Positions 1 through 46,214 of a DNA stretch of 46,214 nt are shown here, one piece after another. The stretch's first letter is position 1; every line of letters starts with the position of its first letter. The DNA comes from Candidatus Hydrogenedentota bacterium (GTDB lineage Bacteria; Hydrogenedentota; Hydrogenedentia; Hydrogenedentales; SLHB01): the NCBI GenBank assembly GCA_012719295.1, contig JAAYAQ010000013.1, positions 1 to 46,214 on the forward strand, read 5' to 3'. Made by a program: the position numbers and the translations under genes. Below the pieces are notes generated by a model. That model did not search any database. It saw nothing but the letters and a program-made list of their open reading frames with translations, and was not told the origin of the DNA.

Positions 1-157
1 CGCCGGATGCAGGGGATGCTGGATTGCCACGGCGGATAGGATAAGCCCGGCACGTCGTGGGACAGCCAGGCTTGCGCAGATGATCCGCGCGCGCCGTTGA
101 GGTATCCTTCCTCAAAAGGCCAGGCAGGTATCTCAACACATTGCCGGGAGAACTGTT

Positions 158-1057
158 GTGAACACACACCATCGCATTTCCAGAAGGCACTTCATGGCAT
201 CGTCGCTTGCGGGGGCGGCCGCGCTTGGATGGGGAAACAGAATCCATGCCCAGGACCTAAGCCCTGATCGCTGGATCCTGCTGGCGGACACGCACATCCC
301 CGGCGACCGCGACCGCGCGGAAGGCAAGCCCCCCATCAAGCCCGTCGAGAAATTCGCCGCGATGCGCACCGGCGTGCTCGCGCTCGATTACACGCCTGCG
401 GGATTGCTCATTGCAGGGGATTGCGTGTTTCTCCACGGCGAGCACGACGATTACGTGACACTCAAGGAAGAATTGCAGCCTCTTGTCGATAGGAACATCC
501 CGCTCCACATGTCCATGGGCAACCACGACAACCGCGAACGCTTCTGGGGCGTGTTCCCCGAGCATCAGAAACGGAGCGCGGGGGCGGTCGAGGGAAAGCA
601 TGCGTATATTCTGGACGCCCCCCGCGCCACCTGGTTCGTGCTTGACTCCAATCGCGAAACCGATTTCACGCCCGGCGAGTTTGGCGCTGCCCAGCTCGAA
701 TGGCTCGCGAACGAGCTCGACCAGCGTCCCGGCAAGCCGGCCCTGCTGATGGCCCACCACTATCCCGAGGGAGAAAACGGCCTGCTCGATTTCCCCGCGT
801 TCTGGAACGTCATCCAGCCCCGGAAGCAGGTCAAGGCCTACTTCTATGGCCACAGCCACGTCTGGTCGCAACAGCAGCGCGAGGGCATTCACTTCGTCAA
901 TCTTCCCGGGCTGGCCTGGTTGTTTTCGGAAGCGGGCGTGCCGCGCGCCTGGGTTGAGGCGGCCGTCCACAACGACCGCGCCGAACTGGGCGTCCAGGTC
1001 ATGAACGGGGTTTCGCTGCCCGAAGGCGGGAAATACACGCTCCCCTGGCGAACCTGA
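158..1057 (+). CDS. Tat-exported calcineurin-like metallophosphoesterase
   Basis: A 299-residue calcineurin-like phosphoesterase, a dinuclear-metal phosphate-ester hydrolase whose substrate I cannot tell. The N terminus has a twin-arginine signal (S-R-R-H-F-M at 8-13, then an Ala/Gly-rich stretch to about 31), so it should be folded before export. Metal-site motifs appear in family order: D44-x-H46, GD at 87-88, GNHD at 121-124, H200/H201, and GHSH at 231-234. The start is GTG, chosen because GGGAG lies 7 bases upstream and the Tat motif begins at once. It is probably single-gene; the next gene is 280 bases away. Family assignment is firm; the physiological role is open. Confidence 0.87.
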   Translation: MNTHHRISRRHFMASSLAGAAALGWGNRIHAQDLSPDRWILLADTHIPGDRDRAEGKPPIKPVEKFAAMRTGVLALDYTPAGLLIAGDCVFLHGEHDDYVTLKEELQPLVDRNIPLHMSMGNHDNRERFWGVFPEHQKRSAGAVEGKHAYILDAPRATWFVLDSNRETDFTPGEFGAAQLEWLANELDQRPGKPALLMAHHYPEGENGLLDFPAFWNVIQPRKQVKAYFYGHSHVWSQQQREGIHFVNLPGLAWLFSEAGVPRAWVEAAVHNDRAELGVQVMNGVSLPEGGKYTLPWRT

Positions 1058-1337
1058 GCCGCCGCCTTACCCCGGTGAACGGCGCGGCCTCTTGTTAATG
1101 CAATGCGCCCTGTTTCTGTTACACTGGGGGTCTGACGGGGGCGCGTTCCCCGGGCTTTCGGCGCAGGTTCGGGCGAAACGGCGGCGCCTCTGCAGCGCGT
1201 TTGAGCGGCAACTTCCGGTTCGGCTGTACGCCTCCGTGGCGGCAGCCTGGCCACGGGCGGCCCAAGTGTGGCCGTGGCGGCATGGCGCTGAATATTTCGC
1301 GCGCTGTGTAGCGCCGGTGTGAAAGAGGAGAGGTCAC

Positions 1338-2486
1338 GTGAAGAAGTTCAGCGGAATCTCGCGCACCCGGTGGGCGGCGCTCGCCGCGCTGGTGGTTCTT
1401 GGGGCGCTGGGGGCCTCGGTGAGCCAGGTGCGCCTGCCCCTCTTCCGGGGATACTGGTATCCCGACACGGCGGACGCGTTGCGGACCGCCTGCGAACAGT
1501 ACCTCAATGAGGCCCAACTGCCCATGCCCGTCCGGGGACGCGTCATTGCCTGCGTGAGCCCCAATGCCGGCTATCCGAATTCGGGGCTGGTCATGGCGCA
1601 TGCGTTCAAGGCGCTGGAAGCCGGACAGTATGACCGCGTGATTGTGTTGACGGGAGCGCACAGCGCCCGCTTTTCAGGCTGCTCTATTCCCCTCGTCCAG
1701 TATTACGCCACGCCCCTTGGCCTCGTCGATCTCGATATCGCCACCTGCCGAAGGCTGTCGATGTCGTCCCTCGTCGAGTCGCGCTCGGTGCTCTACCGGC
1801 TGACCCGCGGAGGCAATGACAAGCGGCTGGCCATTCATGAAACCGAACACGGCATCGAGGTGGTGCTGCCGTTTCTCCAGACCACGTTGGGCAATTTCGA
1901 ACTTGTCCCCATCGTTGTGGGCGACCTGCTGGACGCCGATGGCCGCATTCGGGAAAGCGCCATCGACTCGCTCGTGAATCTCTTGAAGCGCATCGTAGAC
2001 GACCGGACCCTCATCGTCGTCAGTTCCAATCTGACGTACTACGGCGAGCGCTACGGGTATACGCCCTTCAACGAGAACCCCGCCGAGGGGATCGAATGGC
2101 TGGACAAGCAGGCGCTCCACTATGTCCTGAACCGCGACCGCCGGGGGTTTCTCGATTACCTCGAAAAGACCCGCAACCCGATTGATGGGGCCGCCCCCCT
2201 GGCCATTCTCATGACCCTGCTTCCCGAACGCGTGGAAGGCTACCTGCTGAATTACAAGACCGGAGCGCGGGAAATGGGGGAGGGGGGCTCTTCGGTCTCG
2301 TACGCCGCGCTGGTGTTTGCCGATCCGGCCGCGCCTCCAAACGAACGCCGCGAAATCAAGCAGGTGCAGCCGTGGGAGCCCGCGGATGTGTCGGACATCT
2401 CGCTCTATGGTCCCATGGCGCCCGTCAGCGGCGAAGACACCGCCGGCCGCCTGTCGCAGAACGGCGAAGCCGCGGGCGGAGGATGA
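1338..2486 (+). CDS. Membrane-anchored MEMO-family (AmmeMemoRadiSam protein B-like) protein
   Basis: 382 residues. An N-terminal hydrophobic anchor (about 11-30) precedes a MEMO/LigB-like fold. Family landmarks are the SPNAGYPNSG segment (74-83), TGAHS (105-109), EHGIEVVLPFLQ (170-181), SSNLTYY (229-235) and a late SSVSYAALVF. Several positions that are His or Cys in most family members are changed: the PHAGY His is N76, the SSDxSH(Y/W) His is Y234, and the CGxxP region reads IDGAAP (282-287). Only H108 and E170/H171 look normal. AMMECR1 and its radical-SAM partner are not adjacent. The start is GTG, with GAGGAG just upstream. Possibly a non-catalytic or differently metallated derivative. Confidence 0.78.
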   Translation: MKKFSGISRTRWAALAALVVLGALGASVSQVRLPLFRGYWYPDTADALRTACEQYLNEAQLPMPVRGRVIACVSPNAGYPNSGLVMAHAFKALEAGQYDRVIVLTGAHSARFSGCSIPLVQYYATPLGLVDLDIATCRRLSMSSLVESRSVLYRLTRGGNDKRLAIHETEHGIEVVLPFLQTTLGNFELVPIVVGDLLDADGRIRESAIDSLVNLLKRIVDDRTLIVVSSNLTYYGERYGYTPFNENPAEGIEWLDKQALHYVLNRDRRGFLDYLEKTRNPIDGAAPLAILMTLLPERVEGYLLNYKTGAREMGEGGSSVSYAALVFADPAAPPNERREIKQVQPWEPADVSDISLYGPMAPVSGEDTAGRLSQNGEAAGGG

Positions 2487-2506
2487 TCCTCGCCAGGGCG
2501 GGGGAC

Positions 2507-3205
2507 TCAGCGGAAGTCCGGCAGGGCATTGCGCAACAGCGCGCACAGCCTGGCCGAGGCGTCGCGCGCCGTCGCGAGCACGTGGTCGTGAGTTAACCGC
2601 TGAACCCGGCAGCAGGTGTTCGTGATGCACGACACCGCGGCCGTGCGCAGACCCAGCGCGCGCGCCGCCGCCATTTCTGGCGCCGTGCTCATCCCGACCG
2701 CGCCGGCGCCCAGGCCCTGCAGCGCGCCGATTTCCGCGCGCGTCTCATAGCTCGGCCCGGGAACCCACGCGTAGACCCCCGTTGCGTCGCACGCCGGCAC
2801 GAGCCAGTCCGGCAGAAGCTCGCCGGGTTGTCCCGGCCACCGGCGGCAGGGCCAGGTAATGACGCGCTCCACGGCCATAAGCTGACCGGGCTCCAATTCA
2901 GGCAGCAACCCGCCCGCGGCGTTTGTGAACACCACGCGCTCGACGCCCATCGCGGCGAGCGCCCGCACCGGCGCCGTCAGTGCATCAAAACCGATGCCCT
3001 CATAGACATGGCGGCGTCCCCGCTGGAGGATCAGCGGGATGCCGCCGCATTCCCCGGCAGCAAACGTCCCGGGATGCCCGGCAACCTGCGCGGGCGCACA
3101 GTGTTCAAACGCGCTGAACGGCTTTTCCCACAGCGGGCGGTCGAGGAGGCCCCCCAGGTCAAGGCCGGAGCCCGCAACGATCGCGACGCGGGGGGGCAGG
3201 GTCAT
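2507..3205 (-). CDS. Purine nucleoside phosphorylase, shortened
   Basis: Phosphorolysis of purine (deoxy)nucleosides to base plus (deoxy)ribose-1-phosphate. Trimeric PNP-family motifs are visible: GSGLDLGG near the start (phosphate loop), QRGRRHVYEG, TNAAGG, GPSYET, VGMSTAPE and SCITN (base-binding Asn). It is 232 residues, against roughly 270-290 for the family. The missing part lies between LMAVERVI and GVYAWVPGPSYET, where the NPLxGPN loop normally sits. I take ATG at 3205, which overlaps the stop of the upstream dGTPase gene as ATGA; a GTG at 3214 is the alternative. Coupled translation with dGTPase fits nucleoside salvage. Confidence 0.85.
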   Translation of the reverse strand: MTLPPRVAIVAGSGLDLGGLLDRPLWEKPFSAFEHCAPAQVAGHPGTFAAGECGGIPLILQRGRRHVYEGIGFDALTAPVRALAAMGVERVVFTNAAGGLLPELEPGQLMAVERVITWPCRRWPGQPGELLPDWLVPACDATGVYAWVPGPSYETRAEIGALQGLGAGAVGMSTAPEMAAARALGLRTAAVSCITNTCCRVQRLTHDHVLATARDASARLCALLRNALPDFR

Positions 3206-4227
3206 GTCTTCCACGCCACCGGAAGCAGGTACCGTTCGTAAAGTTCCAGAGCGTACGAATCCGTCATCCCCGCGATGAAATCCACGATCCGCCGTTCCAG
3301 GGGATCCTCGCAGGGCGCCTGATTCAGAACCGGTTCGGGCGGATTCGAGAGCAGGTAGGCGTACAGCTCGCGCAAGACCTTCTTGGCCTTTTCAATTTCG
3401 CGGTGGATGGTCTCACACGGGTAGACTTCGCGATACAGGTAATCCCGCAGCTGGCAGGTGCTTTCACGCACCGCGGGCACAATGCCGATCTCGCCGTCGT
3501 TCGAGCCTTCGATGATCCCCCTGACCATCCCGTCAATGCGTTCCGACGACGATTCTCCGAGGTGTTTCAATGCAGTCGCGGGGAGGTCCGACGGTCGGAT
3601 GACGCCCCCTCGCAGGGAGTCGTCGATATCGTGATTGATATAGGCCACCGCATCGCAGATGGCCACGATCCGACCCTCCAGAGTCGCGGACGAAGGTCCC
3701 TGCTCCCCCCGCAGGATGCTCTTGCCCTTTGAATGATTGGCGATACCGTCGCGCACCTCGAACGTCAGGTTTAACCCGGGGCCCCGGTGGGTGCTTTCGA
3801 GTTTCTCCACGATGCGCAGGCTCTGCGCCGTGTGATTGAAGCCTTCCGAATACAGCTCATTCAGCACAAACTCGCCCGCATGCCCGAACGGCGCGTGCCC
3901 CAGGTCGTGCGCCAGGGCAATGGCCTCGGTGAGATCCTCGTTCAGAAACAGGGCGCGCGCCACCGTCCGCGCAATCTGGGCCACCTCGAGCGTGTGGGTC
4001 AGGCGGGTCCGGTAGTGATCGCGTTCCGGCGCCAGAAACACCTGGGTCTTCTGTTTGAGGCGCCGAAAGGCCTTCGAATGGATGACCCGGTCGCGATCGC
4101 GCTGGTAGGCCGTCCGGAAGGGGTGCTCGGGCTCGTCGACAACCCGCCCGCGGCTGTTCGCCACAAGCATGGCATATGGACTGAGGGTATCCCGTTCCCG
4201 CTGCTCAATCTGCTCACGGACGGTCAC
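3202..4227 (-). CDS. dgt: dGTPase-like HD-domain triphosphohydrolase
   Basis: Hydrolyses dGTP (or dNTPs) to deoxynucleoside and triphosphate. The 341-residue protein has the family opening LSPYAMLVANSRGR (15-28), then EHPFRTAYQRDRDRVIHSKAFRRLKQKTQVF. HD metal ligands are H78 (RLTH), H107-D108 (ALAHDLGHAPFGH) and an Asp in the AICDAVAYINHDIDD segment. The start is GTG, 10 bases after the upstream phosphoesterase stop and matching the usual family N terminus. The stop overlaps the PNP start (ATGA). This is the short bacterial dGTPase-like type, not the long E. coli type. Confidence 0.92.
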   Translation of the reverse strand: MTVREQIEQRERDTLSPYAMLVANSRGRVVDEPEHPFRTAYQRDRDRVIHSKAFRRLKQKTQVFLAPERDHYRTRLTHTLEVAQIARTVARALFLNEDLTEAIALAHDLGHAPFGHAGEFVLNELYSEGFNHTAQSLRIVEKLESTHRGPGLNLTFEVRDGIANHSKGKSILRGEQGPSSATLEGRIVAICDAVAYINHDIDDSLRGGVIRPSDLPATALKHLGESSSERIDGMVRGIIEGSNDGEIGIVPAVRESTCQLRDYLYREVYPCETIHREIEKAKKVLRELYAYLLSNPPEPVLNQAPCEDPLERRIVDFIAGMTDSYALELYERYLLPVAWKT

Positions 4228-4237
4228 AGGGGGGCGC

Positions 4238-4969
4238 TCACTTTCCTTTGAAAAGGCGGCGCGCCAGTTCGACGGGCAGGCCCGCCTGCATGATCTTCAG
4301 GGCGCATGCGTCGATGTCATATTCCACACGGCAGAACTCGAAGGTCCGGTTGTCCGTGTCAAACAGGCCGAAGGCGGCCCGGGGGTCGCGGTCGCGCGGC
4401 TGCCCGGTGGCCCCCGGATTGATGAAATACCGGTTCATCGGGCTGAGCTGGCACACCCCTTCCGGGGGCGTGGCCGCCGTATTGCCCTTCTCGCTGAAAA
4501 ACGAGGCGCGATGGCTGTGGCCGAAAAAACAAATGGTGATCTCGCGCCCGTTCAGGTATTCCAGCTGACGGACGGCGTCGAGCCAGTCAATGATGTAGTC
4601 GTCGCGATTGCTCGGGGACCCGTGCACCCCCAGGCAGTCCGAATTGAACACGATCTGCTCATGACAACTCGCCAGCCAGCGCCGGTTGTCGTCGCGAATC
4701 TGCTCATACTGCCATTCGATCGCCTTCTTGGCCGCGGCTCGGAAAAACCACGGATCCTCCAACCCGCATACGGCCGCGTCGTGGTTTCCCATGATGGTGG
4801 GGATGCCCCGCTCCCGGATGATGTCCACCACTTCATTGGGATTCGCGTTGTACCCCGTCAGGTCGCCCAGGCAGATGATACGGTCCGGTTTCCGTTCGTC
4901 TATCCGCTTGAATACCGCAAGGGTTGCCTCCAGATTCGCATGAAGGTCCGATATGATCGCAATTAACAT
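4238..4969 (-). CDS. YfcE/MJ0936-type metallophosphoesterase
   Basis: A cytoplasmic calcineurin-like phosphodiesterase of 243 residues. Metal-site motifs: D8-x-H10 (SDLHANLEA), GDLTGY at 35-40, GNHD at 61-64, CLGVHGSP, and FGHSHRASF. There is no signal peptide. It is the first gene of a three-gene minus-strand operon followed after 10 bases by dGTPase and then by PNP, so a nucleotide-related substrate is plausible, but nothing in the sequence fixes it. The ATG start has AAGGA upstream. Confidence 0.87.
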   Translation of the reverse strand: MLIAIISDLHANLEATLAVFKRIDERKPDRIICLGDLTGYNANPNEVVDIIRERGIPTIMGNHDAAVCGLEDPWFFRAAAKKAIEWQYEQIRDDNRRWLASCHEQIVFNSDCLGVHGSPSNRDDYIIDWLDAVRQLEYLNGREITICFFGHSHRASFFSEKGNTAATPPEGVCQLSPMNRYFINPGATGQPRDRDPRAAFGLFDTDNRTFEFCRVEYDIDACALKIMQAGLPVELARRLFKGK

Positions 4970-5014
4970 CTACTCGTCCTTGAGGGAAATCGCTCCACCG
5001 TGCTACGGCGGTGT

Positions 5015-6010
5015 TTACTCCGATGGTTGCCGGGACTTGTCTTTCTCTATGATGCGGCGCAACTGGGAGACTTTCTTGCGGGCATGCGGGTTCGAGGGAT
5101 CCACCTCGAGGATCTTCTGCATTCCCTCCAGCGCTTTTTCATAATCGCGGCGTTTAATGAACTGCACCGCGATATTGTATTCCGTAGCCAGGATCTTCTT
5201 GCGAAGCCGGGGCGACCGCGGCTGGGCCTTCGTGGCCGCCTTGTACTGCTCGAGCGCCGCCGGATAATTGCGGGTTTCAAAGTAGAAATCGCCCATGGAC
5301 TCCTCATGCGTCAAGTCCGCGGCAGCGGCTTCTTTTCGGCGCTCTTCGATCTCCCGTGCCCGCTTCTGCTCGTACTCTTCCGGCGTGTACACGTTCACCA
5401 GCGCCGAGCGCTCCACCAGGATCGAAATGTTGTTGCTCGCCGAGTCCGTGGGAATCAGGAAAAACCGCTCCGTCTCCGGCTCGTAGGGGTGCAGTGTAAA
5501 CCCCCGGATCACCTCGCCGTCTTCAAATTCGCAGATCCGCTCGCCGCCCTCCGGATGGTACTCGGGATACCGCTGGTGGACGTCAAAATGCCCGTCAAAA
5601 CTCTTGACCTGAAACACGGCCTTCAATTGGTTAAACCGGATCTGCACCGTCTCTCCCGTTGCGGCGCCTTCGCGCGTCATCGTATCCAGATAGAACCCGG
5701 TGTCCTGGGGATTCAACGCAAAACAGACCCCGTAGTTGGTCTTGCCGTCCTTGAAACGCACCACGAGCCGCTGGCGCGGATGTTTGCGCCGCGCCTCCGT
5801 GCGCTTCTGTTCAATGTACTTCTTGCGCAGTTCCTTCTGCTCGGTCCACCGCTGACGCAACATGGTGCCGATGTGCGTCTTGTGGATCGATGTCACACAG
5901 AGGCCCTGGCGGCCGATCTGGCTCAGCGCATCGTTTTCCGTCTCGGCCTCAATCACTCCGGAGGTCTCATTGCCTTCGCTGTCGATCGCTTTGTAGTTGT
6001 ACTTTGCCAC
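5015..6010 (-). CDS. Mosaic protein: GspF-N-like start, duplicated beta domain, TPRs
   Basis: 331 residues, not recognised as a named protein. Residues 1-45 (YKAIDSEGNETSGVIEAET and QIGRQGL) resemble the extreme N terminus of type II secretion GspF/PilC platform proteins, but no GspF membrane region follows. A charged linker (50-78) leads to two related units: 80-137 (RLVVRFKDGKTNYGVCF) and 155-210 (ICEFEDGEVIRGFTL). Each starts FxDGxxxxG and resembles the small DUF6982-type beta domain. TPR-like helices at 234-268 and 276-312 end the protein. It is cytoplasmic by appearance. The start is GTG, with GGAG upstream and a clear promoter at 6113-6141. Confidence 0.72.
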   Translation of the reverse strand: MAKYNYKAIDSEGNETSGVIEAETENDALSQIGRQGLCVTSIHKTHIGTMLRQRWTEQKELRKKYIEQKRTEARRKHPRQRLVVRFKDGKTNYGVCFALNPQDTGFYLDTMTREGAATGETVQIRFNQLKAVFQVKSFDGHFDVHQRYPEYHPEGGERICEFEDGEVIRGFTLHPYEPETERFFLIPTDSASNNISILVERSALVNVYTPEEYEQKRAREIEERRKEAAAADLTHEESMGDFYFETRNYPAALEQYKAATKAQPRSPRLRKKILATEYNIAVQFIKRRDYEKALEGMQKILEVDPSNPHARKKVSQLRRIIEKDKSRQPSE

Positions 6011-6112
6011 TGCCCCGTCTCCTCAGGCGTAGCTCTGTGCACCGCCGTTGCGCCCGATTCGAAGCGACAATCGGGCCGCAAAAAGCCAGTTCACACGGTA
6101 CTCCAATTCGAA

Positions 6113-6141
6113 ACCTTAACACGAAATCGCGGGCCTGTCAA
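6113..6141 (-). promoter_or_regulatory. Sigma-70-type promoter of the mosaic TPR gene
   Basis: On the minus strand: TTGACA (6136-6141), a 17-base spacer and TAAGGT (6113-6118). The gene's GTG start is at 6010, giving a leader of roughly 95 bases. Confidence 0.65.
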
Positions 6142-6433
6142 AGGATTAAAAATGCTTAACCCGTTGATAGTGCTAAGCTTCTGCCGCGTTCCCACCCCCA
6201 GGCGACTCTCCGGCAGATTCTTGGACCGCCCGACAGCGATCTTGCGAGCTTTTCGAGTTCTATTCTATGCCATCCCCGTGGCGATTACAAGCGAACTCTG
6301 TCAGGGTATTCCCTTTGCTCACGCCTACATACAGCGTGGCTCGCGGGGCCTGCGCCGGGTTACGGGACAGGCACGCCGATGGATCTGCGCCGCCTCGCAG
6401 CTGCGCCTGGCGCGAGTTGCGAAGCGACCCGCG
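6142..6433. other. Gene-poor stretch, no feature recognised
   Basis: About 290 bases between the promoter of the mosaic TPR gene and the 3' end of murJ. A short inverted repeat (GCTTA near 6152-6156, TAAGC near 6173-6177) is present. No credible gene, RNA or terminator with a U-tract was found. Confidence 0.4.
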
Positions 6434-8041
6434 CTACGTTCGTTTTCCGCGGCGCTTGCGGCGCAACAGGGAAGCGAAATCGCCCAGTTCGTCTACCCGC
6501 AACACATGGCACGCTCCCAGGTACCCCACGGCGCAGGCCGCAAGCAGGGCGGCAACCGACGCGAGTTGCGCGGCGCCCGTGTCCGCGGGCCAGAGGGCCG
6601 CGACACGGGTATGCGCGGCATAGCCCGCCGCGGTCATCACCGCGCCGGCGACAGTCATGCGGAGCAGCGCCGTGAAAAAGACGCTGTTCCACAGGGGGCC
6701 ATGCCGCATCACCAGCAGGTAGTACAGGCCCCCGAAGTTCACCGTATAGGAGATGACGGTAGCCAGGGCCAGACCCCGGTATCCCAGCGGTTTCACCATC
6801 GCGACATTCAGAAGAATGTTCAGCAGCATGCTCGCGCTGGCCACGATCACCGGGGTCTTGGTGTCGCCGACGCAGAAGAACCCGGTTACGCCCACCTTGA
6901 TCCATGCGAACGCGAGGAGACCAAGGGAATAAATACTCAGCGCTCCCACCGTCAATTCCGTCTGGGCCGGGGTCCAGTCGCCTCGTTCGAACAGCAGACG
7001 GACAATCGGTTCTCCAAAGAACAGCAGGCCCAGCAGCGACGGACAGACCAGAAAGTAGCTCTGCCGGAACCCCGTCATCAGCGTTTCCCGGATCTCCCTC
7101 ACCCGGTCCCTCGCCGCCGCCTGCGAGAGGAGCGGAAGAATGGCCACGGCCACGGCAAACCCAAACATCGAAAGGGGGAGCTGGATGAGACGGTTCGCGT
7201 AGTAGAACGCGCTCACGATGCCTTCGTCCAGGCTGCGGGCAAACAAGGCGTCGACGAGTTTGTTGACTTCACCCGCGGCCTGGCCCACCAGCACCGGCGC
7301 CATCAGGGCGTAGATCTTCCAGACCCCGGCGTGCCGCAGCCTGAAATCCGGAAGCCAGATCCCCGTCTTTCTCCCCAGCGACACATACAGCACCACCAAC
7401 TGGGCAATGCCGCCCAGCCACACGCCCAGAACCAGCGCATAGGCCGGATCCTGAAAGGTGTTGCGGAACGCGACGCAGCACGCGATGAGCGCAACGTTCA
7501 GCAGGGCCGGCGACCAGGATGGCGTCGCGTACTCCCGCAGCGTGTACAGCGGGCCCATCGCAAACACGGCCATCCCGATGAAAAACAGATACGGAAACGT
7601 CCACCGGGCAAGCACCGTGATCAATCCCAGGTCGTCCGGCGACAGCGTCTTGCCGCCGGTGATGGGCTTCAACGTGTTGAGTCCGCCCAGCAATATCGGG
7701 ACGAGCACCGTCCCCAGCGCCGTCAGTGCCAGGAGCACCAGCAACATGGATGACATGGCCGAGGACACCAGCTTCTTGAACTCCTGGTCCCCGTCGTTCT
7801 CGAGCGTCTTGGTATACACCGGCACAAACGCGGCGTTCAGGGCGCCCTCTCCGATCATGTCCCGCAGCATGTTGGGCAGTTTGAACGCGAGGATGAACGC
7901 GTCACGCGAACCTACCGCCACCAGCGCCCCTACCACCATGTCCCGGACAAGCCCCAGAATCCGGCTGAGCATGGTGCCGCCGGCGAAGATGGACGCCAGC
8001 CGGGCACTCAGACGCGCGGACGGGTTCGTTTTCTGGCTCAT
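6434..8041 (-). CDS. murJ: Lipid II flippase MurJ (MviN family)
   Basis: An inner-membrane flippase moving lipid II to the periplasmic face for peptidoglycan synthesis. It is 535 residues, the usual size, and highly hydrophobic with many membrane helices. Typical landmarks: AGGTMLSRILGLVRDMVVGALVAVG and KLPNMLRDMIGEGALNAAFVPVYT near the N terminus, LFARSLDEGIVSAFYYANRLIQLPLSMFG, and GLLFFGEPIVRLLFERGDW. The ATG at 8041 (MSQKTNPS) is taken over an upstream start because the Arg-rich extension overlaps the lnt 3' end and is not family-like. It lies 25 bases after lnt, so co-transcription is expected. Confidence 0.93.
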   Translation of the reverse strand: MSQKTNPSARLSARLASIFAGGTMLSRILGLVRDMVVGALVAVGSRDAFILAFKLPNMLRDMIGEGALNAAFVPVYTKTLENDGDQEFKKLVSSAMSSMLLVLLALTALGTVLVPILLGGLNTLKPITGGKTLSPDDLGLITVLARWTFPYLFFIGMAVFAMGPLYTLREYATPSWSPALLNVALIACCVAFRNTFQDPAYALVLGVWLGGIAQLVVLYVSLGRKTGIWLPDFRLRHAGVWKIYALMAPVLVGQAAGEVNKLVDALFARSLDEGIVSAFYYANRLIQLPLSMFGFAVAVAILPLLSQAAARDRVREIRETLMTGFRQSYFLVCPSLLGLLFFGEPIVRLLFERGDWTPAQTELTVGALSIYSLGLLAFAWIKVGVTGFFCVGDTKTPVIVASASMLLNILLNVAMVKPLGYRGLALATVISYTVNFGGLYYLLVMRHGPLWNSVFFTALLRMTVAGAVMTAAGYAAHTRVAALWPADTGAAQLASVAALLAACAVGYLGACHVLRVDELGDFASLLRRKRRGKRT

Positions 8042-8066
8042 GGTGCGCTGTGCCCCCCTGAAGAGC

Positions 8067-9638
8067 TCATGGCGCCTGAGCGGCCGGAGGACGGCGCCGC
8101 AAGACAAGCGCAAGCGCCACGAGAAGCGCCGCGGCCGCCGCAGAGGCCTGCGGGACACGCTGGGGCGCCCACGGCACGGGGCGTGCCGCCGGTTCCGCCA
8201 CAGGCAGCGCGCCCACGCAACGGAACAGCCTCGTGTCCCGCGGCGACAGATCCCCCCGAAGCCGGTGAAACCCGCCGTACGGCGTCACCATCGCGTTCGT
8301 GGCCGTAAAGCGGCCCCAGGGGTCAAACACGCCGGAGATCCCCGTATTCGCGCAGTGGACGACCGCCAGCCGGGTCTCGATCGCGCGCAGCCGGGCCTGC
8401 TCAAGCTCCTGCTCGAGCGCGTTGCTCGAGCCAAACCAGCCCAGATTGGTGATGACCACCAGAAAATCCGCCCCCTGCCGGCGCAACGCCTCGCTCATTT
8501 CCGCAAAGAGCACCTCGAAACAGATCAGCGGCCCGAACGTGCGGTTCTCCAGTGAAAATACCCGCGTCTCGCGGCCGGGTTCCACATCGCTGATGATCGG
8601 AACGATCTTCTGGATGAACGGGAAATGCGACCCGAACGGCACATACTCCCCAAACGGCGCCAGGTGAATCTTGTCGTAATACCCGTCCAGCGTGCCGTCA
8701 GCGGCAATAAGGAAACTCGAATTCCGGGACCGCCCGGTCTCCGCATCCGTGCGCTGCGACCCCGTAAACAGCGCGGCGCCGGTGTCCCGTGTCAGGGCCT
8801 CGATCGGGGCGAAGATCTCGGGAAGCGTCAGCTCGTCCATCACCAGGGTTTCCGGCCAGACAAACAGATCTACGGGTTCGTTCTCGGCAAGCACGCGCGA
8901 TTTCTGTGCGGCATTGCGGACCATTTCCACCGTGTATTCGGGGTCCCATTTCATTTCCAGCGGGAAGTTCGATTGAAACACGCCCACCTGAAACGGGGGA
9001 GAGGCGTACGCGGCCGGTTGCACCAGAGCCATCCCTGCCCCGTGCGTCCCGATCAGGAGCGACAAGGCCGTTGCCGCGCGCGCGAACCGGAGCCTGCGCG
9101 TATGGATCACTTCCGCAAGCAGTGCGTTGAATGCGACGAGCACGCCCGCCAGGAGGGGCGTCCCTCCGATGGCGGCAAGCTGGAGCAGCGGGAGGTCCTT
9201 GCCCTGCGAATACGCCAGATTGCTCCAGCCAAAGCCGCTGAGCAGGTGGTTTTGGGCATACTCCATGGCCATCCACAGTACCGCGAACAGCAGGGCCCCC
9301 GGCATCCACGGAAGCCGGCCGCGCAACCAGGACCAGGCTGCGCCCGTCGCCGCCCAATACGCCGCCATCACAAGGCAGACCGCCTGCTGGCCCCAGAACG
9401 CCCAGCCTCCCGCCCAATAGAAGTTGGTGAGCAGCCACTGAAGAAGCACGCTGTGAAACGCCCATCCGGCAACAAAGAAACGCGCGGCCGCCTCCCTCGG
9501 GGCGGAGTCGCGGCAGGCGTACAGCAATGGCGTCAGGGCGACCCAGGCCAGAAAATACAGGTGCCAGGTGGGGAAGCACAGCGCGAGCATCGCGCCGCTC
9601 AGCAACGGGGCCCCCCAGGTTTGGATCATCGTCTTCAT
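8067..9638 (-). CDS. lnt: Apolipoprotein N-acyltransferase
   Basis: Adds the third acyl chain to the N-terminal Cys of lipoproteins at the inner membrane. N-terminal membrane helices (about 10-210) are followed by a nitrilase-type domain. The catalytic triad is visible: E263 (VWPE), K323 (YDKIHLAPFGEYVP) and C373 (LICFEVLF). About 523 residues from ATG 9638, the usual length. A longer GTG start at 9704 exists, but it lies beside the terminator of the previous unit and its extension is not family-like. No strong ribosome site is visible. A 12-base palindrome (TCATGCGCATGA, 9649-9660) lies just upstream. First gene of lnt-murJ. Confidence 0.92.
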   Translation of the reverse strand: MKTMIQTWGAPLLSGAMLALCFPTWHLYFLAWVALTPLLYACRDSAPREAAARFFVAGWAFHSVLLQWLLTNFYWAGGWAFWGQQAVCLVMAAYWAATGAAWSWLRGRLPWMPGALLFAVLWMAMEYAQNHLLSGFGWSNLAYSQGKDLPLLQLAAIGGTPLLAGVLVAFNALLAEVIHTRRLRFARAATALSLLIGTHGAGMALVQPAAYASPPFQVGVFQSNFPLEMKWDPEYTVEMVRNAAQKSRVLAENEPVDLFVWPETLVMDELTLPEIFAPIEALTRDTGAALFTGSQRTDAETGRSRNSSFLIAADGTLDGYYDKIHLAPFGEYVPFGSHFPFIQKIVPIISDVEPGRETRVFSLENRTFGPLICFEVLFAEMSEALRRQGADFLVVITNLGWFGSSNALEQELEQARLRAIETRLAVVHCANTGISGVFDPWGRFTATNAMVTPYGGFHRLRGDLSPRDTRLFRCVGALPVAEPAARPVPWAPQRVPQASAAAAALLVALALVLRRRPPAAQAP

Positions 9639-9713
9639 CGTGGCGGGATCATGCGCATGACCAGGCCCCCAATTCAACTCCGAAGGCGCCGCCGCCGCAA
9701 GCACGCCGCGCCG

Positions 9714-9748
9714 AAAAAAACCGGCAGGCCACGCGTCTGGCCTGCCGG
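9714..9748 (-). terminator. Rho-independent terminator of the secretin operon
   Basis: Read on the minus strand, a perfect 10-bp stem (9721-9730 with 9739-9748), an 8-base loop, then seven T (9714-9720). It lies 32 bases beyond the stop of the second secretin gene and separates that operon from lnt-murJ. Confidence 0.92.
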
Positions 9749-9780
9749 GACGTTACCGGAATCGCTCAACCACCGGAGAA

Positions 9781-10860
9781 CTACAGCTCGTCCTCCATGA
9801 TCTCGATTTCCTGCTCGATGCGGTCCAGGTTCTTCCACTTCTCTTCACGCCAGAAATTGAGGGCGCTGATGGCTTCCGGCCGAAGATTGCGGAGGTCTAC
9901 GATGGTCGGGGAAAGGAAGATCAGCAGGTGCGAATTGCGCGCTTCCACCCGGCGTCCACGGAAAGGCGCACCCAGCACCGGCATCTTGCCCACCAGGGGA
10001 ATGCGGCGTTCGGTCTTGGTGACGTTGCGCGTCGACAGGCCGCCGATCACCAGCGTCTGGCCGTTCGGCACCAGCACCTGGCCCGTCTGTTCCCGCGTCG
10101 AAAACACGGGGAGGTCGATGCCGCGAATGGGACTCGACGGCAACTGATCGACCACGTTCAGTTTGGCCAGGTTGATCTCGATCATGTCGTCGTCGAGAAT
10201 CACCGGCTGAATGCTCAGATTCACACCCACCTGGCGCCACGTCACCTGGAGCTGCGCCCGGCCTTTCTGATAGATCAACGACTGGTAGGGGATCTCTTCG
10301 CCCGCGTGAATCTCCGCGGTCCCGTTCTCCACCACCAGCAGTTCCGGTTTCGAAATCAGGTCGGCATCCGACTTCTGCTCTATCCCGCGGATGATCCCGT
10401 CGATCGTGCCCGTGCCGCTGTCGATGATGCTGAACGTGATGCCCGCCCCACTCTGCGTCGTGATGGCGTCCCCCTGCAGGGTGCTCCCCTGAGCCACGCT
10501 GGCGGGGAAATCCGGCGTCAGACGCACGTTGTCGGCATACGGGTTCGCGTCCGCGGCCGGAAGCGTCACCTGAAAGGAATTCGGGTCGAATACCCGCGTG
10601 GAAATCCGTTCCACGCTGCCGCTGTTTTCATTGCCCCGCACGAACCGCGTGTAGTCCAGGTTCGTCCCAATATCCCGCAACCCGTCTTCCGTGGTCTCGC
10701 TGATCCATACCTGGATCTGGACCTGGCGGATCGCCTCGACCTGCTGCGCAGCCGGCGGCGCCTCAACGGGCGGCGGGGGAGGCGTCTCCTCACCGGCCAG
10801 GGCGATGCCTGCCATAATTCCGAGCAGCGCGAGTGCTGGCAGAACCCGTTGGATAACCAT
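9781..10860 (-). CDS. Short secretin-domain outer-membrane protein (second of pair)
   Basis: 359 residues. A signal peptide (about 1-22), a Pro-rich linker and a region VQIQVWISETTEDGLRDIG precede a C-terminal secretin domain (about 160-325). Landmarks: LISKPELLVVENGTAEIHAGEEIPYQS, VGVNLSIQPVI, and the closing VPNGQTLVIGGL with RRIPLVGKMPVLGAPF and LLIFLSPTIVD. The N0-N3 ring domains of GspD/PilQ are missing or reduced, so it is much shorter than classical secretins. Its ATG shares one base with the upstream gene's stop (TAATG), implying coupled translation. Probably an outer-membrane ring component; the cargo is unknown. Confidence 0.82.
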   Translation of the reverse strand: MVIQRVLPALALLGIMAGIALAGEETPPPPPVEAPPAAQQVEAIRQVQIQVWISETTEDGLRDIGTNLDYTRFVRGNENSGSVERISTRVFDPNSFQVTLPAADANPYADNVRLTPDFPASVAQGSTLQGDAITTQSGAGITFSIIDSGTGTIDGIIRGIEQKSDADLISKPELLVVENGTAEIHAGEEIPYQSLIYQKGRAQLQVTWRQVGVNLSIQPVILDDDMIEINLAKLNVVDQLPSSPIRGIDLPVFSTREQTGQVLVPNGQTLVIGGLSTRNVTKTERRIPLVGKMPVLGAPFRGRRVEARNSHLLIFLSPTIVDLRNLRPEAISALNFWREEKWKNLDRIEQEIEIMEDEL

Positions 10861-12095
10861 TACTTGTCTTCCTCCATTTTCAACTCGGAATCAATCCCCG
10901 TGCCGGTCGAACCGCCCGTTATCGCGTCGCCAAGGTTCTGCGGAATGGACGATACCCCCTCCAGAATGTCCGTCAGCAAGCCCGTTGGCGACACCTTGCT
11001 GGCCGGCGTCTCTTCTCCCAGGTTGACGAAACCGTGTTCATCGGCCACGACGAAGGGCGCACGCCACAACTCGGACTTAATGAAGAAGACCAGTTCGCGG
11101 CGGCCTTCGTCCGCTTCCCGGTGGCCAAAGGTCGTCGAGAGAGGCGCGCCGATAAAATTGCCGGGAATGAAGTTCTCCGCCACGCCGACCGCTACGTCTT
11201 CGGCCTGGGTCAGCCAGGGAACCGTCTCGAGGCTTTTCTGTTTGGTGTTGCGATACAGGCCGCCCAGTACCAGCACCTGCCCGTTCCGCACCCATACGTC
11301 GGTCATGATGCTTCGGGTAATGAACACCGGCGCGGTGATCTGGTTGCCGCCTTCCAGACTGTCGTCCAGGGCGATGACGATGCGCGAACCCAGCTCCTTC
11401 ACCTCCGCCTGAACCTGCAGATTCACATACGTGTCTTCCAGGGTGGCCCAGTTCCCGTCGTCGTCGGTCACTTTCGGCACCTTCAACGTCAGGGCCACGC
11501 CGGTATCGCGGAACGAGGTGGCCTGCACCGTCGTGGCGCCCACCACCGTCGTGTCTTCGTACGGAATCTCGCGCACCGTCTTGATGACAGTCCCCGGCCG
11601 CTCCGCTCCGATCATCACCATCGCTTTAGGACGCGACAGGATGTACGCGCGGTTTTCGTCCACCAGCGCCTGCAACACCATCTCGATGTCGCCGTAATTC
11701 GTGGAGATGTTGTCCAGAAAGACCGTCAGACCCTCCAGACGGTTTCCCGAGTCCGTCGGAAAGGTCAGATCGGCCGTCCGGATGGCCCCGTTGCCGCTCG
11801 TAACGCGGCCGTAGAGGCGCTCCTTGTTCCGGCGCGAGAAGAAGGCGCTGAACCCCGTCTCCACGTTCTTTTCCGTCTGGAACTCCACCACCTTTACAGA
11901 GACATTGACCTGCCGGGGGGCTTCCGTATCCAGCGGTAGCGGAGGCGCGGGGGCCGGCGCTGGCGCTGCTTCCGGGGCCGGCGCTGGCGCGGCTTCCGGG
12001 GCCGGCGCCGCGGCGGCTTCTTCCCCGGCGTATCCTGCCGGTGCGATCAGCCCCACTGCCAGTACAACGAAACCAAACAAATACCATTTTCGCAT
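10860..12095 (-). CDS. Secretin-domain protein with Pro-Ala linker (first of pair)
   Basis: 411 residues. A signal peptide (about 1-23) is followed by a Glu/Ala/Pro repeat linker (24-52) and a secretin-like domain (about 60-355): VNVSVKVVEFQTEKNVETGF, ILSRPKAMVMIG, FRDTGVALTLKVPKV, VWVRNGQVLVLGGLYRNTKQKS, and RRELVFFIKSEL. A Gly/Ser-rich C-terminal tail follows. It is more divergent than its partner. ATG 12095 is chosen, 7 bases past the lipoprotein gene's stop codon, with GGTAGG upstream. The pair is translationally coupled, suggesting a hetero-oligomer. Confidence 0.78.
   Translation of the reverse strand: MRKWYLFGFVVLAVGLIAPAGYAGEEAAAAPAPEAAPAPAPEAAPAPAPAPPLPLDTEAPRQVNVSVKVVEFQTEKNVETGFSAFFSRRNKERLYGRVTSGNGAIRTADLTFPTDSGNRLEGLTVFLDNISTNYGDIEMVLQALVDENRAYILSRPKAMVMIGAERPGTVIKTVREIPYEDTTVVGATTVQATSFRDTGVALTLKVPKVTDDDGNWATLEDTYVNLQVQAEVKELGSRIVIALDDSLEGGNQITAPVFITRSIMTDVWVRNGQVLVLGGLYRNTKQKSLETVPWLTQAEDVAVGVAENFIPGNFIGAPLSTTFGHREADEGRRELVFFIKSELWRAPFVVADEHGFVNLGEETPASKVSPTGLLTDILEGVSSIPQNLGDAITGGSTGTGIDSELKMEEDK
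11950..12021. repeat. Three 24-bp tandem repeats coding a Pro-Ala linker
   Basis: Three near-identical 24-base units (11950-11973, 11974-11997, 11998-12021) encode the repeated Glu-Ala-Ala-Pro-Ala-Pro-Ala-Pro linker of the first secretin-domain protein. The third unit is the most diverged. Repeat number could vary by slippage without breaking the frame. Confidence 0.85.
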
Positions 12096-12102
12096 TGCTG
12101 AC

Positions 12103-13113
12103 CTACCGTTGAAATGTTCCGATGGCCTCATACCGAGTCACATTCTCGATATCGTCGAAGATGCTGAAGCGCACCACAAATGCGCGTGCTTCACCAGGAT
12201 TCAAACGGCCGATATTGACCGTGCTCGTGTCGTAAATCATGTTGCCGAACCCGTACACCGTCACGTTGACCTGCACGCCGTACAAGACACTGTCGCCGCG
12301 GTTGTGGGCCTGGCCCGTGACCACGTAAAAGTCCTGTCCCCGGTAGTAGGATCGCTCGCCGGCGCCCACGTCCGTGCCGCCGCGGAAATCATTGAGATTG
12401 GTGATGATAAGCGGCTCTTCCTCAATGGACCGCTTCTGCCGCTCTTCCGGCGTCAGCAACGTGTAGCTGCCGTCGGGTTTGAACTCGATGCGCTCCTTCA
12501 GGCGCACATCGGTGGCGTACGTGGGGTACTTCTCGATGATGTTGGCGTACAGTTCGCCGGCCATGTCGTAATCCCCGCGCTTCCACAACAGATCGGCCAA
12601 TTCCCACTTGGCCTTGTAGTTCGCGGGCTCTTCCTTGACCGTATTCCACAGGGCCGTAATCGAAGCATCCAGCTGGTCTGGCGAGCCGAACTCGTCGGTG
12701 TACTCCTTGCGCAGATCCGCAATGCGCTGCGCACACTCCTCCGCGTACCGTCCGTGCGGGGACTCGTGGAGGTATTCCTCAAAAAGATTGATCGCGTCCC
12801 GATAGCTCTTGATGTTGTAATACGCGACCGCCAGCCAGTACCGGGCATCCATGGACGCATCCGAATACGGGTATTTCTGGATGACCTGGAGCAGACGCGG
12901 GATCACGATGTTGTAATCCCCGGCCTCAATCATCCGGCGCGCTTCCTCGACCTGCTTGTCGGCCGAACCTTCCTCCAGCACCCGGTTCTTGGTGACCGGG
13001 GTCGCCGTCATCGGCACGTTGCTTGAAGGCGTCGTGCACCCGACTAGCTGCACGACGAATCCCACAAGGCTCACCATTACCAGGATCTTAGCGGTCGCAT
13101 GTGCTCGTTGCAT
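12103..13113 (-). CDS. TPR outer-membrane lipoprotein with FxLYD-like C terminus
   Basis: 336 residues. A type II signal with lipobox L-V-G-C (Cys26) predicts a lipid-anchored protein. Residues about 50-210 hold BamD-like TPR pairs (ARRMIEAGDYNIVIPRLLQVIQKYP, YWLAVAYYNIKSYRDAINLFEEYL, LADLLWKRGDYDMAGELYANIIEKYP). The C terminus (about 250-336) reads VLYGVQVNVTVYG, then IGRLNPGEARAFVVRF, as in FxLYD-type beta domains. ATG 13113 is chosen because the signal peptide starts there. Placed directly before two secretin genes, it may act as pilotin or scaffold; that is inference. Confidence 0.8.
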   Translation of the reverse strand: MQRAHATAKILVMVSLVGFVVQLVGCTTPSSNVPMTATPVTKNRVLEEGSADKQVEEARRMIEAGDYNIVIPRLLQVIQKYPYSDASMDARYWLAVAYYNIKSYRDAINLFEEYLHESPHGRYAEECAQRIADLRKEYTDEFGSPDQLDASITALWNTVKEEPANYKAKWELADLLWKRGDYDMAGELYANIIEKYPTYATDVRLKERIEFKPDGSYTLLTPEERQKRSIEEEPLIITNLNDFRGGTDVGAGERSYYRGQDFYVVTGQAHNRGDSVLYGVQVNVTVYGFGNMIYDTSTVNIGRLNPGEARAFVVRFSIFDDIENVTRYEAIGTFQR

Positions 13114-13195
13114 AGTTGACTTCTCGCAGGAATCACCCTCGCCCCTGAAGCAACCCATTTGCTTCTACGGAGTGTCTGGCTCGTGTTCCCATTTC

Positions 13196-13621
13196 CTATC
13201 GGTTGCCGGCCTTCTTCAGATTCTCTTGCATGGTCTTGATGACCAGTTCGGTGACATCGTCCGCGGGAATTGCAGGCTCCAGGCCGCCCAGGTAGCCCTC
13301 AGCGGCTATGAGGTCGTACTCGGACTCCTGCCCCACCTGGGCAATCGTCCGGACGGCCCGGTCGCTCGCCTGGCTGATCAGAATCCAGTACCGCCCCGTT
13401 CCACGCTCAATCTTCTGGTCTTTGAGCTCCTTGTATTCCGGGGTTTCCACAATGATCTCCTGGTAGCGCACTTCCGCCGGCTTCTCGAACGAGCTGGGCA
13501 GCCCCCAGTAAATCTTCTGGGGGTCAACCTGCTTCTCTTCAATCGTATAAGCGGCGGCATATGAAATGCACATGCCCAGGACGAACCCAGCGACCACCAC
13601 TATCGTAACTGATTTACTCAT
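13196..13621 (-). CDS. Small exported protein of the secretin operon
   Basis: 141 residues, family not recognised. A signal peptide (SVTIVVVAGFVLGMCISYAAA, cleavage near 22) is followed by a mixed alpha/beta periplasmic domain with YWGLPSSFEKPAEVRYQEIIVETPEY and a closing helix (VTELVIKTMQENLKKA). The ATG at 13621 has AGGA upstream. It is first in the operon, behind the promoter at 13723-13752, with about 80 bases to the lipoprotein gene. Confidence 0.75.
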   Translation of the reverse strand: MSKSVTIVVVAGFVLGMCISYAAAYTIEEKQVDPQKIYWGLPSSFEKPAEVRYQEIIVETPEYKELKDQKIERGTGRYWILISQASDRAVRTIAQVGQESEYDLIAAEGYLGGLEPAIPADDVTELVIKTMQENLKKAGNR

Positions 13622-13722
13622 GATTTTCCTACCCTCTCTCATTTCGCAGCGCGGGCGGCTGCCTCCAGCAGCTCGCGCTTCCCCAACAACCCATCGTTGA
13701 CAGGCGCGGTCGCGAAGATGCC

Positions 13723-13752
13723 ATGGTACCGGCAAAGTGCGAACCCTGTCAA
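13723..13752 (-). promoter_or_regulatory. Sigma-70-type promoter of the secretin operon
   Basis: On the minus strand: a perfect TTGACA (13747-13752), an 18-base spacer and TACCAT (13723-13728). The leader to the ATG at 13621 is about 95 bases. Together with the terminator at 9714-9748 it delimits a four-gene unit. Confidence 0.65.
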
Positions 13753-14114
13753 GTAATTACCCGGACCCCGCACACTCCCCATGCAGGCTTCCGGTCCGTT
13801 CAACTGCGTTTTCTCGAGGCTTCGTGCTGTGCAGTGGAGGCAAAAAAACACACGCTTCCTCTCACTCACCGGAAACTACAATCCCCCCCGGTTTCAAAAG
13901 GTTCCACTGAATTCACCCCGTGGGGGCCTTAGACCCACTGAAAAACTATACCATGATTCGCTGAAAACGCTACCGAAAACGCCCAATTTATTGATTTTAG
14001 TGAATTTAATGCCGCCTGTGCGCTCTGGCGGAGCCAAGCCCTGACCCTCCCTAACGAATTTCCCTCCAATCGCTTGCCGCGTCAACGAAAAGTCCGGCCG
14101 GCCCGTTATCGACT
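13753..14114. other. Divergent intergenic spacer, locally AT-rich
   Basis: About 360 bases between the divergent promoters of the secretin operon and the GH42-like gene. The part near 13945-14015 is clearly richer in A and T than its surroundings. No coding region, RNA or strong repeat was recognised. Confidence 0.4.
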
Positions 14115-14143
14115 TTGACACGTCGTCGCGTTGGCTCTAGAAT
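14115..14143 (+). promoter_or_regulatory. Sigma-70-type promoter of the GH42-like gene
   Basis: TTGACA (14115-14120), a 17-base spacer and TAGAAT (14138-14143). The leader is about 44 bases before the ATG at 14194. This is one of the best promoter matches in the window. Confidence 0.8.
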
Positions 14144-14193
14144 GTGCACAATCAACAGCCGGGTTCCTTATTATGTTCCGAGAGGATTGATCT

Positions 14194-16797
14194 ATGCCGC
14201 GTTCTCGCCGAACGTCCTTCGCATGTACCCTGTCCTGCCTCAGCCTGATCCTCGCTGGCGTTGCCACGGCCGGGGCTGTCCAGGCGGAGCCATCCCCCGG
14301 CGCCGCCGTCACGCGCGTCTGGGCGCGTCCGGCCGGCCATGAGGATGGCTCGCACACGACGGTCTCGTTTCAACTGGCGGACGTGACGACCGTTGAGGGC
14401 GCCCTGACGATTCCCTGCGAAGTTCAGATCGGCGCCGCGTTGGAGCAGCCGCAAGCACGGTTGTACATATACGACGGACAGGGGAACGCGCTTTTCGAGG
14501 GGAGGTCCGAGCTGGACGGCGACCAGGGGCGCTTCCATCCGGCGTTCGCGTGGCCTCTGGAGAATGTCAACGACGGAATCTACCGCGCCCGTCTCGAAGT
14601 CGTGCACGCCCTCAACCAGCCCCTGGCATGGCGCGAGGTTCATCTCGAGAAACGGACCCGGGAAACGCTTTCGGGGCGCATGGCCGAGCTGAGCGCCCTG
14701 GTCGACCTGGTCCGGGAGAGCATTCGGGGCGCCCGCGAGACCGAGGTGCCCGTCTACGCGTCCCAGCGCGCGACCATCGCGTCGGACGCGCTCCGCCGGG
14801 CGGAAGTCCTGCTTCAGGAGGGCGACTGGCCGCAGGCCGCCGCGCTCACCGAGTTCGCTGCGACGTCGTGCGATTCCGCGCGCGTCCTGTTGACCTTCGC
14901 TTCTCTGACCCCCGAACTGGGCGTGCCGGGGCCGATGCCCTCCGCCACATCGCTGGACATCCGCGACGGCGCCTTCTATGCCTCCGCATCCGAACCGGTG
15001 TTCCTGTTCGGGTTCCACGATCCCGCCGCCAACCCGCGCTCCCTCGCCCTGCTTGACCGGTACGGGCTGAATTTCGCCGCGATCGAGGTGTCTCCCGCGG
15101 ACCTCCTGCTGGAAGGCGGCGTCAACCTGGATACCATGGCGCGCATTGACACCTATCTCGAGAACGCGGATGCTCTGGGCATCGGCGTAACGGTCGGATT
15201 GGCCGCCGACATCGCCCCGGCGTGGCTGGGTTCCACGGCGCCCCCCGCCTCCCCGGAAACGCAGGGACCGGCCCGGGTCCGCGATCCCCGCGAAGCGCGC
15301 GCGCTCGGCCAGCGTCATCTTGATGCCGTCGCCCCGCTCCTTGAACGGCATCCCTCCGTCAACGGGATCAGCCTGGCGTCCGCCCCCGCATTCCGCTGGG
15401 AGACCGAAGAGGTGCGCCAGAGCTTTCAGCAGGCCGTGGTCCGGAAGTACAACGAGGACCGGCGGGCCGTAAACCGGGCCTGGCGAACCCACATGCGCGT
15501 GCTCGATGACATTCAGATCCTCTGGGACTATGAGCAGCCCTCGTATCAATATGACTGGCAGACGTGGCACCAGCATCTGGTTTCGAGCCACTTCACCTGG
15601 CTCGCCGAGTATGCGGACCGAACCTTGAGCGGCCTCCCTGTCCAGATCACCCTGTCCGACACGGTCCTCCAGACGGGCGAGGCCCGCACGGGCATCGACC
15701 GCCAGGTGCTGGCGGGCATTGCCGAGGTGACCGCGTGCACCGCGTCCTACACGTTCGGCGAATCGATGTACGCGGTGCCGTTTACCGGCCCCGACCTGTC
15801 TTTCCGCTTGCTCCGTTCGCTGGCTCCCGCCCATCCACTGATGGTCGTGGACCTCAATTTCGAGCTCGGCCTCGTGTCCGCCGGCGCCGACGCTTCCCGG
15901 TGCGTGCACACCGCCCTCTGGGACGCCGCTATCGCGGGCGTGAACGGTTTCGCAGCCAATCCGGCCGGGTTTCAGCAGAGCCCCGGAGGCCTCGACGGGT
16001 TTACGACGGCCTGCGCCGACCTGAACCGCCTGGGGGACATCGTCACCGCCTTTCAACGGACGGAAGCCCCCATCGCGATTCTCTGGAGCATGCCCTCGCA
16101 GATCTATCACGATGGCGAGACCTTCCTCGAATCCGTTCAGCGGGTGTACGAGGGGAGCGCGTTCTTCGGTTTTCCTGTCCGTTTCATTACCGAAGAAGCC
16201 TGCATCTCGGGCGGCCTGGCCGACGTTTCCGTGCTGGCCATGCCCGAGGTCCCGGCGCTGGCCGATGCGACCTTTGAAGCCGTGGACGCCTATGCCAAGG
16301 CCGGGGGAGTGATCATTCGCAGCGGACGCCCGGCGGCGTACACCCCCGCCGGTACCTCGCGCCATGACGTGATCACCCAGACGCCACGCACCATTTTTGT
16401 CCGGGCCTCCGATACACCCACGGTCTATCTGCACGCCCTCGATGCCGCCTACGTGTTCGGCGTGCTGCCCCCCATTCCTCGAACCATCAACACCTACGGC
16501 TATCCTCTGGAGGGGGTCAAGAGCCGGTACGTCCAACTGGACGGACAGGAGTACCTCTACGTGGTCAATCTCCGGAAGGAGCCGGTGCGGGTCGACCTGT
16601 TCGGCGGTCCACGCAAGGGGCGGGATCTTGTGCGCGGACGCAACATCCAGTTCCCTGCGGACCTCGAACCGCTTGATCCGATGCTGGTCCGCCTGGAGCC
16701 GCTGGATTCCGCCGTTCCGGCCGGAGGCGGCGTGCCCGTGCTCGCCGAGCACCAGGCCGAATCGGGGCCGGTCGTTCTGAGCCCTGTAACTCCTTAA
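14194..16797 (+). CDS. Exported GH42-like (beta-galactosidase fold) protein
   Basis: 867 residues with a signal peptide (cleavage near 31, AVQA). An N-terminal beta region (about 40-150) and a helical stretch (160-245) precede a TIM-barrel-like domain (about 270-600). RKYNEDRRAVNRAWRTHM followed by a Trp/Tyr-rich segment resembles the GH42 core. A glutamine-amidotransferase-like domain follows (about 615-715: FFGFPVRFITEEACISGGLADVSVLAMPE, then AKAGGVIIRSGR), and a small beta domain ends it. Where GH42 enzymes have the acid/base NE pair, this protein reads GISLASAPAF, so the acid/base Glu seems absent. Substrate unknown; it may be inactive or mechanistically different. Confidence 0.62.
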   Translation: MPRSRRTSFACTLSCLSLILAGVATAGAVQAEPSPGAAVTRVWARPAGHEDGSHTTVSFQLADVTTVEGALTIPCEVQIGAALEQPQARLYIYDGQGNALFEGRSELDGDQGRFHPAFAWPLENVNDGIYRARLEVVHALNQPLAWREVHLEKRTRETLSGRMAELSALVDLVRESIRGARETEVPVYASQRATIASDALRRAEVLLQEGDWPQAAALTEFAATSCDSARVLLTFASLTPELGVPGPMPSATSLDIRDGAFYASASEPVFLFGFHDPAANPRSLALLDRYGLNFAAIEVSPADLLLEGGVNLDTMARIDTYLENADALGIGVTVGLAADIAPAWLGSTAPPASPETQGPARVRDPREARALGQRHLDAVAPLLERHPSVNGISLASAPAFRWETEEVRQSFQQAVVRKYNEDRRAVNRAWRTHMRVLDDIQILWDYEQPSYQYDWQTWHQHLVSSHFTWLAEYADRTLSGLPVQITLSDTVLQTGEARTGIDRQVLAGIAEVTACTASYTFGESMYAVPFTGPDLSFRLLRSLAPAHPLMVVDLNFELGLVSAGADASRCVHTALWDAAIAGVNGFAANPAGFQQSPGGLDGFTTACADLNRLGDIVTAFQRTEAPIAILWSMPSQIYHDGETFLESVQRVYEGSAFFGFPVRFITEEACISGGLADVSVLAMPEVPALADATFEAVDAYAKAGGVIIRSGRPAAYTPAGTSRHDVITQTPRTIFVRASDTPTVYLHALDAAYVFGVLPPIPRTINTYGYPLEGVKSRYVQLDGQEYLYVVNLRKEPVRVDLFGGPRKGRDLVRGRNIQFPADLEPLDPMLVRLEPLDSAVPAGGGVPVLAEHQAESGPVVLSPVTP

Positions 16798-16903
16798 TAT
16801 CCAATCGCATGCCATAGTCTGGCGCAGGATGTGCCCGGCTCGGATTATCCTGTCCCCGCACGGTGTTCATCCTGGGGTACGGTACAGGGCCCCGGCCGGC
16901 CGT

Positions 16904-16932
16904 TTGTGCCCGGAGCGCGCGTGTGCTAACAT
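16904..16932 (+). promoter_or_regulatory. Sigma-70-type promoter of def-recR
   Basis: TTGTGC (16904-16909), a 17-base spacer and TAACAT (16927-16932), 25 bases before the def ATG. A good ribosome site (AAAGGAG, 16941-16947) follows. Confidence 0.6.
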
Positions 16933-16957
16933 CACGGGGTAAAGGAGTTTGTGGAGA

Positions 16958-17464
16958 ATGAATATCGTTCTGTATCCCGACGATCCGCTGCAGCGCGTGG
17001 CGACGCCGGTTGAGCACTTCGGTCCGCAGCTCGAGAAGCTGGCGGCCACCATGCTCGAAACGATGTATGAGCACGAAGGCGTCGGTCTGGCAGCGCCTCA
17101 GGTGGGCATCGCGAAACGGTTCCTGGTCTGCCACGACCTCGAGTCCGACCCCCTGTGCCTGGTCAATCCCGAGATCCTGGAGATGGACGGCGCCGAGGTC
17201 GCCGACGAGGGGTGTCTCAGCATTCCCCGCATCTACGCGCCGGTTCAGCGGGCGGAGCGCATCCACGTCCGGGCCAAAGACCCCCTGGGCAATGACCTCG
17301 ACTTCGAGGCGCACGGTTTCCTGGCCCGCATCATTCAGCACGAAACGGATCACTTGGACGGACGGGTGTTTCTGGACCGGGTCGACATCCTGACACGGCA
17401 GTCGAAACTCGCGGAATGGGAAGAGCTGCGGCCGTCCCTGGAGTCCGCGGCCCCGCTGGGCTAG
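16958..17464 (+). CDS. def: Peptide deformylase
   Basis: Removes the N-formyl group from nascent proteins; a cytoplasmic metalloenzyme. 168 residues with all three motifs: GVGLAAPQVG (41-50), EGCLS (84-88, metal-binding C86) and QHETDHLDG (127-135, H128, E129, H132). The second residue after QHE is Thr, where Tyr, Ile or Phe is common. ATG 16958 is chosen over an upstream TTG (16949) because AAAGGAG lies 10 bases before it and the protein then starts in family style. recR follows after 50 bases. Confidence 0.95.
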   Translation: MNIVLYPDDPLQRVATPVEHFGPQLEKLAATMLETMYEHEGVGLAAPQVGIAKRFLVCHDLESDPLCLVNPEILEMDGAEVADEGCLSIPRIYAPVQRAERIHVRAKDPLGNDLDFEAHGFLARIIQHETDHLDGRVFLDRVDILTRQSKLAEWEELRPSLESAAPLG

Positions 17465-17514
17465 CTCTCCGCGCCAGTAAACCGCCCGGCCGCGCAAGGC
17501 CTTTCGGGGGAAAC

Positions 17515-18114
17515 ATGCTGTTCAATACGCCCGCTTTCGAGCAACTGGTCGACGCCTTGCGGCGCTTGCCCGGCGTCGGAAAACGCTCCGCCGAACGCCT
17601 GGCGCTCCATCTGTTGTCCGCTCCCGGCGAAGAGGCCCAATCCCTGAGCGAGGCCATCGTGGAGGCCCGCCGCCTGATCACGCGGTGTTCCCAATGCTGC
17701 AATCTCACCGATCGCGACCCCTGCGCCATCTGCGCCCATCCCGGCCGCGATCACGGCGTCATCTGCGTGGTGGAACATCCGTCCGGCGCGATGGCCATCG
17801 AGAAGGCCGGCGCCTACAAGGGCCTGTACCATGTGCTGCACGGCGCGCTGAGTCCGCTCGAAGGCATTGGCCCCGATGAACTGGCCATTGACGCCCTGCT
17901 CCGGCGGATCTCGGGAACGGTCCGGGAGATCATCGTCGCCACGAATGCCACGGCGGAAGGCGAGGCGACGGCCCTGTACCTGTCGCGCGTCATCGGGCAG
18001 CAGTTCGGTACGGCGGTGACGCGCATTGCCCACGGCGTGCCCATGGGCAGCGGGCTCGAATACGCCGACGACGCCACCCTGGCCCACGCCCTCGAAGGGC
18101 GCAAACAGCTCTGA
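17515..18114 (+). CDS. recR: Recombination protein RecR
   Basis: With RecO, loads RecA at gaps in the RecF pathway. 199 residues, normal length: a helix-hairpin-helix (LPGVGKRSAERLALHLL, 18-34), zinc finger cysteines C58, C61, C70 and C73, then a Toprim domain starting GVICVVEHPSGAMAIEKAGAYKGLYHVLHG and including ATNATAEGEATALYL. ATG 17515 (MLFNTPAFEQL) is standard for the family. Its functional partner recF is at 42753 in the same window. Confidence 0.96.
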   Translation: MLFNTPAFEQLVDALRRLPGVGKRSAERLALHLLSAPGEEAQSLSEAIVEARRLITRCSQCCNLTDRDPCAICAHPGRDHGVICVVEHPSGAMAIEKAGAYKGLYHVLHGALSPLEGIGPDELAIDALLRRISGTVREIIVATNATAEGEATALYLSRVIGQQFGTAVTRIAHGVPMGSGLEYADDATLAHALEGRKQL

Positions 18115-18138
18115 TCCCGGTTGCGCGCCGGACGGCGC

Positions 18139-19101
18139 TCAGTCCGCCGCCGCTCCGGCGGAGACCGCGGTCTCCTCTGCCGGTATCAGCTTTTCCAGAC
18201 CGGTGATGGTGTATTCGCCGATCACGGCGTTGCCCTCGACGCGGCTCGCCCCCGCAAGCGTGGCCCCCTTGGCTTCCAGCGCCTTCTTGCCCTCGTTCAC
18301 GCCCATATCAACAACAAACTGTACGCTGCCGGGAGTACCGGGTTCCACATCCGGCCGGCACTCGATGTGCAGCTTCACAAGCGCCTCGCTTGTGCCGGTG
18401 AAATCGGCGGACAGGCGCATCCACGACACGTTTGCCAGCATCCCCACATAGAAGTCCGGGTTGCTCTCGCCATTGGAGACCTTCAACAGTTCCAGCGCCG
18501 ACAGCACCGTGAACGCCCCGCCGTCCCGGTTGTCAAGGGCGACTTCGATCGCGTGGCCGCCTTCCAGGGAGAGCGGGCCGGCCGCTGGCGCATCGGTCCA
18601 ATGGGTCTGGGTCAGTTCGAGCGTATGCGCATCAATGGGCACTTCGCCCCGCAGCGTCAGGATCCCGCGTTTCTCCGCCACCATGCCTTCGCGGGACCAC
18701 CGGATCGCGGGCAGCGACCGCGCAAGGTTCGCCTCGTTGACCGCGTCGCGAATGACCGGGCCGAGACGCTGCTCGTTCACGAACGTGGTTACCGCGATGG
18801 ATTGCGTCTGGAGGTTCGGGGCCAGAAACACCGCGGCTTCGTGGGGCAGCAGCCGTTTCACCACCCAGGGGCTCGGCCGCTGCTTTTCCGGCAGGGCCGT
18901 CTGGAGAAACGCCATGAGGGCTTCCTGACCTCTGCCGGGCCATACGGCAATCTGCACCCGCGTGTCGGGGATCACGTACGGAGCATGCGAAAACTCCGGA
19001 CTCCGGAACACACAGTATTTCCGGTCCGCCGTCACCACGGCGATCACGCCCATCACCACCAGCAGGGCCACTATCCCCACCACTACCCAGCGCTTGTTCA
19101 A
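18139..19101 (-). CDS. Membrane-anchored protein of unknown function
   Basis: 320 residues, family not recognised. A single N-terminal membrane segment (about 5-25) precedes a large extracytoplasmic alpha/beta domain (FRSPEFSHAPYVIPDTRVQIAVWPGRGQ, then LNVEQ-like and GHAIEVALDNRDGGAFTVLSALELLKVSNG segments). The start is TTG at 19101, supported by GAGAGGGAG 9 bases upstream and an immediate lysine/arginine-flanked anchor. It ends 25 bases from recR, convergently. Confidence 0.65.
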   Translation of the reverse strand: MNKRWVVVGIVALLVVMGVIAVVTADRKYCVFRSPEFSHAPYVIPDTRVQIAVWPGRGQEALMAFLQTALPEKQRPSPWVVKRLLPHEAAVFLAPNLQTQSIAVTTFVNEQRLGPVIRDAVNEANLARSLPAIRWSREGMVAEKRGILTLRGEVPIDAHTLELTQTHWTDAPAAGPLSLEGGHAIEVALDNRDGGAFTVLSALELLKVSNGESNPDFYVGMLANVSWMRLSADFTGTSEALVKLHIECRPDVEPGTPGSVQFVVDMGVNEGKKALEAKGATLAGASRVEGNAVIGEYTITGLEKLIPAEETAVSAGAAAD

Positions 19102-19213
19102 GATTCGTTACTCCCTCTCGTGTCTGTGCTAACGCACGGTCCCGGCAAGCAGTTGACTCCGGATCGTATGCGCCCGCGTCCGACAAGTCAAACAGACGGG
19201 CGCCGCCGCGCAC

Positions 19214-19247
19214 AAAAAAGGCCGGCGGGCGCGTGGCCGCCGGCCTT
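19214..19247 (-). terminator. Rho-independent terminator of the alpha/alpha-barrel gene
   Basis: On the minus strand: an 11-bp perfect stem (19218-19228 with 19237-19247), an 8-base loop and a T-run from 19219 down to 19214. It lies 18 bases beyond the stop at 19265. Confidence 0.92.
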
Positions 19248-19264
19248 CGGATTCAGACGGGGAC

Positions 19265-20323
19265 TCAACGTACCGCGGCGCGGGGAATGTCGATAAAGGT
19301 CGAGCCCATCAACACCTTCGTGCGTTTCGGGCCCGTGTGGGCATGCTTGATGCTCGCGAGGGCGCGGATGTAATGCGCATGGTCGACGGCGAGCCCGCGG
19401 GTCTGCACCTTTTCCTTCATCGATTCAAACGCCTGCAGGGCAATGTCTTTCCGGCCGACCCGCTGCGCCGCCACTACCCACCAGAACAGATGGTCGGGGG
19501 GCAGATCCGCAAATACCGGGAACCGTTCGTAGGTGGCCAGCACGGTGTCCTGCCGCTGATGCCACTCCGCCGGACCAAGGGCTACCACGAAGAGATTCGC
19601 CAGGCCCGCGGGATAGAACTCGCCGGTGTCCTCGACCGTGACCGCCGCGTCGCCGGCCTTGGCCCAGGCATACAGCCCGTCATCGCCGCGCAACTGTTCA
19701 AAGGCCTTTTTCATGTCGCGCCGCGCGTAATACACCTCGTGAACCCAGCCGTAATTGCGGAGCAGATGGGCAATCTGCCGCGAATGCCACAGGGCTTCAA
19801 ACACCTCCGCGTTGTCCATCACGTACTTGTAAGGCGAATCGGGCTTGGCAAACGTCAACCCGTCCACGTCGAGCGTCGCGAGCATCGCCTTGTGCGCACC
19901 GAAGATCTTGCCGGTTTCGCGCATCACGAAGCGGTGGTCATGCGTCAGCATCCGGCGCATGTTTACGCACATCAGGAAGGTCGCCGCATACGAATCGGTC
20001 GCGTCGTATTCCCCGGTGGACGTGTATTTGCTTGCGGTTCCCGCGTAATCATGAATGACGCCGCGGAGATCCATGTGCTTGAAGTACCAGTCCGTCCACT
20101 TGATCCCGCCATCCAGATACTTCTTGTCATCGGTAATCTGGTACGCTTCGAAGAGGCCCAGGGCGGCGTAATTGCCGAAATACGGGGAGATCGTTATCTG
20201 GTCACCCGATTGGGTATGGACGATCGCACCGTCAGCAAGTTGCTTGGACAAGATGGCATCCGCGTGTTCGCGGATCTCGGCGTCCGGTGCCATCGCCACC
20301 AGTAACATCAATAAGACTTGCAT
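19265..20323 (-). CDS. Six-hairpin (alpha/alpha barrel) protein, possible glycosidase
   Basis: 352 residues, rich in helices with aromatic loops: PYFGNYAALGLFEAYQIT, KWTDWYFKHM, YDATDSYAATFLMCVNM, WHSRQIAHLL, and TGEFYPAGLANLFVVALG. This pattern resembles six-hairpin glycosidase folds such as unsaturated-glucuronyl or rhamnogalacturonyl hydrolases. I cannot identify catalytic residues with certainty. The N terminus is mildly hydrophobic (MQVLLMLLVAMAPDA) and may be a short signal peptide. A strong ribosome site (GGAAGGAG) precedes the ATG. Monocistronic, with its own terminator. Confidence 0.6.
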   Translation of the reverse strand: MQVLLMLLVAMAPDAEIREHADAILSKQLADGAIVHTQSGDQITISPYFGNYAALGLFEAYQITDDKKYLDGGIKWTDWYFKHMDLRGVIHDYAGTASKYTSTGEYDATDSYAATFLMCVNMRRMLTHDHRFVMRETGKIFGAHKAMLATLDVDGLTFAKPDSPYKYVMDNAEVFEALWHSRQIAHLLRNYGWVHEVYYARRDMKKAFEQLRGDDGLYAWAKAGDAAVTVEDTGEFYPAGLANLFVVALGPAEWHQRQDTVLATYERFPVFADLPPDHLFWWVVAAQRVGRKDIALQAFESMKEKVQTRGLAVDHAHYIRALASIKHAHTGPKRTKVLMGSTFIDIPRAAVR

Positions 20324-20483
20324 CGTTTGCTCCTTCCCGTCCTTCGCAAAACATACACCACCGCTGCCTTATAATGCCTCCGAGCTGGCAAAAGTTCCTT
20401 TCGCATCCAACGGGGCCCGTCTCTCGGTCCGGCGCGTCCCCGGCCGGCGCGCCGAGGGGTTCAAGCTATTGATCAACAACGAC

Positions 20484-21749
20484 TTATGGAAGTGAGACCC
20501 CGGGGATCCCGAGTTCCGAGGGCGCCATAAAGTCTTGCGGCTCAACGACTACCACCCCGCGCGGGGTCACCCGGAACCTTCGTGCATCCTCCTCGTAATC
20601 ATAGCCAACTACTGTGTCTTCAGGGATTTGCGCCCCCGTGTCGATGATCGCCTTGCGTATGCGGGCCCGCCGTCCGATCGATACTTCCGGCATCAGGATG
20701 CACTCCTCGACGTAGGAGTAGCTGTTGACGCGCACTTCCGGCGAGAGCACGCTCCGGCGCACCATCCCGCCGCTGATGATACACCCGGGACTCACGATCG
20801 AGTCCACCGCCACCCCGAACCGGATGCCCTCGTCGGCGAACACGAATTTGGCCGGCGGCGCCATCGGCGGCTTGGTTCGCACGGGCCATTCCTCGTCGTA
20901 GAGGTTGAAGAGGGGGTCCACGGCGACGAAATCCATGTTGGCTTCCCAGAACGAGTCGAGCGTGCCCACATCGCGCCAGTACTTGGCCTCCTTGCGGTTC
21001 TCGTCGACGAACGGGTAGACAAAGACCGGATCGGTTTCGATGAGGCGGGGGATGATGTCCTTCCCGAAGTCGTGCGAGCTCATGCGCTCGGCATCGTCAT
21101 AGCAGGCGCGGATCAGCGTGTCCTTGTCAAACACGTAGACGCCCATCGAGGCCATGGCCGTGTTGGGATTGTGCGGCGAAGGCCGGGGGTGTTCGGGCTT
21201 CTCCTGGAATCCGGTCACCTGGTTGTTGGCGTCCACTTCGAGGATGCCGAACCGGTGCGCTTCGTTCAGGGGGACCTCCAGCGCGGCCAGGGTGACCGCC
21301 GCCCCTTGGGCCCGGTGGTACTTCACCATCTTCTGATAGTCCATCTTATAGATGTGGTCCCCCGAGAGAACCATCACTTCGCGGCTCTCGATAGGCTGAA
21401 TGGAATATAGATTCTGGTAGATGGCGTCCGCGGTGCCCAGATACCAGTTGTCCCCCGTGCGTTTCTGGGCCGGGATCACCTCGATGAATTCGCCCCATTC
21501 CGGATAGGACAGGTTCCAGGCCGCGTGAATATGGCGGATCAGGGACAGCGACTTGTACTGAACCAGGACCAGAATCTTGCGAATCTGGGAATTGATGCAG
21601 TTGGACAGTGTGAAATCGATGATGCGGTACATCCCGCCGAAATGCACCGCGGGCTTGGCCTCGTTGCGCGTCAGGGGATACAAACGTTCACCCGCGCCGC
21701 CCGCCAGCACCACCGCGAGCACGTCCCTCATGCTGTGCCGGTCATCCAT
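20484..21749 (-). CDS. glgC: Glucose-1-phosphate adenylyltransferase
   Basis: Makes ADP-glucose from glucose-1-phosphate and ATP, the committed step of bacterial glycogen synthesis. 421 residues. GGAGERLYPLTRNEAKPAVHFGG (17-39), YRIIDFTLSNCINS, KRTGDNWYLGTADAIYQN and VMVLSGDHIYKMDY are all present, followed by a left-handed beta-helix C terminus (VSPGCIISGG, VRRSVLSPEVRV). It starts at ATG 21749, overlapping the cyclase gene's stop by 8 bases, with GGAGGCGGGAG upstream. No other glg genes are in the window. Confidence 0.93.
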   Translation of the reverse strand: MDDRHSMRDVLAVVLAGGAGERLYPLTRNEAKPAVHFGGMYRIIDFTLSNCINSQIRKILVLVQYKSLSLIRHIHAAWNLSYPEWGEFIEVIPAQKRTGDNWYLGTADAIYQNLYSIQPIESREVMVLSGDHIYKMDYQKMVKYHRAQGAAVTLAALEVPLNEAHRFGILEVDANNQVTGFQEKPEHPRPSPHNPNTAMASMGVYVFDKDTLIRACYDDAERMSSHDFGKDIIPRLIETDPVFVYPFVDENRKEAKYWRDVGTLDSFWEANMDFVAVDPLFNLYDEEWPVRTKPPMAPPAKFVFADEGIRFGVAVDSIVSPGCIISGGMVRRSVLSPEVRVNSYSYVEECILMPEVSIGRRARIRKAIIDTGAQIPEDTVVGYDYEEDARRFRVTPRGVVVVEPQDFMAPSELGIPGVSLP

Positions 21750-22407
21750 CTCCCGCCTCCATTCTGATAAACGCCCTGCAGGGCGCGCCGTCACCATGCC
21801 GGACCGGCAACGGCAGCACCACGAATTCGCAGGCCCCAGCCCGGGCGTTGCGCAGGTCCAGGCCCTCCACGATGAGCACGCCAGCCTCCAGAAGCATGCG
21901 ATGGACCGTTTCGCAGTCCTCCCCGTCCGGGGCGATGGAGATATAATCTATCCCAACCAATTGTACCTGCTCGTCGACCAGGCGCGCCGCGGCCTCGGGC
22001 GACAACGCCACGAAGCCCGGCTCAAACTCCCGCTTTTCCGCCAGCATACCGTTTGCCGTCTTTAACAACAACCGCGCGGGCAGGGGGTCATCCCCGAGGT
22101 CCGACGGCCCGAGCGCCGGGCCCGGGGTCGTCACCTCGAGCACGCGGGCAGGCCCGAAAAACACCGAGGGGTCCAGTTCGTCGACCCGCGCGCCGTCCGG
22201 GAACACGTGATAGGGCGCATCCACATGGGTCCCGGCATGGGTGCTCAGGCTGAGCCACGAGACGTTGCTCCCCGCGCCTTCCGAGAGCGACGACACCGCC
22301 CGCATCTGAAACGCGGGGTCGCCGGGCCAGCAGACCATGCCCTCGAACAACGGCATGGAGACATCCACCCACTGCGTATCCGGACTGAAACGGACTCCCC
22401 GTGCCAA
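21742..22407 (-). CDS. Cyclase-family (kynurenine formamidase-like) hydrolase
   Basis: 221 residues. The metal motif HAGTHVDAPYH (57-67: H57, H61, D63, H67) defines the family, with WVDVSMPLFEGMVCWPGDP at the N terminus and VGIDYISIAP later. Members hydrolyse cyclic or N-formyl amides; the substrate is unknown. I choose a TTG start at 22407: AGGAGGAG lies 5 bases upstream, and a perfect TATAAT at 22447-22452 makes the longer ATG starts (22443, 22458, 22500) fall at or before the transcript start. It overlaps glgC by 8 bases and so is probably coupled to it. Confidence 0.82.
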   Translation of the reverse strand: MARGVRFSPDTQWVDVSMPLFEGMVCWPGDPAFQMRAVSSLSEGAGSNVSWLSLSTHAGTHVDAPYHVFPDGARVDELDPSVFFGPARVLEVTTPGPALGPSDLGDDPLPARLLLKTANGMLAEKREFEPGFVALSPEAAARLVDEQVQLVGIDYISIAPDGEDCETVHRMLLEAGVLIVEGLDLRNARAGACEFVVLPLPVRHGDGAPCRAFIRMEAGDG

Positions 22408-22446
22408 GCATGCTCCTCCTGCCCTCAGGCATCCGTAACCCATTGA

Positions 22447-22452
22447 ATTATA
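22447..22452 (-). promoter_or_regulatory. Minus-10 box upstream of the cyclase-glgC operon
   Basis: A perfect TATAAT on the minus strand, 40 bases before the TTG start at 22407. No good -35 hexamer is present at normal spacing; that region lies beside the end of the MITE-like element (22478 on). Confidence 0.5.
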
Positions 22453-22477
22453 CCGCATATGAACCCCGGTGGCCGAA

Positions 22478-22767
22478 CGGGCGCCCCAGGGCAATCGCAC
22501 TAAAACCAGACGGAAACGATCAGCTCGCCGGAAGAACAGCTGTTCTCTATCTGCCCCATCTGCCCCAACTCAGCGGATTCGCCAAAAGAAAATGCAGAAG
22601 CCCGCAGGAAACGGCGTTTTTCAACGTTTTCCCGCGCAAGCAGGAATCCAGTAGGACTCTGGACCCCTGCTTGCGCAGGGGTGACGAGGACTGGGGTCAC
22701 AAACCACCCGTCTCACGAAGACCCTTTGTGCGGGGCGCAATAAGTGCGATTGCCTGACGGGCGCCCG
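22478..22767. mobile_element. MITE-like element with inverted ends, no coding capacity
   Basis: The left end (22478-22501) and the reverse complement of the right end (22743-22767) share CGGGCGCCC, CAGG and CAATCGCACT with only small indels, giving terminal inverted repeats of about 24 bases around a roughly 290-base non-coding body. The body carries a separate long palindrome (22634-22676). No target-site duplication was obvious by eye. It sits between the divergent cyclase and nucleotidyltransferase promoters. A non-autonomous element is the simplest reading; no matching transposase is in the window. Confidence 0.55.
22634..22676. repeat. REP-like long imperfect palindrome
   Basis: An inverted repeat with arms GCGCAAGCAGG..TCCAG (22634-22651) and CTGGA..CCTGCTTGCGC (22659-22676), two mismatched bases and a 7-base loop. 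It resembles the widespread dispersed repeats with a CTGCTTGCGC core seen in many bacterial genomes. It is nested inside the MITE-like element. Confidence 0.7.
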
Positions 22768-22814
22768 GATGCGGGGCGCCCCCGGGCGGCGTCCCGGCTT
22801 ATGGCGCGTGCCAG

Positions 22815-22843
22815 TTGATAGCCGGGCGTGCGCGCGCTATGCT
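22815..22843 (+). promoter_or_regulatory. Sigma-70-type promoter of the nucleotidyltransferase
   Basis: TTGATA (22815-22820), a 17-base spacer and TATGCT (22838-22843). The leader to the GTG start at 22910 is about 60 bases. Confidence 0.65.
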
Positions 22844-22909
22844 GCCTTCCGATTGCCGGTTCGGCTTCAGGCGTGCTGCCGTAGCGCCATCAGGCGGAGG
22901 ATCTGCCCC

Positions 22910-23866
22910 GTGAATGAAGAGCACCCCCGTTTTTCTCAAGAGATTGTCGGTGTCACGCTCGCGGCCGGCAAGGGCTCGCGCATGTTGAGTTTGCAGACCC
23001 TGCTTCCCAAACCCGTCCTGCCCGTGCTCGACAAGCCCATCGTCTACCACCAGCTCGAGGCGATGGTGCGGCTGGGCATCCGCAAGGCCATCGTCGTGGT
23101 CGGACACCGCGGGTACGAAGTGGTCCGCCAGATCGAGCGCCAGCCGCCTCTCGGCCTCGAGATCGACTACGTGGCCCAGGAGAGCAATCTCGGCATCGCT
23201 CACTGTGTCGGATGCCTGGAAAGCGCCATCGCGGGCCCGTTTCTGCTGTTCCTGGGCGACATCTACTTCCATGCCCCCAGGCTGGACGGCATGCTCACGG
23301 TGTTCCGTGAACACCAGGCCGATGCGGTTCTGGGCGCCATCACCGAGCAGGACACCGCCGCCATTTCCCGGAACTACTGCATCGTAACCGACGAACACGG
23401 CCTTGCCCGGCAGGTCATCGAGAAGCCCCGGTTCCCCAAGAGCAGGCTCAAGGGCGTGGGCATCTACCTGTTTACCCCCGTCGTCTTTGACGCCATCCGC
23501 CGGACCTCCCGCACGGCCATGCGCGATGAGTACGAAATCACCGACAGCATCCAGATCCTGATCGAGCTCGGCTACGATGTCCGCACGTGCACCGACATCG
23601 TTCACGATCTCAACCTGACCTACCCTCGCGACCTGCTCGATTTGAATCTCTGGGCCCTGAAACACGAAGGCCTCGACCGGTACATCGCCGACACCGCTCG
23701 CATCGGCCCGGGCGCCGTCATCGAGCATTCCGTCGTTGGCGCGGGCGCGGTGGTCGGGGCGGGGGCGGTCCTGAAGAATTCCGTGGTCTTCGCGGGTGCG
23801 ACCGTGTCCCCCGAACGCCGGCTGGAAGACGTGCTCGTCACCGAGTCCGACATCTGCCGTCCCTGA
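22910..23866 (+). CDS. Sugar-1-phosphate nucleotidyltransferase with beta-helix tail
   Basis: 318 residues. The NTP-transferase signature TLAAGKGSRM (16-25) and LPKPVLPVLDKP (32-43) is followed by FLLFLGDIYF and VIEKPRFPKSRLKGVGIYLF. A left-handed beta-helix end (IGPGAVIEHSVVGAGAVVGAGAVLKNSVVFAGATV) may bind an activator or a second substrate. It resembles glucose-1-phosphate thymidylyl/uridylyltransferases, but the nucleotide is not decidable. GTG 22910 has GGCGGAGG 9 bases upstream. Unlinked to other sugar genes here. Confidence 0.85.
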   Translation: MNEEHPRFSQEIVGVTLAAGKGSRMLSLQTLLPKPVLPVLDKPIVYHQLEAMVRLGIRKAIVVVGHRGYEVVRQIERQPPLGLEIDYVAQESNLGIAHCVGCLESAIAGPFLLFLGDIYFHAPRLDGMLTVFREHQADAVLGAITEQDTAAISRNYCIVTDEHGLARQVIEKPRFPKSRLKGVGIYLFTPVVFDAIRRTSRTAMRDEYEITDSIQILIELGYDVRTCTDIVHDLNLTYPRDLLDLNLWALKHEGLDRYIADTARIGPGAVIEHSVVGAGAVVGAGAVLKNSVVFAGATVSPERRLEDVLVTESDICRP

Positions 23867-23875
23867 CGGTCAAGC

Positions 23876-23923
23876 AGGAGGGAGACGCAGTCGCGTCGAA
23901 GCGGGTTTCTGCCTGTCCCCGTT
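23876..23923. repeat. Degenerate fourth copy of the REPIN-like repeat
   Basis: Shares AGTCGCG with its left flank and the closing TGTCCCCGTT with the repeat at 34377-34427, in the same orientation, but the middle differs and is 3 bases shorter. It lies between the convergent nucleotidyltransferase and GAF genes. Confidence 0.45.
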
Positions 23924-23960
23924 GCCAGAGAGGAACCACGCGCCCCGCCGCCCGCGGACC

Positions 23961-24821
23961 TTACGACTTCTCGCCGCGTTCCGCGCCGTAGATCTTCTGC
24001 ATGCACTCGGGACACAGGCCGTGGCTGAAATCGGCTTCGGAGTGTTCGCGCACGTAGGTCTCGAGCCCGGTCCAGGAGCCCTCGTCGTCGCGAATCCGTC
24101 TGCATTCCGCGCAGATGGGAATGAGCCCCTGGAGAGTCTTGATGCCTTTGAGCGCAATCTTCAATTCGGCGATCAGGTCCTCGCGCTCGAGTTCGGTGCG
24201 CTTTCTCGAACAAAGATAGCCCACCACCGTGCCGAACATCCGCAGCAATTCGCATTGATTGCGGGTCATGCCAACATCGCGCAGCAGGTTGTCCGCGCTC
24301 ACGTGCCCAATCACTTTTTCGCCGTCCCAGAGCGCGGCGAACAGCTGGGGCGCGGTGACCTCCGACTTCCCGTCGGGGGAGGGGAACGTGGCACGCTCGA
24401 CCAACACGAAGGCGTCCTTTGCGAGGAGGATGCGCCCTTCGGGGCTTTCGGGGGTGATGCGGGCCCGTAGATGCCGTTCGTCGCGAAGCAGCCCGTTCTC
24501 GTCGACGCCCCACGAGCCGCGGATGATCTCCGCCTCGTCCGTCAGCAGCCAGATGCCGACCCGGTCAAAGCCGAGGGCCGTGCGGCCCCATTCCACGGCG
24601 CGGCAGCAGATGTCGTCCACCGATTGCGCCGTGGACAGTTCGCTCGTGAGACTCACGAGCGACGATAGCTGCTCCGTGAACCGGCGTTCGTTCTCCTCGC
24701 GGGTGCGCAGGAGCCGCTGGGCGTGTTCCAGTTCGCGCCGGGCCTTTTCCAGGTCGCGGACCTGTTGCCGCAGTTCCCCCAGCTCGGGCGGTTCTGGCGA
24801 GGCGATGTCGGTCTCTTCCAT
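23961..24821 (-). CDS. Coiled-coil/GAF protein with C-terminal cysteine motif
   Basis: 286 residues. A coiled coil (about 10-50) precedes a GAF domain (about 55-205; AVEWGRTALGFDRVGIWLL, VIGHVSADN). A short linker leads to GLIPICAECRRIRDDEGSW and FSHGLCPECMQKIY. The four cysteines (C237, C240, C270, C273) form a CxxC...CxxC arrangement. The same tail closes many PAS/GAF sensor proteins, but no kinase, cyclase or receiver domain follows here. It may be a metal- or redox-linked signal adaptor. ATG 24821 is chosen because the longer start lacks conservation. A TAAAAT box lies upstream without a clear -35. Confidence 0.75.
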   Translation of the reverse strand: MEETDIASPEPPELGELRQQVRDLEKARRELEHAQRLLRTREENERRFTEQLSSLVSLTSELSTAQSVDDICCRAVEWGRTALGFDRVGIWLLTDEAEIIRGSWGVDENGLLRDERHLRARITPESPEGRILLAKDAFVLVERATFPSPDGKSEVTAPQLFAALWDGEKVIGHVSADNLLRDVGMTRNQCELLRMFGTVVGYLCSRKRTELEREDLIAELKIALKGIKTLQGLIPICAECRRIRDDEGSWTGLETYVREHSEADFSHGLCPECMQKIYGAERGEKS

Positions 24822-24963
24822 GGTTCCAACACAGCTCCGGCCTGATTGGTCAATGTCCCCCACAGGATTTTACCACATCACTGGACATCACGGTGCGAAT
24901 AAATAAATCTGGGAATACTTGAAAAAAGGGAAGAATCCGGGTTTCGGCGGGTGAACTCCCTGG

Positions 24964-25917
24964 TCAATCGCTGTTCTGCGCCGTCGTATTGGGCTCGTTG
25001 CGGACCCGCAGGCCGGCAGCGCGAAGGCGTTCGCACCACCGTTCCACCAGGTCGGCGTTGGACGGCGTGGCGGGGGCGCGGGATGCGGGATTCACCCCGA
25101 AGCGCTGCACCTTGCTTTCGCTGAGCGGGTTGCAGGCCATGAGTTCGATACCGGCCAGGTTGGGCAGGGACGCCGCCAGCGCTTCGATGCCCGCCAGGAA
25201 ATCTTCGCGTTCGTTGCACCCCGGAATGATGGGCGACCGCAGAATGATCGCGGCGCCGTGGTCGTGCAGCATGTGGAGGTTCTGATGGATGCGCCTGAAG
25301 GACACGCCGGTGAACGCGATGTGTCTTTCGGGATCCGTCTCCTTGATGTCGAACAGGAACAAATCCACGAGCGGCATCATGGCCTCGAATACGGCGGCCT
25401 CGGCGTAGCCGCACGTCTGCATAACCGTATGGATGCTGTGGCTTCGGGCCGCACGCAACAAGCCCATGGCAAAATCGAACTGAAGCGTGGGTTCTCCGCC
25501 CGACAACGTCATCCCCCCGCCGGAGGTCTCGTAGAACGGCGCGTCACGCAGCACCTCGTTCATGACATCGCGTACGGACGCCTGACGTCCAACAAATTCC
25601 AGCGCCTGAGCGTAGCAGTGTTCGGTGCATTTCCCGCAGACCGCGCATTTGGCGCGATCCAGGGCGTGCACGGTCCCGTCCATGTGGTGCGCGCCCCGCG
25701 GGCAGACGCGGAAGCAATAGCCGCAACTGATGCACATCCGCGGGTCAAACGCGAGACTGGGTTCCGGCGAAATGGACTCGGGGTTGTGGCACCAGACACA
25801 CCGTAGCGGGCACCCTTTCATGAAGACCGTGGTACGGATGCCGGGGCCGTCGTGAATGGAGAAGCGTTGAATCTCGAATATGTGCCCCCGGAGTTCCGGG
25901 GGGCCGGTGTCGGACAT
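24964..25917 (-). CDS. Glycyl-radical enzyme activating protein (PflA-like, two extra clusters)
   Basis: A radical-SAM enzyme that abstracts a hydrogen from a glycine of a partner glycyl-radical enzyme. 317 residues: SIHDGPGIRTTVFMKGCPLRCVWC places the SAM-cluster cysteines at C36, C40 and C43. A ferredoxin-like insert gives C62/C65/C68/C72 and C91/C94/C97/C101. GGEP is at 140-143. Extra clusters are typical of activases for non-PFL enzymes (for example glycerol dehydratase or aryl/alkyl-succinate synthases). ATG 25917 has AGGA upstream. No glycyl-radical enzyme lies within the window, so its target must be elsewhere. Confidence 0.88.
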   Translation of the reverse strand: MSDTGPPELRGHIFEIQRFSIHDGPGIRTTVFMKGCPLRCVWCHNPESISPEPSLAFDPRMCISCGYCFRVCPRGAHHMDGTVHALDRAKCAVCGKCTEHCYAQALEFVGRQASVRDVMNEVLRDAPFYETSGGGMTLSGGEPTLQFDFAMGLLRAARSHSIHTVMQTCGYAEAAVFEAMMPLVDLFLFDIKETDPERHIAFTGVSFRRIHQNLHMLHDHGAAIILRSPIIPGCNEREDFLAGIEALAASLPNLAGIELMACNPLSESKVQRFGVNPASRAPATPSNADLVERWCERLRAAGLRVRNEPNTTAQNSD

Positions 25918-26309
25918 ATCAGCATTTCCTGCGCGTGGCCTCGCGGCACGTGAAGACGTTGTCACTTACTCTCCTGGATTGCCATTCCGAAGTCAACCTC
26001 GCAATGGCCACCGATCGCGGTGCGCCCCGGGATCGCCGGGCGCCGGCTCGGCTTGCTCTTTCCTCCTCTTGAATGGGGACAGATCGTCGCGTCCCGGACG
26101 GCGCTTTAAACCGGTCCCCGTTCCATGCCATCTTCATCGTTGACGGGCACGCGGAACGGCTCAGGGCGCGTCCCCTGGGAGTCCCCCGGGATCGGCCGCG
26201 CCGCCTGACTGGTGCCGGTCAGGACTCGGGGCCGCCCGAGGGAGATGAATCCCGCGCAAGTTTTCGGTATCCTCTTGGAAACTCGATAGACCATAAGGCA
26301 GGAGGTGTC
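25918..26309. other. Divergent intergenic region containing one REPIN-like repeat
   Basis: About 390 bases between the activase and the monooxygenase-like gene. It holds the repeat at 26072-26122. I see no convincing promoter for either gene and no short gene. Confidence 0.45.
26072..26122. repeat. REPIN-like 51-bp repeat, copy A
   Basis: Starts AATGGGGACA and ends GGTCCCCGTT, so its ends are inverted repeats. It contains GTCGCG and GACGGCGCTT, as in copy B (34377-34427); by eye about 41 of 51 positions agree. Confidence 0.75.
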
Positions 26310-26618
26310 ATGATTCACGTCATCGCGACCATCGATGTTCAGCCCGGCAAACGGGACGAGTTTCTGGAGATTTTCAAGGCCAATGTTCCGAACGTGCTGG
26401 CTGACGAGGGCTGTCTCTTTTACGAACCCGCCGTTGACGTGGAAGCCGACGCCGGCGCGCAGCCTCCGGTGCGCGACAATGTCGCCGTGGTCGTCGAGCA
26501 GTGGGCCAGCCTCGCGTGTCTCCATGCCCATCTGAGAAAACCGCACATGACCGCGTATCGGGAGCGGGTCAAGGATCTGGTGCGGCATGTCGAGATGCGC
26601 GTGTTGCGGTCGGCCTAG
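26310..26618 (+). CDS. ABM-domain (YgiN-like) monooxygenase-like protein
   Basis: A 102-residue dimeric alpha/beta-barrel family: MIHVIATIDVQPGKRDEFLEIF, then a long helix, DEGCLFYEP and VVVEQWASLACLHAHLRKPHM near the C terminus. Family members act as quinol or small-molecule monooxygenases or stress proteins; many lack a proven activity. ATG 26310 has GGAGG 5 bases upstream. It opens the plus-strand series that continues with the HpcH aldolase and sulfatases. Confidence 0.85.
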   Translation: MIHVIATIDVQPGKRDEFLEIFKANVPNVLADEGCLFYEPAVDVEADAGAQPPVRDNVAVVVEQWASLACLHAHLRKPHMTAYRERVKDLVRHVEMRVLRSA

Positions 26619-26733
26619 TGGAGCGCCGCGGGCCCGGGAGGACGCGCGCTGAGAGGCGGCCTTTCGCCCGCTGGACGCATGCGGGCCTCTCGCGTGCCGT
26701 TGCGCCGGCGCGGGAGAGAATGAGGAACAGAGC

Positions 26734-27552
26734 ATGACGGGAAAGGAACTTGGCGAAAGACTGCGGGGCGGCGAACGGGTCTACGGCACATCGATCGTTT
26801 CCTCCTCGCCCCATTGGCCCCCGGCGGTTCACCAGACAGGGCTGGATTTTGTGTTTCTGGACACCGAACACATCACGCAGGACCGGGTGGTGCTGTCGTG
26901 GATGTGCCGCACCTACCGCGCGCTGGGCATCGCGCCGGTCGTGCGCATTCCGCGGGCCGATCCCTATCTGGCGTGCCAGGTGCTTGACGGCGGCGCCTGC
27001 GGCATTGTGGCCGCCTACGTCGAGACGCCGGAAGAGGCCCGCGCTCTGGCCGGGGCAACGAAATACCGGCCCCTGAAAGGCGCGCGACTCGAACAGGTGT
27101 TGCGGAATCCCGCCTCGCTTGCGCCGGAAATGGCGGCGTATGTGCGCGAGCGCTGCGCCGACAACGTGCTGATCGTGAACATCGAGAGCGTGCCCGCGAT
27201 GGACAACCTCGACGCGATCCTCGCCGTGCCGGGCCTCGATGGCGTGCTGGTCGGCCCGCACGACATGACCTGCAACATCGGCGTGCCCGAACAGTACCAG
27301 CATCCCGAGTTCGAGCGGGCCATCGGTGCATTGATTGCGAAAGCGCGGGCGGCAAACGTTGGCGTCGGGGTGCATTTTTTCTGGGACACCATCGAGCAGG
27401 AGGTGGCATGGGCGAAGGCCGGGGCAAACCTCATGCTGCACAGCGGCGATATTTCGCTGTTCAGCAAGGCCCTGAGCGCCGACATTGATCATCTCAAGAA
27501 GGCGCTCGGCGACACCCTCGCGGCCGGCGGCGGAGATGAACTTATCGTCTGA
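26734..27552 (+). CDS. HpcH/HpaI-family class II aldolase
   Basis: Metal-dependent retro-aldol cleavage of a 4-hydroxy-2-oxoacid to pyruvate and an aldehyde, by family. 272 residues. Active-site residues fall where expected: D43 and H46 (FLDTEH), R71 (VRIPRAD), E151 (NIES) and D177 (GPHDM). An upstream GAGGAACAGAG supports ATG 26734. It precedes the first sulfatase by 43 bases, so it may process a sugar-acid fragment released by the neighbours. That link is inferred from position only. Confidence 0.88.
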   Translation: MTGKELGERLRGGERVYGTSIVSSSPHWPPAVHQTGLDFVFLDTEHITQDRVVLSWMCRTYRALGIAPVVRIPRADPYLACQVLDGGACGIVAAYVETPEEARALAGATKYRPLKGARLEQVLRNPASLAPEMAAYVRERCADNVLIVNIESVPAMDNLDAILAVPGLDGVLVGPHDMTCNIGVPEQYQHPEFERAIGALIAKARAANVGVGVHFFWDTIEQEVAWAKAGANLMLHSGDISLFSKALSADIDHLKKALGDTLAAGGGDELIV

Positions 27553-27595
27553 CCGGCCCGGGGCGGGAGCCGCATGCCCTGGCCAGGGGGGAGCT

Positions 27596-28984
27596 ATGAC
27601 GCATCACGTGAGCCGTCGGAACTTCATCGCCGCGGCGGGGGCCGGTGTGGCGGCCGCATCGGCGGCCGGTGCCGCATCGGCCCGGCAATCGCCCGGGAAA
27701 CGCAGGCCCAACGTGCTGCTCTATGTTGTGGACGACCAGGGCCGGGGCGACGCCGGATGCTACGGCAATCCCGTCATCAAAACGCCGGGACTGGACCGGC
27801 TCGCCGCGGCGGGCGTGCGGTTCACCCACGGGTTCTGTACCACGGCCAGTTGCAGCGCGAGCCGCTCCGTCATTCTCTCCGGGCTGTACAATCACGCCAA
27901 CGGCCAGTACGGTCACGAGCACGCCTACCACCATTTTGCGTCGTTTCCGGATGTGGACAGCCTGCCCGTGCGCCTGAGCAAAGCCGGGTACCGCACCGCG
28001 CGGATGGGCAAGTTTCATGTGGCCCCGGAATCCGTGTACCACTTTGATGAATTCCTCAAAGCCCCGGGCAATGTGCCCGCGGACATGGCGGAGGCCTGCC
28101 GGGAGTTCATCGCGGCCGCGAACGACACGCCCTTCTTCCTCTATTTCTGCACGACGCAGCCCCACCGGCCGTTTCACCGTCAGGGCGCGGACCCCGTGGC
28201 GCCCGGGGACGTCGTCGTGCCGCCGTATCTCCCCGATTCGCCCGAATGCCGCGAAGAACTGGCGCAGTATTACGGCAGCGTACAGACTGCCGACGCCGGA
28301 TTGCTTCGCCTCCTGGACATCCTGCAGGAGACGGGCCGGTGGGACGACACGCTCGTGCTCTTCCTGTCGGATAACGGGATCGCGTTTCCCGGGGCGAAGA
28401 CCACGCTGTATGAGCCGGGGATGAACCTCCCGTGCGTTGTGCGGGACCCGTTCGCGAAGACCGGCGGCGCCGTCACCGATGCCATGGTAAACTGGGCGGA
28501 CATCACCCCCACGATCCTGGACTTCGCGGGCGTGGAGGTGGGGGAGAAGCCAGTGCAGGGGCGCTCGTTTCTGCCGGTGTTGCGCGGCGCGCCGTCCTCC
28601 GGCTGGGACGAGGTCTACGCTTCGCACACGTTTCATGAAATCACGATGTACTACCCGATGCGCGTCGTGCGCGAACGGCGCTACAAACTGATCTGGAATA
28701 TCGCGCACGGGCTGACGTATCCCTTTGCGTCGGACCTGTACGACTCGGCCACGTGGCAGGGCGTTCTGAAACGCGGCGACGCGTACTACGGCAAACGCAG
28801 CGTTGCGGCGTACCTGCACCGTCCCGCGTTCGAGCTGTACGATCTGGACGCCGACCCCCATGAGGTCAACAACGTGGCCGAAGACCCGGCCCATGCGGAG
28901 ACCCTCGAACGCTTGAAGAACAAACTCCGCGCGTTTCAGGAGCGTACCGGGGATCCCTGGCTGCTGAAATGGCAGTACGAATAG
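27596..28984 (+). CDS. Tat-exported sulfatase 1 (heparan N-sulfatase-like)
   Basis: A type I formylglycine sulfatase of 462 residues. A twin-arginine signal (SRRNFIAAAG, 6-15) and Ala-rich region end near 30. Metal residues D46-D47 (VVDDQGRGDAGCYGNP) and the active-site motif C86-S-A-S-R are seen. Most sulfatases have Pro in place of the Ala, though CxAxR is tolerated by the formylglycine-generating enzyme. FLYFCTTQPHRPF and LFLSDNGIAFPGAKTTLYEPGM follow the family order. Overall it is closest to the SGSH/N-sulfoglucosamine group, by impression. ATG 27596 has GGGGGAG just upstream. Confidence 0.9.
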   Translation: MTHHVSRRNFIAAAGAGVAAASAAGAASARQSPGKRRPNVLLYVVDDQGRGDAGCYGNPVIKTPGLDRLAAAGVRFTHGFCTTASCSASRSVILSGLYNHANGQYGHEHAYHHFASFPDVDSLPVRLSKAGYRTARMGKFHVAPESVYHFDEFLKAPGNVPADMAEACREFIAAANDTPFFLYFCTTQPHRPFHRQGADPVAPGDVVVPPYLPDSPECREELAQYYGSVQTADAGLLRLLDILQETGRWDDTLVLFLSDNGIAFPGAKTTLYEPGMNLPCVVRDPFAKTGGAVTDAMVNWADITPTILDFAGVEVGEKPVQGRSFLPVLRGAPSSGWDEVYASHTFHEITMYYPMRVVRERRYKLIWNIAHGLTYPFASDLYDSATWQGVLKRGDAYYGKRSVAAYLHRPAFELYDLDADPHEVNNVAEDPAHAETLERLKNKLRAFQERTGDPWLLKWQYE

Positions 28985-29010
28985 ACCCGAGCACCGGAGG
29001 CAGGCGGACG

Positions 29011-30414
29011 ATGAAGCGTCGCACCTTTCTGCGATATGCGGCCGCGGGGCCGGTAGCGTTCACGCTGGGGGCCACCGTGCGGGTCGAGTCTGCGCTCCGC
29101 AGTCGCCCGAATATCATCCTGTGCATGGCCGACGACCAGGGCTGGGGCGATACTGGCTATAACGGCCATCCGGTGCTGCAGACGCCCACGATGGACGCGA
29201 TGGCGCGCGCCGGCATCCGGTTTAACCGTTTCTATTCAGCCGCCCCGGTATGTTCACCGACGCGGGGAAGTTGTCTGACCGGCCGTCATCCGTATCGTTA
29301 TGGCATCTTCCACGCCAACGAAGGGCATATGAAACCGCAGGAAGTGACTCTGGCCGAAGTCCTGAAGGGGCTGGGCTACCGAACCGGGCATTTCGGCAAA
29401 TGGCACCTCGGGACGTTAACTCGAACCGTCAAGGACTCAAACCGCGGCGGCCCTGAAGGCGCCGAGCACTACAGTCCGCCCTGGGAAAACGGATTTGACG
29501 TGTGTTTCTCGACCGAGGCGAAGGTCCCCACCTGGAACCCAATGGTCGACCCCAAGACGGGCACGGCGTATGGCACGCGATACTGGCGCGAGGATGGCGC
29601 CATTGTTGACGAGGATCTCGAGGGAGATGATTCGCGCATCATCATGGACCGCGCCATCCCGTTCCTGCGCCGGGCCATCGAAGCAGTCACGCCCTTCTTT
29701 GCGGTCATCTGGTTTCATGCACCGCACATGCCCGTCGTAAGCGGTGGCAAATACCTGGCCATGTACGAGGGCCAGCCTGATGAGCGCGCACATTACTACG
29801 GCTGCATCACCGCGATGGACGAACAGCTGGGCCGTCTCCGGGAGGAACTGTGCCTGCTGGGCGCGACAGAGAACACCATGGTATGGTTCTGCAGCGACAA
29901 CGGCCCCGAGGGGCAGACCGGGAGTTCGCCGGGCACCACCGGCGGGCTGCGGGGGCGCAAGCGCGACCTTTTCGAGGGCGGCATCCGGGTCCCGGGGGTG
30001 CTCGAATGGCCCGCGCGCGTTGTGCAACCGTTCAGCACGAGCGTGCCGTGCTGCACCTCGGATTTTTTCCCGACCATCTGCAACGTTCTGGGTGTTGCTG
30101 GGGAAGACGGTTCAGAACCCGTGGACGGCATCGATCTCATGCCGCTTATCGAGGGGCGCATGACGCAACGGCCGCATCCCATGGCCTTCGAATCGGGCAA
30201 CCAGCTTGCATTGCTGGACAACCGGTACAAGACCGTTTCACTCGACGGTGGGAGAAGCTGGATGCTCTTCGACCTTGCCGGGGATCCCGGGGAAGAACGG
30301 AACCTGGCGGATGAGATGCCGGAATTGGTGCAGGCCATGCGCGAGAAGCTGGAATCCTGGCGAACCTCCTGCGCGAACAGCCGTGACGGCCAAGATTACG
30401 GAGGAAGCAATTGA
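29011..30414 (+). CDS. Exported sulfatase 2 (arylsulfatase A-like)
   Basis: 467 residues. The N terminus (KRRTFLRYAAAGPVAFTLGA) is a Tat-like signal. Metal-binding D41-D42 (CMADDQGWGDTGYNGHP), active-site C81-S-P-T-R, GKWHLG at about 130, HAPHMP and SDNGPEG are all present. Thr replaces the usual Ser in C-x-P-S-R, which is acceptable for formylglycine conversion. It starts 26 bases after sulfatase 1 and is probably on the same transcript. Confidence 0.92.
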   Translation: MKRRTFLRYAAAGPVAFTLGATVRVESALRSRPNIILCMADDQGWGDTGYNGHPVLQTPTMDAMARAGIRFNRFYSAAPVCSPTRGSCLTGRHPYRYGIFHANEGHMKPQEVTLAEVLKGLGYRTGHFGKWHLGTLTRTVKDSNRGGPEGAEHYSPPWENGFDVCFSTEAKVPTWNPMVDPKTGTAYGTRYWREDGAIVDEDLEGDDSRIIMDRAIPFLRRAIEAVTPFFAVIWFHAPHMPVVSGGKYLAMYEGQPDERAHYYGCITAMDEQLGRLREELCLLGATENTMVWFCSDNGPEGQTGSSPGTTGGLRGRKRDLFEGGIRVPGVLEWPARVVQPFSTSVPCCTSDFFPTICNVLGVAGEDGSEPVDGIDLMPLIEGRMTQRPHPMAFESGNQLALLDNRYKTVSLDGGRSWMLFDLAGDPGEERNLADEMPELVQAMREKLESWRTSCANSRDGQDYGGSN

Positions 30415-30598
30415 GAAACCGAAGAGGTTTCCTGAGGCCTCCCGGGCACCTGATGCCGCGGCCGGGAGTCTTGAAATCCGTGCCGGGGAGGGACTATTGA
30501 TAGAGCTGGACGCGAAACGCGGGAGGGTGCGGCCCGGGGATGAGGCCGAAACGGGCCTCTGCGGGCCTCCTGCAACCTTCACCAGAGGGGAGTTCTCG

Positions 30599-32011
30599 AT
30601 GTCTCGTACAAGACTGACGCGCAGGGAGTTCATGGCGGCGACCGGCGCCGGACTTGCCACGTGCGGCGTGCCGCGCTTTGCCAGTGCCAGCCGCCTGACC
30701 CGGTCCGATCGGCCGAATTTTGTGATCGTCTTTCTCGATGACTGCGGCTACCGCGACATCGGCTGTTTCGGGGCCGACGGCTACGAAACGCCTCATCTGG
30801 ATCGCATGGCCGCCGAGGGAATCCGGTTCACCGATTTTTACGCGGCGGCGGCTTCCTGCACCCCTTCGCGGGCCGCGCTCGTGACCGGCTGTTATCCCTC
30901 CCGTGTCGGGCTGCCGAACGTCCTGGACCACACCGCCAACATCGGACTGCACGAAGACGAAACGACCATCGCGGAAGTCTTGAAATCGCGCGGCTATGCC
31001 ACGGCGTGTTACGGCAAGTGGCATCTCGGGCACCATTCGAAGTTCCTGCCCACCCGGCACGGCTTTGACGAGTACTTCGGGCTCCCCTATTCCAACGACA
31101 TGTGGCCGCGGCATCCCACTTACGACGCGTTTCCGTCGCTGCCATTGATCGAAGGCGAGGAGATCCTCCAGTACAATCCCGACCAGCGCCAGCTCACGAC
31201 CTGGTACACCCGGCGCGCGGTCAACTTCATTACCCGCCACAAGGAGGAGCCGTTCCTGGTCTACCTCGCCCACACCATGGCCCATGTGCCGCTGCACGTG
31301 TCGGACAAGTTCGCCGGGCGGTCAGCGCAGGGACCCTACGGCGACGTGCTCATGGAACTGGACTGGTCGGTCGGGCAGATCCTGTCCACCGTGCGTGCGC
31401 TCGGGCTCGACAGCAATACCCTCGTCGTGTTCACCTCCGACAACGGCCCCTGGCTGAGTTACGGGGACCATGCCGGGTCGGCCTTGCCCCTGCGCGAAGG
31501 CAAGGGAACTGCGTTCGACGGCGGGCAGCGCGAGCCGTTCATCGCGTGGTGGCCGGGCCAGATCCCCGCGGGATCGGTCTGCCGCGAGCTGGCGGTCACG
31601 TTCGATCTGCTGCCCACGCTGGCCGGCCTGGCGGGCGCGGACCTGGCTCCCGGACGCACAATCGACGGCAGGGATATCTGGCCCCTGCTCAGCGGAGCGC
31701 CCAATGCCGTTACGCCCCACGACGCGTTCTTTTACCATCTTGGCGGGCGGGTCCATGCCGTGCGCAGCGGCAAATGGAAGCTCCATGCGCCGCACAAGTA
31801 CCGCAGCCTGGCCGGGGAAGGCGGCGGCGGCTGGCCGGGACCCTACGAAAACAAGGAGATCGGGTGGGCGCTCTTCGACCTCGAGACCGATATCGGCGAG
31901 ACCACCGATGTCGCCGATACGCATCCCGACGTGGTGGACCGCCTCAAGACGCTGATAGAGGCGTTCGAAAAGGACATCAAGGACAACGCGCGCCCCGCCG
32001 GGCGGGTATAG
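30599..32011 (+). CDS. Tat-exported sulfatase 3
   Basis: 470 residues. Twin-arginine signal LTRREFMAATGAG (6-18); metal residues D47-D48 (FLDDCGYRDIGCFG); active-site C87-T-P-S-R; GKWHLGHHSKFLPTRHGFDEYFG; TSDNGPWLSYGDHAGSALPLREGKGTAFDGG. The last motif is common in arylsulfatase A/N-acetylgalactosamine-6-sulfatase-like proteins. ATG 30599 follows AGAGGGGAG. A 184-base gap from sulfatase 2 could hold a separate promoter, though none is convincing. Confidence 0.92.
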   Translation: MSRTRLTRREFMAATGAGLATCGVPRFASASRLTRSDRPNFVIVFLDDCGYRDIGCFGADGYETPHLDRMAAEGIRFTDFYAAAASCTPSRAALVTGCYPSRVGLPNVLDHTANIGLHEDETTIAEVLKSRGYATACYGKWHLGHHSKFLPTRHGFDEYFGLPYSNDMWPRHPTYDAFPSLPLIEGEEILQYNPDQRQLTTWYTRRAVNFITRHKEEPFLVYLAHTMAHVPLHVSDKFAGRSAQGPYGDVLMELDWSVGQILSTVRALGLDSNTLVVFTSDNGPWLSYGDHAGSALPLREGKGTAFDGGQREPFIAWWPGQIPAGSVCRELAVTFDLLPTLAGLAGADLAPGRTIDGRDIWPLLSGAPNAVTPHDAFFYHLGGRVHAVRSGKWKLHAPHKYRSLAGEGGGGWPGPYENKEIGWALFDLETDIGETTDVADTHPDVVDRLKTLIEAFEKDIKDNARPAGRV

Positions 32012-32024
32012 GGGGAGAGGTACG

Positions 32025-32936
32025 GTGCGGACGGCACGACACAGCGCTCCAAGGCATGCAATGCGAGTCCTGCTCATGGCCCTTTCTGTCGGTATTCTGG
32101 CGGCGATGCAGGCGTGGGGCGCGGTGGAAGACGAATTCCGGCCGTCCGCGCAGATCGTCTACAAGACCATTGGCGACGTTGCGCTGCAACTGCATATGTT
32201 TCAGCCCGAAGGCTGGAACGCGAACGACAAACGCCCGGCACTGGTGTTCTTCTTTGGCGGCGGCTGGACCGGCGGAACGCCCCAGCAGTTTTACCCGCAA
32301 AGCGCCCATTATGCGGAATTGGGCCTGGTCGCGTTTTCGGCCGAGTACCGCGTGCATTCCCGGCATGGCACAACGCCGTTCGAGTGTGTCGAGGACGGCA
32401 AATCCGCGGTACGCTATGTGCGGGCGCATGCGGCGGAGCTGGGCATCGACCCGCAGCGCATCGTGGCCGGGGGCGGTTCCGCGGGCGGTCACGTGGCGGC
32501 GTGCACCGGCATCATCGAGGGCCTGGAAACAAGCGAAGACACCGCCGTGAGTTCGAAGCCCAACGCGTTGATGCTGTTTAATCCCGCCGTAGACACGGTC
32601 AGTCTCGAGCGCCGGGCTTCCAGGTTCGGGGGCCGGGCCGAGGAACTGTCCCCGGTGCATCATGTCAAGGCCGGCGCACCGCCCACGGTCATCTTTCACG
32701 GCACGGCAGACGAGACCGTCGCGTTTGCGGATGTTCAACGCTTCTGCGAACTGATGAAGGCGGCCGGTAACCGGTGCGACCTGGTGCCTTTTGAAGGCGC
32801 TTCGCACGGATTCTTTAATTACAGACGCTCGCGCACGGCGTTCGACGCCACGCTCCGCGAAGGCGATGCCTTCCTGAAATCGCTCGGCTACCTGTCCGGG
32901 TTGACCCGGGAACCAGACCAACAGGGGACCCCATGA
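32025..32936 (+). CDS. Exported alpha/beta-hydrolase (esterase, BD-FAE-like)
   Basis: 303 residues with a signal peptide ending near WG/A at 32-33. Oxyanion-loop FFGGGW, nucleophile S152 in GGGSAGGH, D229 (HGTADETV) and H261 (ASHGFFNY) make a full triad. The family includes carbohydrate and feruloyl-type esterases. I take GTG 32025, with GGGGGAGAGG upstream; ATG 32061 is an alternative that starts right at the signal peptide. It ends with a four-base overlap (ATGA) into sulfatase 4, so the two products are made together. Confidence 0.85.
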   Translation: MRTARHSAPRHAMRVLLMALSVGILAAMQAWGAVEDEFRPSAQIVYKTIGDVALQLHMFQPEGWNANDKRPALVFFFGGGWTGGTPQQFYPQSAHYAELGLVAFSAEYRVHSRHGTTPFECVEDGKSAVRYVRAHAAELGIDPQRIVAGGGSAGGHVAACTGIIEGLETSEDTAVSSKPNALMLFNPAVDTVSLERRASRFGGRAEELSPVHHVKAGAPPTVIFHGTADETVAFADVQRFCELMKAAGNRCDLVPFEGASHGFFNYRRSRTAFDATLREGDAFLKSLGYLSGLTREPDQQGTP

Positions 32937-34300
32937 TGGCACGTCCGACGCGTACCCGCCGGGATTTCCTGCGATGGGCGGGCCTGGGCGCCGCCGCGTA
33001 CGCGTTTGGGCTCGGACCCAGCGTCGCGCAGCCACCCGGACGAAGGCCCAATGTTATCGTCATCCTGACCGATGATCAGGGGTCTATCGATATCAACTGT
33101 TTCGGCGCAACGGACCTGCACACGCCGAATCTAGACGCTCTGGCCGCGCGCGGAACGCGATTCACCCAGTTTTACTCGGGCGCGCCCATCTGTTCTCCGT
33201 CCCGCGCGGCCCTCCTCACGGGACGCTGTCCCCAGCGGGCGGAACTTCCAACGAATGCCCACGGCGACACGGGCATGCCGGGGCGCCAGATGACCATCGC
33301 CGAGATGCTCAGGGCCGCGGGGTATCGCACAGGCATCTTCGGCAAATGGCATCTGGGAGAGGCGGACGACCAGACGCCGCTGGCGCAGGGGTTTGACGAA
33401 TTCTTTGGCCACAAGCTCGGCTGTATCGACAATTACTCGCATTTCTTCTACTGGAGCGGCCCAAACCGGCACGACCTGTGGCGCGACAACCAGGAAATCT
33501 GGGAAGAAGGCGCGTATTTCCCCGGCCTCGTCGTGCGGGAGGCACACCGGTTTCTCGAAGAAAACCGGGACACCCCCTTCTTCATGTATCTGCCCTTTAA
33601 TGTCCCGCATTATCCCATGCAGGGAGAGGCGGAGTACCGCGCACAATATGCCGGCACGGAAGAGCCGCGAAAAGCCTACGCGGCCTTTGTCTCCACGCTC
33701 GACGAGAAGATCGGCGACGTCATCCGCAAGGTCGATGCGCTGGGCCTGCGCGAAAACACTCTCATCATCGTCATGAGCGATAACGGGCATTCCGTCGAGG
33801 AACGCGCCAATTTCGGCGGAGGCCGCACCGGGCCTTACCGTGGACACAAATTCACGCTCTGGGAGGGCGGTATCCGCCTGCCGTGCATCGCGTCGTGGCC
33901 CGGCATCGTTCCCGAAGGCGAAGTGCGCGGCCAGATGGTCGCCAGCATGGATTGGCTGCCCACGATCGCCCATTATTGTGGCGTCGCCGCGCCGGACCGT
34001 CTTCTCGACGGGCGAAGCATCGCGGAGGTGATTGCGTCCGCCGATGCGGCATCCCCGCATGAATCCCTCTGCTGGCAGTCGGACAAACAGTGGGCGGTTC
34101 GCGAGGGCGACTGGAAACTCGTCGTGAACGGGCCGGCCTCCATCCAAGATGGCAGCGAAATCCCCGCTCAGGAAGTCTTCCTCTCGAATCTTGCTGATAA
34201 TCCCGGCGAATCGAATAATCTTGCTGCCGAAAAACCGGAAATCGTCGAGCGCCTCACGCGCATTCACGAAAACTGGGCAATAGACGTCCAGCGCCAATAA
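32933..34300 (+). CDS. Tat-exported sulfatase 4
   Basis: 455 residues. Twin-arginine signal TRRDFLRWAG (8-17), D47-D48 (LTDDQGSIDINCFG), active-site C87-S-P-S-R, GKWHLGEADD, FNVPHYPMQG and MSDNGHSVEERANFGGGRTGPYRGHK. The C-terminal part is shorter than in sulfatase 2. The start ATG overlaps the esterase stop as ATGA. Fourth and last sulfatase of the island; a possible terminator hairpin follows at 34342-34358. Confidence 0.93.
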   Translation: MMARPTRTRRDFLRWAGLGAAAYAFGLGPSVAQPPGRRPNVIVILTDDQGSIDINCFGATDLHTPNLDALAARGTRFTQFYSGAPICSPSRAALLTGRCPQRAELPTNAHGDTGMPGRQMTIAEMLRAAGYRTGIFGKWHLGEADDQTPLAQGFDEFFGHKLGCIDNYSHFFYWSGPNRHDLWRDNQEIWEEGAYFPGLVVREAHRFLEENRDTPFFMYLPFNVPHYPMQGEAEYRAQYAGTEEPRKAYAAFVSTLDEKIGDVIRKVDALGLRENTLIIVMSDNGHSVEERANFGGGRTGPYRGHKFTLWEGGIRLPCIASWPGIVPEGEVRGQMVASMDWLPTIAHYCGVAAPDRLLDGRSIAEVIASADAASPHESLCWQSDKQWAVREGDWKLVVNGPASIQDGSEIPAQEVFLSNLADNPGESNNLAAEKPEIVERLTRIHENWAIDVQRQ

Positions 34301-34341
34301 GCCAAGTGACACACTCGCACCGTTCGCGGTACCCCAAGAGC

Positions 34342-34370
34342 GCCGAGCTCAGCTCGGCATCCTGTCTCTT
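34342..34370 (+). terminator. Possible terminator after the sulfatase island
   Basis: A perfect 7-bp stem (34342-34348 with 34352-34358) with a three-base loop, followed by a pyrimidine-rich but not pure-T tract. It lies 42 bases beyond the sulfatase 4 stop. Confidence 0.4.
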
Positions 34371-34376
34371 CTTCCC

Positions 34377-34427
34377 AACGGGGACACGTAGTCGCGCCGG
34401 GGACGGCGCTTGGAACATGTCCCCGTT
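34377..34427. repeat. REPIN-like 51-bp repeat, copy B
   Basis: Ends AACGGGGACA and TGTCCCCGTT are a perfect 10-base inverted repeat. The centre contains GCGCC..GGCGC, a second small hairpin. Nearly identical to the inverse of copy C. It lies between the convergent sulfatase 4 and valS genes. Confidence 0.85.
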
Positions 34428-34572
34428 CTGCTCCGGCGTTTTTAAACTCCGAGACCTCTACGGCCTCTGTGGCCAATCGCTTGAATTGGGCCCCGTTCCG
34501 GGGGCCCCGGAGTCCCATCTTTGCCATCATGGGCGATTCAGACGCTTCCTGGCGCGCGGTCCGAAAGGGCTC

Positions 34573-37188
34573 TTATCCCGCGTTCGGGGTGAGCGTAACG
34601 CGCACGTCTACGTCGCCCGTTTCGGGTTTGCCCTCACCCGCTTCGAAGGTCACGATGCTCAGCATGCGGACGATGTCGTCCTGTGCCATGCGAACAAGGG
34701 CGAGAAGTTCCGGGGTGGCGGTAACCACGACCTTATCCACAGGCGCCTTCATGCTGAGATTGGCATCGGCCTTGGCCTTTCGGACCGCGTCGATCACCGC
34801 GACGGCGACGTCGAAGGTTCGCGCATCCGCGGGCGGCGCGATGGCGTCGAGTTCTTCGTCTCCGGGCCAGGGGCTGCGGTGTACGGACGCGTGCATGCCG
34901 GGATCGTTGCTGTAGCACCAGTGCCACACGTCTTCGCACAGGAACGGGAGGTATGGTGCAAACATCCGCACGATGGCGCGGTGCAGCAGGCGCAGGGTCG
35001 CCGCCGCCGAGAGCCGCGCTTCCGTCAAATCCTCGTCATAGGTGCGCGGTTTGGCCAGTTCGAGGTAGTTGTCGCAGAAGGTCTTCCAGAAGAAGTCCTC
35101 GATGAGCATTAGAGCCTGTGCGTAGTCGAACTCCACCAGGGCCTGAGTGGCGCGGGCAACTGTGTCTCGCAGGCGCGCCACGACCGCGCGGTCGGTTTCC
35201 ATGACAACCTGCGCAGGCCCCAGCCTGGCCGGGTCGATGGATTCGAAACGCCCCACGGCGAATTTGCTGGCGTTGAATAGTTTGGTGCACAGCCGTTTGC
35301 CGACTTTGAAAACCTGCTCGTCGTAGGCGGTGTCCACGCCCAGCCGGGCCCGGGCCGCCCAGTAACGCACGCTGTCCGCGCCGAACTCGTCGAGCAGCGG
35401 TTCGGGGGTGACCACGTTGCCCTGGCTCTTTGACATCTTTTTGCGGTCGGGATCAAGAATCCATCCGCTGATCACCACGTTGCGCCAGGGCACCTCTTGC
35501 TCGTGAAGGTAGGCTTTGACAATCGTGTAGAAGGCCCAGGTGCGGATGATTTCGTGGCTCTGCGGACGGATGTCCATCGGGAACAGTTTCTTGTGGCGTT
35601 CGGGCGCGGTGGCCCATTTCGAGGCGATCTGGGGCGTCAATGAACTCGTGGCCCAGGTGTCGAAGACGTCCGGGTCGCCCGTGAACCCTCCCGGCACGTT
35701 GCGCTGGTCTTCCGTGTATCCCTGCGGGACCTGGTCCAGCGGGTCCACGGGAAGCTGGTCGGGCGAGGGCACGATGGGATTGCCATACTGCACAATGCCG
35801 TTGGCGTCGATGGGATACCACAGGGGGATGGGGACGCCGAAATAGCGCTGGCGGCTCATGCACCAGTCCTGGTTGAGCCCTTCGACCCAGGATTCGTAGC
35901 GTTTGCCCATGAACGACGGATGCCAGTGGATCTTGCGGCCCTGCTCGATGAGGGCGTCCTTCTTGTCGAGAATGCGGGTATACCACTGCCGCGTGGGGAT
36001 CAGTTCAAGCGGGCGGTCGCCTTTCTCGAAGAAGCGGACGGGATGCGTGATCTCCTGGCGGGGGCGGTCAACGACGCCCCCCATTTCCTCGGCCAGATCC
36101 ATGAGCACTTTCTGGGCGCGTTTGGTGTACATGCCGGCAATGCGCGCGTAATTGGCGTTGGCCGTGTCCGGAGCCAGGCTTTCCCATCCGGGTTCACCGA
36201 AGGTGATGGGGAGCAAGTGCCCGTCTTTTCCGATCACCTGGCGCAGGGGGAGGTTGAACTGCCGCCACCACTCCACATCGGTCTGGTCGCCGAAGGTGCA
36301 CACCATCACGACCCCGGTACCTTTCTCGGGGTCGGCTTTCGGATCGGCCATGATGGGCACCGGCACATGGAAGAACGGCGTCACCGCATGCTTGCCGATG
36401 TACGACGTGTACCGTTCGTCTTCGGGATGCACCAGCACCGCTACGCAGGCCGCCAGCAGCTCGGGACGCGTGGTGGCGATCACCAGGCAGCCGTCGGGTT
36501 CCTGCAGCGGAAACCGCAGGTAGTGGTAGGCGCTGGGCACGTCTTTGTCGACCACTTCGGCTTGGGCGATCGCGGTCCGGAAATCGACGTCCCACATCAC
36601 GGGGGTTTCGTCCTGGTAGCATTCGCCCTTGGCGAGGAGATCCAGGAAGCTCTTCTGGGAAGTCAGTCGGCAATGGGCGTCGATGGTGGCGTACTCCTGA
36701 TTCCAGTCGTACGACAGGCCAAGGCGCGTCCATAAATGACGAAACGCTTCCTCGTCTTCCCGGGTCACGGCATTGCAGAGTTCGATGAAGTTGCGGCGGC
36801 TGACGGGGAGCGGATCGCCCTTCGTGCCGCGCTCCCGCTGGAAGCCCGGTTCATAGTGGAGATGCGGCTCGCACCGCACGTTGTAGAGATTCTGCACACG
36901 GCGCTCGGTCGGCAGCCCGTTGTCGTCCCATCCGATCGGAAAGAAGATGTTCTTCCCGCGCATGCGTTGAAACCGCACGATGAAATCCTGGTGGCTGTAA
37001 CTGAACAGGTGACCGACATGCAGCGAGCCGCTCACCGTCGGGGGCGGCGTATCGACCACAAACGTCTCGTCGCGGCCCGGTTCCGGATCCCACGCATACA
37101 GCGCGCTCTCGTTCCATTGGGCGCACCACGTGTCCTCGATCGCGTTCACCTCGTACTTCTTCGGAATGCCTTCGGATAGGGTCGACAT
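34573..37188 (-). CDS. valS: Valyl-tRNA synthetase
   Basis: Charges tRNA-Val. 871 residues, class I. PPPTVSGSLHVGHLFSYSHQ holds the HIGH-type motif (HVGH), GWDDNGLPTERRVQNLYNVRC is typical of one ValS subtype common in Actinobacteria and several other phyla, and KKMSKSQGNVV is the KMSKS motif. The C terminus (FDVAVAVIDAVRKAKADANLSMKAPV) ends without the long coiled-coil arm of E. coli ValS. ATG 37188 follows GGGAGTGGAG. Monocistronic. Confidence 0.95.
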   Translation of the reverse strand: MSTLSEGIPKKYEVNAIEDTWCAQWNESALYAWDPEPGRDETFVVDTPPPTVSGSLHVGHLFSYSHQDFIVRFQRMRGKNIFFPIGWDDNGLPTERRVQNLYNVRCEPHLHYEPGFQRERGTKGDPLPVSRRNFIELCNAVTREDEEAFRHLWTRLGLSYDWNQEYATIDAHCRLTSQKSFLDLLAKGECYQDETPVMWDVDFRTAIAQAEVVDKDVPSAYHYLRFPLQEPDGCLVIATTRPELLAACVAVLVHPEDERYTSYIGKHAVTPFFHVPVPIMADPKADPEKGTGVVMVCTFGDQTDVEWWRQFNLPLRQVIGKDGHLLPITFGEPGWESLAPDTANANYARIAGMYTKRAQKVLMDLAEEMGGVVDRPRQEITHPVRFFEKGDRPLELIPTRQWYTRILDKKDALIEQGRKIHWHPSFMGKRYESWVEGLNQDWCMSRQRYFGVPIPLWYPIDANGIVQYGNPIVPSPDQLPVDPLDQVPQGYTEDQRNVPGGFTGDPDVFDTWATSSLTPQIASKWATAPERHKKLFPMDIRPQSHEIIRTWAFYTIVKAYLHEQEVPWRNVVISGWILDPDRKKMSKSQGNVVTPEPLLDEFGADSVRYWAARARLGVDTAYDEQVFKVGKRLCTKLFNASKFAVGRFESIDPARLGPAQVVMETDRAVVARLRDTVARATQALVEFDYAQALMLIEDFFWKTFCDNYLELAKPRTYDEDLTEARLSAAATLRLLHRAIVRMFAPYLPFLCEDVWHWCYSNDPGMHASVHRSPWPGDEELDAIAPPADARTFDVAVAVIDAVRKAKADANLSMKAPVDKVVVTATPELLALVRMAQDDIVRMLSIVTFEAGEGKPETGDVDVRVTLTPNAG

Positions 37189-37262
37189 GCTCCACTCCCG
37201 GGTAAGACCGTGCTTTTAAACAGCATGGAAATGCCTGCGCAATGACTGAGAAAGGTGGCAAA

Positions 37263-37290
37263 AGTATACCAAAACCCCGCCCAAGAGCAA
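37263..37290 (-). promoter_or_regulatory. Probable promoter of valS
   Basis: Minus strand: TTGCTC (37285-37290), a 16-base spacer and TATACT (37263-37268). The leader to the valS ATG is about 70 bases. The -10 is good, the -35 partial. Confidence 0.5.
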
Positions 37291-37381
37291 AAATGACTTC
37301 TGCCCGCTCGGCTCTTTCGATCTCACGCCGTCGAAGCCGTCGCTCAGACGGCCGCCGGGGCCGCCCGCCGAACCGAAGCTA

Positions 37382-37411
37382 TTGCCAGACTCCCCGGAAC
37401 TGCCCTATCAT
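37382..37411 (+). promoter_or_regulatory. Probable promoter of the coiled-coil exported protein
   Basis: TTGCCA (37382-37387), an 18-base spacer and TATCAT (37406-37411), about 58 bases before the ATG at 37469. Confidence 0.45.
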
Positions 37412-37468
37412 GGAAATATGCACACGTTACGATTCTGTTGACTCAACGTGCAGGACAGGATGCCAGAC

Positions 37469-38812
37469 ATGCCGCGAACGACCTTGATCGGGTTGGTGCT
37501 CTTTGCCGCGGGAGCGTTCATGCCCGCACGGGCCGACTCCATCGTGTACCGGGGACGCGAGTACTCCGGGGTCATCGTGGAGGAGCTGACGAATCAATAC
37601 GTCGTGCACTTCCCGGAGACGGGGCGTAAGAAGTACTTCTCAAAGGAAGACGTCAGTTCTGTCGAGATCTCCGGAAAAACGGCGCGGTCCGCGCGGCCGG
37701 TCCCGGACGCGATTCCGGGGATTTCCGGCCCGCTGCTGGCTCCGGAGCCGTCCGAGCCGCCGGCGCCGTCGCCCCAGCAGGCCGCCCTGGAGGAATACAA
37801 ACGGCGGCAGCAGATCCGCGCCCAGGCCGAGTATGAGGCAGCCTTCGAACACTGGAGCAAACTCGAAGAAGACCAGCGCACTGCGCTGCTCTCCTTCTCG
37901 GCGGAGCAGGCCGCCGCGGCCGAGAATGAATGGCGGCAGCTCGCCGAAACTGCTGACCGGACGCGCCAGGAACTGGGCCAGCGGCTGGAAACCCTTCGCG
38001 CGAATATCCAGCGCGCCGTGTCCGAACGGGACCAGCAGGTCAACGAGGTCTACAACGCCGCCCTGGACAATTCCGGCTCTAGCCTCTACGGATACCTGAA
38101 CGATCGCGAGGCGGAGGAAGCCGACGTCCTGAGTTACGTCACCGGGGTCACCCCCGAGGAGTTCGCGGAAGACGTCGCGCAGGGGTACATCCGCGGGAAC
38201 CGCCGCCGGGCCAATCCCTACGCCCGGGCCAACGCCCGGCGCCTGGCCGATGCCATGGACGCCGCCCAGGCCGAGGCCGACCGGGTCGCGCAGGACCACA
38301 ACACCCGCATCGCCGCCGACAACCTCGCGCTGCGGCAAGTTCTGGAGGAACAACGCAATTTCGAACGCAGCACCCGGCCCGCCATACAGCGCTGCGCGGA
38401 TCAGGCGCGCCGTACCGCCGGTCTCGCCCAGTATCTCAAGTCGCTCGACGACGCCCTCGCCGGCGACTTTGAGCCCGGTCTTACCTACCGGACCCTGTTC
38501 TCCGTCGAGGGGAAGGGCGTCGTTCAGCGCGACGTAAGCGTGGCGGCACCCCTCATGCGGGTCGACTGGTGGCTGGACACGGCCGACCCCCGTGCCGGCC
38601 AGTTCACCGTGCGGGTCTACGACAACGCCACGCAGAAGATCGTCCGGACCGAGACCTCCGCCAACAAGCCCCCGTCCAACTATTTTTTGGTCATCGGTGA
38701 GCCGGGCGAATTCCTCATCGAGGCCGAAGGACCGGAAGGCTTGACCTACACCCTCGAAGGCAGAGAACTGCAGGACTCCGCGCTGCCCCCAATCGGCAAC
38801 GACAACCAGTAA
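37469..38812 (+). CDS. Exported coiled-coil protein of unknown function
   Basis: 447 residues, family not recognised. A signal peptide (cleavage near RA/D at 22) is followed by a small beta unit DSIVYRGREYSGVIVEELTNQYVVHF (about 23-55), similar in style to SH3-like wall-associated domains. A Pro-rich linker (about 75-102) and a long Ala/Glu/Gln/Arg-rich coiled coil (about 105-325) come next. A C-terminal beta domain (about 345-440, RVDWWLDTADPRAGQFTVRVYD) ends it. ATG 37469 is favoured by AGGA 8 bases upstream; ATG 37460 and GTG 37448 are alternatives. Confidence 0.65.
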   Translation: MPRTTLIGLVLFAAGAFMPARADSIVYRGREYSGVIVEELTNQYVVHFPETGRKKYFSKEDVSSVEISGKTARSARPVPDAIPGISGPLLAPEPSEPPAPSPQQAALEEYKRRQQIRAQAEYEAAFEHWSKLEEDQRTALLSFSAEQAAAAENEWRQLAETADRTRQELGQRLETLRANIQRAVSERDQQVNEVYNAALDNSGSSLYGYLNDREAEEADVLSYVTGVTPEEFAEDVAQGYIRGNRRRANPYARANARRLADAMDAAQAEADRVAQDHNTRIAADNLALRQVLEEQRNFERSTRPAIQRCADQARRTAGLAQYLKSLDDALAGDFEPGLTYRTLFSVEGKGVVQRDVSVAAPLMRVDWWLDTADPRAGQFTVRVYDNATQKIVRTETSANKPPSNYFLVIGEPGEFLIEAEGPEGLTYTLEGRELQDSALPPIGNDNQ

Positions 38813-38913
38813 GCCGTCCCACCCGCACGCGCCGGACCATCCCGTCCCACAGCCGTTCCGCCAGCGCCCGCGCTGACACGCTTCGGCCCGGGCGCAAGCG
38901 TTTCGCGCGTCTT

Positions 38914-38943
38914 TTGCAGCGGGGCGGGGCGATTTGCTACTTT
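38914..38943 (+). promoter_or_regulatory. Probable promoter of the PHP phosphatase gene
   Basis: TTGCAG (38914-38919), an 18-base spacer and TACTTT (38938-38943), about 40 bases before the ATG. Confidence 0.45.
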
Positions 38944-38981
38944 GCGCGTTCCGGCATTCCGCCGGGTGCACAGGAGGTTCC

Positions 38982-39881
38982 ATGCATTCCACGAATACCT
39001 CCGGCTGGTATGTCTCGCTGCACGGCGGGCATACGGCCGAATTCTGCGACCATGGCGAAGGCCGGTTGCGCGATTTGCTCGAGGCGGCCGCCGCGAAGGG
39101 TTTCAGGACCTACGGCGTGACCGAACACGCCGCGCGCGTCGAGGAACGGTTTCTCTATCCCAACGAGCGCGACATGGGCTGGACCATCGAAAAGGTGCAG
39201 GACGATTTTGCCCGGTACGCCGAAACCGTGTTTGCGCTGGCGGATGAGCTGGCGGGACGTCTGACCGTCTTGCGCGGCATGGAAGCCGAGGTTGTGCCCG
39301 CGGACGGCTACGCGGAACTGATGCTGGCTTACCGTCGGCGCTATGCTTTCGATTACATGGTAGGGTCGGTGCATTACGTCGACGAAATGCCCATCGACAA
39401 CACCGCCCGCCAGTTTGAAGTGGCGATCGAGGCCGTTGGGGGACTGGACCGACTGGCCATCCGGTACTACCAGACCCTCGCGGACATGGCGGCCGCCTTG
39501 AAACCGGAGGTCATCGGCCATTTCGACGTGATCCGCAAGCTGGGGTGGCGTTACGGCGACGTGGCCACGCCGGCGATTCGGACCGCCGCCGCCGAAGCCC
39601 TCGAGGCGGTGCGCGAACACGACTGCATTCTCGACCTGAACACCGCCGGGTACCGAAAGGGGCTCGACACGCCGTATCCGGATGTTTGGGTGCTTGAGCT
39701 CGCCCGCGACATGAACATCCCCTTCGCCCTCGGCGACGACAGCCATGCCCCGGACCAGGTCGGCGCGGGATTCCATGAGGGGCGCGAGTACCTCCTTTCG
39801 CACGGCATCAACACCGTCACTGTCCTCCAGCGTGACGGCAACGCCATCTCCCGCATCCGCGTGCCGCTTACTCACCCGTAG
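38982..39881 (+). CDS. PHP-domain histidinol-phosphatase-type phosphoesterase
   Basis: 299 residues with a PHP metal centre: H14 and H17 (VSLHGGHT), C22/H24 (FCDH), H49 (GVTEHA), GMEAEVVPADGY, VGSVHYVDEMPID, IGHFDVIRKLG and ALGDDSHAPDQVG. The order and spacing match HisJ-type histidinol phosphatases of the histidine pathway, but no other his gene is nearby, so another sugar phosphate is possible. ATG 38982 has AGGAGG upstream. A hairpin without a T-run (39899-39918) follows. Confidence 0.8.
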   Translation: MHSTNTSGWYVSLHGGHTAEFCDHGEGRLRDLLEAAAAKGFRTYGVTEHAARVEERFLYPNERDMGWTIEKVQDDFARYAETVFALADELAGRLTVLRGMEAEVVPADGYAELMLAYRRRYAFDYMVGSVHYVDEMPIDNTARQFEVAIEAVGGLDRLAIRYYQTLADMAAALKPEVIGHFDVIRKLGWRYGDVATPAIRTAAAEALEAVREHDCILDLNTAGYRKGLDTPYPDVWVLELARDMNIPFALGDDSHAPDQVGAGFHEGREYLLSHGINTVTVLQRDGNAISRIRVPLTHP

Positions 39882-39941
39882 ACGATGAACGAGAGAACGA
39901 CCGGCGAAGGCGCCGGTCCCGCACCGGAGGAGACGGCGGAG

Positions 39942-39991
39942 AACGGGGACATGTTCCAAGCGCCGCCCCGGCGCGACAACGTGTCCCCGTT
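39942..39991. repeat. REPIN-like repeat, copy C (inverted)
   Basis: The reverse complement matches copy B at all but one substitution and one deleted base, including the AACGGGGACA/TGTCCCCGTT ends. It lies between the convergent PHP and Hsp20 genes. Confidence 0.85.
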
Positions 39992-40013
39992 CGGACCGTC
40001 ATCACATGGACAT

Positions 40014-40042
40014 CCCCGCGCGGCGGGGGAGACCGCGCGGGG
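40014..40042 (-). terminator. Strong GC hairpin downstream of the Hsp20 pair
   Basis: A perfect 10-bp stem (40014-40023 with 40033-40042) around a 9-base loop, 34 bases past the second Hsp20 stop. No T-run follows on the minus strand, so it could be a stabilising 3' hairpin or a Rho-linked end rather than a classical terminator. Confidence 0.45.
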
Positions 40043-40076
40043 AAGCGGGGGGAGTGAGAGGGTGGAAATCTCTCTC

Positions 40077-40427
40077 TTATTTAACCTGGATGGTCCGGGG
40101 CTGATAGGCCTGAACCTTCGGCAGGGTGATCGTCACGACCCCATCCTTCATCGTCGCGTTGATATTGGCGGTGTCGATGGCCTTGCTCAGGGCAAACACG
40201 CGCCGGTAATCGGCCGGCGTGCGTTCGCGCAGCAGGTACACGCCCTTGCCGCTGGTGCTGGCCCGGCGGGCCGCAAGGGTCAGTTCGCCGTCTTTGACCT
40301 CGAGTTCGACCTTGTCCTTCTCGACTCCGGCGAGTTCGGCCTCGATGCGCACCTGCTCGGGTTCTTCGACGATATTCACACGGGGCATGATGTATTGCCT
40401 GGTTTCTTGCGCCGTTGCGGTGGTCAT
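40077..40427 (-). CDS. Small heat-shock protein (Hsp20), second copy
   Basis: An ATP-independent holdase chaperone. 116 residues with little N-terminal region; the alpha-crystallin domain spans about 15-110: VNIVEEPEQVRIEAELAGVEKDKVELEVKDGELTLAARR, then NATMKDGVVTITLPKV, the conserved G-V-L-like end (here G-V-V). There is no classic I-x-I tail beyond RTIQVK. It follows the other Hsp20 after 40 bases. The two differ enough to suggest an old duplication and possible hetero-oligomers. Confidence 0.9.
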   Translation of the reverse strand: MTTATAQETRQYIMPRVNIVEEPEQVRIEAELAGVEKDKVELEVKDGELTLAARRASTSGKGVYLLRERTPADYRRVFALSKAIDTANINATMKDGVVTITLPKVQAYQPRTIQVK

Positions 40428-40467
40428 GTCTTGTCGCTCCTTATTCGGTTACCGGCCTTGCGGGCAG

Positions 40468-40920
40468 TTACTTCACACTCAGTTCGATGCGTTGCGGTTT
40501 GGCCGATTCGCGTTTCGGCAGCGTCACCCGCAACACCCCGTCGCGCAGTTCCGCCTTCACGTTGTCGTTGTCGAACCCGCCGGGCACCTCGAAGGTCCGC
40601 TGGAATTCACCGTACCGGTTTTCCATCCGGTGCACGTTGCGGTCGGTCTCGTTGCGTTTGTACTCGCGCTTGCCGCGGATCGTGATGGTATTGTCGAGGG
40701 TTTCAATGTGGAGGTCGTCCGAACTCACGCCCGGCACGTCCGCCTCTAGCACATACGCGTCTTGCGTCTCCACCAGATCCATCGGCGGACGCCAGTTGCG
40801 TCCCAGCGCGTTCCAATCGTACGTGAAGTCCTCCATCAGCCTGTTCAATTCACCCTGCAGATCGCTGAACGCGCTCCAGGGCATCAGGTCTCCCGAATTC
40901 TTCCAGCGTACCAGAGCCAT
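40468..40920 (-). CDS. Small heat-shock protein (Hsp20), first copy
   Basis: 150 residues, alpha-crystallin domain about 40-140: VETQDAYVLEADVPGVSSDDLHIETLDNTITIRGKREY, then NRYGEFQRTFEVPGGFDNDNVKAELRDGVLRVTLPKRE. ATG 40920 is fixed by a very strong ribosome site (AAAGGAGG, 7 bases upstream); longer in-frame starts extend into promoter sequence. Lead gene of the pair. The promoter is sigma-54-like (40996-41011). Confidence 0.94.
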   Translation of the reverse strand: MALVRWKNSGDLMPWSAFSDLQGELNRLMEDFTYDWNALGRNWRPPMDLVETQDAYVLEADVPGVSSDDLHIETLDNTITIRGKREYKRNETDRNVHRMENRYGEFQRTFEVPGGFDNDNVKAELRDGVLRVTLPKRESAKPQRIELSVK

Positions 40921-40995
40921 CTCAGTTCCTCCTTTACCTTCGCAGACCCCATCTCGTGGGGCCGGTGTCGTGTCGTGTTCTCGCCTGGAAGACTT

Positions 40996-41011
40996 AGCAG
41001 GTCTTGTGCCA
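40996..41011 (-). promoter_or_regulatory. Sigma-54-type (-24/-12) promoter of the Hsp20 operon
   Basis: On the minus strand TGGCAC, five bases, then CTGCT: the invariant GG and GC are spaced as in the -24/-12 consensus, with one mismatch in each block. The start of transcription would be near 40985, giving a leader of about 65 bases. A perfect 5-3-5 inverted repeat (GACCG-TTC-CGGTC, 41053-41065) upstream could be an activator site. Confidence 0.6.
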
Positions 41012-41150
41012 CTCTGCCGGACTTTGCGTAAACCCTTTTGCTGTAATGAGATGACCGTTCCGGTCGGTTCCCGTTCCCGCACAACCGCCGCCGGGATGTT
41101 TCGAAATGAACGGCCCGTGTTGCGGTTTGAAGCGCGGGGCGGGTAAAACA

Positions 41151-41179
41151 TTGACAAGCACGGGGGGCTGTGCTAGACT
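41151..41179 (+). promoter_or_regulatory. Sigma-70-type promoter of the TIGR04073-HDOD-recF series
   Basis: TTGACA (41151-41156), a 17-base spacer and TAGACT (41174-41179), 56 bases before the GTG start. It is divergent from the Hsp20 promoter. Confidence 0.78.
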
Positions 41180-41235
41180 CCGATTAGTTGCGCAACACCT
41201 GAAGTGTTAATTCGTTAGAACGGGAGGAGCGCCCG

Positions 41236-41619
41236 GTGGGCACACCAGTCAGAACCGCGAAGAAATCCATGGCCCTCTTATTGGTGGTGGCGATTGGAGT
41301 CACGGCGACCGCGTCGTGGGCCCAAGTCTACGACCCCACGGGGGAGTTTCCGCCGACCACCGGAATGGAAAAAGCGCTGACCAAGCTTGGCCGCGGTCTG
41401 TCGAACGTCTTTCTCGGGTGGGCCGAAATCCCCCTGACGTTCGACCGTAACCTGAAGAAGGGCAAGCCCTTTGCCTACCTGTTCGGGGTCGCACCGGTCC
41501 TGGGCACCGCGCGGGCGTTTGTCCGCACGGGAACGGGCGTATTCGAAGTGGTGACTTTCCCGTTCTCGGACCGCGATGTCAACTACGAACCCATCCTCGA
41601 GCCCGAGTACATTTTCTAA
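41236..41619 (+). CDS. Exosortase-system-associated-like exported protein (TIGR04073 type)
   Basis: 127 residues with a signal peptide (cleavage near WA/Q at 29-30). The mature part has the pattern KLGRGLSNVFLGWAEIPLTF, GVAPVLGTARAFVRTGTGVFEVVTFPF and a closing YEPILEPEYIF, as in the TIGR04073 family often seen in exosortase-bearing genomes. The role is unknown. GTG 41236 has GGGAGGAG upstream. No exosortase or PEP-CTERM gene is in the window. Confidence 0.75.
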   Translation: MGTPVRTAKKSMALLLVVAIGVTATASWAQVYDPTGEFPPTTGMEKALTKLGRGLSNVFLGWAEIPLTFDRNLKKGKPFAYLFGVAPVLGTARAFVRTGTGVFEVVTFPFSDRDVNYEPILEPEYIF

Positions 41620-41890
41620 TCCCTTGAACAACTGGAAGCAGCAAGGGGCCGGGGTCGTGGGGCCGGTGACGCTTAACGATGGCACGCGGGGGCGGATTGT
41701 TCTCATCGGGCCGCGAAACGTGCCGGGCGGGGCCATGGCCGTGCTTCAGGACAAAGACGGGGGCCCAGTCAAGTCGCTGCCTTTGACGGCCATCCTGGAA
41801 AGGCTTGCGCCGGCGGACGTCGTCGCGATTCTATGCGCGCAGGAGCGCCAGTTTGGCGAGAGCGGATTGCCGGCCCTGAACCCATCGTGA
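41576..41890 (+). CDS. Small protein coupled to HDOD, unknown function
   Basis: 104 residues or fewer, not recognised. ATG 41576 would overlap the preceding gene by 44 bases; a TTG at 41624 just after that gene's stop is the alternative. The conserved-looking part begins with VVGPVTLNDGTRGRIVLIGPRNVPGGAMAVLQDKDG and ends with a helix. Its TGA overlaps the GTG of the HDOD gene (GTGA), which strongly favours it being translated. It contains no signal peptide. Confidence 0.6.
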   Translation: MSTTNPSSSPSTFSNPLNNWKQQGAGVVGPVTLNDGTRGRIVLIGPRNVPGGAMAVLQDKDGGPVKSLPLTAILERLAPADVVAILCAQERQFGESGLPALNPS

Positions 41891-42738
41891 ACACGCCACG
41901 AAATATCGAGTACCTTCTCGAAGAAATTATCACCCTGCCCAGTCTTCCGGCCACGCTGGCGCGGATCATCCAGTTGTTGAATGATCCCGAATCGTCCCTG
42001 TCGGACGTGGGCAAAGCCATCACCCAGGACCCCGCCATCGCCCTCAAGACGCTCCGCCTGGCGAACTCCGCCGCGTACGGGTTGCGGGAGCACGTGACGT
42101 CGGTCGAGCATGCCGTCGCGTTGCTCGGGGCCAAGGTCATCCAGAACCTCGTGCTCACGGCCACGGTCTTTGATACGCTCAGCCACAGTGCGGGCCTGGT
42201 GTTTCAGCACAGCATCGCCGCCGGACTCGCCGCGCGCGCCGTGCTGCGCGTCGGGCGCATCCGGCTGCCGTTGCAACCCGATGAGGCCTTCGTCTACGGC
42301 TTGCTGCACGACATTGGCAAAATCATCCTGGAAGACTACATGGCCGAGGATCTCATGCAGGCGGAGGAAGTGAGCCGGAGCCGGCGTATTCCGGCGTACC
42401 AGGTGGAATGCGAAGTCATCGGCGCCGACCACGCGGAAGTGGGCGGCCGGCTGGCGATGAACTGGCGTCTGCCGGAATCGATCGCATCGGCCATTCTGGC
42501 CCATCATGACCTGTCCCGCTGCGACAATGACGATTCCCGCCGCTATGCCGCGCTGCTCAATGTGGCCGACGCCATGTGCATTGAGGCCGGTCTTCCTTCG
42601 TATGAGGGCGCCGTCGTCGGCGATTCCGGCGAATCGTGGGCCCTTCTGGGGGTCGAAAGCGTGACAATCCCCGCGATTATGGACGATTTCTTCGCTTCGA
42701 TGCCGGAAGTGCAAGAACTTACCGAAGCCATGTCGTGA
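41887..42738 (+). CDS. HDOD-domain signalling protein
   Basis: 283 residues. The HDOD core (LPSLPATLARIIQLLNDPESSLSDVGKAITQDPAIALKTLRLANSAAYG, then VEHAVALLGAKVIQNLVL) is clear, and the HD pair H141-D142 in LLHDIGKIILEDY is retained. HDOD proteins take part in regulatory switching, often of motility, secretion or stress; the ligand is unknown. It starts at GTG 41887, overlapping the small gene's stop. It sits where dnaN commonly precedes recF. Confidence 0.9.
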   Translation: MNTPRNIEYLLEEIITLPSLPATLARIIQLLNDPESSLSDVGKAITQDPAIALKTLRLANSAAYGLREHVTSVEHAVALLGAKVIQNLVLTATVFDTLSHSAGLVFQHSIAAGLAARAVLRVGRIRLPLQPDEAFVYGLLHDIGKIILEDYMAEDLMQAEEVSRSRRIPAYQVECEVIGADHAEVGGRLAMNWRLPESIASAILAHHDLSRCDNDDSRRYAALLNVADAMCIEAGLPSYEGAVVGDSGESWALLGVESVTIPAIMDDFFASMPEVQELTEAMS

Positions 42739-42752
42739 GCCCGCGGAGCGCC

Positions 42753-43826
42753 ATGGTCCTGCGCGAGCTGCACACCGACGGGTTTCGGTGCCTGGCGTCC
42801 CTCGCCTTCGCGCCGGGCGGCGGCGTCAATGTCATCTCGGGCGACAACGCCCAGGGCAAGACCTCCCTTCTCGAAGCCGTACTCTACGCCGCTACCTCCA
42901 AGAGCCACCGCACCAATCAGGAGACGGATCTCGTGCAGCACGGCTGCCCGGGATTCCGCATTCGCGCCGTCGCCCAGCGCCCGGGCCGGGAGGTCGCCGT
43001 CGACGCAATCTGGTGGCGCGGCGAAAAACGGTTCAAAGTTAACGGCGTGTCCCAGTCCCGCGTGAGCGACATTCTCGGCAAGCTGCCGGTCGTGTTCTTC
43101 TCGCCCGAAGACGTCGAACTGGTGCGGGGGACCGCGTCGATCCGCCGCCGCTTTCTCGACATGGCCATCTCCCAGCTCGAGCCGCCGTACCTGCGTGCCC
43201 TCCAGCAGTACCGCCTGGCGCTCAAGCAGCGCAACGAACTGCTGAAACAGGACCGGGTCACGGGAGACCTGCTCGACGCCTGGGACGAGCAGCTTGTCCG
43301 GCATGGGACGGTCATAGTCCGCAGCCGGCTGGTGTTCGGGCGGGAACTGGCCCGTTTCGCCGCGCCGGCCTACGACGCCATTGCCGCGCGCGAAGGTCTC
43401 GAGCTCGCGTATCTTCCCGACATCGGAAGCGGCGAGGACTACGCCACCGTGCTGCTGGAGAATCGCGACCGCGACCGCCGCTACGGGCTGACCAACCGCG
43501 GGCCCCACCGCGACGATTTTGAACTCTCGGTCGAAGGCAAACCGGCGCGCCAGTTCGCGTCCCAGGGCCAGCAGCGCACCGCCGCGCTCGCCCTCAAGCT
43601 CGCCGAGCTGAAGCTGGTACGCGAACGCATCTCCGAGTATCCTATGCTGATGCTCGACGATGTGCTGTCCGAGCTGGACGCCCATCGCTCGAGCCGGCTG
43701 TTCAACGCGATTCCGGAGGAAGCGCAGTGCCTGCTCACCACCACCGACCTGACCACCAGCGCCGTGCCTTCCGGATTGGCGTGTTCTGTGTTCCGGATCC
43801 GGAACGGAGCCTTGTCGTCCGCGTGA
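42753..43826 (+). CDS. recF: DNA replication/repair protein RecF
   Basis: An SMC-like ATPase that helps load RecA at gaps. 357 residues: Walker A GDNAQGKTS (30-38), VVFFSPEDVELVRGTASIRRRFLD, the signature ASQGQQRTAALALKLAE (from 269) and Walker B YPMLMLDDVLSELD. ATG 42753 has CGGAG 4 bases upstream and lies 14 bases after HDOD. recR is also in this window (17515), but recO is not. Confidence 0.95.
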   Translation: MVLRELHTDGFRCLASLAFAPGGGVNVISGDNAQGKTSLLEAVLYAATSKSHRTNQETDLVQHGCPGFRIRAVAQRPGREVAVDAIWWRGEKRFKVNGVSQSRVSDILGKLPVVFFSPEDVELVRGTASIRRRFLDMAISQLEPPYLRALQQYRLALKQRNELLKQDRVTGDLLDAWDEQLVRHGTVIVRSRLVFGRELARFAAPAYDAIAAREGLELAYLPDIGSGEDYATVLLENRDRDRRYGLTNRGPHRDDFELSVEGKPARQFASQGQQRTAALALKLAELKLVRERISEYPMLMLDDVLSELDAHRSSRLFNAIPEEAQCLLTTTDLTTSAVPSGLACSVFRIRNGALSSA

Positions 43827-43860
43827 CCCGGGCGCGTTTCACCGCGTCGAGGACCTTGCC

Positions 43861-44196
43861 GTGAAACGCAAGAAGGACCCCTCGAGCATCCAGGACGTGC
43901 TTGCCCAGCTGAAGCGCGAAACCGAGCTGGGCCGCCAGCTCGAACTGGCCCAGATCTGGTCCCGCTGGCCCGAGATTGCCGGTCCCGATCTCATGGAGCA
44001 TGGACGGCCGCACGGCATCCGCGACAACACCCTGTACATCGAGGCCGACAGTCCGGTCTGGATGCATACCTTCGCCTTCCGGAAGTGGCGCCTCATCGGC
44101 CGGATCAACCGGATGGCCGGCCACGAGCTCATCTCCGACATCTTTCTTGTGCTTTCGGAGGGCGCGGAACCCGCCGACTCACAAGATGGCGTATAG
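43861..44196 (+). CDS. dciA: DciA-like DUF721 protein
   Basis: 111 residues. The DUF721 pattern LAQIWSRWPEIAGPDLMEHGRPHGIRDNTLYIEADSPVWMHTFAFRKWRLIGRIN is clear. DciA helps load the replicative helicase in bacteria lacking DnaC/DnaI. GTG 43861, 34 bases after recF and before gyrB, is the classical location in many phyla, which supports the symbol. Confidence 0.87.
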   Translation: MKRKKDPSSIQDVLAQLKRETELGRQLELAQIWSRWPEIAGPDLMEHGRPHGIRDNTLYIEADSPVWMHTFAFRKWRLIGRINRMAGHELISDIFLVLSEGAEPADSQDGV

Positions 44197-44232
44197 ACCG
44201 CTTCCAACAGGCGCAAAATATTGCGTTTTTCT

Positions 44233-46214
<1,982 letters not shown>

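Follow-up and report, generated by a model that had tools for sequence, protein, structure and literature searches.

Two core-only secretins are encoded with a candidate pilotin in a conserved operon of Candidatus Hydrogenedentota

A four-gene operon of Candidatus Hydrogenedentota appears to encode a secretin channel of a variant not described before. Secretins are the outer-membrane exits of large machines. As a rule, a single kind of subunit forms them, and their N-domains tie them to the inner membrane. The operon locates at 9721-13752 on the minus strand of contig JAAYAQ010000013.1 from a metagenome-assembled genome (GCA_012719295.1), within a window, that is, the whole stretch of DNA analysed, of 46,214 nt. 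We propose with moderate confidence that its products are a dedicated secretin-type channel of the outer membrane and the factors that assemble it, and that this channel would be core-only, probably made of two subunits and incapable of the usual platform docking. Our search of the literature on secretins of Hydrogenedentota, on heteromeric or N-domain-less secretins and on the A. caldus structure returned nothing relevant beyond the papers on RhcC1/RhcC2 discussed below.

The genes run in the order 1-2-A-B, all on the minus strand. Gene 1 (13196-13621) encodes a small exported protein of 141 aa, which has a signal-peptide-like N-terminus and is a short Skp/OmpH-like protein. Gene 2 (12103-13113) encodes an outer-membrane lipoprotein with a lipobox cysteine at residue 26 and with TPR and FxLYD domains recognised in its orthologues. 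They are followed by secretin A (gene 3, 10860-12095) and secretin B (gene 4, 9781-10860), and the stop of the former and the start of the latter overlap by one base at TAATG. A promoter and a terminator lie at the two ends. Every element that the first-pass annotation had listed, from the promoter, the small exported protein and the lipoprotein to the TAATG-joined secretin pair and the terminator, was found on this strand.

The putative promoter (TTGACA-18-TACCAT, 13723-13752, minus strand) is sigma-70-like, agrees with the consensus at 10 of 12 positions and is kept in two congeneric loci. The consensus match alone is weak evidence, as 1.0 ± 1.0 promoter-like sites are expected by chance. 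In a second species of the genus, the promoter is kept as TTGACA-17-TAGTAT amid otherwise diverged sequence, and such retention is better evidence than the match to the consensus. At the other end, the predicted intrinsic terminator (9721-9748, minus strand) has an 11-pair stem, 9 of them GC, followed by T7, and is kept in the genus. Across the phylum, a terminator 3' of secretin B was detected in 7 of 38 loci, compared with 7% of shuffles, and seldom outside the own genus. Because so few loci have one, the operon may run into lnt in much of the phylum. Among the 34 loci with enough sequence, 22 have lnt downstream in the same orientation, at a median gap of about 80 bp (usually 15-345 bp), and murJ follows in 18 of 31. 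In the window, both follow the operon at 6434-9704 (minus strand), forming a conserved envelope-biogenesis cluster. The earlier description of the operon as self-contained holds in its own genus and fails elsewhere, where lnt mostly follows on the same strand and a terminator is rare.

Both secretins consist of the core domain only. The Pfam Secretin model matches secretin A with an E-value of 3.3e-20 and secretin B, which also has a C-terminal helix, with 7.3e-35; the higher and the lower of the two scores, 120.5 and 72.8 bits, are both above the curated cut-off of 27.5. The same domain was matched in all 36 secretin B and all 40 secretin A orthologues (E ≤ 0.1), whereas none of these 76 proteins gave a match to Secretin_N, STN or N0. 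The NCBIfam GspD model, 600 positions long, aligns to both proteins only from position 334-336, which is the start of the secretin core. Nothing precedes the core except the signal peptide plus an Ala/Pro linker. The first-pass annotation rightly called the two proteins truncated but understated the loss: it held that most N-domains were lacking, when in fact all are absent.

We further modeled the two secretins as single chains with AlphaFold, using alignments of 36 and 40 sequences. The mean pLDDT values of 66 and 68 indicate moderate confidence, and the long barrel strands are confident. Searching the PDB with Foldseek gave 40 matches for each secretin at E ≤ 0.001. Every one of these is a secretin, and they include structures of GspD, PulD and XcpQ and the RcpA-TadD structure 8odn. 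We attribute the low TM-scores of the models to the use of single chains, predicted with moderate confidence and taken out of the ring. The two folds match only known secretins; the outcome that would have counted against the first-pass annotation, predicted structures with no beta-barrel gate, did not occur. By sequence and by predicted fold, secretins A and B thus qualify as genuine secretin cores.

Among 68 genomes of the phylum, secretin A is present in 62 and secretin B in 58; the lipoprotein was found in 64 and gene 1, like secretin A, in 62. All four genes are absent from four genomes (G013, G019, G045, G057). Wherever a locus is complete enough, the gene order is identical. In 51 of the 58 genomes, B comes after A with strand and contig shared; in the remaining seven, at least one of the pair lies near a contig end, so far as the coordinates tell. 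The phylogenetic profile, proposed earlier as a check, reveals that the four genes form a fixed unit throughout the phylum and are present or absent jointly. Two genomes (G018 and G023) each carry two secretin B genes. We also considered whether the absence of all four genes from G019, which is 95% complete and keeps other secretins, proves the independence of the operon. This argument was dropped, since chance alone should leave one or two loci missing among 38 good metagenome-assembled genomes.

Outside the phylum, a scan of about 85,000 species with two short patterns, which could miss distant relatives, found no secretin A orthologue. The sole outside match was weak, to an ordinary Pseudomonas secretin, and two matches under other organism names came from contigs corresponding to genomes that are assigned to the phylum in this analysis. 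A mobile or horizontally spread system was rejected: plasmids hold no close match, only distant secretins at 23-29% identity, and the one inspected adjoins cpaD. The phylum-wide conservation, together with the frequent adjacency of lnt and murJ, suggests a core role in the cell envelope.

In order to compare the two secretins, we placed them in a tree of the secretin cores of the phylum. Secretin A is monophyletic (support 1.0), as is secretin B (0.95), and both stand apart from the other secretins sampled; the deeper order is not resolved in this tree. The gate-region glycine is present in all 22 secretin B sequences compared and in none of the 22 of secretin A. The usual lip motif is found in secretin B (22/22), while secretin A carries about 20 extra residues at the lip (22/22, versus 0/23 among other secretins). 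Since no more than roughly half of the other sampled secretins have the gate glycine, its loss in secretin A is suggestive and not decisive. Judged from their sequences, A and B are separate, ancient, phylum-wide families with complementary motif loss.

How A and B combine is the next point. To our knowledge, the known secretins are homomeric, and the age, the clear separation and the differing lip and gate motifs of the two families would agree with two separate homomeric rings, which share assembly factors and differ in role or substrate. We regard this as possible, though doubtful, given the strict one-to-one pairing of the genes, their overlapping reading frames and their joint duplication. 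Across the loci, the reading frames of the pair overlap or are closely spaced, and in one genome lipoprotein, A and B are tandemly duplicated as a unit without the small protein (L032 4121-11776, L069 2521-10180). On the basis of the strict pairing and the translational coupling, we favor a mixed ring as the probable form of the channel. A different idea is that the rings are structural, serving as an outer-membrane scaffold or plug and not as a transport channel. Secretin A, with neither the gate glycine nor the normal lip motif, and the envelope-biogenesis neighbors lnt and murJ would fit such a role; the gate and lip motifs are nevertheless intact in B, and the solved relatives that we found are channels, so we consider a purely structural function quite improbable.

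Pilotin lipoproteins bring many secretins to the outer membrane, and several of them, namely PilF/PilW, TadD and probably Y4yS, belong to the TPR proteins. TPR lipoproteins serve PilQ, RcpA and RhcC2 in this way. Gene 2 shows one mark of a TPR-type secretin pilotin such as PilF/PilW or TadD, being a TPR lipoprotein encoded with a secretin. Its lipobox Cys26 is invariant in 19 of 19 orthologues, 15 of the 19 match the PilW model, and the FxLYD domain sits C-terminal of the TPR repeats. Because the known secretin pilotins include several TPR lipoproteins, the gene 2 product is, by analogy, likely the pilotin for secretins A and B. The suggestion of a dedicated lipoprotein is borne out in that a TPR lipoprotein regularly accompanies the secretin pair across the phylum.

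The small protein of gene 1 had been described simply as exported. It is exported, and it is also not featureless, as 15 of 18 orthologues weakly match OmpH/Skp (best E 7e-5). The likeness covers the C-terminal part, whereas the middle region of gene 1 is much shorter than that of Skp/OmpH. The protein in the window scores 17.2 bits, below the curated OmpH cut-off of 32.4, and a canonical OmpH is present elsewhere in the own genome. We therefore mention a weakly Skp-like periplasmic chaperone as a possible identity. Some gene 1 matches contained apparent in-frame TAG stops; in the case checked (G037), this was the protein's own stop codon within the match. Additional copies of gene 1 occur away from the secretin operon at G004:C102:365496-365891 and G007:C23:23277-23657.

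The neighborhood of the operon contains no sign of a secretion motor. Neither an ATPase, a T2SSF protein nor another secretin occurs elsewhere on the own contig, and no such gene recurs in 44 loci from relatives. No ATPase, platform or pilin gene is near the operon, as the earlier remark on missing ATPase, platform and pseudopilin genes had it. Nor do the four genes ever sit in a standard T2SS or pilus locus, the other outcome that would have counted against the first-pass annotation. Upstream, in the divergent direction, lies an exported 867-aa protein (14194-16797, plus strand), whose homologue occupies this position in 17 of 22 loci from relatives. It has no Pfam or NCBIfam match, and phmmer links the C-terminal part with the structure of a GH167 glycoside hydrolase.

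On the other hand, the search for distant GspE/F genes gave a mixed answer. Elsewhere the own genome encodes three more secretins, namely a GspD with GspE beside it, one that is PilQ-like and a Gly-rich third one, and, on other contigs, several GspE/PilB-like ATPases and T2SSF proteins; nearly every genome of the phylum has further secretins. The third secretin is full-size (L004 19-2106, plus strand, contig C334), with a long Gly-rich stretch inserted ahead of the core. Because these genomes encode platform genes and further secretins outside the operon, a platform may be shared, as far as the phylogenetic profile goes. The A/B pair could then belong, as its outer-membrane component, to a type II, type IV pilus or Tad-like machine, which secretins normally serve, with the motor and platform genes located elsewhere. 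We think this unlikely, because A and B have no docking N-domains, the operon is never found in a motor locus, and the genome already has a full-length GspD and a PilQ-like secretin, which do match N-domain families, unlike A and B.

Among known systems, GspD resembles A and B in the secretin core, with matching folds, and shares its gate and lip motifs with secretin B. It differs by its N0-N3 domains; A and B are without them, comprise two different subunits and have no gsp genes nearby, and the higher and the lower of their scores, 120.4 and 65.7 bits, lie far below the GspD equivalog cut-off of 351. PilQ with its TPR pilotin (PilF/PilW/Tgl) is likewise a secretin with a TPR lipoprotein, and PilQ is the best-scoring model for secretin B. 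Here, in contrast, N-domains are absent, both scores (124.4 and 65.6 bits) miss the PilQ family cut-off of 284, FxLYD is added to the lipoprotein, and no pil genes are near. The Tad secretin RcpA/CpaC with TadD also combines a secretin with a TPR lipoprotein; the present operon differs in that neither a Secretin_N nor a BON domain was detected, genes for a Tad ATPase or for pilins are absent from the vicinity, and there are two secretins. On N-domains, curated scores and gene context, A and B are members of the secretin superfamily outside the GspD and PilQ families.

The nearest precedent with two genes for the secretin function is RhcC1/RhcC2 of rhizobial type III secretion, in which the N-part and the core, the latter with a BON domain, are separate proteins (PMC3459982). 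RhcC2 is accompanied by the TPR lipoprotein Y4yS, a proposed pilotin (PMC4500985). In that system the N-part is split from the core, whereas A and B are both cores. By this precedent, a separate protein might supply the N-domains here, and the own genome does encode one exported orphan protein with Secretin_N and without a core (L134 967-1806, minus strand, contig C469). Our survey of orphan proteins with a Secretin_N domain found no conserved partner; the C469 protein is the only orphan Secretin_N protein and occurs in 4 of 68 genomes, against 62 for secretin A. On this survey it was rejected as an obligate partner, and a split secretin of this type is very improbable.

Inner-membrane components are contacted by secretin N-domains. 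With no N-domains in cis and the sole orphan Secretin_N protein not conserved, docking to the usual T2SS or T4P platform is unlikely, which favors a stand-alone or unusually partnered outer-membrane channel. We propose that all four proteins are exported by Sec, as predicted from their sequences. The small Skp-like protein, to judge from its weak OmpH homology and the gene order, would hold both secretins in the periplasm, and the TPR-FxLYD lipoprotein would guide both to the outer membrane, a task that PilF/PilW, TadD and Y4yS perform, or are believed to perform, for their own secretins. Made in coupled amounts, A and B would assemble as secretin barrels, a step supported by the predicted folds, most likely into one mixed ring. 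In such a ring, B would contribute a gate and a lip of the normal type, and the lip contributed by A would be modified. A ring without N0-N3 could not bind GspC/PilP-type partners in the usual manner, and may act as a stand-alone gated channel or with other partners. A more far-reaching version, in which two different core-only subunits form one gated heteromeric ring that works independently of any motor or platform in the inner membrane and serves the whole phylum as a core channel of the envelope, is offered tentatively; as a whole, we judge it somewhat improbable.

The phylum-wide pairing of core-only secretins with their own helpers suggests that a secretin pore can be used free of a machine. 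These naturally minimal secretins are on offer for structural work and for engineered pores. For the Hydrogenedentota, a phylum known here only from metagenome-assembled genomes, they provide a first handle on envelope biology.
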